Below, in pieces: positions 1-64,000 of a stretch of DNA of 64,000 nt. The first letter of the stretch is position 1; each line of letters opens with the position of its first letter. The notes under the pieces are model-generated. The model was not told the DNA's origin and made no database searches. It saw nothing but the letters and a program-made list of their open reading frames with translations. The position numbers were made by a program, and so were the translations under genes. The DNA comes from SAR92 clade bacterium H231 (GTDB lineage: Bacteria > Pseudomonadota > Gammaproteobacteria > Pseudomonadales > Porticoccaceae): assembly GCA_025153775.1 (NCBI GenBank), contig JAOALC010000001.1, positions 558,001 through 622,000 on the forward strand, given 5' to 3'.

Positions 1-321
1 GGCACAGAGCACCGCGATGAGCTCTCTCCCGAGGGTTTTCTCTCCAATAACTCTGGCGGCGTGCTGGGGGGGATTTCTTCAGGTCAGGATATCCTGGCCC
101 ATCTGGCGCTAAAGCCCACGTCCAGTATTCGTATTCCAGGGCAATCCATTGATACTGCTGGCGAATCCGCCGAGGTGATTACCACTGGTCGCCATGACCC
201 CTGTGTGGGCATTCGCGCTGTGCCTATTGCCGAGGCTATGCTGGCTATTACGCTTATGGACCACTACCTGCGCCATCGCGGGCAAAATGCCGATGTGGAT
301 TCCGGGCTAGCGCCAATTTAA
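1..321 (+). CDS. aroC: Chorismate synthase, C-terminal part (cut by window start)
   Basis: The frame is open from base 1 and gives 106 residues ending at the TAA at 319-321. The segment matches the C-terminal third of chorismate synthase: the SNNSGG and GGISSGQ motifs that bind FMN and substrate, then PxSSI, a TTGRHDPC block and an AVPIAEAM helix. The enzyme converts 5-enolpyruvylshikimate-3-phosphate to chorismate, the precursor of Trp, Phe, Tyr and folate, in the cytoplasm. The N-terminal part lies upstream of the window. The next gene is on the opposite strand and ends only 4 bases away, so the two converge. Confidence 0.96.
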
Positions 322-325
322 GGGT

Positions 326-766
326 CTACTCCCCTCGAGCCTTCAATTTACACCGAATATATTCATTGTGGCGAATATGTAGCAGATCAGCCACCCGACG
401 AATAATACCCTCTTCATGCTTGTCCAGATGGCCGTCTGCATAGGCCACTCGCCACAGGGCGGTCAACAGATCCATCTTTTTTTCGAGCTTAAAGTGCAGG
501 TTAATTTCACGGGTAAATTGATACAGAGAGGTAGCTTCCGCTACCTCTTCGCGAGACAGCCGCAGCAACTCATCTACCTGCTGGGCTTCAAGGCACAGAA
601 TATCGCAGAGGGTCTGGCTGATAGAGGCCAGTTCCTGCTCGTCTAGGTTGCCATCAATAACCATGACTTCCACGAGCAGAGCAGCAGTAGCTAGCTGTTC
701 GCTGGCTACTGTCTCTTCGGGCTCGAGAACATTTTTGGCGAAAAAACTCTTGATGCGGTCGATCAT
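326..766 (-). CDS. TerB-family (tellurite resistance-like) protein
   Basis: This is a 146-residue soluble, acidic, all-helical protein. It has a TerB/DjlA-type repeat: an LLVEVMVIDGNLDEQE segment around residue 30 and a similar WRVAYADGHLDKHEE segment around residue 105, both rich in acidic residues as in metal-binding TerB domains. Its ATG shares one base with the stop of the transaldolase gene (TAATG), so translation is probably coupled and it is the last gene of a leftward dusA-talB-terB group. The family is named for tellurite resistance, but single-domain members usually have no proven role. The exact function is unknown. Confidence 0.8.
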   Translation of the reverse strand: MIDRIKSFFAKNVLEPEETVASEQLATAALLVEVMVIDGNLDEQELASISQTLCDILCLEAQQVDELLRLSREEVAEATSLYQFTREINLHFKLEKKMDLLTALWRVAYADGHLDKHEEGIIRRVADLLHIRHNEYIRCKLKARGE

Positions 767-1728
767 TACTGAATATCTCGCAGCCAGGTTTCGAGCTTAA
801 TCTGATCTGTTACAAAGGCGCGAATACCCTCAGACAGCTTCTCAGTGGCCATGGGATCATCGTTGAGCTCATAGCGGAATGTTGGCTCGCCACCCAGCTG
901 GTAGTGAATCTTCTCACCTGTGTTGGCTGGGTCTAATCTGCGTTCCAGCAGGCCATAGTCATCATCCAGAGCCTGCAGAAGCTGGGGGCTAATAGTTAGG
1001 CGGTCGCAGCCGGCCAGCTCGGTAATTTCGTCTGTATTACGGAAGCTGGCACCCATAACCACAGTATTGTAACCCTGCTGCTTGTAGTAGTTGTAGATGC
1101 GGGTGACGGACTGCACACCGGGATCGTCAGCTGGCGCATAGTCGCTGAGATCAGTATTGGCCTTGTACCAGTCGAGAATGCGGCCAACAAAGGGGGATAT
1201 CAGGTAAGCGCCTGCATCTGCTGCTGCCACTGCCTGAGTAAAGTTAAACAGCAGGGTCAGGTTGCAGTTGATACCTTCTTTTTCCAGCTGCTCGGCGGCT
1301 TTGATGCCTTCCCAGGTAGAGGCCATTTTGATCAGCACACGCTCTTTGCCAATACCTGCCTGTTGGTATAGCTCAATCAGCTGGCGCGCCTTGGCAATGG
1401 AGCCATCTCTGTCGAAGGACAGTCGCGCATCGACCTCAGTAGAGACGCGGCCGGGAATAGTCTCGAGAATTTTTTCACCAAAACCCACAGCCAGTCTATC
1501 CATGCAGGCTGAAAGCTGCTCGTCAGAGGACAGTTTGCCACTGGTCACCGACTGAATCACCCCATCCACCAAACTGCGATAGGCTGGCATTTGCGCCGCT
1601 TTTAACAGCAGGGAAGGGTTGGTGGTCGCATCTTCTGGCGAGTACTGAGCTATGGCATCAAAATCGCCAGTGTCGGCAACCACTGTGGTGATCTCTTTAA
1701 GTTGAGCAAGTTTACTTTTGTCAGTCAT
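766..1728 (-). CDS. talB: Transaldolase
   Basis: The 320-residue product has the usual length of class 1 transaldolases (E. coli TalB has 317). It starts [22 protein letters not shown] and carries the DATTNPSL motif near residue 33 and the Schiff-base lysine in [11 protein letters not shown] (about K134). Transaldolase moves a dihydroxyacetone unit between sugar phosphates in the non-oxidative pentose phosphate pathway. It lies 25 bases after dusA on the same strand and overlaps the terB start by one base. The assignment is strong. Confidence 0.97.
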
Positions 1729-1753
1729 GAAAATTAAATTCCCGTCGTTTTAA

Positions 1754-2770
1754 TTAAAGCCCTGATGTTTTGGCCAGCGCCGCTGTTAATACATCAATGG
1801 TTGCATCTGATTTATAGGCATTTTCGCTAATATGCCGCCTGTATTGCCGCGCCCCGGGCATGCCGTGAAACAGGCCTAAAATATGTCGGGTCATGGCTTG
1901 AAGTTTTGTGCCTTTCGCCAACTCATTATCCACATAATCGAGGAAGGCTTCAGCGATTTTTTCGCGGCTGACCAAAGGTTGCTCTGAGCCATAGATCTGC
2001 TGATCCACAGTGGCCAGCAAGTATGGATTGGTATAGGCCTCGCGACCGACCATCACACCGTCTATATGGTCTAGGTGATCCAGGGACTGGTCTAATGTGG
2101 TTACGCCACCATTGATAATAATCTCTAGATGGGGGAAGTCTTTTTTGAGTTGGTAAACCCGATCGTAATTGAGCTCTGGAATCTCACGATTTTGTTTTGG
2201 ACTAAGGCCTTTCAGCCAGGCTTTGCGCGCATGAACCAGAAATGTTCCGCAGCCGGTCTTGGCTACTTTGTCCACAAACTCGCACAGAAACTCGTAGCTA
2301 TCAAAGTCATCCACCCCAATTCGGTGCTTTACGGTGATGGGCAGGTCGACGGCATCCTGCATGGCTGCAATGCAGTCTGCAGTGATCTGGGCGTTTTTCA
2401 TCATCACCGCACCAAACATGCCGTTCTGAACTCTATCGCTGGGGCAGCCACAGTTTAGATTGATCTCGGCATAGTCGTATTTACTGGCCAGCACACAGGC
2501 TCTGGCTAAATCTTTGGGGTCACTGCCACCCAGCTGCAGGGCGACTGGGTGTTCAAAGGGGTCCATCTGCAGGTGGTAGTGGGTATCGCCATAGATAATG
2601 GCACCGGTAGTGATCATCTCGGTGTAGAGCACAGAGTGCTGGCTGATTAGCCGCAAAAAATAACGACAGTGACGATCGGTCCAGTCTAGCATGGGGGCTA
2701 CGCAGAATTTTCTGTTGATTCTGTCCATTGCTGCAGGCTCTGTGGCATTCTGATTTGCGGATGCGGGCAT
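1754..2770 (-). CDS. dusA: tRNA-dihydrouridine(20/20a) synthase
   Basis: The 338-residue FMN enzyme reduces U20/U20a in the tRNA D-loop. Visible DusA hallmarks are CVAPMLDWTDRHCR (about residues 23-36), the active-site block NLNCGCPSDRVQNGMFG (about 104-120, catalytic Cys in GCP) and HRIGVDD. DusA-type spacing separates it from DusB and DusC. The start at 2770 gives a 14-residue extension before a second Met (MDRINRKF, 2728); either could be used since DusA N-termini vary. It is the first gene of the leftward group with talB and terB; its promoter should lie in 2771-2950. Confidence 0.95.
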   Translation of the reverse strand: MPASANQNATEPAAMDRINRKFCVAPMLDWTDRHCRYFLRLISQHSVLYTEMITTGAIIYGDTHYHLQMDPFEHPVALQLGGSDPKDLARACVLASKYDYAEINLNCGCPSDRVQNGMFGAVMMKNAQITADCIAAMQDAVDLPITVKHRIGVDDFDSYEFLCEFVDKVAKTGCGTFLVHARKAWLKGLSPKQNREIPELNYDRVYQLKKDFPHLEIIINGGVTTLDQSLDHLDHIDGVMVGREAYTNPYLLATVDQQIYGSEQPLVSREKIAEAFLDYVDNELAKGTKLQAMTRHILGLFHGMPGARQYRRHISENAYKSDATIDVLTAALAKTSGL

Positions 2771-2980
2771 GGGTATGGGTCCGACTTCTCAGTGGCGCAT
2801 TTTACACAAGTCTTATTGGCATGGTTAGCCTTTGTGATTGAAAACTACAGGGTCATGGGTTGTTCTGCCACAGCCCTGGGTGCAGTTGCCAATCGCTTTG
2901 GCTTGGGTTAGTTTGATCTTAAAGAGGCACAGCACAGCTCTGTATGGGTGCTTATAAAAATCACAATTAGGATTCACCTA

Positions 2981-3991
2981 ATGACAGTATCTTCTGGTAG
3001 CACAGCTAGTAACCGGGCCGAGTTAAGCAGCACAGCCAGGTTAATTACCGGTCAGCGCATTCTTTGTACCCTGGGTAATTTGGGCCCCGAATTCGCCAAG
3101 TTGCCCCTGGCTGAACTGCGCCGAGTCTATGATACCTATGATTTGGTGTTCGGCAGCGGCTCAAGGGCAGATGTCAGTACCCAGGATATGCAGATTCCTC
3201 TGGGTGTGCAGCAGCTGGGGATCAGAATTTATCGGCCAACTCAGGCTAAGCCCAGGCTTACTCTGGTTTATTTTCATGGCGGCGGCTATGTGATTGGTGG
3301 GTTGCAGAGCCATCATGGCTTTTGCAGTCTGCTGGCAGGTCGAGCTGGTATAAACCTGATAGCAGTGGACTACAGGCGAGCACCTGAAAGCCCATTTCCC
3401 GGACCTTTGGAAGATGGTTTAGGCGCCTATAACTGGGTGGTGGATCATGCAGCTGAGCTGGGTTTAAAAGATACAAAAATAGGGGTGGGCGGCGACAGTG
3501 CTGGGGGTAATCTGGCTGCAGTACTGTCCATGCAAACCTTTAGCGGAATAATTGAGGGTCAGCTATCTGCTGTGCCGGCATTTCAGTTTTTACTCTATCC
3601 CTGGGTCGATCTTGATAGTCTATCGGACTCTATTAAGCGGTTTGGCAAGGGCCTGTTATTGACCGAGAGCACCATGAAATTCTTTCGCCATAACTATTTA
3701 CTGGGCGCTGACAGTGGCGCAGTCAGTGCCTCCAGTCCCATGGCCTGGGATAATCTAGCAGATACCCCGGATACCCTGATTGTGACCGCAGAATACGATG
3801 TACTGAGGGATGAGGGTTTAGCTTTTGTAGACAAGCTTGTTGAGGGGCAGGTCAAGGTGATTCATCAGCATATGCCCGATTGCACTCATGGGTTTATTAG
3901 TATGGGCAGGTTTAGCAGAGCAACCCGCAACAGATTGCAGCAGCTGTGCGATATGCTTGGTGACTACAGCAGGCAGTCAGAGTCAGGCTAA
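2981..3991 (+). CDS. Alpha/beta hydrolase, HSL-like esterase/lipase
   Basis: The product belongs to the hormone-sensitive lipase group: an HGGGYVIGG oxyanion-hole motif, the nucleophile elbow GDSAGGN, a late Asp in a TAEYDVLRDEG block and a final His in DCTHGF. This set predicts a carboxylesterase acting on short acyl esters. I chose the ATG at 2981 because AGGA lies 8 bases upstream; a GTG 33 bases earlier keeps the frame but has no ribosome site. No signal peptide is seen, so it is probably cytoplasmic. It stands alone, divergent from dusA. Substrate unknown. Confidence 0.85.
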   Translation: MTVSSGSTASNRAELSSTARLITGQRILCTLGNLGPEFAKLPLAELRRVYDTYDLVFGSGSRADVSTQDMQIPLGVQQLGIRIYRPTQAKPRLTLVYFHGGGYVIGGLQSHHGFCSLLAGRAGINLIAVDYRRAPESPFPGPLEDGLGAYNWVVDHAAELGLKDTKIGVGGDSAGGNLAAVLSMQTFSGIIEGQLSAVPAFQFLLYPWVDLDSLSDSIKRFGKGLLLTESTMKFFRHNYLLGADSGAVSASSPMAWDNLADTPDTLIVTAEYDVLRDEGLAFVDKLVEGQVKVIHQHMPDCTHGFISMGRFSRATRNRLQQLCDMLGDYSRQSESG

Positions 3992-4116
3992 TTTGAGTTG
4001 CACCTATCTGCAAATGATACTAAAAATAAACTAACTGCTTTTGAAAGGATTCAGATGCTTATATCTGCGAGGTTTCTTTTTATTTCAATTTAATTATTGT
4101 CAGAAAGGAACACTGA

Positions 4117-4647
4117 ATGGACTCATTTAAACCCTTTGATCAGATTACGTCTGTTGATAAACAACATCTATTTCTGCAAAAAATGGGCGGCAAGGAAATG
4201 GACCTTCCCTCACATCACTGCACCCTCAAGGCAATTCAACTGCATACAGGCGTACCACAGATAATCCGTGGTCAGTTTAATATCGCCAGAAATATGGCCC
4301 TGTACTCTTATTTTTTTTATTCTCTGGGCTCAGAGGTGCAGCTCAAGGCCTGCAGTGTCATTGAGCATGCGCTGCGAATTAAGGCTAACAGACCAGAGTT
4401 AATGCTGCGCCAACTACTGATACTGGCCAATGATAAAAATTGGCTGATGGATTCAGGCTTTCGGCATATTGAAAAGCCCGGGGAGAGCAGAGGCTACTGC
4501 AAATCCCTGGAGAGGGTGCTGCCTCATCTTCGCAATGAGTCTGCCCATGGGGTTCCGCCTCTGGTATGGGACTGTATAAGCCATATTGAGCGCTGCGCAG
4601 ATTTAGTGAATCAGCTGTTTCCTCAGGTGCGCAAATCTGGCCAGTAA
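4117..4647 (+). CDS. Hypothetical protein with HEPN-like R-x4-H motif
   Basis: I do not recognise this 176-residue protein. AAAGGA sits just before the ATG, supporting the start. The sequence is mainly helical without signal peptide or membrane segment. Near the C-terminus is RNESAHG (R139, H144), which fits the R-x4-6-H pattern of HEPN domains, some of which are RNases and others only nucleotide-binding; the helical flanks (LKACSVIEHALRIKA before, WDCISHIERCADLVNQL after) are compatible. The gene converges with the Lrp regulator (stop codons adjacent at 4647/4648). The HEPN call is an inference from one motif; no toxin partner is evident. Confidence 0.6.
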   Translation: MDSFKPFDQITSVDKQHLFLQKMGGKEMDLPSHHCTLKAIQLHTGVPQIIRGQFNIARNMALYSYFFYSLGSEVQLKACSVIEHALRIKANRPELMLRQLLILANDKNWLMDSGFRHIEKPGESRGYCKSLERVLPHLRNESAHGVPPLVWDCISHIERCADLVNQLFPQVRKSGQ

Positions 4648-5166
4648 TTATTGGTTGTTGAGTTGCGGAGATAGCCGCGCCATGGTCTGATTTAGGATGA
4701 TGGTAGATTCAATATTTTCAACCTGATGCACATTAGCCAGCTTGTCTTTTAGGAACAACTCGAAGGCCTGCAGATCGGCCATGGCCACGCGCAGTGCATA
4801 GTCATGCACACCGGCCAAAACACAGCACTCCAAGACTTCGGGGAAGGTCTGGATAGCAGCTTCAAATTCCGCCCCATTTTGGGAGGTGTTTTTATTGAGT
4901 TTGACAAAGACAAAGGCCGATACATTGATACCCAGCATGCTGTGATTGAGCCTGGCGCTGTACTGTTCAATAAGACCGGATTGTTCGAGTTTGCGCAGGC
5001 GTCTCAGGCAGGGGGTCTGGGACAGGCAAACCTGAGCGGCCAATTCAGCATTGCTGATGCGGGCATTGGCCTGGAGGGCATTAAGAATCTTTATATCGGT
5101 GCTATCTAACTTCTCTAACCTTTCTGGTCTCTCTAGTCTTTCTAGTCTTTGCGATGATATTGGCAT
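4648..5166 (-). CDS. Lrp/AsnC-family transcriptional regulator (divergent from the tryptophan-cleavage pair)
   Basis: The 172-residue protein has the AsnC winged-helix domain (LDSTDIKILNALQANARISNAELA, about residues 20-43, with the recognition helix around LSQTPCLRRLRKLE) and a C-terminal RAM ligand-binding domain. The first 20 residues are unusual: a Leu-Glu-Arg repeat written by a 9-bp tandem repeat. It is divergent from the IDO/PrnB-like gene, and an 18-bp inverted repeat at 5185-5202 lies between them. Such regulators often control the adjacent amino acid catabolic genes in response to the amino acid; tryptophan or a breakdown product is a reasonable but unproven effector. Confidence 0.92.
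   Translation of the reverse strand: MPISSQRLERLERPERLEKLDSTDIKILNALQANARISNAELAAQVCLSQTPCLRRLRKLEQSGLIEQYSARLNHSMLGINVSAFVFVKLNKNTSQNGAEFEAAIQTFPEVLECCVLAGVHDYALRVAMADLQAFELFLKDKLANVHQVENIESTIILNQTMARLSPQLNNQ
5106..5155 (-). repeat. 9-bp tandem repeat inside the 5' end of the Lrp gene
   Basis: Read on the minus strand there are about five imperfect nonamers of the type YTAGARARN (for example CTAGAAAGA, CTAGAGAGA). They encode the Arg-Leu-Glu run at residues 7-20 of the regulator. A second array with the same consensus lies at 29410-29463 beside the other Lrp gene. Because the unit is 9 bp, gain or loss of copies would keep the frame and change only the N-terminal length. Confidence 0.75.
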
Positions 5167-5184
5167 AATCTGCTACCGTTGATT

Positions 5185-5202
5185 TAATTATAAGCATAAT
5201 TA
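5185..5202. promoter_or_regulatory. Inverted repeat, candidate Lrp/AsnC operator
   Basis: TAATTAT-AAGC-ATAATTA is a perfect 7-bp inverted repeat with a 4-bp centre, between the start of the Lrp gene (5166) and the IDO/PrnB-like gene (5299). It overlaps TATAAT-like hexamers on both strands. The A/T-rich dyad and location fit an AsnC-type autoregulatory operator. The sequence is seen directly; the role is inferred. Confidence 0.5.
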
Positions 5203-5298
5203 TACATATATGAGGGTTTTGTAGCCGCTATTTAGCCGAATGATCTCAGGGTTTTTTGTTAGCATCTCAACTGCATTCAGCAGCGGAGAAAGACCTAG

Positions 5299-6477
5299 AT
5301 GACAGCAAAAGCCCAGGCATTGGATCACTGGATTCGCTCGGATTTTCGAGATATGAATACGACACTGGAAGAGCTGTATTCCGCTGCTGCATATCCAGAG
5401 TCCGTGGAGGGTATAGGCGGCAGTATCAAGCAGCAATTGGTCACTGAGGGTCAGGCACTAATAGTTGACCTGTTGGCTGAAGGCAATACAGATGAAGGCT
5501 TTGACAGTGGCTTTGATCTGCTGGGCAATGTGGGGTTTTATATGGCCGCCTGCCGCCGCCATGAAATTACCGAGCCCTCCCGAGAGAGCAGGTCTCCCTT
5601 GCAGGAAGCCTCGGCGCTGGCATTGCAGCTTGGCGCTTCTCTGGGTGTTATTCCGCGGTTTGCTTCGAGTCACTTGGAAACCCACAACTATGCGATCAAT
5701 GCCGTCTACAAAACCTTTACCCATCTGAGTGACGAAAAAACATTTCTCGACTACAACACCAGAAGTGTATTTGCATTTATTCGCGCATCAGAGGCCCTGC
5801 GTCAGACTCTGCCCCTGGGGGTTTCACATCCGGTTAGCTACGATTTGCTGCTTAATGCGCAGCAGGCGCTGCAGGATGTCTGCGCCTACAATCAGCAACT
5901 GTTTGATCAGCTAGATAGCAATCATTTTTTTTACTCTGTTAGGCCCTACTACCGGCCCCACCGAGTGGGCCTGCATGAATATCGCGGTGCCAATGCGGGT
6001 GATTTTGCCGGTATCAATGTGATCGATTTACTGCTGGGTGTCTGCCAGGCAGACGACCCCTATTACTCTCAGTTGCTGGTCGATAAATTCCTATTTATGC
6101 GCCCGGAGGACCAACTGGTGCTGCGTGACTGCATGCGCCGCCAGAGTTTGCTGGATAGTTTTTTACAGGCAGGGCAGCAGGGTGCCGCTAAACAACCCTG
6201 GTTTAAGCGCAATCTAGAGCTATTTTTGCAGGTCTGTACTGCCCATGGTCAGACTGCACTGCAACATCATGAGCAGCTGGTACACAAATTTATTCAACAG
6301 CCTGCCGCTGAGGGAGAGCTTACCCACAGGCCGGGAATTACCGCCAGTGGTCCCCCATTACCTGTGTTACTCAAAGGTCTCAAAAAGCTCTGCGATATGC
6401 GCTGTGCCGCTGATGTGGGCGGAGAATTTAACACCCGCTACCCAGATATGCAGACCCTCAGAGGCTACCTGGGATGA
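5299..6477 (+). CDS. Indoleamine 2,3-dioxygenase-superfamily / PrnB-like protein (DUF1864 type)
   Basis: The 392-residue protein resembles the PrnB/DUF1864 branch of the heme IDO/TDO superfamily: an all-helical protein with conserved blocks PRFASSHLETHNYAINAVYK, FAFIRASEAL, FFYSVRPYYRPHRVGLHEYRGANAGDFAGINVIDLLLG and FLFMRPEDQ. PrnB acts on a halogenated tryptophan in pyrrolnitrin synthesis; other relatives are uncharacterised. The coupled downstream kynureninase-like gene (ATGA overlap) and the absence of a halogenase argue for oxidative cleavage of tryptophan or a similar indole rather than antibiotic synthesis. The family call is from recall of conserved blocks, the function inferred. Confidence 0.65.
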   Translation: MTAKAQALDHWIRSDFRDMNTTLEELYSAAAYPESVEGIGGSIKQQLVTEGQALIVDLLAEGNTDEGFDSGFDLLGNVGFYMAACRRHEITEPSRESRSPLQEASALALQLGASLGVIPRFASSHLETHNYAINAVYKTFTHLSDEKTFLDYNTRSVFAFIRASEALRQTLPLGVSHPVSYDLLLNAQQALQDVCAYNQQLFDQLDSNHFFYSVRPYYRPHRVGLHEYRGANAGDFAGINVIDLLLGVCQADDPYYSQLLVDKFLFMRPEDQLVLRDCMRRQSLLDSFLQAGQQGAAKQPWFKRNLELFLQVCTAHGQTALQHHEQLVHKFIQQPAAEGELTHRPGITASGPPLPVLLKGLKKLCDMRCAADVGGEFNTRYPDMQTLRGYLG

Positions 6478-7574
6478 GTAGAGGACCATTTATTGACCAG
6501 GTTGGTATCTATCTGTTGAGTCATTCGGTGGGTCTGCCACTGCGCTCCTCCCAGCAGGCCGCCGCCGATTCTTTTTGGCAGCCCTGGCAGGCTGCAGATA
6601 GCAATATATGGACCCATTGGTTAGCGGCAATCCAGGAGTTTCGCACTCAGCTGGCCATACTCTTAAATGGGGATACAGCCAGTTTTTGTCCCCAGACCTG
6701 TCTCTCAACTGCAGTGGCCAAAATTGTTGATTCACTGGCTTGGCAGACAAGCAAAAACTGTATTCTGCTCAGCGAACAAGACTTTCCCTCTATAGCTTTT
6801 GCGCTACAAAAAGCTCTGGGTGACAGGGTCGCACTAAAGTTTATAGCAGCTGAAGCTGATACCTCAGACATCCATGTCTGGGACCAGCATATGACGGAGG
6901 ATGTAGGCCTGGTTTTGGCGACCCATGTGCAGTCTAACAATGGTCGTCAACTGCCGGTTGCGCACATCACTGCACTCAGCCGAGACAAAGGTATTCTCTC
7001 TCTGGTGGACATTGCCCAGTCTGTAGGTATTTTGCCCATCGACTTGGATAGCTGGTGTGCAGACTTTGTAGTGGGCTCCTGTGTGAAATGGGTTGGGGGC
7101 GGCCCTGGCGCCGCATTTATGTGGCTTAGCCCTGAGATAATTGAGCATTGTCAGCCCCGCAGTGTTGGCTGGTTCTCCCACAGGGATCCCTTTGAATTCG
7201 ATATACACCATTTTAGCTATCAGCCAGACGCGCTGCGCTTTTGGGGTGGGACCCCCTCGGTCTACCCCTTTGCTCTGGCGGCCCATAGTTTGGCCGCTAT
7301 CAATGCTAGGGGAGTTGAGTCGATCCGCGCTCACAACCTGAAGTTGGCCGATCAAATTATTGACAAGTTATCTCCTGAACAGCTGATTTCGCCATTGGAC
7401 CCTGCACTGCGAAGCGGCACATTGATCGTCGATTTTGCTGACCGCCAGCCCCAACTCAGTGCTGTTTTACAGCAGCACCAGGTGCATTTTGATAGTCGCG
7501 CACAGGGTGTTCGTCTATCTCCTCACCTGTGCAATACAGAGGAGCAAATAGCAAGACTGACCGGTCTTTTTTAG
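6474..7574 (+). CDS. Class V aminotransferase, kynureninase-like
   Basis: The 366-residue PLP enzyme shows a kynureninase-type active site: the PLP-contacting Asp in LVDIAQSVG (about D179), the Schiff-base lysine in VGSCVKWVGGGPGA (about K205) and the RFWGGTPSV block. Kynureninase hydrolyses kynurenine to anthranilate and alanine. It is shorter than typical kynureninases (about 410-465), mainly at the N-terminus. Its ATG overlaps the TGA of the upstream gene (ATGA), so the two proteins are made together. No kynurenine formamidase is in the window, so either a remote enzyme removes the formyl group or the substrate is different. Confidence 0.7.
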   Translation: MSRGPFIDQVGIYLLSHSVGLPLRSSQQAAADSFWQPWQAADSNIWTHWLAAIQEFRTQLAILLNGDTASFCPQTCLSTAVAKIVDSLAWQTSKNCILLSEQDFPSIAFALQKALGDRVALKFIAAEADTSDIHVWDQHMTEDVGLVLATHVQSNNGRQLPVAHITALSRDKGILSLVDIAQSVGILPIDLDSWCADFVVGSCVKWVGGGPGAAFMWLSPEIIEHCQPRSVGWFSHRDPFEFDIHHFSYQPDALRFWGGTPSVYPFALAAHSLAAINARGVESIRAHNLKLADQIIDKLSPEQLISPLDPALRSGTLIVDFADRQPQLSAVLQQHQVHFDSRAQGVRLSPHLCNTEEQIARLTGLF

Positions 7575-7662
7575 GACGCGAAAACCTATATTTTCTATTA
7601 CAGATTATTTTTTTATGGGTTAATCTGCGGCTACAAACTCAAGTTAATAAGAGCAAAATGCT

Positions 7663-9501
7663 ATGACTGGTTCCCATCTCAATCGCCGCCAACTGCTGAA
7701 GGGTTTCGGGGCTAGTCTGGGGGCTCTGGCTCTAAGGGGCTTTGAAGTCTATGCCGATGAACCATTCTATTTTACCCATGGCATTGCCAGCGGTGACCCG
7801 CTCGCCGACAGAGTTATTTTGTGGACTCGGCTGATTCCTGGGAATGGCCAGCACGCTGAGATTGACTGTCAGTGGCAGGTGGCAAAAGATGCCGAGTTTA
7901 AGCAGCTGGTCAGCTCTGGTTCTGCCTCCACCAGTGCCGCCAGAGATTACACCATCAAAGTAGATGCTGGAGGTCTTGCTCCAGGCAGCCAGTATTACTA
8001 TCGGTTTCTGCGCGACAGCATCAGTAGCCCAGTGGGCACAACTCGCACATTGCCCGAGGGGGATATCAGTGAATTCCGTCTCGGTGTCTGCTCCTGCTCC
8101 AACTACCCTCAGGGATACTTTAATACCTACCGCCATATGGCCAATACAGACTTAGATTTGGTGCTGCATCTGGGCGATTATATCTATGAATATGCCGAGG
8201 GGGTCTATGCTAATCCCGTGGCTACAGGCGAATTGGGCCGGCAGGTAGAGCCCGGCACTGAAATCCTCAGTATCGAAGACTATCGCATGCGCTACGGCCT
8301 GTATCGCACAGATGCAGATTTACAGGCAGTACATGCCCGACACCCATTCGTCACCGTCTGGGATGATCATGAGTTTGCCAATGACTGCTGGACTGAAGGG
8401 GCGGAAAATCACAATGAAGGCGAGGGTGATTTTGCTGCCCGAGCGCGGGCTGCTCGCCAGGCCTATCACGAATGGATGCCTATCCGCACCGCTGAGGCAG
8501 GAGATCAGGCGCCGATTTATCGCAGCTTTAAGATTGGCAATCTGGCCGATCTGATGATGTTGGATACCAGAATCCATGGCCGCGACCGGCCGCTCAACTA
8601 TGCCGTTGATCTACCTATGCGGTCCGCCCTCTATTATATGCATGCCAGTGGCCCCAGGTTGGTTACTGAGCAGCAGGGAGCACTAATTGCGGCGGACCAG
8701 CTGCAGCGGGTTAATCTGCCCTTTGATTTTTCTAGCGGTAAGCCTGTAGCCATTACGGACTACCGTCAGATCCAAAATTTGAGCCCTGAGACCTTGCCAG
8801 AGGGTTGGTACTATTTGCCCGATGCAGAGCGCTTTAAAACCCAGGCGCTGATTGATCCTGATCGACAGATGCTTGGAGCAGACCAGGAACAATGGTTGGG
8901 CGCAGAGTTACAGGCCAGCAAGCAGAGAGCCGCCACCTGGCAAATTCTCGGTCAGCAGGTGTTAATGGGCAAGCTTGAACTTCCGACACTCACCGATGAA
9001 GAGCTTAGGCTGGAGGAAACCAAGCCAGAGTATCGCCCTATCCTAAAGATGATGCAGACATTGGCCGGGGATAATCTACCTTTTAATCTCGATGCCTGGG
9101 ACGGTTACTGGGCCTGCCGTGAACGGGTTTTTGACGCGCTGCTTGAGCACGGGGTTAACCCTCTGGTACTGGCCGGTGATACCCATAATGCCTGGGCCTT
9201 TAATTTAGCTAATGATCAGGCTCAGCCTGTGGCTGTGGAGCTGGGTACGCCGGGGGTCAATAGCCCTGGCCTAGAAACCTACCTGGCAACAGAGCCTGAT
9301 GTGCTTGCCCGGGCCATGCAAGATGCCAGCTTAGAGCTTTATGCAGTGGATACAGCGCAGCGTGGCTGGTCAGAGGTAGTGCTGACCCCAGAGAGCGCGA
9401 CCAATCAATGGCATTTTGTCAGCACGGTGCTGGATAGAGACTTCACAGTGACCAGCGCAGACAAGCAGATTTGTATGGCAGGAGATAAGAAGTTCAGCTG
9501 A
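7663..9501 (+). CDS. phoD: PhoD-like alkaline phosphatase / phosphodiesterase, Tat-exported
   Basis: The 612-residue protein begins with a twin-arginine signal (NRRQLLKGF followed by a short hydrophobic stretch and an Ala-rich end), so it should be exported folded. An N-terminal PhoD beta domain (FTHGIASGDPLADRVILWTRL) is followed by a metallophosphatase core with LHLGDYIYEY, VWDDHEFAND and a late GDTHNAW metal motif. PhoD enzymes bind Ca and Fe and release phosphate from phosphomono- and diesters. No Pho box could be confirmed. It stands alone upstream of uvrC. At 612 residues it is longer than some PhoD proteins but within the family. Confidence 0.9.
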   Translation: MTGSHLNRRQLLKGFGASLGALALRGFEVYADEPFYFTHGIASGDPLADRVILWTRLIPGNGQHAEIDCQWQVAKDAEFKQLVSSGSASTSAARDYTIKVDAGGLAPGSQYYYRFLRDSISSPVGTTRTLPEGDISEFRLGVCSCSNYPQGYFNTYRHMANTDLDLVLHLGDYIYEYAEGVYANPVATGELGRQVEPGTEILSIEDYRMRYGLYRTDADLQAVHARHPFVTVWDDHEFANDCWTEGAENHNEGEGDFAARARAARQAYHEWMPIRTAEAGDQAPIYRSFKIGNLADLMMLDTRIHGRDRPLNYAVDLPMRSALYYMHASGPRLVTEQQGALIAADQLQRVNLPFDFSSGKPVAITDYRQIQNLSPETLPEGWYYLPDAERFKTQALIDPDRQMLGADQEQWLGAELQASKQRAATWQILGQQVLMGKLELPTLTDEELRLEETKPEYRPILKMMQTLAGDNLPFNLDAWDGYWACRERVFDALLEHGVNPLVLAGDTHNAWAFNLANDQAQPVAVELGTPGVNSPGLETYLATEPDVLARAMQDASLELYAVDTAQRGWSEVVLTPESATNQWHFVSTVLDRDFTVTSADKQICMAGDKKFS

Positions 9502-9543
9502 TAGGCTGATGCGGTGCATGCCAAGACCGGCTACAATCGCGCC

Positions 9544-11367
9544 ATGGCTTTTGATCACCAATCTTTTCTTGCATCCCTGACCGGCAGACCCGGCATCTAT
9601 CAGATGTTTGATGGCGACGGCGCTATTCTCTATGTGGGCAAGGCCAAAAATCTTAAAAAGCGCATTGGCAGCTATTTTCGCAAGACTGGTCTGACCCCCA
9701 AGACCGCGGCGCTGGTAAAGCGCATTGCCAAAATTGATGTCACAGTGACCGAGACTGAGACTGAAGCATTGATTCTCGAGCACAATCTGATCAAGCAGTA
9801 TCGTCCGCCCTATAATATTTTAATGCGCGACGATAAGAGCTATCCCTATATCTTTTTATCCGATCGCGACCAGTGGCCTCGCCTGGCCTTTCACCGTGGC
9901 CCCAAAAAGGCCAAGGGCACCTATTTTGGCCCGTTTCCCTCAGTACATGCAGTGCGTGACAGCATGAGCTTCTTGCAAAAGACCTTTAAAGTGCGCCAAT
10001 GTGAAGATGTATTTTTTAAAAACCGCTCCAGGCCATGCCTGCAGTACCAGATTAAGCGCTGCACTGCGCCCTGTGTAGAGTTTGTGAACCCTGAGGACTA
10101 CAGCGCTGACGTAGAGTTAACCCGGCTCTATCTGGATGGCAAGGCAGATAAGATTCTCAAGCAGCTAGAGCGGGATATGGAGTCTGCCTCAGCTGATTTG
10201 CAGTTTGAAAAAGCCGCCGAACATCGCGACCAAATCTCCGCGCTGCGTACAGTGCAGGCCCAGCAGATGATAGAAAAGGGCAAGGGCACCATTGATGTGG
10301 TCGCCGGCGCTGTTACCAATGGTCAGGCCTGTGTGCATATGCTGTACGTTCGCCAGGGTCGAATACTAGGTAGCCGCAGCTATTACCCCAAGGCACCGCT
10401 GGCCGAGGAGGTTGCAGAGCTACTTGGCGAATTTTTACCCCATCTGTATCTGGATGGCGCTGGACGGCCAGATCTGCCCAAAGAGATTCTGGTCAATGCG
10501 CCTATAGAGGGGGCAGAGGCGCTCACTGAAGCGCTGCAGACCAGAGTAGGGCGCAATATTGAGATACGAGATTCAGTGCGCGGCTTCAGAGCCAAGTGGA
10601 TCGAGCTGGCTCAACGTACTGCAGAGCAAAACCTCACCGCCAGGCTAGCGTCGAAAAAGACCATAGAGCAGCGCTTTGAATCACTGCGCGACACGGTTGG
10701 TTTGGAGCAGACCCCGCAGCGACTGGAGTGCTTTGATATCAGTCATAGCAGCGGGGAAGCAGTGGTTGCCTCCTGTGTGGTATTTGATGCCAATGGTGCG
10801 CTGAAGAGTGATTATCGACGCTTTAATATAGAAGGCATTACCGATGGCGATGATTATGCGGCTATGGAGCAGGCAATTCGCCGACGCTATACCAGATTGA
10901 TGAAAGGCGAGGGCAAGTTGCCCGATATTCTGCTGATTGACGGCGGCAAAGGACAGATTGGTATAGCTAAAAATGTATTGGCCGATCTGGGCGTAGTCGG
11001 GGTAATAGTGCTGGGGGTGGCCAAGGGCACCACCAGAAAGCCTGGTCTGGAAACCCTAATATTAGCTGACCAGAATAACAAGGTAATAGCTAGGCCCCAG
11101 CAGGCGGCCCTGCACCTTATTCAGCAGATTCGTGACGAGGCGCATCGCTTTGCAATTACCGGCCACAAGGCGCGTCGAGATAAAAAGCGTCGCACCTCAC
11201 CCCTGGAGGGGATTGCCGGCGTGGGACCCAGCAGGCGCCGAGATTTGCTCAAGCATTTCGGTGGTATTGGCGAGGTTAAAAAAGCCAGTGTTGCGGATTT
11301 AATGAAGGTTGATAATATAAACAAAAAGGTAGCTGAAGCTATTTACAGTGCCCTGTACAATGATTAA
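9544..11367 (+). CDS. uvrC: UvrABC system protein C
   Basis: The 607-residue product has the complete UvrC order: an N-terminal GIY-YIG nuclease (RPGIYQMFDGDGAILYVGKAKNLKKR), a Cys-rich region (CLQYQIKRCTAPC), the UVR motif around residue 205 (LQFEKAAEHRDQI), the RNase H-like domain (ECFDISHSSGE; DILLIDGGKGQ) and C-terminal helix-hairpin-helix motifs (LEGIAGVGPSRRRDLLKHFGG). It makes both incisions in nucleotide excision repair. I set the start at the ATG at 9544 because homologues begin just before FDHQSFLA; an in-frame GTG at 9514 is less likely. pgsA follows, as in many gammaproteobacteria. Confidence 0.97.
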   Translation: MAFDHQSFLASLTGRPGIYQMFDGDGAILYVGKAKNLKKRIGSYFRKTGLTPKTAALVKRIAKIDVTVTETETEALILEHNLIKQYRPPYNILMRDDKSYPYIFLSDRDQWPRLAFHRGPKKAKGTYFGPFPSVHAVRDSMSFLQKTFKVRQCEDVFFKNRSRPCLQYQIKRCTAPCVEFVNPEDYSADVELTRLYLDGKADKILKQLERDMESASADLQFEKAAEHRDQISALRTVQAQQMIEKGKGTIDVVAGAVTNGQACVHMLYVRQGRILGSRSYYPKAPLAEEVAELLGEFLPHLYLDGAGRPDLPKEILVNAPIEGAEALTEALQTRVGRNIEIRDSVRGFRAKWIELAQRTAEQNLTARLASKKTIEQRFESLRDTVGLEQTPQRLECFDISHSSGEAVVASCVVFDANGALKSDYRRFNIEGITDGDDYAAMEQAIRRRYTRLMKGEGKLPDILLIDGGKGQIGIAKNVLADLGVVGVIVLGVAKGTTRKPGLETLILADQNNKVIARPQQAALHLIQQIRDEAHRFAITGHKARRDKKRRTSPLEGIAGVGPSRRRDLLKHFGGIGEVKKASVADLMKVDNINKKVAEAIYSALYND

Positions 11368-11414
11368 CGTGACGTCCCCTAGTCGTCAATAAAGATGGAA
11401 AATTAGAAAAGTCT

Positions 11415-11975
11415 ATGTGGAATCTGCCCAATATACTGACACTGATGCGTATCGCCCTAATCCCAGTGTTTATTGTTGTCTATTACCTGCCCTGGGAATG
11501 GCATCACTTTGCCTCTGCCGCTATTTTTGGGCTGGCGGCGCTGACCGATTGGGTCGATGGCTACCTGGCTCGCAAGTTTAATCAGGTGACGCCCTTTGGC
11601 GCCTTCCTCGACCCGGTTGCAGATAAGCTGATTGTAGTTGCTGCGCTGGTGTTGCTGTTAGAGGTACATTCAACACCCTGGTTTGCGCTGCCGGTGATTG
11701 TCATTATAGGTCGCGAGATCGTTATATCCGCGCTGCGGGAATGGATGTCAGAGCTGGGCTCCAGGGGCAGTGTTGCGGTCTCTATGATGGGCAAGATTAA
11801 AACCTGGGTGCAGATGGCGGCTGTAGCCATACTGTTGCTGGCAAAACCAGAGCAGGAGCTGCTGACTACTGTGGGTTTTGTGGCTATTTATGCGGCTGCG
11901 ATAATGACTCTGTGGTCTATGGTGCAGTACCTTGTGCTCGCCTGGCCTCAATTGAGTGCTGAGGCCGAGAAGTAG
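11415..11975 (+). CDS. pgsA: CDP-diacylglycerol-glycerol-3-phosphate 3-phosphatidyltransferase
   Basis: The 186-residue integral membrane enzyme starts MWNLPNILTLMRI, typical for PgsA. It carries the full CDP-alcohol phosphotransferase signature D-G-x2-A-R-x8-G-x3-D-x3-D in TDWVDGYLARKF...FGAFLDPVADK, and several hydrophobic helices. It makes phosphatidylglycerol phosphate, committed to acidic phospholipids. It follows uvrC by 47 bases and precedes tRNA genes, the order known from E. coli and relatives (there glyW-cysT-leuZ; here no tRNA-Gly is seen). Confidence 0.97.
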   Translation: MWNLPNILTLMRIALIPVFIVVYYLPWEWHHFASAAIFGLAALTDWVDGYLARKFNQVTPFGAFLDPVADKLIVVAALVLLLEVHSTPWFALPVIVIIGREIVISALREWMSELGSRGSVAVSMMGKIKTWVQMAAVAILLLAKPEQELLTTVGFVAIYAAAIMTLWSMVQYLVLAWPQLSAEAEK

Positions 11976-12003
11976 TTGATTTATTGCTGGTAATCCCTAG
12001 AAT
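11976..12003 (+). promoter_or_regulatory. Candidate promoter of tRNA-Cys
   Basis: TTGATT (11976-11981) and TAGAAT (11998-12003) are separated by 16 bp, followed by a GC-rich AGCCGCG stretch of the kind seen in stringently controlled stable-RNA promoters. The tRNA begins about 55 bases after the expected start. Prediction by eye. Confidence 0.4.
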
Positions 12004-12065
12004 AGCCGCGTCTGAGTCAACGCTGACTTAGGCTCTGTCTGAAATTTGAAATGCGGTCTTTTTAA

Positions 12066-12139
12066 GGCGCCGTAGCAAAGTGGTAATGCAGTGGACTGCA
12101 ACTCCGCCATCGTCGGTTCGATTCCGACCGGCGCCTCCA
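12066..12139 (+). tRNA. tRNA-Cys(GCA)
   Basis: The 74-nt gene includes an encoded CCA. The acceptor arms GGCGCCG and CGGCGCC pair, the D arm has the short loop usual for tRNA-Cys, the anticodon loop contains GCA and the T arm has GGTTCGATTCC. A 10-bp inverted repeat (12044-12053 with 12138-12147) flanks the gene and could form a long stem closing the precursor. It lies after pgsA as in the gammaproteobacterial glyW-cysT-leuZ region. Confidence 0.95.
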
Positions 12140-12199
12140 TTTCAAATCTGTCTGTTTAATTCTTGAAGGGGCTCTGTACTGGGGCCAGTCCTGGTTACT

Positions 12200-12370
12200 T
12201 TAGCTGATCAGTTTGATAGCTAGTTCGCCAATCTGGGATAGCTCTGAGGAAATACTCTCCAAAGGTACGGCAAGCCCAGTAGATGCAACCACCAAAAGCA
12301 CGCCAAACACCAGAGCTACCAGCATCAATATACTGGTGATATAGGTGAAATTAAAAATCTTCTCTTTCAT
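12200..12370 (-). CDS. Hypothetical small single-pass membrane protein
   Basis: Starting at the ATG at 12370 the frame gives 56 residues: a short polar MKEKIFNF head, one strongly hydrophobic segment (about residues 9-33, ILMLVALVFGVLLVVAS) and a mildly acidic tail. A TTG at 12415 would extend it by 15 residues but its AGGA is too close. There is no strong ribosome site for the ATG. Composition is convincing for a membrane peptide, but no family is recognised and it may not be expressed. Confidence 0.4.
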   Translation of the reverse strand: MKEKIFNFTYITSILMLVALVFGVLLVVASTGLAVPLESISSELSQIGELAIKLIS

Positions 12371-12470
12371 AGTAAAACTGTAACCAATTTTTTGTAGTAC
12401 CCAGTTGCAAGACAAATCCTGCGGGGGGACCTTATATTAGCGATTGGATCAGTGCTCACTCGGCAAACAG

Positions 12471-12497
12471 CGACAAAGTATTGACATTTGACGACAA
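12471..12497 (+). promoter_or_regulatory. Candidate AraC-type operator overlapping the promoter of its own gene
   Basis: The segment contains CGACA-N5-TTGACATTT-N3-GACAA, with three GACA elements starting at 12472, 12483 and 12493 (11- and 10-bp spacing, one helical turn). The TTGACA (12481-12486) also serves as a consensus -35 with TAGTAT at 12503-12508 (16-bp spacer) 34 bases before the AraC gene. The same spaced pattern is found at 20208-20234. Sequence match seen; binding by the AraC protein inferred. Confidence 0.55.
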
Positions 12498-12541
12498 AAG
12501 CCTAGTATTCCTTTCAATTATGTAATGTATAGGCAAAAAAA

Positions 12542-13552
12542 ATGGCAATGGTGCGAGCCGCAGTAATGGCGGGCTTTGACAATCAGGTGCGGCACCTCAA
12601 GGCCGACCCCGAAAAAATATTGCGGGACAACGGGTTTACATCCGGTTTTTCCTCTGAATGCGATCCAGATGAATTGCTGCCCTATGATCGGATCGAGCAG
12701 TTGTTGCAGGCTGCGGCTGATGCTACCCACTGCCCTCATTTTGCCGCTATGCTGGGTATTCAGCAAAATATTAATCTTCTGGGGGTGGTCGGCGATTTAA
12801 TGTTGCAATCCAACGATGTGCGCACCGCACTGCTAGAGCTAGTTGATCATTTATTGCTGCATATTCAAGGGCCTATTAATGGCGCATTGCAATGTTTTGG
12901 CAATCAGGCCTACCTCAGTTACCACAACGCCTCCCAAACCCAGCTTCGCAAGCAGTCAGATGAATTGGCTATGGCTCACAGTATTATTATTATGCAGGCA
13001 CTCTGTGGCCTAGACTGGAGACCCACCAGAGTCTGTTTTTGTCACCAGGCTCCTGAAAACCAAAGACCCTATCAAAAGTTATTTAAAGCGCCTGTGTTCT
13101 TTGGTCAGGAGCGGACTGAGATGGTTTTTCCAAAGCACTGGTTGAATGCGCCCATTATTCAGACAGACCCAGCTCTGAATATGATTCTGAGTACTCATAT
13201 CAATCAACCTGAGCAAAATATACCGCGCAATTTCTGTGATGAGGTGGTCTGCCTGATCAAAGACTTACTACCGCTGGGGCCCTGTGGTTTAGAAACTGTG
13301 GCAGACCGGTTAGCCGTGCATCAGCGCACCTTGCAGCGCACGCTAAAGGAAGAGGGCAGTTCATTCTCCGATTTACTGGAGTCCGTTCGCCAGGAGATAG
13401 CCACAGAGCGTCTGCGCAACTCTAATATATCCATTATCCAGCTCTCAGATTACCTGGGCTATGCAGACAATACGGCATTTACCCGCGCTTTTAAGCGCTG
13501 GTTCGGCAGCACACCCAGAGAGTGGAGAAAAACTGTCAATAGCGGCGGCTGA
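12542..13552 (+). CDS. AraC-family transcriptional regulator (PF12625-type sensor domain)
   Basis: The 336-residue protein has an N-terminal arabinose-binding-like sensor domain of the OruR/ArgR type (LRDNGF...LLPYDRIEQLLQAAADAT...GVVGDLMLQSNDVRTAL) and two C-terminal helix-turn-helix motifs (LETVADRLAVHQRTLQRTLKEEG; IIQLSDYLGYADNTAFTRAFKRWFGSTPREWR). It sits between tRNA-Cys and tRNA-Leu, an unusual place. Its own promoter carries a three-element GACA site that recurs in front of the fatty acid desaturase / HMGR pair, suggesting autoregulation and lipid-gene targets. Confidence 0.92.
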   Translation: MAMVRAAVMAGFDNQVRHLKADPEKILRDNGFTSGFSSECDPDELLPYDRIEQLLQAAADATHCPHFAAMLGIQQNINLLGVVGDLMLQSNDVRTALLELVDHLLLHIQGPINGALQCFGNQAYLSYHNASQTQLRKQSDELAMAHSIIIMQALCGLDWRPTRVCFCHQAPENQRPYQKLFKAPVFFGQERTEMVFPKHWLNAPIIQTDPALNMILSTHINQPEQNIPRNFCDEVVCLIKDLLPLGPCGLETVADRLAVHQRTLQRTLKEEGSSFSDLLESVRQEIATERLRNSNISIIQLSDYLGYADNTAFTRAFKRWFGSTPREWRKTVNSGG

Positions 13553-13556
13553 GGCG

Positions 13557-13586
13557 TTCCCATTGGGGATAATGATCATGTATACT
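13557..13586 (+). promoter_or_regulatory. Candidate promoter of the tRNA-Leu transcript
   Basis: TTCCCA (13557-13562) and TATACT (13581-13586, preceded by TG) are 18 bp apart, followed by GCCGCCCC, a GC-rich discriminator typical of stable RNA genes. Transcription from here would cross both 144-bp repeats before reaching tRNA-Leu. Prediction by eye. Confidence 0.5.
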
Positions 13587-13639
13587 GCCGCCCCTCAGCA
13601 AACCGCTGCTGATAAAAGTCCATCACAGTCTGTTTAGAC

Positions 13640-13783
13640 ACCCGGGTGGCGAAATTGGTAGACGAAAAGCAGGATGCTCAAGTGTCGCGATAGGCAGGAC
13701 GCCGGTAGCGACCGCAACGCCAGTCTGAAAGACTGGTAGAACAATCAGTTCATATAGATGATGCAAAGCCCACCTTGCTAGAC
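13640..13783 (+). repeat. 144-bp direct repeat, copy 1, starting with a tRNA-Leu 5' fragment
   Basis: The unit starts with the first part of tRNA-Leu (CCCGGGTGGCGAAATTGGTA and on to GACG, 24 bases), then continues with 119 unrelated bases: a small GCAGGATGC hairpin, a GTCGC...GCGAC stem and a strong CCAGTCT-GAA-AGACTGG hairpin. It differs from copy 2 at two positions. It lacks the anticodon arm, T arm and 3' acceptor, so it is not a tRNA gene. Confidence 0.9.
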
Positions 13784-13927
13784 GCCCGGGTGGCGAAATT
13801 GGTAGACGAAGAGCAGGATGCTCAAGTGTCGCGATAGGCAGGACGCCGGTAGCGACCGCAACGCCAGTCTGAAAGACTGGTAGAACAATCAGTTCATATA
13901 GATGATGCAAAGCCCACCTTGCTAGAC
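13784..13927 (+). repeat. 144-bp direct repeat, copy 2, starting with a tRNA-Leu 5' fragment
   Basis: Second unit, in exact 144-bp register with copy 1 and with the intact tRNA-Leu gene that begins at 13928. It ends CACCTTGCTAGAC directly before the tRNA. The first 25 bases equal the 5' end of tRNA-Leu. The arrangement resembles, in mirror image, the E. coli tyrT repeats that carry the 3' end of tRNA-Tyr. Confidence 0.9.
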
Positions 13928-14014
13928 GCCCGGGTGGCGAAATTGGTAGACGCAACGGACTTAAAATCCGTCGGTAGCAATACCGTGCCGGTTCAAGTCC
14001 GGCCCCGGGCACCA
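13928..14014 (+). tRNA. tRNA-Leu(UAA)
   Basis: The 87-nt class II tRNA has acceptor arms GCCCGGG/CCCGGGC, the D-arm TGGCGAAATTGGTAGAC typical of tRNA-Leu, anticodon stem ACGGA/TCCGT with loop CTTAAAA (anticodon TAA), a long variable arm, T arm GGTTCAAGTCC and encoded CCA. It is the third copy of the 5' sequence shared with the two upstream 144-bp repeats, and the only complete one. Position after pgsA and tRNA-Cys matches leuZ of E. coli. Confidence 0.96.
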
Positions 14015-14046
14015 TCTGCAGCTTTACACATAGGATTACAGAGCCC

Positions 14047-15255
14047 TTATTGGGTAAGAAATTTACCGTTTGCCCATTGACCTCGGAAAATCCTTCCATC
14101 GGGATAGGTTAATGAGCCCTCACCATGCTCCTCATCATCTTTGAATTCACCAACATATTTTTTCCCATCTGGCCATGTGTAGGTACCCCAGCCATGCCTT
14201 TTGCTATTTTGGAACTCCCCAACATATTTGTGGCCATTAGCTGATTCAAATACTCCTTGGCCACTTATCTGGCCAGCCTTAAATTGGCCAACGAATGTGG
14301 TGCCGTCCGCCAAAGAATAGGCGCCGCGTCCATGAACCTTATCATCCATCCAATGGCCAACATATTTTCTTCCATCAGCCCAGTTGTAGCTTCCATCGCC
14401 ATTGACACAATCGCCACTTACACAACCTATCAATGAATTTTGCCCAGAAGATGTCCCGTTGGAATAGGAATCAAATGCAGCAAGCCTCTCAGGCCCGCTT
14501 GGGTGGCTGGAACTTTGCCCAGACCTAAGCTCAGTTGAATCTGCACCTATGAATAATATGACTTGTCTGGCGGCCAACTCATCATAACCAGCTAAGTTAA
14601 TTAGTTTGAGTCCTAATCTATCGGCTTCTGATTCCTGATCGACTGAGTAAGTTAATCTCCCCGCCTCTCGACCAGACGCATAACCATCCTCGACAGCGTC
14701 CTCAATAACATCATCTAATACTGCGTCACTCACACCAAGACCCGCAGCAATGGCGCCCACTAAGATGCCAGACAGCAACCCAGTTGTAGCGCCCATTATT
14801 TCGCTATTCACTATATCTTCCATTCCATGATTCAGGATATGGTGGCTCATCTCGTGGGCTAATATAAAAGCGACTTCATCGTCTGATTTAGTATATTTAA
14901 ACACTTCGCTATGAAACGTAATGTCGCCCGCTGGTGTTATATATGCGTTAAAGTTTTCATCATCAACTACATTCAGTGTCCAACTACTACAGGACGATTC
15001 GAGCCATTTTTCGCCATTTTCAAGGCAGGCTGTTTTGGCGTGAGGTTCTAGTCGGCTATAGATCCTTGATAGAACAAGATCTGGCTCCTCCTGAATATCC
15101 TGAGGAGTTCGCTCTATTTGACTGGCTATTTCATTGCGCTTGATCTCAAGAGTCGCCTCGTTAAACTGGGGCATATACTGCGTAGGAGAGCATCCAATGA
15201 CTGCAGATGAAATAACAATAACAAAGCATCGATACAGTATTCGTTCAAAACTCAT
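14047..15255 (-). CDS. M48-family metalloprotease lipoprotein with C-terminal MORN repeats
   Basis: The 402-residue protein (ATG at 15255 with GAGG upstream) has a lipoprotein signal ending VIGC. Residues around 130-150 carry the zinc protease motif HEMSHH inside FILAHEMSHHILNHG, followed by a small Gly/Ala-rich hydrophobic segment and the third ligand region ESEADRLGLKLINLAGYD: a BepA/LoiP-like M48 peptidase. The last third has about five MORN repeats (Y-x-G-x-[FW]-x5-G-x-G pattern, e.g. KYVGEFQNSKRHGWG). M48 lipoproteins act in envelope quality control; the MORN tail could bind membrane or partner proteins. The fusion is unusual. Confidence 0.88.
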   Translation of the reverse strand: MSFERILYRCFVIVISSAVIGCSPTQYMPQFNEATLEIKRNEIASQIERTPQDIQEEPDLVLSRIYSRLEPHAKTACLENGEKWLESSCSSWTLNVVDDENFNAYITPAGDITFHSEVFKYTKSDDEVAFILAHEMSHHILNHGMEDIVNSEIMGATTGLLSGILVGAIAAGLGVSDAVLDDVIEDAVEDGYASGREAGRLTYSVDQESEADRLGLKLINLAGYDELAARQVILFIGADSTELRSGQSSSHPSGPERLAAFDSYSNGTSSGQNSLIGCVSGDCVNGDGSYNWADGRKYVGHWMDDKVHGRGAYSLADGTTFVGQFKAGQISGQGVFESANGHKYVGEFQNSKRHGWGTYTWPDGKKYVGEFKDDEEHGEGSLTYPDGRIFRGQWANGKFLTQ

Positions 15256-15298
15256 TAACAATCGCCTCACATCAAATTACCAGGAAGTGTCGGCAATA

Positions 15299-15326
15299 AT
15301 CATATAGTAAAGGCGTAGTTCTGCAA
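15299..15326 (-). promoter_or_regulatory. Candidate promoter of the M48-MORN gene
   Basis: On the minus strand TTGCAG (15321-15326) and TATGAT (15299-15304) are 16 bp apart, 44 bases upstream of the ATG at 15255. Prediction by eye. Confidence 0.4.
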
Positions 15327-15521
15327 CATTGTATAGATGATGAACAACACGTTGCTTTTCTGAATGGTCACTGAGCCTTACGCACAGACTCTTTAGCCTA
15401 GGTAGTGTTTTTAGTTTGCGCTGCTGTGATTTGAAGCTGCCTCTCGACATTTGTATTCGGCAGAGCTATTTGCAATTACTTGGCACTATAGCCCTGAGTA
15501 ATGGCAGGTCATTTTATTGGT

Positions 15522-15550
15522 TTGAAGCGTTGGCATTTAGCTCATATACT
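15522..15550 (+). promoter_or_regulatory. Candidate promoter of the PhyH-family gene
   Basis: TTGAAG (15522-15527) and TATACT (15545-15550) have the ideal 17-bp spacer. Transcription would start near 15557, which supports the ATG at 15627 as the start of the oxygenase gene. Apart from this and the divergent promoter, the gene-free stretch 15256-15626 shows nothing else recognisable. Confidence 0.5.
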
Positions 15551-15626
15551 CAGGCTCATTAGAAAAGACTCCAGGGTGCAGAGCTCACTACCGGGGCGAA
15601 TGCACCACAATAATAAGAGTGATTTT

Positions 15627-16799
15627 ATGGTTCAGGACATTTCCAAATCTATCGAAGCTTGTGCCGCCTACTATGGCAAAGACGCAGGCGCAGTTCGGCA
15701 ATATCTTACTCAGGGGCAGGAGCGTGCATTGGCACTGCCCAATCGCGGGCCGCTTCGGTTTGACCAACAGGGTGCTATTGAGCAAGATATTCTCGATGCC
15801 TACTCCACCTATGGTTTTTATATTTTTGAGAAGGCACTGAGTCAGGAAGAGGTGAAAGACCTCGAAGATGATCTAGACCGATTGAGGGATAATTTCCCCA
15901 CTACCATGGGGGCAGCCACAGATGCCCAGGGGCGTCCAGCTCTGGGTGCGGACAGTCGGGCTATGGCACTGCAGTGGGCCAAACCACTATCAGATCCTCT
16001 GGGGGGCAGCCAGATCGCCAATGGCCGCCACCAGGTAAAACTTTTTGAGCCCGTGCCCGGGGATAATGCGCCTCAGGTTACGCCGTTTTATCTGGCGGGA
16101 TCATTGCAGTACTCAGCGGCCTGTTTGCGCGCCTATGGTCATCCTGGGCTGTTAAAAATGGCCGAGGCTATAAATGGTCAAGACTTTACCCCATTCCATG
16201 AGGGACTATTTATTAAAGATGCTGGTTTGGGTGCGGCCGTGTCCTGGCATCAGGACGGGGATACCCACTGGGACAACCCAGACTTTGATGAAGATATTCA
16301 TGGCTTTAACTTTATGGGTCAGGTCTACGGCAGCACGGCTGTCAATGGGGTCTGGGTAGTGCCCGGCAGCCATAAGCAGGGGCGGTTAGATATAGTCAAA
16401 ATGGTTGAACAGGCCGGCACTGAACGCCTACCTGATGCCGTGCCCATTATCTGTAATCCCGGTGATGTGGTTATTAATAATCGGCAGCTATTGCACGGTT
16501 CCTTTGCCAATACAGGTTTTGAAACCCGGGTCTCGGTTAACTTTGGTTTTCATCGCCGGTCCTCAGTGCTCAATGTAAAGGGAGCTGGTATCCATGCGGA
16601 GGCTGCTACCTTTGATGATGCCTTTATCAAAGAGCGCTCCAGAGTAATTGGGCTGGCCATTGCAGCCAGAAAGCAGCGCTTTCCCGAAGAGCAGCCCTAT
16701 GAGTATGCACCAGATATTAAAGCCGGAGAAAATCCTGTTTGGGACCAAAGCCAGCTGGCTTCCCTGAAGGACTACAACCTGATGGACTTGAGTATTTAA
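15627..16799 (+). CDS. Phytanoyl-CoA dioxygenase (PhyH) family protein
   Basis: The 390-residue protein belongs to the Fe(II)/2-oxoglutarate PhyH family: the metal motif H-x-D in SWHQDGDTHW, a distal His in QLLHGSFANTG and the oxoglutarate Arg in FETRVSVNFG. Family members hydroxylate varied small molecules, so the substrate cannot be read from sequence. The start at 15627 (MVQDISKSIEACAAYYG) is downstream of a good promoter; the frame is open further upstream but without a ribosome site. The serine hydrolase follows by 21 bases, suggesting cotranscription. Confidence 0.88.
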   Translation: MVQDISKSIEACAAYYGKDAGAVRQYLTQGQERALALPNRGPLRFDQQGAIEQDILDAYSTYGFYIFEKALSQEEVKDLEDDLDRLRDNFPTTMGAATDAQGRPALGADSRAMALQWAKPLSDPLGGSQIANGRHQVKLFEPVPGDNAPQVTPFYLAGSLQYSAACLRAYGHPGLLKMAEAINGQDFTPFHEGLFIKDAGLGAAVSWHQDGDTHWDNPDFDEDIHGFNFMGQVYGSTAVNGVWVVPGSHKQGRLDIVKMVEQAGTERLPDAVPIICNPGDVVINNRQLLHGSFANTGFETRVSVNFGFHRRSSVLNVKGAGIHAEAATFDDAFIKERSRVIGLAIAARKQRFPEEQPYEYAPDIKAGENPVWDQSQLASLKDYNLMDLSI

Positions 16800-16820
16800 C
16801 AGCTTTTCCGGGAGCGCAAA

Positions 16821-18035
16821 ATGATTAAAAAAGGATTGGCCATTAGCCTTGCCATACTGGTACTGGTTGCAGCATCTCTCTGGTATTTTTTTAGTGATCG
16901 GATAGAGCGGGTGCAGATAGTCAGCAGTTTATTTACTGGCGTAGAGCAGATAGATAACTTTAATCGAATGCACCAGATGTTCCCAGTGACTGCAATGCCT
17001 GCTGCCGATCAGCCATATAGCTTTCAGGTAGCGGAGTCAGTGCCGCTGCCAACTGAATTTAGCTACGGGGGCAAGCGGGTAGAGACCGAAGAATTTTTGG
17101 CGCGCACAGATACTGGTGCTGTGCTGGTGGTTAAAGATGGCGCTATTCAATTTGAGCAGTACTGGCGCAGCGGAGGGCAAACCCAGACCTGGCTATCTAT
17201 GTCGGTGGCCAAAAGTTTTATTTCAGCGTTAATTGGCATAGCGATTGAGCAGGGCCATATCCGCGATATTAATGACCCTATCACCGACTATGCGCCGGAG
17301 CTGGCAGGCTCGGCCTATGACAATGTTGCAATCAAGGATATTTTGCAGATGTCTTCTGGCGCCTCTTGGAATGAGGACTATGGCGACCCGGAGTCCGATA
17401 TTAATCGCTTTGCCCGGGTTTTTGCTCTGGGTGGTTCGATGAATAAGTTCGCCACCACCTTGACGAGGGAGATGGCGCCCGGCACCTATAATCGCTACAA
17501 CAGCACAGATACTCAGGCGCTGGGTATGCTGCTGACCGCAGCTACTGGCCGCAGCATTACAGAATACATGATTGAAAATTTGTGGCATCCCATGGGTGCA
17601 GAGCATACAGGCTATTGGCTTACCGATGCCGATAGCATGGAAATGGCCTTTGGGGGGCTAAATATTACTGCCCGTGACTACGCCAAGCTGGGTGAGTTAT
17701 ATCGTTTGGGTGGTGCCTTTAATGGCCAGCAAATTGTGCCAGCAGACTGGGTGTCTGCCTCTATAGTTGCAGATGCCCCACATCTGATACCGGGCGATAA
17801 TCCAGCTTCAGACTGGCCCCTGGGCTATGGCTACCAGTGGTGGATTCCCGAGGGCATCGCTAGCGAGTTTATGGCCATTGGTGTGTACAACCAGTTTATC
17901 TATATAGCCCCAGAATCCAATACAGTGATTGTTAAGCTATCGGCCAATAGCGCCTACGGCACGCCGGAGGATAAGGACGCCTCCAGCGAGTTTGAGTCCA
18001 TAGAATTTTTCCGCGCAATTGCCGGCCAGCCCTAG
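16821..18035 (+). CDS. Serine hydrolase, beta-lactamase / class C-like family
   Basis: The 404-residue protein has an N-terminal signal-anchor (about residues 5-25), then a penicillin-binding-fold domain with the S-x-x-K motif in MSVAKSFISALIG and a Y-x-N-like motif in RYNSTDTQALG; the C-terminal region has YGYQWWIP as in family VIII esterases and 6-aminohexanoate dimer hydrolase relatives. It should act in the periplasm on an ester, amide or peptide bond. GGGAG precedes the ATG. It is probably in an operon with the PhyH gene. Substrate unknown; a resistance role is not implied. Confidence 0.85.
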   Translation: MIKKGLAISLAILVLVAASLWYFFSDRIERVQIVSSLFTGVEQIDNFNRMHQMFPVTAMPAADQPYSFQVAESVPLPTEFSYGGKRVETEEFLARTDTGAVLVVKDGAIQFEQYWRSGGQTQTWLSMSVAKSFISALIGIAIEQGHIRDINDPITDYAPELAGSAYDNVAIKDILQMSSGASWNEDYGDPESDINRFARVFALGGSMNKFATTLTREMAPGTYNRYNSTDTQALGMLLTAATGRSITEYMIENLWHPMGAEHTGYWLTDADSMEMAFGGLNITARDYAKLGELYRLGGAFNGQQIVPADWVSASIVADAPHLIPGDNPASDWPLGYGYQWWIPEGIASEFMAIGVYNQFIYIAPESNTVIVKLSANSAYGTPEDKDASSEFESIEFFRAIAGQP

Positions 18036-18059
18036 GCCTCTGTCCAAATCCTTGCTCAG

Positions 18060-19136
18060 TTATTGGTTGGCTTTAATAAAGTCAGCCAGTATCTCGGCGA
18101 GCTTCTCTGCCTTAGCCCATTGGAAAAAATGGCCGCCACCTATATTGGTGTGGGGCTGATCCTTGGTTCCCGGCACCTTAGCTAGCCAGACTTTTTCAAA
18201 GCCATCGGTGACAGGGTCATTGCCTGCACCAACGCATAAAAACGGTTTTTTGAACTTGGCAAAGAACGCCCAAGCCTTTTTCTGTGCTTCCAGAGATTGA
18301 TCAGGAATAGTGGGCACCTGACTAGGCATAGCTCTGGGGCCCATTTTGTAGGCCGGCGTTGGGAAGGGCGCCTCATAGGCCTTGGTGAGTTGGGTGCGGA
18401 AAGGGGAGATATTGCGCAACCCTATATGGCCCATGAACAACTCCAAGACAATGGATAGCTTGCTGCGCTGCTCCATCATAGAGGAGGCAATAACACCTGC
18501 AGGTAAATCCGGGTTTTCCCAGGTGTATTTCTGCCAGTAGGCAAATAGATCGACACCAGAATCTTTGCCAATGCCCTTCATTTTATTAAGCTGTTTCTGC
18601 ATTGAAAACAGATTGAGCTTTAATGGGCTGGCACGAAAGGCTTTAACTTTTGCAATTATGCTCTCGGACACATCGGGGTTATAGGGCAAGCCTGTATTGC
18701 CAATGGCCACGCGATCAAAGCGGTCGCCATTATCCGCAACCATACGCAAACCAATCAGCCCACCCCAATCCTGGCCAAAAAAGGTTAGCTTAGTAAAGTC
18801 ATTTTGCACCAGCCACTGGTTCATCCAGTCCACCTGGCGCTGATAGCTGTAGTCTTCTCTAGCCGCTGGCTTGTCAGATTTTCCATAGCCAGGCAGATCC
18901 GGGGCTATGACTCTTATACCTGCTTTTACCAGATGAGGAATCATTCGGGCATAGAGATAGCTCCAAACCGGCTGCCCGTGCATGCACAGAATCACCGGAC
19001 CATCTTTTGGGCCTTCATCGATATGGTGGATTCTGAGATCACTGCCATCATGGGTTTTCACCACTGTGTAATGGGGCTCGAAAGGGTAGTCTTTGATATT
19101 TGCGAATCGGCGATCTGGAGTTCTTAGAATTTTCAT
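18060..19136 (-). CDS. Haloalkane dehalogenase-like alpha/beta hydrolase
   Basis: The 358-residue protein matches the HLD-I branch (DhlA/DhmA type): oxyanion motif CMHGQPVWSYLY, then PDLPGYGKSDKP, the nucleophile Asp followed by a halide-binding Trp in FFGQDWGGLIGLR, an acidic residue in VGAGNDPVTDG and the catalytic His in GGGHFFQWA. HLDs convert haloalkanes to alcohols; some relatives are epoxide hydrolases, but Asp-Trp-Gly-Gly after the strand favours a dehalogenase. It is about 50 residues longer than typical HLDs (295-310). It faces the serine hydrolase gene convergently. Confidence 0.8.
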   Translation of the reverse strand: MKILRTPDRRFANIKDYPFEPHYTVVKTHDGSDLRIHHIDEGPKDGPVILCMHGQPVWSYLYARMIPHLVKAGIRVIAPDLPGYGKSDKPAAREDYSYQRQVDWMNQWLVQNDFTKLTFFGQDWGGLIGLRMVADNGDRFDRVAIGNTGLPYNPDVSESIIAKVKAFRASPLKLNLFSMQKQLNKMKGIGKDSGVDLFAYWQKYTWENPDLPAGVIASSMMEQRSKLSIVLELFMGHIGLRNISPFRTQLTKAYEAPFPTPAYKMGPRAMPSQVPTIPDQSLEAQKKAWAFFAKFKKPFLCVGAGNDPVTDGFEKVWLAKVPGTKDQPHTNIGGGHFFQWAKAEKLAEILADFIKANQ

Positions 19137-19174
19137 AGTGACTGCCTTTGACTTAGGTTTGTTATTTGAAGCAC

Positions 19175-19205
19175 ATCATAACAAAATTGGCAGTATTCAT
19201 GTCAA
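19175..19205 (-). promoter_or_regulatory. Candidate promoter of the dehalogenase gene
   Basis: On the minus strand TTGACA (19200-19205) precedes TTATGAT (-10 region within 19175-19181) with 18-19 bp spacing, about 40 bases before the ATG at 19136. It contains TTGACAT but not the full three-GACA pattern found at 12471 and 20208. Confidence 0.45.
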
Positions 19206-19218
19206 TAGATTTTCGCCG

Positions 19219-20163
19219 CTACTGATTTTCAGATAAAACCGGACGCAAACCTCTCCAGCTAAGCTTATAAATAGGGGCTCCCATGGCATTCATCACTGGG
19301 CGGATACGGTTGAAAAGTCGGCGATACTGATAAAATGGCACCCAGGGAAACAGATGGTGCACAGCATGGTAGTTCTGGTAGCCCCACAGCAGAGTTGTCA
19401 GATGGGAAAGGGGGCCGGGAATCAGAATAATCGAGGTGTTTAGATACCGCTCGGTGACTCTGTGAGGTCGGTGAACAATATAGGCAAACAGATAGACCAC
19501 TACAAAGGTGCCAGCCAGGCCACTAGCGACCAGAGCAATCAAACCCTCAACCCAGCGCCCCTGAATGCCTGCATCGCCAAAGGCAGACAACAGAGCAAAG
19601 GGCAGTGCGCGCAGTCCAATAGCTAGTGCAATTTCCAGCACCATGACAATATTCTGTCTGGCGGGAGCCTGATCCCAGCGGTCGGCCATATAAGTGGTGT
19701 ATTGGCCGGCAATCGCGGTCCAGCAGGACTTCAGCATAGAGCCAAGCGAGCTGACAATATGCGCAGAGTATTGATCCGGGTCTTTGCTACCATTGTTGAC
19801 ATTGCGATGATGTTTAAGATGCTCGTAGCGATGAACAACCAGTCCGGTCAGGAGAATTGTGGCTGCCAGATAACCAATACCATCATTGAGCCAACGCAGA
19901 GACTTTATATTGCCGCTGATGCAATAGTGCACAGCCTCGTGCAGCACGGTGTAGGCGGCATAGATCAGTATGGCCATCAGGGGAATCGCCAGAAGCAGGG
20001 ATAATTGTTTAAAGATCACCAGAAACAGCAGTGCCCAATAGCCTGTAAAGGCTACCAGGCCAAGAAATACAGTAGGCCAGGCTAAGGCATAGCGATACTC
20101 CCGGGCGCAGACCAGAGCCTGTTGATTTAATTGTACTTTTTGCTGTGAATCTAAAATTTCCAT
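19219..20163 (-). CDS. Membrane fatty acid desaturase
   Basis: The 314-residue membrane protein has the three histidine boxes of the di-iron desaturase/hydroxylase family: HEAVHY (about residue 75), HRYEHLKHHRN (about 110-120) and a C-terminal NYHAVHHLFPWVP, with four or more hydrophobic segments. The family introduces double bonds or hydroxyl groups into acyl lipids or carotenoids. The box order fits PF00487. It is divergent from HMG-CoA reductase, and a candidate AraC-type operator lies 45 bases before its start. Confidence 0.88.
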   Translation of the reverse strand: MEILDSQQKVQLNQQALVCAREYRYALAWPTVFLGLVAFTGYWALLFLVIFKQLSLLLAIPLMAILIYAAYTVLHEAVHYCISGNIKSLRWLNDGIGYLAATILLTGLVVHRYEHLKHHRNVNNGSKDPDQYSAHIVSSLGSMLKSCWTAIAGQYTTYMADRWDQAPARQNIVMVLEIALAIGLRALPFALLSAFGDAGIQGRWVEGLIALVASGLAGTFVVVYLFAYIVHRPHRVTERYLNTSIILIPGPLSHLTTLLWGYQNYHAVHHLFPWVPFYQYRRLFNRIRPVMNAMGAPIYKLSWRGLRPVLSENQ

Positions 20164-20207
20164 GGCACCTATACTAGCTAGTTTTACCAGCCAGACTTAG
20201 CATAGTA

Positions 20208-20234
20208 CGACAGCAAGTTGACATTTCATGACAA
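20208..20234. promoter_or_regulatory. Second copy of the CGACA-N5-TTGACATTT-N3-GACAA operator
   Basis: Identical fixed positions and spacing to the site at 12471-12497 in front of the AraC gene; the GACA elements start at 20209, 20220 and 20230. It lies between the divergent desaturase (start 20163) and HMG-CoA reductase (start 20358). On the desaturase side a TACTAT -10-like hexamer (20202-20207, minus strand) abuts the site, as expected for a class II activator position. Confidence 0.55.
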
Positions 20235-20357
20235 TGCCGAGTTTGGCAGAATGTTATCTGCTGTCTAGCCAACCCCATTGGCATAAAGCGGTGGACTAGA
20301 TAGGTGGATTCTGGGATATTCGTGATCCCACAAAAACAATAAAAAAGAGCCCCATTT

Positions 20358-21524
20358 ATGTCTGACCGAATCCCAAGAGATAGCGCCAATGATTACACCG
20401 AAGAGATGGCTCACAATCGCCGTGATTTTATCCGTGAGAAAACATCCACCTCACTGAATCATGTTGGTCACTACTCTGTTGACCCCGAAACCACTGCCGG
20501 TAATATTGAAAACTTTATTGGCGTGGCTCAGGTGCCCATGGGTTTGGTTGGACCATTGTTAGTCAATGGTGAGCATGCCAATGGTGATTTCTATATGCCC
20601 ATGGCCACCAGTGAAGGCACCTTGATCGCTAGCTATAATCGCGGCGCTCGCCTGTTGCGAGAATCTGGCGGAGCCAAAGTCACAGTGGTTGATGATGCTA
20701 TGCAGAGGGCGCCTGTATTTATATTTGAAGATGCCCGCCAGGCCCGCGATTTTGGCCTCTGGGTCGAAGACAAATTCGACGAGATTGCTGCCCAGGCGCA
20801 AACCACCACCAGATCTGGCAAGTTGCGCAATATTCAGCAGTTCGCTGCCGCCCGTATGCGCTACCTGCGCTTTAATTACACCACTGGTGATGCAGCAGGG
20901 CAGAATATGGTGGGCAAGGCTACCTTTGTCGCCTGCGAATGGATTGTGGCCAACTACCCGGGTATTCAGCGTTATATGCTGTCTGGCGCCATGGATACAG
21001 ACAAGAAGCACTCGCATCTCAATACATTGCACAGCAGGGGCAAGCGAGTTATTGCCGAAGTGACAATTCCAGGTGAGCTGTTGCAGAAAACCATGAATAT
21101 CTCGGCCGAGGCCCTGTACAAGGCTAGATCCATCAGCCAGATCGGCTCCTTTATGGCTGGTTCAAACAATACTGGCGCCCATTCTGCCAATGGTATTACC
21201 GCAGCATTTATTGCCACAGGTCAGGATGTGGCCAATGTAGCAGAGTCATCGGCGGCAGTTGTTTACGCGGATCTGGATGAAGAGGGCAACTACTATCTGT
21301 CTATTACAATCCCTTCGCTTATTATTGCTACTTTTGGTGGTGGCACAGGTTTGGCCACGCAGCAGGAATGTTTGAAAATGATAGGCTGTGATGGCGCCGG
21401 CAAGGTGCATAAATTGGCGGAGATTATTGGCGCCACTGTGTTAGCTGGAGAGGTGTCATTAATGAGTGCGGTACTGGCCGGCGACTGGGTAACCAGCCAT
21501 GATGCCCTGGGCCGCAACCGTTAA
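20358..21524 (+). CDS. Hydroxymethylglutaryl-CoA reductase, class I-like
   Basis: The 388-residue protein shows all class I HMGR landmarks: ENFIGVAQVPMGLVGPL, catalytic Glu in PMATSEGTL (about E86), the cofactor motif DAAGQNM, catalytic Lys in MDTDKKHS, catalytic Asp in GQDVANVAES, and a terminal His in VTSHDALGRN. HMGR makes mevalonate from HMG-CoA using NADPH, the committed step of the mevalonate isoprenoid pathway, which most gammaproteobacteria lack (they use MEP). It lacks the eukaryotic membrane anchor. No other mevalonate-pathway gene is in the window. Confidence 0.92.
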   Translation: MSDRIPRDSANDYTEEMAHNRRDFIREKTSTSLNHVGHYSVDPETTAGNIENFIGVAQVPMGLVGPLLVNGEHANGDFYMPMATSEGTLIASYNRGARLLRESGGAKVTVVDDAMQRAPVFIFEDARQARDFGLWVEDKFDEIAAQAQTTTRSGKLRNIQQFAAARMRYLRFNYTTGDAAGQNMVGKATFVACEWIVANYPGIQRYMLSGAMDTDKKHSHLNTLHSRGKRVIAEVTIPGELLQKTMNISAEALYKARSISQIGSFMAGSNNTGAHSANGITAAFIATGQDVANVAESSAAVVYADLDEEGNYYLSITIPSLIIATFGGGTGLATQQECLKMIGCDGAGKVHKLAEIIGATVLAGEVSLMSAVLAGDWVTSHDALGRNR

Positions 21525-21641
21525 TCAGAGCTCATTAATGCAGTACTTCATAGTCAATAATTGTTCGATCACAATAAGTAAAAGGTTTTACCATAGCGGC
21601 AGTGTCCGGCTGACCAGGGCTCAATAATAATAGGAGTGAAT

Positions 21642-23603
21642 ATGTACAAGTCATTACATCTACCATTGGTTGCAACCCTTTCTGCTGCGCTTTTGATCAG
21701 CGCCTGCAGCGACCCAGAGGCGCCGACAAATATTGCTGTTCAGAGTGCCTCTGAGAATACAGTCGTTTCTTCCGGAAGCTGTGATCAGTACGATGAAAAT
21801 GGCACAGCGCTGTTTGGTGACCTGCATGTTCACACCAGCTATTCCTTTGATGCCGCAGCCATTAGTACCGGTGCAACGCCCGAGGATGCCCACAACTATG
21901 CCCGAGGTGGCGAGATTCCGTTTTTCCCAGTCAATGCTGAGGGCGAGGCCACAGGGCGGATCAAGATCGACCGCCCCCTGGACTTTTTGGCAGTGACAGA
22001 TCATGGCGAATTTCTCGGCGAGCGAGCCCTGTGCAGCACCCAGGGTTCACCGGTCTACAATACTGAGTTCTGTGTGGGCTATCGCTCTGATCAACGCTTG
22101 GGCATGATGATGCTGGGTACAGTGATCACCACCGAAACGCCGGCACGCATTCCCGAAATCTGTGGTGCAGATGGTTCACTATGTCGAGATTTTGCCCAGT
22201 CTCCCTGGGAGACTATTCAGGCTACTTCCAATGCCAATAATGAGCCCTGCGAATTTACCAGCTTTGTTGCCTATGAATACACAGGCACGCCTGGCACCAG
22301 TAATTATCACCGCAATGTCATCTTCAGAAATGACAATGTGCCAGCCTTACCAGTCAGCTATATAGATGCACCAATCGACAGCAAGCTGTGGACTGAGCTG
22401 GATGCAGTCTGTGATGCGGAAGCTGGTTGTGACTACCTGACCATTCCCCACAACTCTAACCTGGCCAATGGCCGCATGGCGCCCTATATGCAGCTCGAAG
22501 ATACAGATGCCGCTAAAGTTGCCTACGCCCAGTCGCGACTCAAGCGCGAGCCGATTATGGAAATCTTCCAGCACAAAGGTAATTCCGAATGTATCAACGG
22601 TCTGAGCACTGTGTTTGCGGCTCCAGATGAACTTTGTAATGTTGAAGCTGTGCGTCGCATGGGTGAGAACAAAACCTATGCCACCAGAGATATGTCAGCA
22701 GAGGGATTGGTTGTGGGGCAGGCCTCTGAAGTCACCGCTGAATGTGAAGAGGGCGTCAATGGTAGCAATGGTATGCTCGGCGCCGGCTGCGTGCATGCCA
22801 CAGATTTTCAGCGCTCTGGTCTGTTAGTGGGCCTTAAAGAAGAGCAGCAGATCGGCCTCAATCCGGTCAAGCTCGGGGTTATAGCAGCCACAGACACTCA
22901 TTCTGCCAACCCGGGCGGACTGGTGGAGTCAAACTGGGATGGTGCAGTCACCGGTGAATCAACAGCATTGGAGCGATTGCAGCCCGGTCTGTTGACCAGC
23001 GGTATTGATGGCAACCCCGGTGGCTTGGCAGGAGTCTGGGCCAAAGAAAATACCCGTGACTCCATCTTCGACGCCATGTTGCGCAAAGAGGTATTTGGCA
23101 CCTCGGGGCCGAGAATTCGCCCCCGCTTATTTGCTGGCTGGGGCCTGGATGCTGGGCTCTGCGAAGCCAATGATATGATTGCCCAGGCCTATGCTAATGG
23201 CGTGCCCATGGGCGCAGACCTCAGCGCCAGCGACCAATCTGCCAAGCCTTCATTCCTGGCCTATGCGGCCAAAGACCCAGATGGCAAAAAGCTTGAAGCG
23301 CTGCATCTGATTAAAGGCTGGATCGATGCCGAGGGCAATATGAACTCAGAAGTTATACCTGTGGCCAGTGCGGAGGCCGGTGCCGATAGTCTCTGTCAGC
23401 TGTACACGGATAGTAGCTTTGATCCCTCCCAGTCGGCTTACTATTACCTGCGAGCCGTAGAGCCAGAGACAGCCCGCTGGCACACCTATGATTGCGCAGC
23501 AGTCGCCGAAGCAGACCGCCCAGAGGTATGCAGCAACGACGCCTATCCGCAAACTGTTCGGGAGATGGCTTGGACATCGCCCATTTGGTATCAGGGGCAG
23601 TAA
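21642..23603 (+). CDS. DUF3604 domain lipoprotein
   Basis: The 653-residue protein starts at the ATG at 21642, five bases after AGGAG. It has a lipoprotein signal (LLISAC) and then a PHP-like metal-dependent hydrolase pattern: LFGDLHVHTSYSFDA near the N-terminus, DFLAVTDHGEFLGE, TIPHNSN and ATDTHSANPGG, matching DUF3604. The His/Asp clusters imply a bound metal centre and hydrolytic activity in the envelope; no substrate is established for the family. It is common and often multi-copy in marine gammaproteobacteria. It follows HMGR by 117 bases, probably its own unit. Confidence 0.88.
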   Translation: MYKSLHLPLVATLSAALLISACSDPEAPTNIAVQSASENTVVSSGSCDQYDENGTALFGDLHVHTSYSFDAAAISTGATPEDAHNYARGGEIPFFPVNAEGEATGRIKIDRPLDFLAVTDHGEFLGERALCSTQGSPVYNTEFCVGYRSDQRLGMMMLGTVITTETPARIPEICGADGSLCRDFAQSPWETIQATSNANNEPCEFTSFVAYEYTGTPGTSNYHRNVIFRNDNVPALPVSYIDAPIDSKLWTELDAVCDAEAGCDYLTIPHNSNLANGRMAPYMQLEDTDAAKVAYAQSRLKREPIMEIFQHKGNSECINGLSTVFAAPDELCNVEAVRRMGENKTYATRDMSAEGLVVGQASEVTAECEEGVNGSNGMLGAGCVHATDFQRSGLLVGLKEEQQIGLNPVKLGVIAATDTHSANPGGLVESNWDGAVTGESTALERLQPGLLTSGIDGNPGGLAGVWAKENTRDSIFDAMLRKEVFGTSGPRIRPRLFAGWGLDAGLCEANDMIAQAYANGVPMGADLSASDQSAKPSFLAYAAKDPDGKKLEALHLIKGWIDAEGNMNSEVIPVASAEAGADSLCQLYTDSSFDPSQSAYYYLRAVEPETARWHTYDCAAVAEADRPEVCSNDAYPQTVREMAWTSPIWYQGQ

Positions 23604-23615
23604 GCCTCTGGGGAT

Positions 23616-24479
23616 TTACTGCGGCGCTTCGTTTAGCGCCGCTATAATCGCCATCATCTGATGGGCTGTCTCATGGCCGGAGTTTTGGTTCTGGCCAGTG
23701 ACAAAGCGTCGCTCATCATCTACCACCACATGGGTAGCAAAAAAATCAATCAGCTTGGTCTGGCTTTCAAATAAAGCGCCGGCTTTGCGCAGCTCCGTCT
23801 CTGGATGCTGAGGCGTGATTTCAATTCCAAGCTGCTTGATCTGTCTATCTGTAACTCCAGTCATACGCCGGCCAGCAATTAACTTATTGCCATCCCTGTC
23901 CAGAGCATTAATTAATCCCAGGGCCCCATGGCACACAGAGCCAATAATGGGGGTCTCGGCATAGTAGGCTGCGGATATTTTTTCTGCTAACACCTCTGAG
24001 TAACCCAAATCATAGGCCGCGCCCCAGCCACCAGACAGAAAAATAGCGTCGTACTGGGTAAAATCCAAGTCATCAATTAACAGGGAATTGTTAACCTTGG
24101 CCTGCATGATGGGATCTGCCAGATAGCGATCATCTTCTGCTGACCTAATCGCCCGACCCAGAGTTTGGGGGTCAACAGGAATCTGCCCGCCCTTAATGCT
24201 GGCAATATCCACCTGCATACCCGCATCAGTAAAGCCGTAGTAGGGGTGGGTCATTTCTGACGCCATAACACCTGTGGGCTTGCCCTCAGTCTCACCGGCA
24301 GAGCTCAATACAGCATTACTTGTGGTAATAACCAGGGCACGTTTGCCGGGCAACTGATAGGTTGGTCCATGGTACTCAGGGTGAAGTCCCAGTCCTTGCA
24401 AAATGGATGGCAGGAACAGGGCTAACAGTGCAACGAATAGCACTGTCCATTTTAGTGTTTTAGTTACTCTGTTTGTCAT
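23616..24479 (-). CDS. DJ-1/PfpI-family (Hsp31-like) protein with N-terminal anchor
   Basis: The 287-residue protein begins with one hydrophobic segment (about residues 10-30) and continues with a class I glutamine amidotransferase-like fold: ALVITTSN, a YDAIFLSGGWGAAYDLGY block and the nucleophile elbow SVCHGALGL with a reactive Cys. Such proteins include Hsp31/YajL-type glyoxalases and deglycases. The membrane anchor points to an envelope location, less usual for the family. It converges on the DUF3604 gene with 12 bases between stops. Function not further defined. Confidence 0.82.
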   Translation of the reverse strand: MTNRVTKTLKWTVLFVALLALFLPSILQGLGLHPEYHGPTYQLPGKRALVITTSNAVLSSAGETEGKPTGVMASEMTHPYYGFTDAGMQVDIASIKGGQIPVDPQTLGRAIRSAEDDRYLADPIMQAKVNNSLLIDDLDFTQYDAIFLSGGWGAAYDLGYSEVLAEKISAAYYAETPIIGSVCHGALGLINALDRDGNKLIAGRRMTGVTDRQIKQLGIEITPQHPETELRKAGALFESQTKLIDFFATHVVVDDERRFVTGQNQNSGHETAHQMMAIIAALNEAPQ

Positions 24480-24639
24480 GGCGATTACTCTAGTAGGCTA
24501 AGTTGGCTTATTGGGAGCATATATTATGGCACCTATAATGCCAAAACTATCAGATAAATAATCTAGTGGCAACATCTCTTCCGTACAACCAGAGTAAATA
24601 AAGACTGGGCCCGGGCCCGGCATATAAAAAGGCTACGCC

Positions 24640-25575
24640 ATGAAGCATATCATTCTATACCTACTGTTAATTTTCACCTCTGTTGCCCAGGCAGAATTTA
24701 GCCGCACCTATCTGGACACACATCCGCTAAAAATGGCCCAGGTCAATGGTATTGAAATTGCCTATCGCACTGTTGGGGAGGGTGAGGGCAGGCCCAAGGT
24801 GGTGGTCATTATGGGGCTGGGGGGTTCCAATGTGGCCTGGGGGGACAATATGATCAGAGGGCTGGCTGAGGCCGGTTACCAAGTTCTGATGTTTGATAAT
24901 CGCGATACTGGAGCCTCCACTCGTTTTGATCAATGGGGTCAGCCAACCCTCTGGCTGCAGTTACTTAAACGCCAGCTGAATCTGCCAGTGAATGCCCCTT
25001 ACTCTCTGGATGATATGGCGGCAGATGCAGTGGGGTTGATGGATGCTCTGGGTTACCAGGACGGGCATATTATTGGCACCTCTATGGGTGGCATGATTGC
25101 CCAGATAGTGGCGGCAAAATATCCTCAGCGCACCCGCAGCCTAATCTCAATTATGTCGACCACCGGGGCTCGTCATCTGCCGCCGCCCACCAATTTGGCC
25201 GAGACCCGGCTGAGAAATCTCGCCGAGGGAGAAGCGGAAGAGGAGCGCGAGGCAAGTATTCGTGCGCGGGGATTTTATCCGGCTTCCATGCCCCGGCATC
25301 TAATGGCGGTGTTTAAAGTGGGGGATCGGTCAGCAGAGGTGGCGACAATTCAAGCCGACACTCTGGTGCTGCACGGGGTGGACGACGGGCTTATTCCACC
25401 AGCCCATGGCGAGCACACAGCCGAGCTGATAAAAGGCTCTAAATATGTGCTTTTTGAGGGCATGGGCCATAACCTGCCCCCTGCGGTAATCCCCGATTTA
25501 ATCGCCAATATGACTAGCCATATCAACGCAGTAGAAGCTGCTACTGAGGCTCTTGCAATAGAGTCAGTGCCTTAA
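24640..25575 (+). CDS. Secreted alpha/beta hydrolase
   Basis: The 311-residue protein has a signal peptide (MKHIILYLLLIFTSVAQA). The hydrolase core shows VVIMGLGGSNVAW, MFDNRDTGAS, the nucleophile elbow GTSMGGMIAQ, a late Asp in LVLHGVDDGLIPP and His in GMGHNLPP. This resembles TAP/EstB-like hydrolases and aclacinomycin methylesterase-like proteins. Its last 35 bases overlap the end of the M1 aminopeptidase on the other strand. The substrate is unknown; AAAAAGG lies 6 bases before the ATG. Confidence 0.83.
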   Translation: MKHIILYLLLIFTSVAQAEFSRTYLDTHPLKMAQVNGIEIAYRTVGEGEGRPKVVVIMGLGGSNVAWGDNMIRGLAEAGYQVLMFDNRDTGASTRFDQWGQPTLWLQLLKRQLNLPVNAPYSLDDMAADAVGLMDALGYQDGHIIGTSMGGMIAQIVAAKYPQRTRSLISIMSTTGARHLPPPTNLAETRLRNLAEGEAEEEREASIRARGFYPASMPRHLMAVFKVGDRSAEVATIQADTLVLHGVDDGLIPPAHGEHTAELIKGSKYVLFEGMGHNLPPAVIPDLIANMTSHINAVEAATEALAIESVP

Positions 25576-28204
25576 TGCATCGCTGCACAGTTTGGTGTCT
25601 GGCTTTTACCGCCTTAAGAATCTGAGGTTTCATAGCTTGGTACTCCTCTACCAGGCCAGCCAGTTCTTTTTCACTCTGGTCTGTGCACTGGGCTGGCAGC
25701 AGGCTACTGGTAAAGGATCTTGTTAGGCCCAGATCACTGCCCTGGTTAAGCACAGGTATCTGTGCCAGTATCCTAGCTTTATAGGGCTGCTCAAGCGCAG
25801 ACTGCTCTGGTGGAAACAGGCCAGCCATAATATAGCGCAGGGTCGACAGTTTTAATCTGTCTGGGTTGTCTGTTACCACGGCAAACCATTTGGCCTTTAT
25901 CTCAGGGTCTGGGCGCAGCGCTTCAGAATAGATGGCGTATTTAACGCCGGTATCTGAGTTGTCGCGTAGCTTCTCAGCCTCGAGCAGCGCCAGATAGTCC
26001 CCGTGCTGATAGCGATTCAATGCAGCCACAATCTCCCAGCGTTTGTCCTGGTCAATGGTCAGGCCGCTAAAAGTCTTTTCGCTCGCCAGAATCTGGCGCA
26101 GATTATTTAGGTGCATCGAGTTTTTGCTCAAATCAACGTACTGGCTGTACCAGTACTTCTGCAAATCTGAGCCAGCCTGGGCGCTGCTGAGCAGTTCCAG
26201 GTACAGATTCTCAACCTGGGCATAGGTCACGCTGTAATCTTTGATCTGCAGGCGGGTGGCCGTCGACAGGTAGTCCAATGCTTTGACAAGCCCGCCGCCT
26301 ATGGCGCGCGCCACATTGTAGTCTGTCTCGCCAGAGATATTGGCCATGGCAAATTCAACAAAGGTTTCGGCGCTTAGATTGGCATCGCTGACACTGTCGA
26401 TCAAACTCTGCCACAGCATCAGGCGCATCATGCTGCTATCTACAGCATTGATATATTGCTTGGCAACAGCCAGAGATTTTTTGTCCAGATCTACTTTCAC
26501 ATAGCCCCAGTCTTCCTCATTGGGATACAGCAGATCAGGGCAATCCATACCCACCGCCTCTGGTACATCGGTGGTTGCGCCACTGTAAGTTACAGGCACA
26601 GCGCCGGTTCTGGATAGGCCGCCCCCAGAGATATGGTAAAAACCAATCTGCACTCGCTGCTCCCGCAAGGTAGGGAATCCCTCAGGTGCTGTTTGATCAA
26701 TACTCAGCTGGCTGATTTTACTGTCGGCACATTGGTAGTCGACTCTGATGCTATTAAGCCCGGCCTTGTAGAGCCAGTCCTGAGTCCACTGGGACAGATC
26801 TCTGTCTGCCGCCTTGCCCAGCTCGCCCATAAAGTCATCCAAATCAGTGTTTTTATAGGAGAATTTTTTCAGGTAATTGCTGACGCCAGTGCGAAAATTT
26901 TCCTCGCCAAGATAGAAGGGCAACTGTTTTAAAACCGAGGCTCCTTTGCCATAGGTAATGCCATCGAAGTTAGTCATGGCCTCGCCGGTCGAGGCCACTG
27001 CCAATTCAATCGGATGGGTGTTTACCGAGTCATCTGTGCGATAGGCCCATTGTTTAGTGCGAGAGTAAAACACCTCCCAAACTCGCTCAAAGTCACTGGC
27101 GTTGGCAAGTGCCAGATTAGCCATATAGGTGGCAAAGCTCTCATTGAGCCAGAGTCCGTTCCACCAGCGCATGGTCACCAGATCACCAAACCACATATGG
27201 GCCATTTCATGGGCAATCACATTGGCGAGGCGCATTTTTGCCAATGTGGATTTCTCACTTTTGGCGATATAGGCTTCATTAAAGGTTACGGCGGCAACAT
27301 TTTCCATGGCGCCGGCATTAAAGTCAGGAACAATTATCTGGTCGTACTTACCAAAGGGATAGCGAATATCAAAGTAATCATTGAAGAAGGCAAAACTCTG
27401 CTTGGTAGGGGTAAACCATTCATCAGTTTTAACATACTGAGCCAAACTTTGGCGGGCAAACAGGCGCAGGGGAATATCTTCGAACTGGTCTTCCCAGACA
27501 GCATAGTTGCCAGCATGCAGCGAAAAGATATAGGACGAAAACACCGCTGAGACAGGAAATGTCCAGTAGTTTTTGTCCTCCACCTGTTTAATGCTGGACT
27601 CCCTAGTGGCGCTGATAATTTGCCAGTCTTGTGGGGCACTTACCTCAAGGCTGTAGCTCGCCTTTAGATCTGGCTGATCAAAGTGAGGGAAAAGGCGATT
27701 GGCATCATAGGGTTCGAAGTCTGTGTATAAATAGATCTCGCCATTCTCCGGGTCAACAAATCTATGTAGCCCAGAGCCATCTGTAGCATAGGGGTGACTG
27801 TAGTTGATCACCAGAGTATTGGCACCAGCAGATAACTCAGCGGCAGGTATGGTTATAAACCACTTCTCATAGGTAAAGACAACGGGCTTGCCATCTTTGG
27901 TGATGGACTGAACATCGCCCTGGCTGAAATCTATGCTGAGATCATTCTGATTGCCCGCTGCTAGATCAAAGCTTATTTCGGTAATCCCAGAAAAAAACTC
28001 AGACTGACTGTCTAGATTAAATTGCAAATCATAGCTGATATTGCTGAGTTGCTTGGCGCGCAGTTCTGCCGTCTCCGCAAACAAAAACTCACTGATGGGG
28101 CGTGGCTCGTTAAGGCTTAATTCGCCACTGCCACATCCAGTAAGCATTAAAAAAGTAATAAAAGTGCCCAGCCGCAGCCATTGTTGGTGAAGTGTATGTC
28201 TCAT
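25541..28204 (-). CDS. M1-family aminopeptidase N-like lipoprotein
   Basis: The 887-residue protein has a lipoprotein signal (LMLTGCGSG), the M1 N-terminal beta domain, the substrate motif GAMENVAAVTF (about residue 300), and the gluzincin HEMAH-x18-E zinc motif in VIAHEMAHMWFG...NESFATYM, followed by an ERAP1-like helical C-terminal domain. It releases N-terminal amino acids from peptides, here on the outer face of a membrane. Length fits PepN-type enzymes. Its 3' end overlaps the convergent hydrolase gene by 35 bp. It probably feeds amino acid catabolism. Confidence 0.93.
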   Translation of the reverse strand: MRHTLHQQWLRLGTFITFLMLTGCGSGELSLNEPRPISEFLFAETAELRAKQLSNISYDLQFNLDSQSEFFSGITEISFDLAAGNQNDLSIDFSQGDVQSITKDGKPVVFTYEKWFITIPAAELSAGANTLVINYSHPYATDGSGLHRFVDPENGEIYLYTDFEPYDANRLFPHFDQPDLKASYSLEVSAPQDWQIISATRESSIKQVEDKNYWTFPVSAVFSSYIFSLHAGNYAVWEDQFEDIPLRLFARQSLAQYVKTDEWFTPTKQSFAFFNDYFDIRYPFGKYDQIIVPDFNAGAMENVAAVTFNEAYIAKSEKSTLAKMRLANVIAHEMAHMWFGDLVTMRWWNGLWLNESFATYMANLALANASDFERVWEVFYSRTKQWAYRTDDSVNTHPIELAVASTGEAMTNFDGITYGKGASVLKQLPFYLGEENFRTGVSNYLKKFSYKNTDLDDFMGELGKAADRDLSQWTQDWLYKAGLNSIRVDYQCADSKISQLSIDQTAPEGFPTLREQRVQIGFYHISGGGLSRTGAVPVTYSGATTDVPEAVGMDCPDLLYPNEEDWGYVKVDLDKKSLAVAKQYINAVDSSMMRLMLWQSLIDSVSDANLSAETFVEFAMANISGETDYNVARAIGGGLVKALDYLSTATRLQIKDYSVTYAQVENLYLELLSSAQAGSDLQKYWYSQYVDLSKNSMHLNNLRQILASEKTFSGLTIDQDKRWEIVAALNRYQHGDYLALLEAEKLRDNSDTGVKYAIYSEALRPDPEIKAKWFAVVTDNPDRLKLSTLRYIMAGLFPPEQSALEQPYKARILAQIPVLNQGSDLGLTRSFTSSLLPAQCTDQSEKELAGLVEEYQAMKPQILKAVKARHQTVQRCIKALTLLQEPQ

Positions 28205-28323
28205 CGAGCACCTTTAAGTTTTATAGTTTTTGCAAATCGAATTGTAAGTTCTAATCTGCTCTCATGCTATGCAATTCTGTGAGGCCCAGCACTGATAGGC
28301 TGCGCTCTGCTATCCATTGCAAT

Positions 28324-29304
28324 CTAGGTTCTGTGCTGGTCTTTTCTGCGCGCTTTTTTTTCGGCTCGCCGGCGCTCTGTATCCTGCTGGGCGGCACTGC
28401 CTATATGTTCCTCACCGCGGGCCTTGGCCAGCTGCACCTGTTTTTGGCGCTGGGCAAAGCGCTGTTTTTGCTCTTCGCTTAGGATCCCATAGCAATGATG
28501 ACAGGAGAGTCCCTCCTGATAGCTGTCCAGGTTTTTTTCCTGCTCAGTAATTGGCATGCGGCAGGCGTGACACTGATCGTAGGAGCCGCGCTTTAGATCC
28601 TGATCCACAGCCACACGATTATCAAAAACAAAGCATTCTCCCTGCCACAGCGACTGATCCTTAGGCACCTTTTCAAGATATTTAAGAATGCCGCCCTCAA
28701 GATGATAGACCTGATCAAAACCCTGCTCTTTCATATAGGCAGTGGACTTTTCACAGCGAATACCGCCGGTGCAGAACATGGCAATTTTTTTGTTGCTGGT
28801 GCGATCGATATTGTTATTGGCCCATTCGGGAAATTCGCGAAAACTAGTGGTCTTGGGGTCTATGGCATTTTTAAAGGTACCAATTTGCACCTCGTAGTCA
28901 TTGCGGGTGTCTACCACCAGTACATCCGGGTCAGATATCAGATCATTCCAGTCCTCAGGCTTAACATAGGTGCCCACCACCTGCCTGGGGTCTATGCCTT
29001 CCACACCCATGGTGACAATTTCTTTTTTTAATTTGACCTTGGTGCGGTAAAAAGGAATTTCATCGTCGAAGGATTCTTTGGTATCTATATTTTCCAGGCC
29101 GGGCTGTTGTCCAATCCAGTGAAGCACCGAATCTATATTTTCTCTGGTGCCAGAAATGGTCCCATTAATGCCTTCGGCGGCCAGCAACAATGTGCCGTAG
29201 ACCTGGTTGTCGGTCATCACTTTTAACAGAGGGTGGCGAATAGAGCCGTAATTGGGCAGCGCAACAAACTTATAGAGCGCGCAGGTAACGTACTGAGTGG
29301 GCAT
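28324..29304 (-). CDS. trhO: tRNA uridine(34) hydroxylase (rhodanese-type YceA)
   Basis: The 326-residue protein has an N-terminal acylphosphatase-like domain ([12 protein letters not shown]...[16 protein letters not shown]), a rhodanese domain with the active-site loop [12 protein letters not shown], and a C-terminal four-Cys zinc-like region (CHACRMP...CHHCYG). TrhO makes 5-hydroxyuridine at the tRNA wobble position with oxygen. The ATG at 29304 is preceded by AGGA at 7 bases; the open frame extends 9 codons further upstream without support. The tail after the Cys region is Lys/Arg rich. Confidence 0.93.
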
Positions 29305-29409
29305 AGCATATCCTGGTGTTCGGCTAACCAAATCGTAAATTTGGCGCTGGTTTAACTCCGGGCAAGTATAGCAAATTGCCCAGCATCAGAGCTAGGTGTG
29401 CTATCGAGT

Positions 29410-29463
29410 CTGGAGAGACTAGAGAACCTAGAGAACCTAGAGAACCTAGAGAGCCTAGAGCGG
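29410..29463 (+). repeat. 9-bp tandem repeat overlapping the end of the second Lrp gene
   Basis: About six tandem nonamers CTAGAGAAC (three exact, others CTGGAGAGA and CTAGAGAGC). On the minus strand the last unit supplies the TAG stop of the Lrp/AsnC gene at 29455-29457. The consensus matches the array at 5106-5155 within the other Lrp gene, but on the opposite strand relative to its gene. Confidence 0.85.
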
Positions 29464-29916
29464 CAGGGCCGTAGTGTATTTTTTCTGCCGCAGTATCAGG
29501 TTGGTGGTAGAAGAGCGCACAATACCCAAACGCAGCAGTTGCTGCATAATAAATTTCTCCAGGCTTTCAGTATCTCTCTCGACAATTTTAAGCAGATAAT
29601 CATTGGAGCCAGTGATCGACGAACATTCAATAATCTGCTCCTGAGCCTCCACAAAGTTATCCAGAGTCTCAATAGTCTGCTGGCGGTGATCAAGCAGGGC
29701 TATATGCACATAGGCCATGGCGGTAAGTCCCAGAGCTTTGGGGTCAAGCATAGCTGCATAGCCATTAATAACCCCAGTATCCTCCAGTTTTTTCACCCGC
29801 CGCCAGCAGGGCGAGTTGGAGAGGTTAACCCTGGAGGCCAATTCCTGGTTGCCAATTTTGCCATCGGTTTGCAGCACACGCAGAATACTGCGGTCATAAT
29901 TATCAATTATTGGCAT
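29455..29916 (-). CDS. Lrp/AsnC-family transcriptional regulator (divergent from phhAB)
   Basis: The 153-residue protein has an AsnC-type winged helix (NYDRSILRVLQTDGKIGNQELASRVNLSNSPCWRRVKKLE) and RAM effector domain (MAYVHIALLDHR...ECSSITGSNDYLLKIVERD). AAGGA lies before the ATG. It is divergent from phenylalanine hydroxylase, with a perfect 14-bp palindrome between them, so it most likely controls phhAB in response to phenylalanine or tyrosine. In Pseudomonas the phh genes use the sigma54 regulator PhhR instead, so an AsnC regulator here is a different solution. Confidence 0.92.
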   Translation of the reverse strand: MPIIDNYDRSILRVLQTDGKIGNQELASRVNLSNSPCWRRVKKLEDTGVINGYAAMLDPKALGLTAMAYVHIALLDHRQQTIETLDNFVEAQEQIIECSSITGSNDYLLKIVERDTESLEKFIMQQLLRLGIVRSSTTNLILRQKKYTTALPL

Positions 29917-29954
29917 AGGTAGTTAATTCCTTAGTATTTGCTTTATATGGTAAA

Positions 29955-29968
29955 TATAACCGGTTATA
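29955..29968. promoter_or_regulatory. Perfect palindrome, candidate operator of lrp/phhA
   Basis: TATAACCGGTTATA is a perfect 14-bp palindrome 39 bases upstream of the Lrp start and 78 bases upstream of phhA. A related pair of AAAGT...CCCC direct repeats lies just to its right (29973-30005). Position fits an autoregulatory operator for the divergent regulator; role inferred. Confidence 0.5.
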
Positions 29969-30045
29969 AGACAAAGTTCCCCTTTATAGCAAAGTATTTT
30001 CCCCTATCCTCAGTAATACTATCCCTATGGATTAAGGAACATACT

Positions 30046-30840
30046 ATGGCTAAGTCTACCCATTATGTAGCTAAGACCCCAGACAGCAATGGAGTTATTC
30101 ATTACAGCCAAGAGGAGCAGGATATCTGGCGCGACCTCTTTCAGCGGCAACTGCCCAGTACTCAAAAATATGCAGCCCAGGCCTGCCTCAATGGGATGGA
30201 GATGCTGTCTCTGCCAGATAATCGTATACCCCAGTGCGATGAAATCAGTCAGGTACTGATGCCCCTAACAGGCTGGCGTGTCGAGCCGGTCCCCGCATTA
30301 ATTGGGTTTGGTCGCTTTTTTAAGATGCTCTCGGAAAAGACTTTTCCCGCAGCTTCATTTATCCGCAGCAGGGCTGATTTTGACTATATTGAAGAGCCAG
30401 ATATTTTTCATGAAATCTTTGGCCATACACCGCTGCTGACTGACCCGGGGTTTGCCTTTTTTTCCCAGACCATAGGCGAGTTAGGTCTGCAGGTGCAACC
30501 GGCGGATTACAGCTGGTTAATACGTCTCTACTGGTTCACCATAGAGTTTGGCCTCAGTCGGGAGCAGGGGCAATACAGGGCTCTGGGCTCAGGTCTTAAT
30601 TCATCGCCCACCGAGCTGGTCTATGCAGTTCAGAGCTCGGCTCCAGAGCGCCGCGAGTTCAATGTGATAGATATTCTGCGCACCCCATACCGTATCGATA
30701 TTCATCAACCTATTTACTATGTGATAGAAGATATCAATGATCTATTTAAAGCGGCTGATAGAAACCTACTGGCCGATATAAAACAGGCGCAGTCACTGGG
30801 GCTATTTGAGCCCGCCTACGACTGCCAATTAACGGGATAA
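30046..30840 (+). CDS. phhA: Phenylalanine 4-monooxygenase
   Basis: The 264-residue single-domain aromatic amino acid hydroxylase has the iron ligands in FHEIFGHTPLL (about H122, H127) and YWFTIEFGL (about E167). It converts phenylalanine to tyrosine with O2 and tetrahydropterin. The length equals bacterial PhhA (about 262). The start at 30046 has AAGGA 7 bases upstream; the frame is open earlier without support. phhB follows after 5 bases, giving a tight operon with cofactor recycling. Confidence 0.97.
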   Translation: MAKSTHYVAKTPDSNGVIHYSQEEQDIWRDLFQRQLPSTQKYAAQACLNGMEMLSLPDNRIPQCDEISQVLMPLTGWRVEPVPALIGFGRFFKMLSEKTFPAASFIRSRADFDYIEEPDIFHEIFGHTPLLTDPGFAFFSQTIGELGLQVQPADYSWLIRLYWFTIEFGLSREQGQYRALGSGLNSSPTELVYAVQSSAPERREFNVIDILRTPYRIDIHQPIYYVIEDINDLFKAADRNLLADIKQAQSLGLFEPAYDCQLTG

Positions 30841-30845
30841 AAACT

Positions 30846-31199
30846 ATGAGTAATCAACAGTGTGACCTGAGTAATCAGACCTGTGAACCCTGTCAGGGAG
30901 GCATGGCCGCCCTGGATGCCGCCGAGGCCCAGCAGCTGCTATCCGAACTGCATACAGACTGGCAGCTATCGGCAGACCATAAAGAAATCTCGCGGAAATT
31001 TAGCTTTAAAGGTTTTGCCAGGGCAGTGCAGATGGCCAATGTTATTGCCTGGCTGGGGGATCGCCAGGGTCATCACCCAGATATTGCCTTTGGCTGGGGC
31101 TATTGCTCAGTGACATTTACCACCCATGAAATTGATGGGCTATCCAGCAACGACTTTATCTGTGCCGCCAAGCTGGACCAACTGGTTAGCGATAACTGA
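30846..31199 (+). CDS. phhB: Pterin-4a-carbinolamine dehydratase
   Basis: The 117-residue protein contains the PCD domain with W-x-L, ISRKFSFKGFARAVQMAN and the conserved GHHPDIAFGW active-site block. It regenerates dihydropterin from the carbinolamine made by PhhA. An N-terminal Cys-rich stretch (CDLSNQTCEPCQGG) is also common in this family. It begins 5 bases after phhA. The gap 31200-31385 after it holds no recognisable gene. Confidence 0.95.
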   Translation: MSNQQCDLSNQTCEPCQGGMAALDAAEAQQLLSELHTDWQLSADHKEISRKFSFKGFARAVQMANVIAWLGDRQGHHPDIAFGWGYCSVTFTTHEIDGLSSNDFICAAKLDQLVSDN

Positions 31200-31385
31200 T
31201 TCAGGACTCAGGGCTGTCAGGCTGGGCCTCCGGGTTATCAGACCCCCAGATGAGGCCAACGCAGGTATCAGTTAGTATTAGTGGTCAAGATAATGTTGAT
31301 TGCATTAGCCACTAACCACAAGCATGATCAGCCAATGACCAACAACAAAAACCTTGGTATCACACTGACTTATAAGAGCAGAATA

Positions 31386-32759
31386 ATGAAAAACAATAAA
31401 TATCTGCTGAGCCTTTTACTTATCTTTGTCACCTCCTGTGACAGCGGTCAGCAGCAATTACTGGTAATTTCCAAGGCGGATTACGGCCAGCGTCTGCAGG
31501 GCTTTTGGCTGGGACAGAATATTGCTAACTGGACTGGCCTGATTACCGAGATGGATAAAATCGGCACAGCAGAGACTATGCCATTTTATACAGATGCTGA
31601 CTGGGGAAGCCCAGATCAAAAAGCCTACTGGGGCGAATATGTACCCCATGCAAATTCAATCGATTTTTACTTTGAGCCAGAGGAACAGCCCTGGGGTTCA
31701 GATGATGATACCGACATAGAATATATGTATTCCTATCTTCATCATCAGCACCGCACCAGCAAGCTCAGTGCCGAGCAAATTCGCGATGGTTGGCTAAAGC
31801 ATATCTACTCGGAAACCGATGCTCCATTGTTTAAAAAATTTCCCGACTCCAGGCCTCAGGTAGAGAACTTTCTCTGGGTGTCCAACGAGCGAGCCAGACA
31901 ATTAATGGAGCAGGGCATGGTGCCGCCCCACACCAGTCTGCCGATTAATAACCCCAAATCCTCCATGATTGATGCCCAGCTAACCACTGAGATATTTGGT
32001 CTGCTGGCGCCGGGCAGACCCGATATTGCTATGCAAATTGCCGAGTTACCGATTCGAACCACGGCCCATGATCAAGCCTACTGGGTAGCGCAGTTCTATG
32101 TGGTTATGCACAGCCTGGCCTCTGTGGTGGATTCCTCTAAGAGCCCTCAGCAGCAGACTCAATGGTTGGCTCAGCAGGCCAGCAATCGACTGCCAAAAGA
32201 CTCTTCAGTGTACAAAATCTACCAGTTTGTCTGGGACCAATATCTGCGTCATCCGGACAGCTGGCAGCAGACCAGAGATGCTGTTTACCAGCGCTATCAG
32301 TTGCAGGGCGCCGACGGCTATAGCTATGTCGAGCCCTTCGATGCACTGATTAACTTTGCAGCCAGTCTGGTCAGTCTGTTTCATGGTCAGGGCGATATAG
32401 TCAGAACCATACAGATAGGCAGCCTGGTGGGTTGGGATTCTGATAATCCCACCGCTACCTGGGGTGGGCTGCTGGGTTTTATGCTGGGTATTGAGGGCGT
32501 TATGCAAGCCTTTGAATTGCAGCAGGTGTCTACCAGCTATTGGATTCATCGCACCAGACGCAACTTTCCCGATCAGACTGAGCAGCAATTAGGTGAGGAT
32601 AATTTTGTCAATATGGCTCAGCGGGATTTAGAAACCATTGATCTGGTGGTAACGGAACTGATGATGGGGCGCCTGCAAGTTTCCGATAATAGCTGGTTTA
32701 TTCCAGTCAACAATTTAGCCAAAAACGACATTTTTTTACACAAAAATACCAGCCGCTAA
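31386..32759 (+). CDS. ADP-ribosylglycohydrolase-fold lipoprotein
   Basis: The 457-residue protein starts at the ATG at 31386 with a lipoprotein signal (LLLIFVTSC). The mature part resembles the ADP-ribosylglycohydrolase family: an early GFWLGQNIANW block like the usual G-x-x-x-G-D start, an acidic DDDTD motif (residues 106-110), and a late GWDSDNPTATWGGLLG (349-364) equivalent to the GGDTDT metal-binding motif. These acidic residues bind two Mg ions in family enzymes. Export to the envelope is unusual, since known substrates (ADP-ribosylated proteins) are cytoplasmic. Its substrate may be another N- or O-glycoside. Confidence 0.72.
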   Translation: MKNNKYLLSLLLIFVTSCDSGQQQLLVISKADYGQRLQGFWLGQNIANWTGLITEMDKIGTAETMPFYTDADWGSPDQKAYWGEYVPHANSIDFYFEPEEQPWGSDDDTDIEYMYSYLHHQHRTSKLSAEQIRDGWLKHIYSETDAPLFKKFPDSRPQVENFLWVSNERARQLMEQGMVPPHTSLPINNPKSSMIDAQLTTEIFGLLAPGRPDIAMQIAELPIRTTAHDQAYWVAQFYVVMHSLASVVDSSKSPQQQTQWLAQQASNRLPKDSSVYKIYQFVWDQYLRHPDSWQQTRDAVYQRYQLQGADGYSYVEPFDALINFAASLVSLFHGQGDIVRTIQIGSLVGWDSDNPTATWGGLLGFMLGIEGVMQAFELQQVSTSYWIHRTRRNFPDQTEQQLGEDNFVNMAQRDLETIDLVVTELMMGRLQVSDNSWFIPVNNLAKNDIFLHKNTSR

Positions 32760-32838
32760 TAGGGTTATTTGTGTGGCGAAATTTTTATGATACTTTCGTC
32801 CAAAATTAACCTTTAACCCTTTTGTAGAGGGCCTGTTG

Positions 32839-33954
32839 ATGGCGGCTGAACTAAACTCTGAAGCTTTTCAGATAACGGCGCATTCGGTGATTATTCGCCG
32901 ACCTGCAGGCAGAGAGTACGAGCTACCCAATCTATGGCTTCGCGATAACTGCCCCTGTGACGATTGTCGAGTGGTGGAGACTCAGGAAAAGCGGTTTATT
33001 CTCAGTTCGGTGGATGCAGATCTAGCGCCCACAGAAGTGGGCCTAGATAATAGTCAGCTGAGTATTACCTGGCCCGACAATCATCAGACTCGGTTTCCCC
33101 TCAGCACCATAGATCAGCTGATGATTCCTGAACCAAAACTGCATCAGCCCTGGCCCCATAACTTTACTCCAGAGACCTTTGACTGGAGTCTGTTTTTAAC
33201 CCACAGCCAGACCACAGTGGCCAGCCTGACAAGCTTTATGCGCTGGGGTGCCATTGTATTGACCGGGGCACCCACCCAGTCTGAGAGCCTGGAGTTGCTG
33301 TCCCCTGTATTGGGGCCCATACGCGAACTGTTGTTTGATCGTATCCACAATGTGTCAGTCACAGGTCATGTCTACAATATTGCCCATACCTCCCTGGGCC
33401 TGCCGCCCCACAACGATTTTGCCAGCTACAGCTTCCCACCCTCGGTGCAGGCATTGCATATGCTGCAAAATGAAACTCCCGGGGGGGAGTCAATAATTGT
33501 CGATGGCTGGGCTATTCTCGAGCAACTGCGACTGGATCACCCGGAGTACTTTAAGATTCTCTGTGAATTTCCGGTGCCCTTTAGGGAGTTTGATCAGGAC
33601 AACGAAACCTATGCTACAGAGCCCATGGTGCGCTGTAATATTGATGGCAGTATTCACAGTCTGAGATATTCCAATCAGCTTATGCAGATGATGAATCCAA
33701 TGCAGCCCGGTATACAGCAGTTTTATTCTGCCTATAGGGAGCTCTGTGTCAGAATTATGCACAGGGAATCAGCCGCCAGATCCACCTTTAGACTGGAGGG
33801 CGGGCAACTGCTGCTAGTGGCTGCCCAGCGGGTATTGCATGCACGGGAGTCATTTCAGCCTGTGGCTGCGCGGCATTTGCAAGACGCCTATTTTGAGTTA
33901 GATAATGTCGCCAATAAGTTACGCCAGTTACAGGCCAGCCAAAAGTCAGAATAA
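32839..33954 (+). CDS. Gamma-butyrobetaine dioxygenase / TmpA-like Fe(II)-2OG oxygenase
   Basis: The 371-residue protein has the N-terminal Zn domain of the BBOX/TMLD group (LPNLWLRDNCPCDDCR, Cys 38, 40, 43) and a TauD-type core with LPPHNDF (H191, D193) and a distal His in QRVLHARESF (about H334). BBOX makes carnitine; the close relative TmpA hydroxylates 2-(trimethylammonio)ethylphosphonate. The gene is followed after 12 bases by an HD-domain protein with the features of TmpB/PhnZ oxygenases, which favours the TmpA reading. ATG at 32839 is preferred over the TTG before it. Confidence 0.82.
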   Translation: MAAELNSEAFQITAHSVIIRRPAGREYELPNLWLRDNCPCDDCRVVETQEKRFILSSVDADLAPTEVGLDNSQLSITWPDNHQTRFPLSTIDQLMIPEPKLHQPWPHNFTPETFDWSLFLTHSQTTVASLTSFMRWGAIVLTGAPTQSESLELLSPVLGPIRELLFDRIHNVSVTGHVYNIAHTSLGLPPHNDFASYSFPPSVQALHMLQNETPGGESIIVDGWAILEQLRLDHPEYFKILCEFPVPFREFDQDNETYATEPMVRCNIDGSIHSLRYSNQLMQMMNPMQPGIQQFYSAYRELCVRIMHRESAARSTFRLEGGQLLLVAAQRVLHARESFQPVAARHLQDAYFELDNVANKLRQLQASQKSE

Positions 33955-33966
33955 GGAGAGGTAAAA

Positions 33967-34524
33967 ATGTCAGCTAAGGTGAGTTTTACCGCCATGGAGC
34001 ATGCCAGCAGAGAGGACTACGACCTGGTGTTTGAGCACGAGCGGCAAGAGATGCAAGGGCAGGCTGCCCGTATTATCCACTGGTTGAAGACCATGGACGG
34101 CGACTCCCCCTACCAGATCAGTCGCCTTGACCACTGTCTGCAAACCGCTACCAGGGCCCAGCGTGATGGCGCCGACGATGAAACCGTAGTCTGTGCTCTG
34201 CTGCATGATATAGGCGATGCCATAGCACCGGCCAATCACAGCCAGGTAGCTGCCGCCATGCTGCGCCCCTATATCAGCGATAAGAATTACTGGGTGCTAT
34301 TGCACCATGGCCTGTTTCAGGGCTATTACTGGATGCATTATTACGACCAGGACAGAAATGCCCGAGATGAACTGCGAAATCACCCTTACTATCAAGACTG
34401 TGTCGACTTCTGCGCCAACTGGGATCAGACCTCTTTTGACCCCCACTACGATACGCTACCTCTAGACCATTTTATCCCTCTGGTTGAGGCCCTGTATGCA
34501 GGCACACCAAAACCCTGTGTCTAG
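33967..34524 (+). CDS. HD-domain mixed-valent diiron oxygenase, TmpB/PhnZ-like
   Basis: The 185-residue HD protein has candidate ligands H56, H80-D81 (LLHDIGD), H91, H113/H114 (LLHHGLFQGYYW) and D153 (NWDQTSFDP), a pattern like PhnZ and MIOX-type diiron oxygenases rather than a large phosphohydrolase. TmpB cleaves 1-hydroxy-2-(trimethylammonio)ethylphosphonate to glycine betaine and phosphate. AAGGAGAGG precedes the ATG. It directly follows the BBOX-like oxygenase, as tmpB follows tmpA. No phn transporter is in the window, so the assignment rests on the pair. Confidence 0.72.
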   Translation: MSAKVSFTAMEHASREDYDLVFEHERQEMQGQAARIIHWLKTMDGDSPYQISRLDHCLQTATRAQRDGADDETVVCALLHDIGDAIAPANHSQVAAAMLRPYISDKNYWVLLHHGLFQGYYWMHYYDQDRNARDELRNHPYYQDCVDFCANWDQTSFDPHYDTLPLDHFIPLVEALYAGTPKPCV

Positions 34525-34724
34525 AACAGCCCAGTTTAAATTGTGCCTGTAAACCATTTACCTATGGTTGCTGTATAAACAGCAGCCAAATCCTTGCATC
34601 TGGCTCTGCGCTGGGCATAATCCCCAGCACCACTTTAAGCACAGCACAAACCTATGGGCGGCAATGGACAGTACAGTAGTGCACAAATCACAAGGAAAGC
34701 CTGTGCGGCTCTCGAGGGTTAAAC

Positions 34725-36503
34725 TTGGCTGAAAACCCACATCCAGAACCAGCACTGGGCAGGCCTCCGGTGCTGCTGTCACTGGCACAGTTTCTAAAAC
34801 CCTACAGTGGACGCATAGGCATTTTCTTATTTGCTCTAGTATTTACCGCAGTGGTCACTCTATCTATTGGTCAGGGTCTCAGGCTGGTGATTGATCAGGG
34901 TTTTTCCGAGCAGTCTCAGCAGCATCTCAACAGCGCTATCCTGTTTATCTTGCTGGCCTCCGCCTTGATGGCGGTGGGCACCTATATCCGCTTTTATTTA
35001 ATCTCCTGGTTGGGTGAGCGGGTCAGTGCAGATATTCGCAGCGCCGTGTTCAACCATGTGGTGCATCTGCATCCGGCATTTTTTGAGACCAACCGCAGTG
35101 GCGATATTATGTCGCGGCTGACATCAGATACCACCTTACTGCAGTCCATTATTGGTTCCTCGGTATCCATAGCCCTGCGCAGTGTGATTAGCTTTACCGG
35201 GGCATTAATTATGTTGCTAATCACCAATTTAAAACTGTCGTTAATTATTATGCTGGCAGTGCCCCTGGTGCTGATGCCCATCCTTATTTTTGGTCGCAAA
35301 GTGCGCAACCTTTCTCGCGAGAGTCAGGACAGTATTGCCGATGTGGGCTCCTATGCAGGAGAGGTGATTCAGCATATTAAAACCGTCCAGAGTTTTACTC
35401 AGGAAACTCAGGAAAAGAACGCCTTCTCCCGCGAGGTAGAGCGAGCCTTTGATGTGGCCAAGCGCCGAGTTAGTCAGCGGGCAATATTGATGGCTGTGGT
35501 CATAATGTTGGTGTTTAGTGCGCTCTCGGTCATGCTCTGGGTGGGTGGCTCCGATGTGATCAATGGCACCATGACCGGCGGAGAATTGGGCGCATTTATT
35601 TTTTATGCCATTTTAATGGCTACAGGGGTTGCCTCTCTGTCAGAAGTCTATGGCGAATTGCAGAGAGCCGCTGGGGCTACTGAGCGACTAATGGAATTGC
35701 TTCACGCTGAAAATGATATTCTGATCGCCGCCAAAGTAGCAGTCGAAGCCAAAGATTTAACGCCAGTTTTGGAGTTTAAAAACCTCCGCTTCTGCTACCC
35801 GTCGCGGCCACAGCAGCCAGCACTAGATGATTTTTCCCTACGCATTGAAGAGGGAAAAATAGTTGCACTGGTGGGCCCATCCGGTGCAGGTAAATCCACA
35901 TTGTTTGATTTAATTCAGCGCTTTTACGATCCGCAAAAAGGCGGTATCTTTTTTGGCGGCCGCAACATTAAGGATTTATACCCAACAGATTTGCGCCAGC
36001 AGATTGCCGTGGTGCAGCAGCAGCCCACATTGTTTACCGGCGATGTGATGTACAACATTCGCTACGGCAAACCAGAGGCCACTGATGAACAGGTGATGGC
36101 CGCAGCCACAGCGGCCCATGCCGACGAGTTTATTCGCCATCTTCCCGACGGCTATCAGAGTGATTTGGGTGAGCAGGGCGTGCGCCTTTCTGGTGGGCAG
36201 CGGCAACGTATTGCCATTGCCCGTGCGCTGCTTAAAGACCCGCGAGTGCTATTGCTTGACGAAGCCACCAGTGCTCTGGATGCAGAGAGTGAATATATGG
36301 TTCAGCTAGCGCTGGATAAGCTAATGAAAGGGCGTACCACAGTAATTATTGCCCATCGCCTGGCGACCATTCTGCATGCAGACTTAATTGTAGTCATGGA
36401 TCAGGGCCAGGCTGTGGCGACGGGCAGTCATAATGACCTGCTTTCTTCGAGCGAGTTATATAGCCGGTTGGCCAAGTTACAGTTTTCGACAGACAAACAG
36501 TAA
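34725..36503 (+). CDS. ABC exporter, fused permease/ATPase (MsbA/ABCB-like)
   Basis: The 592-residue half-transporter has a six-helix exporter membrane domain (about residues 20-310) and an ATPase domain with Walker A GPSGAGKST, the signature LSGGQRQRIAIA, Walker B VLLLDEATSALD and the H-loop IIAHRL. It would form a homodimer exporting lipids, peptides or drugs; MsbA (lipid A) is possible but not provable. The start is TTG at 34725 with GAGGG 7 bases upstream. It stands alone after the TmpAB-like pair with a 200-base gap holding nothing recognisable. Confidence 0.88.
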   Translation: MAENPHPEPALGRPPVLLSLAQFLKPYSGRIGIFLFALVFTAVVTLSIGQGLRLVIDQGFSEQSQQHLNSAILFILLASALMAVGTYIRFYLISWLGERVSADIRSAVFNHVVHLHPAFFETNRSGDIMSRLTSDTTLLQSIIGSSVSIALRSVISFTGALIMLLITNLKLSLIIMLAVPLVLMPILIFGRKVRNLSRESQDSIADVGSYAGEVIQHIKTVQSFTQETQEKNAFSREVERAFDVAKRRVSQRAILMAVVIMLVFSALSVMLWVGGSDVINGTMTGGELGAFIFYAILMATGVASLSEVYGELQRAAGATERLMELLHAENDILIAAKVAVEAKDLTPVLEFKNLRFCYPSRPQQPALDDFSLRIEEGKIVALVGPSGAGKSTLFDLIQRFYDPQKGGIFFGGRNIKDLYPTDLRQQIAVVQQQPTLFTGDVMYNIRYGKPEATDEQVMAAATAAHADEFIRHLPDGYQSDLGEQGVRLSGGQRQRIAIARALLKDPRVLLLDEATSALDAESEYMVQLALDKLMKGRTTVIIAHRLATILHADLIVVMDQGQAVATGSHNDLLSSSELYSRLAKLQFSTDKQ

Positions 36504-36588
36504 TAGCGCTCAACCCATTTTTTTCGCTCCAACAATAAGCCTAAAAATTTTTCTTGCATAACTGAATAATGCTAACTATTATTCAAAC

Positions 36589-39500
36589 ATGGATAGCTTA
36601 AAGGATTTAAGCCAAGGCCCAAGAAAAGGGCCAAACACTCAGGTACCCACAGTGCCTGGGGCCTCTTTTGACCAGTTGATTCTAATCGCCTTAACTTCTC
36701 TCTTAGCCGCCTGCGGCTCATCTTCTGACAGCCCATCTGGGATCAGCAGTGGCAATCATGCACCACAGATTGATACTAATAACATAGTGCAAACACCAGA
36801 ACAGGTGCGTTCAGTAGGAGTCATTTCAGCCACTGATAGCGACGGTGACCAGTTGCTCTGGTCCATAGAGGGTGGCGCTGATGCAGAGCTGTTTAGCATC
36901 AGTGCCAGTGGCGAATTAAAATTTATCGTAGCTCCGGATTATGAGCAGCCGAATGATACGAATATAGATAATATTTATCAGGTATCAATCAGCGCTTCGG
37001 ACCGTCGCGCCACAGTGTCTGAATTACTAAGCATTGAGGTTCTGGATCGTCTGGAAGGACGTGTGGGTGGCGACCCAGTGATAGGGGCCAGAGTATTTCT
37101 AGATCTCAATGCCAATGCCCAGTTAGACCTCAATGAACCTCAGGCCATAACGAGCGATTCAGGCCATTTTATTTTTACAGAGGCACTGCCCACTGATAAC
37201 AGCGCCACGCAGATTATTTCTCTGGGCGGCGCAAATAAAAACACTGATATATCCATTGCTCATTTAGGTTTGGTTTCCGAACTTCCACAGCAGAGTGGCA
37301 TGGCGACCATGGTGACACCATTGACCACTGTGCTGTCGCAGATCAGCTATGCACCAGAGCGCGATGCGTTTTTGCAGATGATGGGTCTCAGCCAGGACGC
37401 TACGCAGATTTACACTCTGGACGCCTGGGCTAAATCTCTGGCTGGTGACCCAGGGTCTCAGGATACCCAGCGACTGAACCAGCAGATTCTACTGTTGATT
37501 ATGTCTCTGGACAGTTTGTTGGATACCCAGGAACCTCTGGACCCACTGATATTTTCTGAGGTATTTACCCAGCAGTTAATTGCCAACCTTGTCAGAGGTA
37601 GAGCATCTCTGACGCAGACAGCTGCAATTAAAAGCATGCTCTACCAGAGCCACAACAGATTGCGTTTGGAGCAAGACTTTAGCAGCCCCATAGATCCACA
37701 AATCATTGAGGTTATAGCTAGGGCCCTGGCTGCTGTCAGTGAGATATTTGCCAACCCGAAACTCAATCCAGTCAGTGATTTTTCTATTGCGCTTAGGCGT
37801 GCAGCTTTTATAGAGCTGCGTCGTTTAATTAGGGCGTTGATCAATGGGCAGATCAGCCCGCAAAGTTTTGTCCAGCAGAGCTCTATCGAAATATTATTTG
37901 CCAATATTCAGGTCGAGGGTTTCCCAGATAGCGATGGCGATGGCCTGGTAGATATTCTCGATGCTGATTCCGATAACGATGGTGTACTTAATAGTTTTGA
38001 TGCCTTTCCCACTGTATTTGCTGAGAGCCTGGATACAGATACAGATGGTATTGGCAACAATGCCGACACCGACGACGACGGAGACGGTGTGCCAGATGCG
38101 CAGGATGCATTCCCGCTAAATGCCTCTGAGTCGCTGGACACAGATGGCGATGGACTGGGTAACAACAGAGATACAGATGATGATGGCGATGGGGTAGAAG
38201 ACCTGGCCGATCATTTTCCGCTTAATGGCGATGAAACCATAGATACAGATAATGATGGTATAGGTAATAACGCAGATTCAGATGACGATGGTGACGCTGT
38301 GCCGGACAGCTCCGATGCCTTCCCTCTGGACGCCAGCGAGGCCCTGGACACAGATCAAGACGGCATAGGCAACAATGCAGACAGCGATGATGATGGCGAT
38401 CAGATAGCAGATACAGACGACAGGTTCCCGCTAGATGCCAGTGAATTTATTGATAGCGACACCGATGGTCTGGGCAATAACAGCGATCCAGACGATGATA
38501 ACGATGGCATTGCAGACGCCTTCGACCAGTTCCCCCTAGACCCCAGCGAGACCCTGGACACTGATCAGGACGGCATAGGCAATAATGCAGACCCAGATGA
38601 CGACGGCGACGGTATCGCCGACACCTTAGATGCCTTCCCTCTGGATAACGCAGAATCAATTGACTCTGACGGTGATGGCCTAGGTAATAACGCAGATACA
38701 GATGATGACGGTGACAATGTTGCAGACAGCGCCGATGCTTTCCCTCTGGATGCCAATGAATCAATAGACTCTGATGGCGATGGCATAGGTAACAATGCGG
38801 ATACAGACGACGATGGCGATGGTGTCGCCGACACCTTAGATGCCTTTCCTCTGGATGCTACAGAAACCATAGATACAAATGGCGATGGTGTAGGCAACAA
38901 TGCAGACAGCGACAACGATGGTGATGGCGTTGCCGACAGTGCAGATGCCTTTCCATTGGATGCCTCAGAGATATTGGATACCGATGCTGATGGCATAGGT
39001 AATAACGCAGATAAAGACGATGACGGTGACAGCATTGCAGACAGTGCCGATGCTTTCCCGCTGGACGCCAGCGAGGCTATAGATACAGATCAGGACGGCA
39101 TAGGCAACAATGCAGACAGCGACGACGATGGCGACGGCGTTGTCGACAGTGCCGATGCTTTTCCACTGGATGCCTCAGAGACATTGGATACCGATGCTGA
39201 TGGCATAGGCAATAATTCCGATACAGACGATGATGGCGACGGGGTTGTCGATAGCAGCGATGCTTTTCCCCTGGATACCACTGAATCAATAGACTCTGAC
39301 GGTGATGGCCTAGGTAATAACGCAGATACAGATGATGACGGTGACAATGTTGCAGACAGCGCCGATGCTTTCCCTCTGGATGCCAATGAATCAATAGACT
39401 CTGATGGCGACGGTACAGGCAATAACGCAGATACAGATGACGATGGTGACGGCGTTGCCGACAGTGTCGATGCCTTCCCGCTGGACGCCAGCGAGGCTAT

Positions 39501-40872
39501 AGATACAGATCAGGACGGCATAGGCAACAATGCAGACAGCGACGACGATGGCGACGGAGTTGCCGACAGTGCCGATGCCTTCCCCTTAGACAGCGGTGAA
39601 GCCCTAGATACAGACAGCGACGGCCTGGGTAACAATGCAGACAGCGACGACGATGGCGACGGGGTGGTCGATAGCAGCGATGCTTTCCCCCTGGATACCA
39701 CTGAATCAATAGACTCTGACGGCGATGGCATAGGTAACAATGCGGATACAGACGATGATGGCGATGGTATCGCCGACACCTTAGATGCCTTTCCTCTGGA
39801 TGCTACAGAAACCATAGATACAAATGACGATGGTGTAGGCAACAATGCAGACCCAGATGACGATGGTGACGGCGTTGCCGACAGTGCAGATGCCTTTCCA
39901 CTGGATGCCTCAGAGACATTGGATACCGATGCTGATGGCATTGGTAATAACGCAGATACAGACGATGACGGTGATGGAATTGTCGACAACACCGATGCAT
40001 TCCCCCTAGATGCCAGCGAGACCCTGGATACCGACGGCGATGGCATTGGCAACAATCAAGACCATGACGACGATGCCGACGGAGTTGCAGACTCGGATGA
40101 TAGCTACCCATTAAACAGTGCCGAGTGGTTAGACACCGATGGGGATGGTGTAGGCAACAATGCAGATACGGATGACGATGGTGATGCAGTGGTCGACGGC
40201 ACCGATGCCTTCCCGCTGGATGCCACGGAGACCACAGATACAGATGCCGATGGACTGGGCAATAATGCAGATTCAGACGATGATGGCGATGGTATTGCCG
40301 ACAGCGCCGACGCTTTCCCACTGGATAGCTCAGAGACTCTGGACACAGACTCTGATGGTACAGGCAATAACAGCGACAGCGACGATGACAATGATGGGGT
40401 TGCCGACAGCAGCGATGCTTTCCCGCTGGATGCCAGTGAGACTCTGGATACCGACGGCGACGGCACCGGCAATAATACAGATAGCGACGATGATGGCGAT
40501 GGCATAGCGGACAGTGCTGATGACTTTCCTCTGGATGCCTCAGAGACATTGGATACCGACAGCGATGGCATAGGCAACAATGCAGATACTGACGACGATG
40601 GTGATGGCGTGTCCGACAGTAGCGATGCCTTCCCGCTGGATAGCTCAGAGAATCTGGACACCGATGCCGATGGCATGGGTAATAACACAGATACAGATGA
40701 CGATGGTGACGGGGTGCCCGACAGTGCAGATGCCTATCCACTGGACGCCAGCCGCAGCGCCGAAGATACATTCGACAAGGATTCATGGGCTAACACTGTT
40801 TGGGGGGCAGAGTCAGACCAAGAGGTGAGTATTTGGAATGCTGATCTATGGGGAGCAAAGGAATGGAAATAA
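36589..40872 (+). CDS. Giant Ca-binding repeat lipoprotein (thrombospondin type 3-like repeats)
   Basis: The 1427-residue protein has a lipoprotein-type signal after a 27-residue polar head (LILIALTSLLAACGSS), a cadherin-like domain (about 60-155), an SdrD/CarboxypepD-like domain with FLDLNANAQLDLNE, and a helical segment to about residue 440. From about residue 480 to 1390 it has about 26 tandem 35-residue repeats of the type DTDGDGIGNNADTDDDGDG-V-ADSADAFPLDASE, each with several D-x-D-x-D-G Ca loops. The tail is short (KDSWANTVWG...). It should form a long rigid Ca-stabilised stalk at the cell surface, perhaps in adhesion. Confidence 0.88.
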   Translation: MDSLKDLSQGPRKGPNTQVPTVPGASFDQLILIALTSLLAACGSSSDSPSGISSGNHAPQIDTNNIVQTPEQVRSVGVISATDSDGDQLLWSIEGGADAELFSISASGELKFIVAPDYEQPNDTNIDNIYQVSISASDRRATVSELLSIEVLDRLEGRVGGDPVIGARVFLDLNANAQLDLNEPQAITSDSGHFIFTEALPTDNSATQIISLGGANKNTDISIAHLGLVSELPQQSGMATMVTPLTTVLSQISYAPERDAFLQMMGLSQDATQIYTLDAWAKSLAGDPGSQDTQRLNQQILLLIMSLDSLLDTQEPLDPLIFSEVFTQQLIANLVRGRASLTQTAAIKSMLYQSHNRLRLEQDFSSPIDPQIIEVIARALAAVSEIFANPKLNPVSDFSIALRRAAFIELRRLIRALINGQISPQSFVQQSSIEILFANIQVEGFPDSDGDGLVDILDADSDNDGVLNSFDAFPTVFAESLDTDTDGIGNNADTDDDGDGVPDAQDAFPLNASESLDTDGDGLGNNRDTDDDGDGVEDLADHFPLNGDETIDTDNDGIGNNADSDDDGDAVPDSSDAFPLDASEALDTDQDGIGNNADSDDDGDQIADTDDRFPLDASEFIDSDTDGLGNNSDPDDDNDGIADAFDQFPLDPSETLDTDQDGIGNNADPDDDGDGIADTLDAFPLDNAESIDSDGDGLGNNADTDDDGDNVADSADAFPLDANESIDSDGDGIGNNADTDDDGDGVADTLDAFPLDATETIDTNGDGVGNNADSDNDGDGVADSADAFPLDASEILDTDADGIGNNADKDDDGDSIADSADAFPLDASEAIDTDQDGIGNNADSDDDGDGVVDSADAFPLDASETLDTDADGIGNNSDTDDDGDGVVDSSDAFPLDTTESIDSDGDGLGNNADTDDDGDNVADSADAFPLDANESIDSDGDGTGNNADTDDDGDGVADSVDAFPLDASEAIDTDQDGIGNNADSDDDGDGVADSADAFPLDSGEALDTDSDGLGNNADSDDDGDGVVDSSDAFPLDTTESIDSDGDGIGNNADTDDDGDGIADTLDAFPLDATETIDTNDDGVGNNADPDDDGDGVADSADAFPLDASETLDTDADGIGNNADTDDDGDGIVDNTDAFPLDASETLDTDGDGIGNNQDHDDDADGVADSDDSYPLNSAEWLDTDGDGVGNNADTDDDGDAVVDGTDAFPLDATETTDTDADGLGNNADSDDDGDGIADSADAFPLDSSETLDTDSDGTGNNSDSDDDNDGVADSSDAFPLDASETLDTDGDGTGNNTDSDDDGDGIADSADDFPLDASETLDTDSDGIGNNADTDDDGDGVSDSSDAFPLDSSENLDTDADGMGNNTDTDDDGDGVPDSADAYPLDASRSAEDTFDKDSWANTVWGAESDQEVSIWNADLWGAKEWK
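38032..40760 (+). repeat. 105-bp coding tandem repeats, about 26 units
   Basis: Unit length is exactly 105 bp (35 codons), measured from successive GA(T/C)-AC-GAT starts at 38032 and 38137. Some multi-unit blocks are nearly identical: one starting near 38648 recurs 630 bp (six units) later near 39278, another starting near 39071 recurs 420 bp (four units) later near 39491. This shows recent expansion by recombination. The other five frames are also open over long stretches because of the repeat, producing false ORFs. Confidence 0.93.
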
Positions 40873-40897
40873 CCAATAGCACGCAAGGAGCGATACC

Positions 40898-41452
40898 ATG
40901 TTAAAACTAATCATTGCCACAGTCCTGTTAACTCTGAGCTCAATAGCCAATGCTGGGGAGCTGATAATTCCCAATAGCTTTTCTGCGGGAAATACCACCA
41001 GCGCCTCAGATGTAAATCAAAACTTTACGGTGATTGAGACCGCAGTAAATGACAACGACGCCCGACTAGATGCCATTGAGGCCGGTTCAACCAGAGTAGT
41101 CTTTCAGGGCTTCTCAGCCAACTCCGAGGCGGGTGACCAGGGTTTGCGACCCTTGCAGGCGGCCTGCGATGCAACCTTTAGCGGCGCCAAGGTGTGCAGC
41201 TCTGAAGAGTTTGCCAACTCAAGATACAACGCAGCGGCAGCTAATCTTTCAGGCAGTGCCTGGTTACTGGCCAGCACCCTCAGTGCCAGCAATTCAAAAA
41301 TCCGCGATAGCGTCACTGGCCAGGCTTACGGCTCGGGCAAGCTAAGCTGCAATGGCTACAACGGCGGCTCTCAGGGCCTGGTAGTGAGCGCCGAGGGCGC
41401 CATGGGTACAGATAGCTGCGCAAATTCAAACCCGGTGGCATGCTGCATTTAG
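40898..41452 (+). CDS. Secreted small protein with coiled-coil head and Cys-rich tail
   Basis: The 184-residue protein has a clear signal peptide (MLKLIIATVLLTLSSIANA). Residues 20-60 (NSFSAGNTTSASDVNQNFTVIETAVNDNDARLDAIE) look like a short trimeric coiled-coil stalk as found in tail-fibre and collagen-like surface proteins. The remainder has six Cys residues. AAGGAG precedes the ATG. It lies 25 bases after the giant repeat lipoprotein and is probably cotranscribed, so the two may work at the cell surface together. Function unknown. Confidence 0.72.
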   Translation: MLKLIIATVLLTLSSIANAGELIIPNSFSAGNTTSASDVNQNFTVIETAVNDNDARLDAIEAGSTRVVFQGFSANSEAGDQGLRPLQAACDATFSGAKVCSSEEFANSRYNAAAANLSGSAWLLASTLSASNSKIRDSVTGQAYGSGKLSCNGYNGGSQGLVVSAEGAMGTDSCANSNPVACCI

Positions 41453-41737
41453 CGGCCAGCGGGCACAACCCATTAGCAACAGCAGGTAGGGAGTGAAGTA
41501 GTAAGCAGTAAGCAGCGAAGGGAGAGTAATCACTAGTTTGGGGTTTTTTCCTGGTTGATCGGCTGGGTCGGGGCAGAGTTAATTTAATAGAGTCCCGGCT
41601 CAGCCTATTGATTTCAGCGTTGATATGTTGGTGATCTTTTAGCTGGTTATAGGCGTAACATGGTGTAATAAAGTAGCTGTATAGTCGTTAATTAAAAACA
41701 ATAAAAATAGCCAACAAACAGCAGAAAAGAGCCCGAC

Positions 41738-43573
41738 ATGAAATCACTAATCAGCCCCCTCAGCATTTTGCTCCTCAGTGCCACCATTTCGTCCTGCAGC
41801 CTGTTCGGCACCTCAGATCCGGAGGCCCAGCGGCTGGCAGAGCACAGAGTCAGCACTTCAACGGGAATTACCCAGGGACAGTCCTTTGGTCTATCCTCCA
41901 GCGCACCCGCCGGAGTGGTTTCCTGGTTCGATATTCCCTATGCCCAGCCCCCAGTGGGCGATCTGCGCTGGAGAGCTCCCCGAGAGTTAAATGCTCCAGA
42001 GCAACTGATCATTGAGCGCGATGACACCTCCTGCGTACAAAAAGCCAGCCGCTTTGCCGGTGTTGAGGGCGAGGGCATGGTAGGCAGCGAAGACTGTCTG
42101 TATCTGGATATCAAAGCTCCCGCCGACTTTGCCAGCCAAAACTATCCAGTGATGCTATGGATTCACGGCGGAGGCAACACCTCTGGGCTTAAAGACTACT
42201 ACGAATACGACAAACTAGTAGCCCGCAAAGATGTGGTAGTAGTGGCGGTTAACTATCGCCTGGGTGCGCTGGGTTGGTTTACCCATCCGGCAATTCAGGA
42301 CCTGCAGCAGGGGCTAGACAAAACCAGCAACTTCGGCCTACTGGATATTATTGAGTCACTAAAATGGGTGCAGAAAAATATAGCCCAGTTTGGGGGCGAC
42401 TCCAGCAATGTCACCATCTTTGGTGAATCAGCTGGTGGCCATAATGTACTGGCTCTGCTGGCCTCGCCACAGGCTGAGGGACTATTTCACAAAGCGATTT
42501 CCCAGTCGGGCTACACCCAGGAAGTCTCGGCCCAAGATGCCTACAACAAAAATGGCACCAATAGTCTAATCGCCCGGGGCAGCTGGCAGATCACCAATAA
42601 GCTGTTGGATAAATCCCAGTCTGAGCACAGCCCTGGGCAGTTGCGCAGCCTGTTAAAGGGCACCGATGCCATTGAGTTTATGAGCCTCTACCAAACCGGC
42701 GACCTAGATTTCGACAGAATGCCCCTTACCACCGTAGACGGTGTGGTAATTCCGAAGGAGGGCATACTGGGCGCCCTGGCCAACCCAGAGCTTGCCAAAA
42801 ATATTCCTGTGATCGCCGGCGCCACCAAAGATGAAGTGTCGCTGTGGCTGGCACTGCATCGCTACTTTATGGACACCAGCTATATATTAACCAAGTTTCT
42901 GCCGCCCCGAATTACCGTCAAAGACCCAGAGCTCTATGAACTCTGGGTTCGCACCAGATCCCACGCCTGGAAAATCAAGGGCGTAGACCAGCCACTGGCG
43001 GCCATGGAGTCTGCAGGCTACACAGACCTCTATGCCTACCAGTTTGACTGGGACCATCAGGACAGCTCAATGCTCATCGACTTTCCTAATCTATTCGGCG
43101 CAGCCCATGGTACAGATATAGCCTTTGTCACTGGCAACTTTACCTATGGGCCCATCTCATCCTATGTCTATCCAGACACCGAGGCGCGGGATCAAATGGA
43201 GAACACAGTGATGAGTGCCTGGACCAACTTCGCCAAGCGCGCAGAGCCAGACAGCGAAAAGCCGGTGCAGTGGCATAAATTTACTACCACCGACCCCCAG
43301 TTCCTGCGCCTGGATAAAGACGATGCCCTGCGCATGGACAGAGAGCAGCACAGCGTAGACTCATTGCTCAACAATATGGCCCTCAGCCGCGCTCCCAGTA
43401 ATCTGCAACGCTGCTATATCGCCTGGGAAACCTTTACCAATGTGGGCAATGCAGACCCAGAGGCTTATCGCGCCTGGAACAATGGCCTCTGTGCCAACCT
43501 GGATATGCCCTCAGAGCAGCGTGCCATAGCAGCCAAGCTGCTCGCCGAACATGGCTCCATAGAAGTGCTTTAA
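41738..43573 (+). CDS. Type B carboxylesterase lipoprotein
   Basis: The 611-residue protein has a lipoprotein signal (LLLSATISSCS) and the type B carboxylesterase fold: WFDIPYAQPPVGDLRWRAP, the EDCLYLDI motif, oxyanion WIHGGGN and the nucleophile elbow FGESAGGHN. It should hydrolyse esters outside the cytoplasm. It starts a group with the DoxX gene 36 bases downstream. The substrate is unknown; length fits the family (500-620). The intergenic 41453-41737 shows no gene. Confidence 0.88.
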   Translation: MKSLISPLSILLLSATISSCSLFGTSDPEAQRLAEHRVSTSTGITQGQSFGLSSSAPAGVVSWFDIPYAQPPVGDLRWRAPRELNAPEQLIIERDDTSCVQKASRFAGVEGEGMVGSEDCLYLDIKAPADFASQNYPVMLWIHGGGNTSGLKDYYEYDKLVARKDVVVVAVNYRLGALGWFTHPAIQDLQQGLDKTSNFGLLDIIESLKWVQKNIAQFGGDSSNVTIFGESAGGHNVLALLASPQAEGLFHKAISQSGYTQEVSAQDAYNKNGTNSLIARGSWQITNKLLDKSQSEHSPGQLRSLLKGTDAIEFMSLYQTGDLDFDRMPLTTVDGVVIPKEGILGALANPELAKNIPVIAGATKDEVSLWLALHRYFMDTSYILTKFLPPRITVKDPELYELWVRTRSHAWKIKGVDQPLAAMESAGYTDLYAYQFDWDHQDSSMLIDFPNLFGAAHGTDIAFVTGNFTYGPISSYVYPDTEARDQMENTVMSAWTNFAKRAEPDSEKPVQWHKFTTTDPQFLRLDKDDALRMDREQHSVDSLLNNMALSRAPSNLQRCYIAWETFTNVGNADPEAYRAWNNGLCANLDMPSEQRAIAAKLLAEHGSIEVL

Positions 43574-43609
43574 ACCCAGCAGCATCTAATAAAAATAGGA
43601 ATCAGTGCC

Positions 43610-44044
43610 ATGACAGTTATCACCCGCTTTTTTAATGCAATGCAACTGCCCGCTGGCTGGTGGAAGAAGCTGGTACTGTTTGGCCTGGCTGGGTTTTTTA
43701 TCAATGTGGGTGTAGATCACTTTGTAAACCCAGATTTCTACCTGAATATTATGCCGCCCTCATTTCCCCTTCACGCAGAGGCCGTGTATATCAGTGGTTT
43801 TTTTGAAATAGTCGGCGGCATCTGTGTGCTGATCCCGAGGCTGCGCAAAATTGCCGGCTGGGGGTTGGTCGCTCTGCTGGTTGCCGTATATCCCGCCAAT
43901 ATCTATATGGCCATCAATCCGCAAGCTTTCCCAGATATTCCACTAGCACTGCTCTATGTGCGCCTGGCATTCCAGTTCCTGTTTTTTTACTGGGCCTACT
44001 CAGTCACCAAACCAGCCTATAACCCAGTGTTGCAGGCCAGCTAA
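43610..44044 (+). CDS. DoxX-family membrane protein
   Basis: The 144-residue protein has four hydrophobic segments, and the start region GWWKKLVLFGLAGFFINVGVDHFVNPDFYLNIMP plus FFEIVGGICVLIPRLRKIAGWGL fits DoxX/SURF4-like proteins. The role of these proteins is largely unknown. It follows the carboxylesterase by 36 bases with an AATAGGA ribosome site, so the two are likely cotranscribed. Confidence 0.82.
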   Translation: MTVITRFFNAMQLPAGWWKKLVLFGLAGFFINVGVDHFVNPDFYLNIMPPSFPLHAEAVYISGFFEIVGGICVLIPRLRKIAGWGLVALLVAVYPANIYMAINPQAFPDIPLALLYVRLAFQFLFFYWAYSVTKPAYNPVLQAS

Positions 44045-44199
44045 ATTAACCATAAATAATGGCCCCCTAGTTTCGCGGGGCCATAGACCAATTGGTCATT
44101 GTTATAGGTTTACACCCTCAGTCCCACAGCATTATTCTCCTCGCATTATCTAGTCATACAAAGGCTCCAGAGCCAGGTCAATACTGAGGAATTTGCCCA

Positions 44200-45978
44200 A
44201 TGTCTGTTTATAAAGCGCCGCAAAAAGAATTCGCATTTCTTTTTCAAGAACTGGTTAATTATGCAGAGCACAGTCAGATGCCGGGCTATGACGAAGTAGG
44301 CAGCGATATGGTCGAGGCCATTATTCCTGAAGCTGCCAAGTTTTTTGAGCAGGAAGTAGCCCCCAATAACTGGCAAGCAGACACCCAGCCAGCGCACCTA
44401 AAAGATGGCCAGGTAATTACCGCTCCCATGTTAGCCGGCGCCTATCAGCAGATGGTTGAGGCAGGCTGGTGTGGTATTAGCGGCAACCCCAAATACGATG
44501 GCGCAGGATTCCCCGGCGTGGTCGATGTGGCTGTGCAAGAGATGCTGCAGTCCGCCAATATGGGCTTTAGCCTGCTGCCTATGTTAACCCGCGGTGTTAT
44601 TCACGCCCTAAATCTCTACGGCTCCGATCAGCAAAAAGACAGTTACCTGGCCAATCTGATTTCTGGCGTCTGGTCTGGCACCATGAACCTGACCGAGCCA
44701 CAGGCGGGTACAGATCTGTCGGCGGTAAAAACCAAAGCCGTGCCCCAGGGCGACCACTTTTTAATTAGCGGCCAAAAAATCTATATTACCTGGGGCGACC
44801 ACGACCTAGCAGAAAATATTATTCATCTGGTGCTGGCGCGCACCCCAGATGCCCCAGCGGGTAATCAGGGAATCTCGCTGTTTTTGGTACCCAAATATCT
44901 GCTCAATGCCGACGGCAGCCTGGGCGAGCGCAACGATGTTAAACCAGTCGGCGTTGAACATAAGCTGGGTATCCATAGCAGCCCCACCTGCACCCTGCAA
45001 TTTGGTGACCAGGGTGGCGCAGTGGGCTATTTGGTAGGGCCGGAAAACCAGGGCCTAATGTGCATGTTTAGCATGATGAACAATGCCCGTCTCTCTGTGG
45101 GCCATCAGGGTGTGGGTATTGGTGAGCGTGCCTACCAGCAGGCTGTGGCCTATGCCTCAGAGCGAGTGCAGGGCAAGGTGGCAGGTGTTGAGGGCAAGGC
45201 GTCTATCATTCATCACCCAGATGTTAAACGTATGCTTATGCAGATGCGCGCCTTAACAGAAGCAGGGCGGGCGCTATCGTTCTACGCCATCACCCATGAA
45301 GATCGCAGCCACCATCACAGCGACGAGCAGGTGCGCGCCAAGAGCGCCAGAGCGGTTGAAGTATTAACCCCGCTGGTTAAAGGCTGGTGCACAGAATCAT
45401 CCATGGAGTCCACCTCGCTGGGTGTGCAGGTGCATGGCGGTATGGGCTTTATCGAAGAGACTGGCGCCGCCCAGCATATGCGCGATGCTAGAATCCTACC
45501 GATTTACGAAGGTACCAATGGCATCCAGGCTCTGGACTTTGTGGGCCGCAAATGTCTGCGCGATGGCGGTGAAGCCATAGCTGAGCTATTGGCAGAAATG
45601 GCAGAGACAGCGGCGCTGATCGACAGCGCCAATGAGCAAACTCGGCCGTTACTCAAGGCCTTAGAACAGGCAATAGCCCAATGCCAGCAAGCTCTGGATT
45701 ACGTCAAAGCCAATGCCGACAGGGCCAGCTATATCGCCTACCACTTCTTAATGCTGTTTGGTAACTCGGTGTCGTACTGGTTGATGGTGAAACTTGCCGT
45801 TGCGGCCCAAGGGCGTCTCGAGGCAGGCTCTGACGACAGGTACTACGCCCAAAAAATCGCCACTACCGGCTTCTTTGCAAGCCAAATACTAACCCGTAAT
45901 TCTGGTTATCTAAGCGCTGTTACCAGCGGCTTGGATAGCCTGGATCAGCTTGACTCGGCTGACTTTCAGACAGGCTAA
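44200..45978 (+). CDS. Acyl-CoA dehydrogenase with extended C-terminal domain
   Basis: The 592-residue flavoenzyme has the N-terminal domain, central FAD block (WSGTMNLTEPQAGTDLSAVKTKA) and the catalytic base in PIYEGTNGIQALDFVGRK, followed by a C-terminal Acyl-CoA_dh_C domain. This long class includes DmdC (methylmercaptopropionyl-CoA dehydrogenase) and uncharacterised fatty acid enzymes. The start MSVYKAPQKEFAFL is typical for this class. No other dmd or fad gene is adjacent, so a DMSP role is only a possibility. Confidence 0.88.
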   Translation: MSVYKAPQKEFAFLFQELVNYAEHSQMPGYDEVGSDMVEAIIPEAAKFFEQEVAPNNWQADTQPAHLKDGQVITAPMLAGAYQQMVEAGWCGISGNPKYDGAGFPGVVDVAVQEMLQSANMGFSLLPMLTRGVIHALNLYGSDQQKDSYLANLISGVWSGTMNLTEPQAGTDLSAVKTKAVPQGDHFLISGQKIYITWGDHDLAENIIHLVLARTPDAPAGNQGISLFLVPKYLLNADGSLGERNDVKPVGVEHKLGIHSSPTCTLQFGDQGGAVGYLVGPENQGLMCMFSMMNNARLSVGHQGVGIGERAYQQAVAYASERVQGKVAGVEGKASIIHHPDVKRMLMQMRALTEAGRALSFYAITHEDRSHHHSDEQVRAKSARAVEVLTPLVKGWCTESSMESTSLGVQVHGGMGFIEETGAAQHMRDARILPIYEGTNGIQALDFVGRKCLRDGGEAIAELLAEMAETAALIDSANEQTRPLLKALEQAIAQCQQALDYVKANADRASYIAYHFLMLFGNSVSYWLMVKLAVAAQGRLEAGSDDRYYAQKIATTGFFASQILTRNSGYLSAVTSGLDSLDQLDSADFQTG

Positions 45979-46191
45979 GGTAGAGTTGTCCCAAGCACCT
46001 TGCGGCGCACTAAAAAAAGACAAGGGTAATGAAACAATTGATCATTGCTCTAAAGGAAAGTGTACCGCAATATTTGTCTGTATAAATAAGTAAGAGTCAA
46101 ATACCTCTGCAAGACTAGCCATACAATCTATGTTTGGCCTAGTTCTGCAGAATACTATGTAAAAAGATATAAATATCCCCGGGGGGAATAA

Positions 46192-48558
46192 ATGAGTAAG
46201 TTATTAAGTAAGTCAGTTATGGCCGTTGCTGTCTCAGCAATTGCACTGACTACCAATGCTGCAACACTAGAAGAAATTGTTGTTACAGCGCAGCAGCGAG
46301 CAGAGTCACTTCAGGATGTACCTGTCTCCGTAGCTGCGGTTACTGCAAAGAAAATCTCTGACTCTGGCATTGTTGACCTTCAGGGTCTGTCTGAGTTAGT
46401 GCCTAACTTTTCTATCAATGAAACAGGCATTTCAACCACGGTTACCATTCGTGGTATCAGTTCAGGCATTAACTCTGGCTTTGAACAGTCTGTGGGTATG
46501 TACAACGACGGTATTTTCTATGGCCGTGATCAGCTAGCTCGAGTGCCTATGATCGATATGGAGCGCGTTGAGGTTCTGCGTGGCCCCCAGGGTATTCTGT
46601 TTGGTAAAAACAGTATTGCCGGTGCAGTTAGCCAAATCTCAGCCAAGCCCACCGACGAGTTCGAAGGCTCTGTAACTGCTCTCTACGAGCCAGACCATGG
46701 CGAAACAGATTTGCGCATGGTGCTGTCAGGCCCGTTAACCGATAACCTCAGTGGCCGACTTGCAGTAATGACTCGCGAACTTGATGGCTATGTAAAAAAT
46801 ACTGAATTAGGTGTAGACGAGCAAAACGAAGATGAGCAGGTAGTGCGCGCCACATTGCGTTGGGACGTTAACGACAGCGTCACCGCTACCCTTAAGTCAT
46901 CGCAATCCACCTTCGATGTGCTGGGTCGCAATATGGAAGTGTACCAAAGCTTTGGTCACCTCGAGGCTCTAAACAGCGTCTATAACAGCCCAACTGCACC
47001 CTGGTCAGTTGATACTGAGCTCAATTATATCGCCGACAATAACGGCCACTTTAGTAACAACGAAGTGAACAACAGCACATTGACTGTCGACTGGGACCTA
47101 GAAGGTCTGACTCTGACATCGGTGACAGGCTATGTTGACTATGAGTTTACAGAAAGCTGTGACTGCGACTTTACCGGAGCTCCAGTGTTTGATGCAGGAC
47201 GTCAGGAAGAGTACCAGCAACTGAGTCAAGAATTCCGTCTGACTTCAGACCTGGGCAGCAACTTCGACTATATTGCTGGTCTGTTTTTCCAGGACACTGA
47301 CCTCACTTATGCCGATCAGATTCAATTGCCAGATCCAACAGTGGTCAACACAGCTCTAGGCCTGTTGGGTGCCGGCGCTCTGCAGCCATTTGCTCCAGGA
47401 TCCTCGACCGATCGCACATTTAATCAAGAAGGCGAAGTGATCGCACTGTTTGCCCAGGGTACCTGGTCAGTCAGTGAAGCTCTGCGTCTAACTGTGGGTG
47501 GTCGTTATACCGAAGAGAAGAAAGACGCCAATCGTCAGCAGCGACACAAAGCCAACGCTACCTTTGGCGGCCAGTACATGCCAGCAGTCACCGCAGACCC
47601 AGTGTCTGGTGCTTACAATGTTTTGTACGGCATTTTTGCAATCGAAGCCTATGACCAGATCAATGGCAAACTGGACGACAGTTCATTTTCGCCAGTGGTT
47701 ACTATGGAATGGGATGCCAATCCTGACACCATGGTCTATGCAACCTGGACCAAAGGCTATAAGTCAGGTGGTTTCGATGCTCGTTCAAACGGTCATCCAG
47801 ATGCCAGTGTCAATAATGGACTCAAGAGCGGCGCCGCTATCACTGGTTCTTGGGAGTTTGCCAACGAAGAGGCAACCAGCGTAGAGCTGGGTTCCAAGAT
47901 GAGTCTTGCCGATGGTGCAGCGGAACTCAGTGTGGCTTGGTATATGACTGATTACACCGACCTTCAGGTGTCTCAGTTTGACGGTACTCTGGGCTTTAAT
48001 GTAACCAATGCTGGTGAAGCTAAGGTACAGGGTATAGAGGCAGACGGTCGTTGGGCACTGACTGACAACATTACTCTGACCGGTTCTGTGGCCTACCTAG
48101 ACTTCAACTATGAGAAATTCCCTAACTCTCAGTGCTACTTCCAGCAGGAAGATACAGACGGCGACAAACTCTGTGATGCTGGCGGCAAGCGTAAGGAATT
48201 CACGCCTGAGCTACAGGCTAATTTAGGAGCGGCATGGGCCAGTGAAATGTCTAATGGCCTAGAGTTAAATGCTTCATTAGATGTGTCCTTTATGGATGAG
48301 TACCTGTACGCAGCTAACCTGGATCCACGCTCCAAGCAAGACGCGTACAGCATGGTAAATGCGCGCATTGCTCTGGCTGGCTCAGAGGGAGCCTGGGAAC
48401 TGGCGCTGCTCGGTCGTAATCTGACTGACGAAACCGTGATTAACTTTGGTGGCAACACGCCACTGGGTGGCACACTGACTGGTGGTGCAGGCAACTCGTA
48501 CTACGCGTTTGTAAATCGTCCCAGAAATATCGCACTGCAGGTTAACTACAGCTTCTAA
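46192..48558 (+). CDS. TonB-dependent outer-membrane receptor
   Basis: The 788-residue protein has a signal peptide (about residues 1-23), the TonB box-like EEIVVTAQQR, a plug domain (VPVSVAAVTAKKI...VTIRGISSG...VEVLRGPQGILFGKNSIAGAVSQIS) and a beta-barrel ending in IALQVNYSF with terminal Phe. It imports an unknown ligand using TonB energy. GGGGGG precedes the ATG. The 213-base leader contains an imperfect inverted repeat (about 46108-46155, CTGCA...ACTAG pattern). A strong terminator follows. Confidence 0.92.
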   Translation: MSKLLSKSVMAVAVSAIALTTNAATLEEIVVTAQQRAESLQDVPVSVAAVTAKKISDSGIVDLQGLSELVPNFSINETGISTTVTIRGISSGINSGFEQSVGMYNDGIFYGRDQLARVPMIDMERVEVLRGPQGILFGKNSIAGAVSQISAKPTDEFEGSVTALYEPDHGETDLRMVLSGPLTDNLSGRLAVMTRELDGYVKNTELGVDEQNEDEQVVRATLRWDVNDSVTATLKSSQSTFDVLGRNMEVYQSFGHLEALNSVYNSPTAPWSVDTELNYIADNNGHFSNNEVNNSTLTVDWDLEGLTLTSVTGYVDYEFTESCDCDFTGAPVFDAGRQEEYQQLSQEFRLTSDLGSNFDYIAGLFFQDTDLTYADQIQLPDPTVVNTALGLLGAGALQPFAPGSSTDRTFNQEGEVIALFAQGTWSVSEALRLTVGGRYTEEKKDANRQQRHKANATFGGQYMPAVTADPVSGAYNVLYGIFAIEAYDQINGKLDDSSFSPVVTMEWDANPDTMVYATWTKGYKSGGFDARSNGHPDASVNNGLKSGAAITGSWEFANEEATSVELGSKMSLADGAAELSVAWYMTDYTDLQVSQFDGTLGFNVTNAGEAKVQGIEADGRWALTDNITLTGSVAYLDFNYEKFPNSQCYFQQEDTDGDKLCDAGGKRKEFTPELQANLGAAWASEMSNGLELNASLDVSFMDEYLYAANLDPRSKQDAYSMVNARIALAGSEGAWELALLGRNLTDETVINFGGNTPLGGTLTGGAGNSYYAFVNRPRNIALQVNYSF

Positions 48559-48574
48559 TAGTTGTAATTAACAA

Positions 48575-48606
48575 AAAGGCCGCCTTCTCAGGCGGCCTTT
48601 TTTTTG
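48575..48606 (+). terminator. Rho-independent terminator of the TonB receptor gene
   Basis: A 10-bp stem AAAGGCCGCC / GGCGGCCTTT with a 6-base loop (TTCTCA) is followed by a run of T. It lies 17 bases after the receptor stop codon. The A-rich left flank could let it work for leftward transcription of the DUF2970 gene as well. Confidence 0.9.
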
Positions 48607-48660
48607 TGTACCAGGTTATGTTGAAGGAGCCCAGCGACTGAAGCATCCTCTGCAACCAAC

Positions 48661-48879
48661 CTAGCTGGTAACAATGCCCACAATCACAGCAATAGTGAAA
48701 ATAAACAGCGCGGTAAAAACAAAACCGCCAATAATAAATGCCAGTGGGCTGCCCTGGGTAAAATCCTTCTCGCGGTTTTTATCCGTCTGCACACCAATGG
48801 CCGCAGCCAAAATACTTTTCACCAGCGAGCCCAAGCCAGGCTTTACTGTAGGTTGGCTATTAGTTTTGTCGTCGGCCAT
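48661..48879 (-). CDS. DUF2970 small membrane protein
   Basis: The 72-residue protein has a polar N-terminal half with GLGSLVKSILAAAIGVQTDKNREKDF, followed by one transmembrane segment (FIIGGFVFTALFIFTIAVIVGIV), matching DUF2970. No function is known for the family. It follows metH by 12 bases on the same strand and is likely cotranscribed. Confidence 0.85.
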   Translation of the reverse strand: MADDKTNSQPTVKPGLGSLVKSILAAAIGVQTDKNREKDFTQGSPLAFIIGGFVFTALFIFTIAVIVGIVTS

Positions 48880-48891
48880 GTAGGGTTCCAG

Positions 48892-51800
48892 CTAGTCGTT
48901 AAGTACAGGGGTCAACCATCGCTCCATATCCGCAAACGATATGCCCTTGCGTTGAGCCAGCGATTCTACCTGATCCGTATCGATTTTACCGGTGTTAAAA
49001 TACTTGGCATCCGGGTGCCCAAAGTACCAGCCGCTCACAGCAGCAGCAGGGCTCATGGCATAGCTGTCGGTGAGCTCCAAGCCAATATTCTTCTCCACAT
49101 CCAGCAGCTTAAATAATGTGCCTTTTTCAGTGTGGTCCGGGCAGGCAGGGTAGCCGGGCGCCGGGCGAATACCGCGGTATTTCTCTTTGATCAGCGCCTC
49201 GTTATCCAATGTTTCATCGGCGGCATAGCCCCAGTGTTCGCGACGCACACGCTCGTGCAGATGCTCGGCAAAGGCCTCGGCCAAACGGTCGGCTAGGGCC
49301 TTAACCATAATCGCATTGTAATCATCGTGCTGCGCCTCGTACTCTTCGGCTAGCTGGTCTGCGCCAATCCCAGTGGTCACCGCAAAGGCGCCAATATAAT
49401 CGGTAGCGCCACTCTCTTTGGGGGCAACAAAGTCCGCCAATGAGGCCAGTTCTTCACTGGCGCCAGGCTTTTGAATCTGCTGGCGAATATGGTGCAGACT
49501 GGCGGCTGTACTGCCATCTGAGTTATAGACCTCAATATCATCATGGTTAACCGTATTGGCCGGCCAGAGGCCAAACACAGCCCGTGCGGTAAGACGCTTA
49601 TTATCTATAATATCAGCCAGTAGCTTCTGGGCATCGGCAAATAGGTTCTGCGCCGCTTCACCCACCACCTCATCGTCGAGAATCTTCGGGTACTTGCCCA
49701 CTAGATCCCAGGTAATAAAGAACGGCGTCCAGTCAATATAGGGCACCAGGGTTTCCAGCGGGTAGTCATCCAGCACAGTCACACCCAGCGTATTGGGAAT
49801 CTCCGCCTGATGGTCGCGCCAGTTAATCTGCGGCTTTTGTTTTACCGCATCGCTGTAGGTGAACAAGGTTCCCCTTGGGGTTCTGTTGGCTGTGCGCAGT
49901 CGCACTGCGTCGTAGTCGCGCTGTATCTCGGCCACAAAGGCATCGCGGCTGTCTTTGCTAATCAGCTTGCTGGCCACGCCTACAGCCCGCGAAGCGTCAG
50001 ACACATAAATGGTCTGGTTGTGGCTGTAGGTAGGGGCAATTTTTACCGCTGTATGGGCCTTGGATGTGGTGGCGCCACCAATTAACAGGGGAATATCAAA
50101 ACCCTGACGCTCCATCTCCTTACCCAGAGTGACCATCTCATCCAGCGAGGGGGTAATCAGCCCGGAGAGACCAATAATATCCACATTCAGCTCGCGAGCT
50201 GTGGTTAGAATCTTTTCTGCGGGCACCATCACGCCCAGGTCAATCACCTCATAGTTGTTGCACTGCAGCACCACGCCGACAATATTTTTGCCAATATCGT
50301 GCACATCGCCCTTTACCGTAGCCATCAGAATCTTGCCATTGGTGCTGGCCGCTTCATCTTTTTCAGCTTCAATATAGGGTTGCAGATAGGCCACTGCCTG
50401 CTTCATTACTCGGGCAGATTTCACCACCTGGGGCAGAAACATTTTGCCAGACCCAAACAGGTCGCCAACAATATTCATGCCGTCCATCAGCGCACCTTCA
50501 ATGACATGCAAGGGGCGGTCTGCCTGTTGGCGGGCCTCTTCGGTATCCTCTTCAATAAACTCGGTAATACCTTTAACCAGTGCATGCTCAAGGCGGCGAT
50601 TAACATTGCCCTCGCGCCAGCTAAGGTCTTCAGTTTTAGACTGGGTAGAGCCGTCACCACGGTATTTGTCGGCAATCGCCAGCAGGTTCTCTGTGCCCTC
50701 AGGGGTGCGGAATAGCACCACATCCTCCACCACCTGGCGCAGTTCTTCCGGCAGATCGTCGTACACCGCCAGCTGGCCGGCGTTAACTATGCCCATGGTC
50801 AGGCCTTCGCGAATGGCATGGTAGAGAAACACAGAGTGGATCGCCTCGCGCACCGGATTATTACCGCGGAACGAGAACGACACATTGGAGATACCGCCGC
50901 TAATTAGCGCATGGGGCAGGTTGTTTTTAATCCAGCCGCAGGCCTCAATAAAGTCCAGCCCGTATCTATTGTGCTCTTCAATACCAGTGGCCACTGCAAA
51001 CACATTGGGGTCAAAGATAATATCTTCCGCCGGGAAGCCAATATCATTTACCAAAATATCGTAACTGCGCTGGGATATTTGCTGACGGCGCTCAAGGTTA
51101 TCGGCCTGGCCATCTTCATCAAAGGCCATCACCACAATAGCGGCGCCGTGCTTTTTGCACAGCTTGGCTTTTTCAACAAACTCGTCAGTACCTTCTTTAA
51201 GGCTGATACTGTTGACCACCGACTTGCCCTGAATACATTTCAGACCAGCTTCAATCACCTCCCATTTTGAGGAGTCGACCATAATCGGCACCCGGGAAAT
51301 ATCCGGCTCACTGGCAATCAGGTTTAAAAACTTGACCATGGCAGGCAGAGAATCCAGCATGCCTTCGTCCATATTCACATCAATAATCTGCGCGCCATTA
51401 ATCACTTGCTGGCGGGCAACGGCCAGCGCGGCATCGTAATTTTCTTCCAGAATCAGCCGTTTAAAGGCTGCCGAACCAGTGACATTGCAGCGCTCACCCA
51501 CATTGACAAACAGCGAGTCAGACTTGATGGTAAAGGGCTCCAAGCCAGACAGGCGACAGGCGGGTGCAATCTCTGGCACCTGGCGAGGCTTTATAGCCGC
51601 AACCGCATCGGCAATAGCGCGAATATGCTCGGGCGTAGTGCCACAGCAGCCGCCCACAATATTGAGCAGGCCAGCACTGGCAAATTCCGCCACTGTCTCA
51701 GCCATATTGGCCGCATCCAGATCATAGCCACCAAACTCATTGGGCAGCCCGGCATTGGGGTGGGCACTGACCATGGTGTCGGCCACAGTAGAAATTTCCA

Positions 51801-52560
51801 GCAGGTGAGGGCGCAGCTCTTTGGGCCCCAGGGCACAGTTTAGGCCGATGCTAATAGGCTTGGCATGGCGCACCGAGTTCCAGAATGCCTCTGGCGTTTG
51901 GCCCGATAGGGTGCGGCCACTGGCATCGGTAATGGTGCCACTGATCATAATAGGTAGCTCAGTGCCCAGTTCCTCAAACACCTGTTGCACCGCAAACAGT
52001 GCAGCTTTGGCATTCAATGTATCGAAGATGGTCTCGACCATAATCAGGTCCACGCCACCTTCAATCAGGGCATGGGTGGATTCTGTGTAGTTTTCCACCA
52101 GTTCATCAAAGGTGACATTGCGGGCACCAGGGTCGTTTACATCCGGAGACAGCGACGCGGTTCTGCTGGTAGGCCCCAGAATACCGGCCACAAAGCGCGG
52201 GCGCTCCGGCGTAGAGAACTCATCCGCCGCCTTGCGCGCCAGTAGGGCAGAGGCTACATTAATCTCGCGAGAGATAGCCTCCATCTGATAGTCAGCCTGA
52301 GACACCTGAGTAGAGTTAAAGGTATTGGTCTCAATAATATCGGCACCGGCCTCGAGATAGGCGCGGTGAATATCGCAGATAATATCTGGCTGGGTCAGGC
52401 TCAACAGGTCATTGTTGCCCTTGAGGTCGGTGTGCCAGTCGGCAAAACGCTCGCCGCGAAAATGCTCTTCCTCGAGGGTATGGCGCTGAATCATGGTGCC
52501 CATAGCACCATCTAACACTAGAATGCGCTGCTGGGCCGCCTGTGTAATTTTGTCAACCAT
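48892..52560 (-). CDS. metH: Cobalamin-dependent methionine synthase
   Basis: The 1222-residue enzyme has all four modules: homocysteine-binding with zinc cysteines ([22 protein letters not shown]), methyl-tetrahydrofolate-binding ([18 protein letters not shown]), B12-binding with the cobalt-ligand motif [13 protein letters not shown], and the C-terminal SAM-dependent reactivation domain ([15 protein letters not shown]). It methylates homocysteine to methionine. Length matches E. coli MetH (1227). The leader contains a 16-bp and a 10-bp palindrome; no B12 riboswitch is visible. Confidence 0.97.
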
Positions 52561-52592
52561 AATGCTTGTCTATGCCTTAATTTGTCTGCTGT

Positions 52593-52619
52593 ATCAAAAT
52601 ATTTTGATGGATGCGCATC
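52593..52619. promoter_or_regulatory. Two palindromes in the metH leader
   Basis: ATCAAAATATTTTGAT (52593-52608) is a perfect 16-bp palindrome and GATGCGCATC (52610-52619) a perfect 10-bp palindrome, 33-59 bases upstream of the metH start. A TATGAT-like -10 lies just upstream on the minus strand. They do not match the known MetJ or MetR consensus. Candidate operators; role inferred. Confidence 0.4.
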
Positions 52620-52735
52620 ATACCAAAATAATTTCAAAAAGCGACCCTTTAAAATAAAAGAAGCTTTTACCAAAAACCTCTAATAACGTAAAATAACCCA
52701 GTTGCACACTCAAGATTATGGTTCAGGAACCCGCT

Positions 52736-53317
52736 ATGTTAAATGTCACCATTACAGAATCCGCCCAGGGCTATCTAGCCGGCCTGCTGGAAAAACAAAA
52801 TTGCGAAGGTATAGGCGTGCGCATGTTTGTCAGCGACCCAGGCACACCCAAAGCCGAGACCTGCATAGCCTACAGCCGCCCGGGCGAGCACAACGAAGAA
52901 GATATGGTAGTGGAGTACGAAGCCTTTAATGCCTACTTCGAGCAGCGCAGCATTCCATTCCTAGACGAAGCCAAGGTAGATTTTGCCGAAGATAAGTTTG
53001 GCGGCCAGCTAACCATACGCGCCCCCAACTCAAGACTGCCCAATGTAACCGACGACAGCCCCATGGAAGATAAGGTGAACTACCTGCTGTACAACGATAT
53101 TAACCCAGGTCTAGCCTCCCACGGTGGCGTTGTGTCCCTGTCTGAAATAGTAGAGGGCATTGCAGTGTTGGAGTTTGGCGGTGGCTGTCAGGGTTGCTCA
53201 GCGGTGTCGCTGACCCTGAAAGAGGGAGTCGAGAAAACCCTAATGGAAAAGATTCCCGAGCTAAAAGGCGTGCGGGATGTGACGGATCATACGGATACCT
53301 CTAACGCCTATATGTAA
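52736..53317 (+). CDS. nfuA: Fe-S biogenesis protein NfuA
   Basis: The 193-residue protein has the A-type-like N-terminal domain ([16 protein letters not shown]...[12 protein letters not shown]) and the NifU-like C-terminal domain with the cluster ligands C151-x2-C154 in FGGGCQGCS. It carries and transfers 4Fe-4S clusters. AGGA lies 8 bases before the ATG at 52736, and E. coli NfuA has 191 residues, which supports this start over the one 18 bases earlier. It is divergent from metH. Confidence 0.96.
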
Positions 53318-53456
53318 CAGTTGGCGCGGTGCAGATATCGAGAAGATATTGCGCGGCGCTCAATATAACCTAGTGGGGCTGCAGGGTTAGCCGTTATGCA
53401 CCCCATTATGGCTAAATAATAATTAAAGCCAATTCTACCTCTAAGAGACTAACAAT

Positions 53457-55154
53457 ATGCCATTTGAAGGCGTTACCCCCCTGTGTGTGCGCAGCGCACA
53501 GTGGACCAAACATTTTGTCCTTATAGCAATTATTAGCCTGCTCAGTGCCTGTGGCGGCGGCTCCAGCGGGCCAGATGCGCCGCAGCAGTCCTTATCAGAG
53601 CAGCCCAGCAGTCAGCAGCCAGAGACCGAGACTGAACCAGAGACAGAGGAAATTACCGTCCCCTATGACAGTGCCAGAGACGGCGATATAGACGGGGTGC
53701 ATATCTGGCAAATGCCCGATGCCCCAGATGGCTCGCGCCCCGACCAGAGCTGGTTGGCCGTGGGCTCCGATGCCGAAGGTGAGATCTATATCTCCGGCCA
53801 TGACCACCAGACCAATGCCATGCTCTACCGCATGTATCAGCACGACGATACGCTGCGCTGGGTAGGTGATGCCAAATCAGCATCCGAAGCCGCCAATAAC
53901 TGGCAGACCAACGAGACCGCCGAGAAATTCCACACCAGACCCATCCACCATAATGGAACCGTCTACGTGGCCACGCTCGACACCTCGGATATGAACAATA
54001 GCTTTCTAAATACCAGAGGCTTTCACTGGTATGGCTACCAACCAGCGGACAATAGCTTTACCGACCTCAGTGCCACAGAGCCCAATGGGGTAGGTGCCCA
54101 GACCTTGCAGATTGTTACCATTCAAAAAGACCCGGTAAACAACCTGCTCTACGGCATGAGCATCCCAGAAAATAAACTGGTGCGCTACGATATAGCCACA
54201 GGCACCACCACAGTGCTTGGCAAGCCCAGTGCCTGGACCGGCTACTTTTACAGCAACCGCTTTATGTGGGTGGACTCCCGCGGGCGTGTGTATATCACTG
54301 GCGGCTCCTCCAGAAACCAGTGGAACCAAGGCGAATCAGCCAGCACCTTTAACCATGTTTGGTACTACGACCCCCAGAGCGGCTTTGGTGAACTGCCAGC
54401 CTTTGCACTGCAGGGCCCCAACGCCATGGAAGTGGGGCAATGGGACCGCCGCCGGGAAAACCTTTATGTCAGCGACGACCAGGGCAATATCTACCGCTTT
54501 AATGATGCTGCCGCCAGCTGGACCTTTCTGGGCAGACCCAGTTTCTCCAGCAGCCTAAAAACCTGGGTCTTTCAGCTGAGTGCCGATGGCGAAAAGATTT
54601 ATATCGGGCTCAGTGATGGCGCCAGAGACAATGCCATCTATGAATACGATATAGCCACAGGCGACTCCTATGAGTTGATGGTTATCAATGAGCTGGATCC
54701 CATTTCCGGCGCCGAAGCATTTATTACCGGCTACGACAGCTGGGACAGCACAGGCAGTTTCTATATCAGCGATTTCAGTATGTACGACGGCGATAACGCC
54801 TATATGCTGGGCATCAACCCGGTGCGCATCAAAGCTGCTAAAGGCCTGCTGGATGAGCTAGTAGAGGTGAATGTCGAAGATAGCGGCAGCGATATCCGCA
54901 TAGCCCGCAGCGGCATAGCCATGGAAAGCCTGGAAGTGCTATACGAAATACGCGGTTACAGCAGCACCGACGATTGGGTAGCCACCAGCCATGGCGAGGT
55001 AACCTTGGCCGCTAATCAAACCAGCCTCTCGCTTAACCCCAATGGCCTAAGCCAGCCCAGCGACAGCGCAGTGGCAAGCACCCAGTTTTGGTTAATTGCT
55101 GATGGTAATGACTATATTGTGGCTGAAAAAAGAAGTGTTGGGTTGGGGAATTAA
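53457..55154 (+). CDS. Beta-propeller-like lipoprotein of unknown function
   Basis: I do not recognise a specific family. The 565-residue protein has a lipoprotein signal after a 17-residue head (FVLIAIISLLSACGGG), a Ser/Pro/Glu/Gln-rich linker, then repeated blade-like blocks with aromatic and Tyr-Asp patterns (NNLLYGMSIPENKLVRYDIATGTTTVLG; EKIYIGLSDGARDNAIYEYDIATGDSYEL), suggesting a beta-propeller. It may bind or cleave a polymer at the cell surface. It stands alone after nfuA with no operon partner. The 3' gap 55155-55290 has no gene. Confidence 0.7.
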   Translation: MPFEGVTPLCVRSAQWTKHFVLIAIISLLSACGGGSSGPDAPQQSLSEQPSSQQPETETEPETEEITVPYDSARDGDIDGVHIWQMPDAPDGSRPDQSWLAVGSDAEGEIYISGHDHQTNAMLYRMYQHDDTLRWVGDAKSASEAANNWQTNETAEKFHTRPIHHNGTVYVATLDTSDMNNSFLNTRGFHWYGYQPADNSFTDLSATEPNGVGAQTLQIVTIQKDPVNNLLYGMSIPENKLVRYDIATGTTTVLGKPSAWTGYFYSNRFMWVDSRGRVYITGGSSRNQWNQGESASTFNHVWYYDPQSGFGELPAFALQGPNAMEVGQWDRRRENLYVSDDQGNIYRFNDAAASWTFLGRPSFSSSLKTWVFQLSADGEKIYIGLSDGARDNAIYEYDIATGDSYELMVINELDPISGAEAFITGYDSWDSTGSFYISDFSMYDGDNAYMLGINPVRIKAAKGLLDELVEVNVEDSGSDIRIARSGIAMESLEVLYEIRGYSSTDDWVATSHGEVTLAANQTSLSLNPNGLSQPSDSAVASTQFWLIADGNDYIVAEKRSVGLGN

Positions 55155-55290
55155 CGAGTTAGAAACATTGACATTGAGTTGAGCAGAGGCCGGGTTGACT
55201 GCCCGGCTAAAGGCTAGCTCTTAATGATACATCCCTGTTGCTACACCAGTAAGCCCGCAGGCCTGTCATCCTGAGCAAAGCCGAAGGGTC

Positions 55291-55572
55291 TCAGCCCTTA
55301 TCGATCAAGCTATTTTGCACTTCCTCACGAATAATCTTGCGTAAAACTCGCTCATCCCAAAGGTGCTCGCCAGTGTGGGCTCGCAAGGCCCTGTTAATCA
55401 GAGTTTGATAGCCCAGGCCCTCAGCGTGGGCCTGCTGCCTAAACGCGTCTAAAATATCGTCATCCAGCATGATGGTAATTCTACTTTTGCCCTTGGATTT
55501 AGCCTGTAGTTGTTTAAGATGCGGAATATCCTTAGCTCGTTTAGCTTTTGATAAATCGTAGTTATTGCGCAT
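55291..55572 (-). CDS. brnA: BrnA-like antitoxin (orphan)
   Basis: From the ATG at 55572 (AAGG 8 bases upstream) the protein has 93 residues. It has the BrnA pattern: a lysine-rich N-terminal part (SKAKRAKDIPHLK) and a ribbon-helix-helix DNA-binding domain (KSRITIMLDDDILDAFRQQAHAEGLGYQTLINRALRA). BrnA represses its own promoter and neutralises BrnT, an RNase. Its start overlaps the end of a degenerate brnT (55562-55679), so the normal brnT-brnA order is kept but the toxin is broken. An upstream ATG at 55587 is in frame. Confidence 0.85.
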   Translation of the reverse strand: MRNNYDLSKAKRAKDIPHLKQLQAKSKGKSRITIMLDDDILDAFRQQAHAEGLGYQTLINRALRAHTGEHLWDERVLRKIIREEVQNSLIDKG

Positions 55573-55679
55573 AGTAGTAACCTTCATTTCGAGTAGCTTT
55601 TCTGGCCGATATCAATCGAAAACATTCATTGCTTTTTTGGATTGGCAGCCGCCTTGCTGGCATGATATTCGATATCCAT
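55562..55679 (-). pseudogene. brnT: Decayed brnT toxin gene (internal deletion)
   Basis: On the minus strand the ATG at 55679 reads MDIEYHASKAAANPKKQ then TGA (55626-55628), matching the BrnT N-terminus (usually MxxEWDxxKAAxNxxKH). One base out of frame, 55624-55562 reads CFRLISARKATRNEGYYYAQ then TAA, matching the BrnT C-terminus. The central roughly 50 codons are missing and the frame is shifted. A normal brnT is about 280 bp. The upstream promoter and GAGG site are intact, so the remnant may still be transcribed with brnA. Confidence 0.75.
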
Positions 55680-55691
55680 CGATCCTCACTT

Positions 55692-55719
55692 AATATACAT
55701 ATAATATATGCATAGTCAA
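55692..55719 (-). promoter_or_regulatory. Promoter of the brnT remnant - brnA unit
   Basis: On the minus strand TTGACT (55714-55719) and TATATT (55692-55697) have a 16-bp spacer, just before GTGAGG and the brnT ATG. The spacer is a palindromic A/T stretch (CATATATTATATG), a plausible BrnA operator. Role inferred. The rest of the gene-free stretch 55720-56016 holds no recognised gene; an imperfect GC-rich stem lies at about 55930-55975. Confidence 0.55.
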
Positions 55720-56016
55720 GTTTGAGTGTAGCCACTTATCCCAAATGAAAATCGATAATACTTAAATTGCCAGAGCGCCAGATTGCACTAATGCTCAATT
55801 CTAGGCATAGCATGCTGTAACTGCTCAACTGGCATTTCCCCAAAACCTCAACTACGTTTAATAGTAAGGAGCACAGTGGCAGGTATCGCAGGTTTACGCA
55901 GCCTTACCCGCGGACTGTGAAGATCCAACAGAGGGCGCTGGTCACAAGCCTCTAGAGCTGCCAGGCGCTCTGTTTATTTGGATACGGCGATGGCATATCG
56001 CCGGGGGATAGCAAGG

Positions 56017-56682
56017 ATGTCAGAGCAGAGACCGGCAGGGGAAAACCAGGGCGCCAATGTATTGGGTGCCTTTCAGTTGCACCGGCTGTCATTAAAGCGG
56101 TTTATCGGCCGCTACCTCAACAATGCAGAGGATATCGAAGACGTCAGCCAAGAGGCGTTTCTGCGCGCCTACAAGGCCGAGCAAACCACCGATATACGCC
56201 AGCCCAAATCCTTTTTATTCCGCATTGCCAAAAATGTCGCCATCTCCGAGCTGAGATCCAAGTCACGACAAATTACCGACTATATAGAGGATCAGAGCAG
56301 CAGCGACGTCCTAATAGGAGAATGGTCCACTGAAGACGAAGTGATGGCGCAGCAAAAGCTCGGTATACATTGCGAGGCCGTAGCATCTCTACCCCCCAAG
56401 TGCAGGCGGGTATATCTGATGCGCAAGGTCTACGGCATGCCCCACAAAGAGATTGCCCAGCGCCTGGGCATTGCCCTCAGCACCGTGGAAAAACACCTGC
56501 TCAAAGGCGTAGAGGGCTGCGACCGCTATATACGCGAGCGCATGGCCGACACAGCAGAGGCCCCGAACGGGACACAAGCCCAGGCTCAGGCCAGCGTCAC
56601 CAGTTTGCAGCCCCTAACCAGAGCAGCGGCAGCCCCCGCCAATGGCAGCAGGGCCACAGCCAGTACCAGAGGTCAACCATGA
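56017..56682 (+). CDS. ECF RNA polymerase sigma factor, FecI-like
   Basis: The product (221 residues from the ATG at 56017; in-frame upstream starts exist at 55978 and 55990) has sigma region 2 (FIGRYLNNAEDIEDVSQEAFLRAYKAEQ) and region 4 (LPPKCRRVYLMRKVYGMPHKEIAQRLGIALSTVEKHL), as in the FecI group. A low-complexity Ala/Gln-rich tail of about 45 residues follows. Its stop overlaps the FecR start (ATGA). It should be activated through the FecR/TonB receptor system downstream to transcribe that receptor and perhaps the genes after it. Confidence 0.88.
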   Translation: MSEQRPAGENQGANVLGAFQLHRLSLKRFIGRYLNNAEDIEDVSQEAFLRAYKAEQTTDIRQPKSFLFRIAKNVAISELRSKSRQITDYIEDQSSSDVLIGEWSTEDEVMAQQKLGIHCEAVASLPPKCRRVYLMRKVYGMPHKEIAQRLGIALSTVEKHLLKGVEGCDRYIRERMADTAEAPNGTQAQAQASVTSLQPLTRAAAAPANGSRATASTRGQP

Positions 56683-57860
56683 CCAGCAACATACATCAGC
56701 TAGACGACCGCGCAACCATCGAGGCCCAGGCCCGCCAATGGTTAATTCGTCTCGACCGCGACCAGCCGCCCAGCGAACAAGAACAGGCCGAGCTGCGCCA
56801 ATGGGCCGCCACCAGCCCAGCCCATCAGGCCGAGCTAAAGCGTATCTCTGCATTTTGGAACGAGGCCAACAGCCTCACCGAACTCTGGACCCCAGCCTAC
56901 GAATCCGCCAGCATTTGGGTACTCACAACCAGAGCCATCAGCAGCCAACTGCGCCAACTTATCCAACCCCTGCGCCAGTGGCACAGCAGCGCACCAGCTG
57001 CCAGCTACAGCGCCATGGCCGCCAGCGCAATTGTAGCCATAGCACTGGCACTGAGCTTAAGCCTTGTGCCACCCAGCCCCAGCGCCAGCAACGGCCTCTA
57101 TGTAAGCGCCATAGGCGAACTGCAGCAGATCAGCCTTGCCGACGGCTCCCTGGTGCAACTCAATACCGACAGCCAAATTCAGGTGGACTTTGGCCACAAC
57201 CAGCGCAAAATTCGCCTACTCAGAGGCGAAGCCCATTTTGATGTAAGCCACAACCCCGACTGGCCCTTTGAAGTCTACGCCGACCAGGGCATGGTCAAAG
57301 CCGTAGGCACCGCCTTTGCCGTGCGGCTCAACCCAGATAGCATTAAAGTAGTGGTCAACGAGGGCAGGGTAGACCTAGCCTCAGTAATAGCGCCAGCCCC
57401 GGCCAGAGCTCTAGCCATAGACCCAGCCAGCGAGCCAACCCAGCCCGCCCCCCAGCGCCACAGCACCCAAAAAATAGCCAGCCTAAACCTAGGCCAAAGC
57501 GCAGAGTTTAGCCGCAGCACCGTACCCCAGCGCACAGCCGCTAGCAGCACCAGCCAACAGCTAAAAACCCTCAACCGCCTGGCCCACCCAGAGCTCGAAC
57601 GCCAACTGGCCTGGCGCACCGGCTACCTGGTATTTGAAGGCGACAGCCTCAGCAGCGTAGTGGCAGAAATAAACCGCTACACCACCATGCATATAGAAAT
57701 AGCCGACCCAGCCCTGGCCGATATAAGAGTGGGGGGCCGCTTTAAAGTGGGCGAGCTAGATGCCATATTCGACGTGCTAGCCACCAGCTTCGGCATACAA
57801 GCAAGCTACCACAGCAACCATAAAATTCACCTAACAGCCCAAAAAAGCCCAAAAATTTAA
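56679..57860 (+). CDS. FecR-family transmembrane sensor (anti-sigma)
   Basis: The 393-residue protein has an N-terminal DUF4880-type anti-sigma domain (IEAQARQWLIRLDRDQPPSEQEQAELRQWAATSPAH), one transmembrane segment (AIVAIALALSLSLVPP, about residues 115-130) and a periplasmic FecR domain (ISLADGSLVQLNTDSQIQVDF...IRLLRGEAHFDV) with a C-terminal STN-like end (LAWRTGYLVFEGDSLSSVVAEINRYTTM...GVQ-like). It passes the receptor signal across the membrane to the sigma factor. The start at 56679 overlaps the sigma stop (ATGA), so coupling is likely. Confidence 0.88.
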   Translation: MTSNIHQLDDRATIEAQARQWLIRLDRDQPPSEQEQAELRQWAATSPAHQAELKRISAFWNEANSLTELWTPAYESASIWVLTTRAISSQLRQLIQPLRQWHSSAPAASYSAMAASAIVAIALALSLSLVPPSPSASNGLYVSAIGELQQISLADGSLVQLNTDSQIQVDFGHNQRKIRLLRGEAHFDVSHNPDWPFEVYADQGMVKAVGTAFAVRLNPDSIKVVVNEGRVDLASVIAPAPARALAIDPASEPTQPAPQRHSTQKIASLNLGQSAEFSRSTVPQRTAASSTSQQLKTLNRLAHPELERQLAWRTGYLVFEGDSLSSVVAEINRYTTMHIEIADPALADIRVGGRFKVGELDAIFDVLATSFGIQASYHSNHKIHLTAQKSPKI

Positions 57861-57996
57861 TCTATAACTAATAACAATAACTTAAAAAACCCCAGCCTAG
57901 GCCGTTATAGCAACTGCAGCTGGGGCCACAAAAAACCCAACAAACCAGAATAAATCAGAATAAAAAACACCAACCAATAGAGGTTTTAAATTATCC

Positions 57997-60792
57997 ATGC
58001 GACATACCTCACGTAAGGCCAGCAAAAACATCGACTGTCAGCAGCCAGCAACAACCAGGGGCCACCGACACCACCGATGGGTTTGTAGGGCAGTAGGTAT
58101 AAGCAGTAAACAGTGCAGCAATAAATGCAGCAACCAATGCAACAAGGTGCGGGTAAACCAGCTTCTAATGGCGGTAGCATTCCTTATCGCCATAGGCAGC
58201 ACAGCTTACACAGGCCACACCCAAGCAGCACAGGCACAGCCAACACAGGGACAGGAACAGCAGATGCAACCGCAAAAGCCACTGCAAATGCAACAGGGCC
58301 AGGGACAGCAAGCAGTACCCAGCTACCCACTCAACCTCCCCAAGCAAAGCCTAGCCGCAGCACTCAATACCTTATCAGAGCAAACCGATATACAGGTGCT
58401 CTTCCCCTACGACATCGCCAGGTCACACAGCATAGGCCCACTACAGGGCAACTTCACCATCGAGCAAGCCCTGGTGATTATGCTGCGCAACACCGGCCTG
58501 CATGGCGGCCTTACCCAGGGTGGAATCATCGCGATTGCACCAGCTGATAATCACAGTGGAACTAACCAATACGGTAAGGGGAAGAAAATGAATACATACA
58601 CAAGGAAAACATTGCTCGCCAGCATGGTAGGGCTATTTGCAGCGGGCGGCGCCTCGGGCAGTTTGGCCCAGGGCGGTGAGGCTGCTACGGAGCAGGGTAG
58701 GATTGATGAGATTATTGTGACGGCGACTAAGCGGGAGGAATCGCTCAACGATGTGCCTATCTCTATCAGCGTGGTATCAGACGAAGTTATTGAAAACCTA
58801 GGGGCAAAAAACCTTCAGGAAATTGTCTCTGGCGCCCCCAATGTGAATTTTCCAGACGACTCCACTTCTGACTGGGGCAATACGATTGCGATTCGTGGTG
58901 CTTACACTCCCATCCAGTTTTTGGGAATGAATTCCAGTACGGGTGTCTACCTTGATGGTATTTTTATGGGTAAGAACGACGCGTTTAATTTCGGCTCAGG
59001 CGACCTTGAGCGCGTAGAGATATTGCGCGGCCCGCAGGGTACTCTATTTGGTAAGAACACCACCGGTGGTGCTATCAATATGGTTACTAAGAAGCCTAGC
59101 CAAGAGTTGGAGGGCGGTTTGAAGGTGGAAGTCGGCAATTATGATCATGCAGATATTGGTGGAAGCCTCAATGTCCCAATAAGTGATAAACTCGCCGCTC
59201 GGTTTAGCGTGAACAACACTGATCGTGACGGTTACGCGAAAAATCTGACTACTGGCTCTGATTTGGGGACTGTCGATAGCACATCATGGCGAGCGCAATT
59301 TCTCTATACAGCAACCGAAAATACCGATATTCGTTTTGTGATTGATGGATTAGATTCACAGGCGAACTTTCTTAGCGGTGAAACCTTGCCTCCAGTTGGC
59401 GACGGTGTTCCCTATACCTTCTTTCATTCGGTAGACCCCGTCGTAAAAAAAGAGGGTGAAGGCATTGCGCTAACCATTGAGCATCAGTTTGATAGTGGTC
59501 ATACGCTGACATCCATTACTAGTCGGCGAGAAAATAATGTGGATGTTGTCCGTGACATTGATTCCACAGCTAGCGATGGTTTGGTTCAGCGTTTTGAGTC
59601 AAGTCAAGAAAATATATCCCAGGAACTTCGTATTGCCTCTCCAGCGGGTCAGCAATTTGACTATGTGCTCGGTCTTTATTATTTTGATCAAAAATTCCTT
59701 ACTAGTGAATTTTTTGATTTCGGTCCCGCCTTTGGCGGTGATGTGGGGGAAAGACTATTAGGAGCAGTGCACAATCTTGAATCCACGTCCTATGCGACTT
59801 TTGTGCATTCCAACTTTCATTTCTCAGAAGCGACAACAGCCTTTGCGGGTCTTCGCTACACTAACGAAGACCAAAGTATTGATAGTCAAGCCTCAGGGGT
59901 GCCTTTCTGGGTGAGTGTTTTTAATGTCGATATCAATCCACGACAGCTGGACTTTGATTCCAATAATGTATCCTGGATTGTCGGCTTAAGACATAATATC
60001 AGTGACAATGCCATGATCTATGGTTCTGTATCCCGCGGCGCTAAAGCAGGAGCCTTTAATACTTCGCCGCTCACACCGAATGGCGTAGATCCAAGGGCAC
60101 TATTTGTCGATGATGAATTTGTTACCAGTTATGAACTTGGCACAAAAACTACCTGGCTGGATGGACGGTTGGGCTTAAATGGCGCCATCTTCTATATGGA
60201 TTATACCGATTACCAGGTACTGACCAATGTTGCAAGTGGTACCTTGCCAGACGGAACCACATTATTTACTAGTATCTTTGATAACGCTGCCGCACTCACC
60301 TCTCAAGGTGTAGAGCTGGAAATAGTTGCCGCGCCGACTGAAGGTCTGCGCATTACCAGTGGTATTGCTTATCTAGACGCAACTTTTGACAAATACGAAG
60401 GTGCCTCTGACCCGGAGTTTGGTATTGTTGATGCTAGCGGTAATCAAAATCCCATCTCACCGGAGTGGACTTTTAATCTCGCTATCGACTATGAGCGAGA
60501 GCTTAGCAATGTTGGTAGTTTGGTTGCTAACCTTAACTATGATTATAAAGACAGGTTTTTTTCAGGCGGCAATCTAACGAATCATCCAGATGGAGTGAGC
60601 CCCTCATTGGGAAGGTTAGGTGGTCGCATTGGTTTTCGTTCTAATGAAGGACAGTGGGGCGTTTTTCTATGGGGTAAAAACTTAACCGACGAAGATAAAC
60701 CCATCGAACGATCAGTCCTTGGTTTTGGCGGAAATAAAGAGCGCTACGTTGTGCCTCGCACTTACGGGTTGAGTGTTAACTACCAATTCTAA
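57997..60792 (+). CDS. STN-domain TonB-dependent receptor (FecA-like transducer) with an internal second signal peptide
   Basis: One open frame of 931 residues. The first part has a Cys/His-rich head, a signal segment (about residues 51-77, LLMAVAFLIAIGSTAYTG), a Gln-rich linker and an STN domain (about 108-182, YPLNLPKQSLAAALNTLSEQTDIQ). At residue 198 (base 58588) a new Met follows AAGGGGAAG and a complete second signal peptide (NTYTRKTLLASMVGLFAAGGASGSLAQ), then the TonB box and plug (IDEIIVTATKREESLNDVP) and a barrel ending YGLSVNYQF. It may be two proteins joined in frame, or translated from both starts. The true first start could also be 58147 or 58168. Confidence 0.85.
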   Translation: MRHTSRKASKNIDCQQPATTRGHRHHRWVCRAVGISSKQCSNKCSNQCNKVRVNQLLMAVAFLIAIGSTAYTGHTQAAQAQPTQGQEQQMQPQKPLQMQQGQGQQAVPSYPLNLPKQSLAAALNTLSEQTDIQVLFPYDIARSHSIGPLQGNFTIEQALVIMLRNTGLHGGLTQGGIIAIAPADNHSGTNQYGKGKKMNTYTRKTLLASMVGLFAAGGASGSLAQGGEAATEQGRIDEIIVTATKREESLNDVPISISVVSDEVIENLGAKNLQEIVSGAPNVNFPDDSTSDWGNTIAIRGAYTPIQFLGMNSSTGVYLDGIFMGKNDAFNFGSGDLERVEILRGPQGTLFGKNTTGGAINMVTKKPSQELEGGLKVEVGNYDHADIGGSLNVPISDKLAARFSVNNTDRDGYAKNLTTGSDLGTVDSTSWRAQFLYTATENTDIRFVIDGLDSQANFLSGETLPPVGDGVPYTFFHSVDPVVKKEGEGIALTIEHQFDSGHTLTSITSRRENNVDVVRDIDSTASDGLVQRFESSQENISQELRIASPAGQQFDYVLGLYYFDQKFLTSEFFDFGPAFGGDVGERLLGAVHNLESTSYATFVHSNFHFSEATTAFAGLRYTNEDQSIDSQASGVPFWVSVFNVDINPRQLDFDSNNVSWIVGLRHNISDNAMIYGSVSRGAKAGAFNTSPLTPNGVDPRALFVDDEFVTSYELGTKTTWLDGRLGLNGAIFYMDYTDYQVLTNVASGTLPDGTTLFTSIFDNAAALTSQGVELEIVAAPTEGLRITSGIAYLDATFDKYEGASDPEFGIVDASGNQNPISPEWTFNLAIDYERELSNVGSLVANLNYDYKDRFFSGGNLTNHPDGVSPSLGRLGGRIGFRSNEGQWGVFLWGKNLTDEDKPIERSVLGFGGNKERYVVPRTYGLSVNYQF

Positions 60793-60838
60793 GACATGAA
60801 AAGACACAATCTCTTTTTGTTTAATTAATGGTATTGCA

Positions 60839-60871
60839 ATAACTGAGAAGACATTTTGTCTTCTCAGTTAT
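60839..60871. terminator. Perfect 15-bp hairpin after the TonB receptor gene
   Basis: ATAACTGAGAAGACA and its exact complement TGTCTTCTCAGTTAT are separated by three T. It lies 47 bases after the receptor stop and 147 bases before the DUF1611 gene. No T-run follows, so it may be an attenuator, mRNA-stabilising stem or protein-binding dyad rather than a classic terminator. Confidence 0.6.
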
Positions 60872-61017
60872 GATCGACTAGAAATACCCTATAGATGCAG
60901 CGGCAAGTTTAGCTGGCACATCGACTGAATAAAATAGACCAACTTCCAAGCAAACTTGTCCGGTAGATTCTGGATGAAAAATCACCTTGTATCCCTGTTT
61001 ATTTTCAAGAGAAATGG

Positions 61018-62055
61018 ATGAGCATAGTTAATCCTATAAGTTTAAGCGCCCCCTACCTGGTTTTTATCGGCGATATCGAGAGCCCCACCTATGCCAAAAC
61101 CGGCTTAGGACTTGTCCAATGGCGCAAAGAATTAGTCGCTGGACAATTGCGCTTTCCAGGCAATAGGTTAGATCTTGGTGTCCCTGATTTAAGCGTAGAG
61201 AAGGCCTTTGAAGAGGGGGTTAGGAGCTTGATAATTGGTGTAGCCCCTGTGGGCGGAACCATTGGACAGCACTGGGAGGTTGAGCTTATCAAAGCTGCAT
61301 CTTTGGGCATGGATATTGTCAGTGGCTTACATAGTCGATTGGAGAGCATTCCTGGTTTAGCGGAAGCGGCAGCCTTGTCTGGTGCCACCTTAATTGATAT
61401 TCGAATACCATCGGCCTCTATTCCCATTGCCAATGGAAAAAAACGCACAGGCTACCGTGTGCTCATGGTGGGTACGGATTGTGCCGTCGGTAAAAAATAC
61501 ACAGCGCTTGCATTAACTGAAAGCCTGCAAAAGGCATCGATCAATGCGACGTTTAGAGCCACAGGCCAAACCGGCATTATGATTGCTGGCACGGGCATTC
61601 CTATTGATGCGGTGGTTGCCGATTTTGTCGCCGGCGCAGCTGAGATGATTTCAGTAAATAACGACGCAGAGCACTGGGATGTAATTGAGGGGCAGGGCTC
61701 ATTATTCCACCCTGCCTATGCCGGGGTAAGTCTGGGTTTGCTTCATGGCTCACAACCCGATGCCATTGTGGTCTGTCACGATGCCACCAGGCAGCATATT
61801 GACAGTTGCCCGGAGTTTCCTATTCCCAGTATTAGAAACTGTATCGATTTCAATCTGCAATGTGCACGACTCACTAACCCAGCAGTAAAGTGCATAGGTA
61901 TCAGCGTTAACACCTCTGGCCTAGCCCCAGAAGAGCATAAAAATTATCTACAGGCCTTAGAAAAAGATATTGGCTTGCCCTGTGTCGATTCAGTCATCGA
62001 CGGTTGTGACGCTATTGCAAAAAATATTGTTCAGATGTTTTGTTCCCATGATTAA
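61018..62055 (+). CDS. DUF1611 / DgcN-like protein
   Basis: The 345-residue protein has the DUF1611 layout: an N-terminal domain with PYLVFIGDI and GVAPVGGTIGQHW, and a C-terminal P-loop domain with VGTDCAVGKKYTA (about residues 151-163), then RATGQTGIMIAG and EGQGSLFHPAYAGV. The family member DgcN works with the racemase-like DgcA in D-glutamate catabolism by N-acetylation; no dgcA is seen in the window. The MFS and M81 genes follow on the same strand. Family call firm; D-glutamate role inferred. Confidence 0.85.
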   Translation: MSIVNPISLSAPYLVFIGDIESPTYAKTGLGLVQWRKELVAGQLRFPGNRLDLGVPDLSVEKAFEEGVRSLIIGVAPVGGTIGQHWEVELIKAASLGMDIVSGLHSRLESIPGLAEAAALSGATLIDIRIPSASIPIANGKKRTGYRVLMVGTDCAVGKKYTALALTESLQKASINATFRATGQTGIMIAGTGIPIDAVVADFVAGAAEMISVNNDAEHWDVIEGQGSLFHPAYAGVSLGLLHGSQPDAIVVCHDATRQHIDSCPEFPIPSIRNCIDFNLQCARLTNPAVKCIGISVNTSGLAPEEHKNYLQALEKDIGLPCVDSVIDGCDAIAKNIVQMFCSHD

Positions 62056-62174
62056 GTCACATCAATTTAGAAAAACTCCTATGCCTAAAGTGAGTTTTGC
62101 CGTTGAGTCTTGGCCAGCTAGAGCGTCCTTTAGTATTTGCGGTTATTCCTTTAGTAGTAGAGAGCGACAGTACC

Positions 62175-63593
62175 ATGCTAAATAACCAATCAAAGACGCA
62201 ACTTACCAACGGTACCCTGATCGTTTATGGGGGCTTGGCCTTACCCCTGGCTATTGCCGAACTGCCGATTATTCTTTATCTACCGGCCTTTTATGCCAAA
62301 GAAGTCGGTTTAAGTATCGGTATGGTAGGGCTGGTTTTTTTGTTGGCTCGGTTATGGGATGGAATTTCTGACCCCATAATCGGAACATTATCAGACCGCA
62401 CTGCTTCACGTTTTGGTCGGCGCAAACCCTGGATAGCTGCAGGTACACCAATATTTATGGCGGCGGCCTGGTGTCTTTGCAACCCTCCTGCAAAGGTTGA
62501 ACTATCCTATCTTTTCCTCTGGGCGATCTTGTTTTATACCGCGCAAACCATTATCAAAATACCCTATTGGTCGTGGGGTGCCGAGCTCTCTGCAAATTAT
62601 GAGGAACGAAGTAAAGTCACCGGTTTTCGGGAAAGTGGTGGCATGATTGGCAATTTGATCGTGGCGGCTGCGCCCTTACTGTTGTTACCCAGCGATGCAC
62701 CGGTTCGCGATGTCTTATTGTTGATCTCAATACTGCTTGTCGTATTAATTCCTATCACAGCGGTACCACTTACTATAGTTATAAAGGATCATAGCCCCAT
62801 TGCCAGGTCCAGGCTTAACGTAATTAAGGTATTTAAAGACTTATGGCAAAATGGCCCAATGAAACGTTTCCTTATGGCCGTAGGATGTCTCTACATTAGT
62901 TTAGGTGTGATCAATTCCATCGCTATCTTTTTAATTGATATAGGATTTGGTTTGCCCGGTGCATTCTTTTCGCTGTTTTTTACTCAATATGTCATCGCTA
63001 TTTTGGTGGCGCCGCTATTGGTGAGATTAGCCAGTAGGGTCGGTAAGCATGTTGTATTGGCTGGAGCTATTGCGCTCTTAATTCTGGCAAGCCTTGCCGC
63101 TTTTCTCTTTCCAATGGGTAATTACCTCCTAATATCCGCTTTTATGTGTGTTCTGGGGGTTGTATTTTCCTGTCTACTTATTTTGCCTGCTTCGATTCTT
63201 GCCGATATTGTCGACTATGATACAGCTAGGTCTGGTGAAGAGCGTACCGGCATTTATATGGCGGCATTGAATCTGGTCTTTAAGCTGGGACTGGCGTTAG
63301 GAGTAGGAGTTGCCTATGGTTTTCTGGATATTATAGGTTTTGATGCCGCTGCTGCTACCCATACTGCCTATGATGTGCTGGTCATAAGAATCACTTTCTC
63401 CGGTATTAACTCAGTGCTATTGATTCCCGCTATTTTAATACTGTGGAAATTTCCTATTACCAAAAAGGTGCAGCAGGAACTGCGGCAAAAAATTAGAATC
63501 AATGCCAAAAATAGCAAACGGGACCCTAAAAGTAACTTCACTCAGTTATCCACTAAGCCGATGGCAACCCCGTTGTTACCGGACAATGGCTAA
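62175..63593 (+). CDS. MFS transporter, GPH (glycoside-pentoside-hexuronide) cation symporter-like
   Basis: From the ATG at 62175 the protein has 472 residues with about 12 hydrophobic segments. The motif after helix 2-3, RLWDGISDPIIGTLSDRTASRFGRRKPWI, is diagnostic of MFS_2/GPH symporters, and the later DYDTARSGEERTGIYMAA matches their second-half signature. GPH proteins usually import glycosides with Na or H, but many members carry other compounds. It lies between DUF1611 and M81 genes and probably moves the compound handled by them. An earlier in-frame start at 62097 lacks a ribosome site. Confidence 0.88.
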   Translation: MLNNQSKTQLTNGTLIVYGGLALPLAIAELPIILYLPAFYAKEVGLSIGMVGLVFLLARLWDGISDPIIGTLSDRTASRFGRRKPWIAAGTPIFMAAAWCLCNPPAKVELSYLFLWAILFYTAQTIIKIPYWSWGAELSANYEERSKVTGFRESGGMIGNLIVAAAPLLLLPSDAPVRDVLLLISILLVVLIPITAVPLTIVIKDHSPIARSRLNVIKVFKDLWQNGPMKRFLMAVGCLYISLGVINSIAIFLIDIGFGLPGAFFSLFFTQYVIAILVAPLLVRLASRVGKHVVLAGAIALLILASLAAFLFPMGNYLLISAFMCVLGVVFSCLLILPASILADIVDYDTARSGEERTGIYMAALNLVFKLGLALGVGVAYGFLDIIGFDAAAATHTAYDVLVIRITFSGINSVLLIPAILILWKFPITKKVQQELRQKIRINAKNSKRDPKSNFTQLSTKPMATPLLPDNG

Positions 63594-63605
63594 GCTGCAA
63601 AAACG

Positions 63606-64000
63606 ATGAAAATTTTTTCTGCCTGCTTGGCCACAGAAACCAATACCTTCTCACCGATCCCCACTGGGATAAATGATTTTACGCAAGTACGCCCAACAGA
63701 TATTGCCAACGGCAATGCTTCCTTTGATGAAATTCCACCACTAGGTTTATGGGAGAAAATGGCACGATCCAGAGGCGACGAATTTGTATTCTCATTATTT
63801 GCTTTTGCGCAGCCTTCCGGTTTAACCACCCGAACTACCTATGAACGGTTGCGGGATGAATTGCTCGATAGTCTTCGTGCTGAAATGCCAGTGGATATTG
63901 TGCTACTGAACCTTCATGGTGCCATGGTAGCCGACGGCTATGAGGATTGTGAAGGGGATATTATTGAACAGGTTAGAGCCATTGTTGGCCAAGACGTTGT
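63606..64000 (+). CDS. M81 / MlrC-like metallopeptidase, N-terminal part (cut by window end)
   Basis: The frame is open from the ATG at 63606 to the window end (131 codons). It begins MKIFSACLATETNTFSPIPTG and contains the family block LLNLHGAMVADGYEDCEGDI, both typical of the M81 (MlrC, microcystinase C) family of zinc peptidases, which hydrolyse linear peptides including those with D- or beta-linked residues. It starts 12 bases after the MFS stop, suggesting one operon with DUF1611 and MFS. The C-terminal domain lies outside the window. Confidence 0.87.
   Translation, partial: MKIFSACLATETNTFSPIPTGINDFTQVRPTDIANGNASFDEIPPLGLWEKMARSRGDEFVFSLFAFAQPSGLTTRTTYERLRDELLDSLRAEMPVDIVLLNLHGAMVADGYEDCEGDIIEQVRAIVGQDV

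Follow-up and report, generated by a model that had tools for sequence, protein, structure and literature searches.

The window, the whole 64,000-nucleotide stretch of SAR92 clade bacterium H231 DNA analysed here, contains a gene for an AraC-family regulator (araC), a membrane desaturase gene followed by one for an alpha/beta hydrolase, and an HMG-CoA reductase gene divergent from the desaturase (Table 1). By its domains the regulator belongs to the AraC/XylS family, with a C-terminal double helix-turn-helix that matches PF12833 at 69.6 bits (cut-off 33.6) and an N-terminal Arabinose_bd domain of the VirS/PF12625 branch that matches PF12625 at 108.6 bits (cut-off 27.6). Its best NCBIfam match is QhpR (NF049968, E 6.7e-60), but with 202.6 bits it falls short of the cut-off of 250 and by this measure is not a QhpR; no amine dehydrogenase lies beside araC in the window. 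The regulator is not described by title or abstract in the open-licence literature searched.

The desaturase is recognized by PF00487 at 105.2 bits (cut-off 29.7). Among NCBIfam models, CrtR and DesA match it best, both far below their cut-offs (65.8 bits, cut-off 475, and 22.6 bits, cut-off 500, respectively). Solved structures gave no match at E up to 1. Its substrate may be a lipid or a carotenoid. In this genome (G000) a PF00494 protein sits between frames that by eye are CrtI- and CrtY-like, and no PF00494 protein was found in two other desaturase-bearing genomes, G068 (74% complete) and G070 (90% complete).

Table 1. Features of the araC and desaturase loci, in window coordinates.
Feature	Position	Strand	Remarks
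araC operator half-site 1 (TCGGCAAACAGCGACA)	12460..12475	+	Alignment of 7 orthologues; second half contains CGACA
araC operator half-site 2 (TTGACATTTGACGACA)	12481..12496	+	Includes -35 TTGACA, 12481-12486
araC -10 TAGTAT	12503..12508	+	16 bp from -35
AraC-family regulator, 336 aa	12542..13552	+	Arabinose_bd (PF12625) and HTH_18 (PF12833)
Alpha/beta hydrolase, haloalkane dehalogenase subfamily	18060..19136	-	82 bp downstream of desaturase, same strand
Membrane desaturase (PF00487), predicted target	19219..20163	-	Operator in AraC-bearing genomes only
Desaturase likely -10 TAGTAT	20171..20176	-	7 nt before ATG
Desaturase -35 TAAGTC, poor	20194..20199	-	Inferred from position, 17 bp from -10
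Desaturase operator half-site 1 (TTAGCATAGTACGACA)	20197..20212	+	Desaturase-proximal; overlaps -35 position by 3 bp
Desaturase operator half-site 2 (TTGACATTTCATGACA)	20218..20233	+	From alignment
Likely own promoter of HMG-CoA reductase, TGGACT-N17-GATATT	20292..20320	+	By eye
HMG-CoA reductase, probable bystander	20358..21524	+	Comparison of 12 genomes

The initial annotation had drawn attention to a spaced 27-bp motif, CGACA-N5-TTGACATTT-N3-GACAA, in front of araC and again between the desaturase and reductase genes. Both copies lie where they had been placed, on the forward strand at 12471-12497 and 20208-20234, and they agree at all 19 fixed positions, with the three GACA elements spaced by 11 and 10 bp as described. 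With up to three mismatches allowed, two matches were observed in the window against 0.02 expected, and none of 100 shuffled sequences contained two. Nor is the motif scattered at random through the genome (2,931,580 bases, or 2.93 Mb, in 7 contigs, 97.8% complete), which holds the exact motif twice, both times in the window, and no copy with one or two mismatches. At three mismatches two extra matches appear in the whole genome, one in a coding frame and the other between the 3' ends of convergent genes, and a backwards control pattern gave no match in the same search. That two promoters are alike merely by chance is made a little easier to imagine by the fact that TTGACA is itself the -35 consensus, so that the first copy is less surprising; the shuffles and the conservation over seven araC and four desaturase promoters of diverged genes (see below) already refute this explanation, and its probability is negligible.

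Alignment of these 11 sites with their flanks indicates that the 27-bp unit is real but only part of a larger element of 37 bp, in which two 16-bp half-sites follow each other in tandem at a 21-bp period. It is located at 12460-12496 and 20197-20233 and described by the consensus TYGGCAnnnnnCGACA-N5-TTGACATTnnnYGACA. The three GACA elements are therefore one box of half-site 1 and the two boxes of half-site 2, and the half-sites, being 21 bp apart, thus lie on the same face of the DNA. Half-sites 1 and 2 agree at 8-11 of 16 positions across the 11 sites, and a half-site-2 profile slid along the alignment finds its best non-zero offset at -21 (score 6.5), all others scoring -8.3 or lower. Support is weaker when the comparison is restricted to the 11 positions outside the 27-bp motif: offset -21 then ranks third (-1.9), after offset -11 at 1.8, and the remaining offsets average -11.8. 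Offset -11 falls on the already known repeat. Box A of half-site 1, which lies outside the 27-bp motif, is weak, with exact TYGGCA in 7 of the 11 sites. The tandem direct-repeat operator of approximately 21-bp period that is a feature of the AraC/XylS family is thus present at the level of sequence, and the comparison bears out the earlier proposal of a putative AraC-family direct-repeat site. Direct repeats of light-responsive MerR regulators (CarH/LitR), considered as a candidate because of the 11-bp spacing, were dropped after the 21-bp tandem and the link to AraC had emerged.

The distribution of the operator was assessed in 50 genomes of the genus, with AraC accepted at E up to 1e-60 and the desaturase at E up to 1e-40. 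AraC orthologues occur in seven genomes (G000, G062, G058, G075, G078, G097 and G068, with 100, 77, 65, 52, 50, 49 and 46% identity, respectively), and in all seven the motif lies about 70 bp before the araC gene with 17-19 of 19 positions kept. Desaturase homologues occur in nine genomes, and the motif accompanies them, at 16-19 of 19 positions, in all four that also carry AraC (G000, G062, G075 and G068), so that across the seven araC and four desaturase sites 16-19 of 19 positions are kept. At the desaturase loci of the five AraC-less genomes (G070, G079, G071, G052 and G055; 53-55% identity) the best match reaches only 12-13 of 19. This association of the motif with AraC among the nine desaturase genomes gives a Fisher p of 0.008, which is indicative because the genomes are related. 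Co-occurrence of the genes themselves is modest, the desaturase being found in 4 of 7 genomes with AraC versus 5 of 43 without (p 0.015, for related and hence not independent genomes). The earlier proposals of autoregulation and of the desaturase as a target both gain support from the comparison, the former from the operator before all seven AraC orthologues of the genus and the latter from its presence in 4/4 desaturase loci with AraC versus 0/5 without, suggesting that the regulator controls its own gene and the desaturase. In G058, G078 and G097 the regulator is left with no recognized target, because there the operator occurs only at araC.

A looser pattern derived from the 11 sites was run over 15 genomes and gave 11 matches without mismatch, exactly those sites, and none at zero mismatches in eight AraC-less genomes. 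At two mismatches it yields about as many matches as the backwards control, and weak sites therefore cannot be counted with it. Near matches of the 27-bp motif in G015, G025, G033 and G059, which belong to another genus, all fall in one coding frame and were set aside, as was a coding two-mismatch site of the looser pattern that is common to G000 and G078.

The initial annotation had also extended the predicted control to isoprenoid genes, and an operator that serves HMG-CoA reductase, either by itself or jointly with the desaturase, is indeed suggested by its location in an intergenic region common to the two genes in G000, G062 and G075. All 12 genomes examined have a reductase gene. Only in these three, each with the desaturase directly adjoining it, is there an operator no more than 400 bp away. 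The other nine reductase genes have no operator within 400 bp, and four of these belong to AraC-bearing genomes (G068, G058, G097 and G078), including all three that carry AraC and lack the desaturase (G058, G078 and G097). G068 has a DUF3604 gene beside the operator, between it and the reductase. Furthermore, what appears to be the reductase's own promoter, TGGACT-N17-GATATT, precedes the gene in 5 of 12 genomes (G000, G062, G075, G058 and G097), of which G058 and G097 have no operator. The isoprenoid arm of the proposal is not supported, and a role at the reductase strikes us as improbable; the reductase is probably a bystander, on which the operator may exert a side effect in the species of the window. 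The case illustrates that the gene next to an operator need not be its target.

Beyond the genus, 390 genomes of the order were searched, of which 10 contain a match to AraC at E up to 1e-60. Apart from the genome of the window, only G269, from another family, holds a close relative (E 7e-142), and its AraC orthologue is preceded by TGACATCATGTTGACATTTGGTGACAA. At the nine weaker matches (E 1e-61 to 1e-70) in the eight other genomes the operator was not seen by eye. Looser and different TTGAC/GACA repeats occur in some of those eight genomes. Three further AraC loci, with 37-41% identity, were found in the Woeseiaceae by means of peptide patterns covering part of the recognition helix. Scored with a 27-bp profile built from SAR92 sites only, the operator is present before araC in both Woeseiaceae loci that have enough upstream sequence (L077 and L079; 28.1 and 24.5 bits), and a further site separates a CHASE2 cyclase gene from its divergent neighbour in all three loci (25.4, 16.5 and 16.5 bits), where TAAAAT is found 20 bp from the operator edge at the divergent gene in each case. 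Four unrelated loci reach at most 12.2 bits with the same profile. The sites of G269, L077 and L079 are independent, as they were absent from the data behind the first profile.

The extent of the regulon was estimated with a profile model of 16 sites applied to 18 genomes, each with several hundred to 2,443 candidates, of which 150 were scored. Among the candidates scored, 12 matches reach E 1.4e-5 or better, namely eight araC promoters (seven of the genus and that of G269) and the four desaturase promoters; the model had been trained on all 12. Scores of the sites themselves are circular because model R1 and the patterns were built from them; what counts is the absence elsewhere and the independent families. 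Two sites follow among the candidates scored. One (E 0.0018) precedes a thiolase-type gene that neighbours DUF3604 in G269; the other (E 0.0048) is found in G068 upstream of a methylamine-dehydrogenase-like operon. The last gene of that cluster encodes a PF12625 regulator of its own, 27% identical, to which the site probably belongs. Nothing better than E 0.16 was obtained among the candidates scored in 10 AraC-less genomes. A weak site upstream of a ribF-like gene (named by eye) in G068, at E 0.05, may be due to chance. In the genome of the window the third match among the candidates scored has E 3.2, and the core regulon is therefore predicted to comprise araC, the desaturase and the hydrolase gene that follows the latter.

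The specificity of this pairing bears on whether a different regulator, for example another PF12625 protein, might bind the sites, AraC being merely one of its targets. The genome encodes eight PF12625 proteins, and the weaker, similar site in G068, before an operon with its own PF12625 regulator, implies that site preferences within the family overlap. A survey of PF12625 proteins in four genomes gave 40 matches, 30 of them with loci (one without a frame), comprising four orthologues and 25 paralogues. None of the 25 paralogues examined has the operator at its own gene, the best score being 14.5 (L152) against 38.7-47.0 for the orthologues, whose sites are included in the profile. All 11 orthologues and none of 13 paralogues have N310 and T311, residues that would lie where the second recognition helix starts to read the DNA, and R290 and Y304 show the same split; eight of the 11 orthologues are free of bias from the peptide patterns, the three from the Woeseiaceae being the exception. 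With the operator accompanying this AraC in three families, binding by another regulator appears improbable.

The two promoters differ in how the operator is placed. At araC, the first copy overlaps the -35 element as the initial annotation had claimed: the consensus TTGACA opens half-site 2 in all seven orthologues, and TAGTAT follows at N16 in six, with TGTTAT in G062. Autorepression is the simplest reading of this geometry, as a protein bound to the operator would cover a consensus -35. At the desaturase, the likely -10 hexamers of the four genomes are TAGTAT, TAGTAT, TACTAT and, in G068, TAGGCT (TANTAT in three of four), each 7 nt from the ATG and separated from the edge of the proximal half-site by 20, 21, 20 and 20 bp. 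The TACTAT previously singled out 45 bp from the desaturase start is there, but it lies within the operator and is not conserved (TATCAT, TTTTAT and TTGTTT in three relatives), and its proposed role as the -10 is not supported. Class II geometry, with the proximal half-site on the -35 and a fixed distance to the -10, is found at all four desaturase promoters, and the operator edge on a poor -35 suggests class II activation. Since the -10 lies only 7 nt before the ATG, the desaturase mRNA is predicted to be leaderless, starting at or next to the ATG. The hydrolase is a possible operon partner, the order of the two genes being the same in all four AraC-bearing genomes with the desaturase.

The observed sequence, tandem structure, co-occurrence and conserved spacing are, in our view very probably, best explained by an AraC dimer that binds both operators, represses araC, activates the desaturase and is switched by a ligand. 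Binding at araC would cover the -35 of TTGACA-N16-TAGTAT and thereby silence a strong promoter. The desaturase has the same operator in reverse: the proximal half-site ends on TAAGTC, 20 bp from the -10, and the bound dimer would act as a class II activator. Candidates for the ligand are lipids and substrates of the desaturase/hydrolase pair. An arrangement in which AraC binds both sites with the same effect, activating both promoters or repressing both, deserves consideration because polarity is read at both from geometry alone and because the ligand of VirS, an AraC-family regulator of Mycobacterium tuberculosis, is reported to increase the expression of both virS and the operon that VirS targets (PMC13234193). 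Such uniform control is nevertheless unlikely, given that the operator lies over a consensus -35 at araC in seven of seven genomes and merely touches a poor one at the desaturase.

Opposite control of the two promoters can be joined with the comparison of families into a broader and more tentative proposal, which we consider possible with the balance somewhat against it. One operator, used in opposite orientations, would make the protein a self-repressor and a target activator; operator and recognition helix would have been kept in three families, as the target was swapped among the desaturase with its leaderless mRNA (SAR92), the thiolase-type gene beside DUF3604 (another family) and the divergent CHASE2-cyclase/TPR promoter (Woeseiaceae). 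If the target swap is true, it would be a small natural case of a regulator with a constant binding site and a changed job. The analysis also provides an abundant marine clade with a concrete, predicted regulator-operator-target triple, and one branch of PF12625 AraC regulators with a half-site consensus.

The kind of switch is well known. At araBAD, E. coli AraC binds I1 and I2, tandem half-sites with a 21-bp period of which the proximal one overlaps the -35 by a few bp. In the present system the operator occurs in both orientations, and nothing points to a looping site farther away. The predicted switch works like VirS and like the SphR and CdhR systems of Pseudomonas aeruginosa. CdhR, which is grouped here with GbdR and related regulators, recognizes GGTCGC half-sites with a 15-bp spacer in a 34-bp footprint (PMC5806209), and its half-sites share the 21-bp period of this operator, but CdhR is described as a class I activator upstream of its promoter, whereas the operator here reaches the -35. 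In the SphR site, TGNCCSNNRNNSNCC is reported to occur twice in direct orientation with 6-8 bp in between (PMC3900636). A SphR-like frame and period recur here, on comparison of site descriptions, as TGACATTnnnYGACA twice, 6 bp apart, and a small regulon, here predicted, would be common to both; the consensus bases differ, and the ligand given for SphR in that text is sphingosine. The nearest solved structure to the regulator is VirS (8rcx, residues 3-330, E 7.4e-30), which is reported to regulate virS and the lipid-related mymA operon (PMC9044949, PMC13234193). VirS belongs to another phylum and has another target, and the likeness is one of structure and of regulated genes, VirS governing its own gene and one lipid-related operon as is predicted for the regulator here.

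The likely -10 hexamer of the desaturase gene lies only 7 nt upstream of the ATG in four of four relatives (window 20161-20176), a proximity from which a leaderless desaturase mRNA is predicted. For the likely HMG-CoA reductase promoter, inspection by eye found identical spacing in five of 12 genomes.

DUF3604 genes lie behind HMG-CoA reductase in the window, adjoin the operator in G068, an AraC-bearing genome of the same genus, and are found near the operator-associated thiolase-type gene of G269, a genome from another family. The methylamine-dehydrogenase-like cluster of G068 ends with a gene encoding another regulator with the Arabinose_bd domain (PF12625). In three Woeseiaceae loci, an operator of like kind separates a CHASE2 cyclase gene from a divergent gene, and AraC orthologues occur in tandem with these CHASE2-side operator loci.

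Coordinates of operators, related sites and the likely promoter
Feature	Location	Strand	Remark
Operator, CHASE2 cyclase gene/divergent gene (Woeseiaceae)	L077 4304-4330		
Operator, CHASE2 cyclase gene/divergent gene (Woeseiaceae)	L079 3538-3564		
Operator, CHASE2 cyclase gene/divergent gene (Woeseiaceae)	L076 3379-3405		
Weaker related site, 5' of methylamine-dehydrogenase-like operon (G068)	L094 10063-10087		
Second, weaker operator, upstream of thiolase-type gene (G269)	L095 598-636		E 0.0018
Likely HMG-CoA reductase promoter, TGGACT-N17-GATATT	window 20292-20320	+	by eye

Upstream of the AraC relatives at L088 and L089, two loci from another family, there is a looser tandem TTGACATTTGG/TATCATTTGG repeat with a separation, judged by eye, of approximately 21 bp. 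Within the window, the frame at 13623-14099 holds two near-identical copies of approximately 60 residues (LRLPISPPGRLARWALHH...), which are probably translated repeats.
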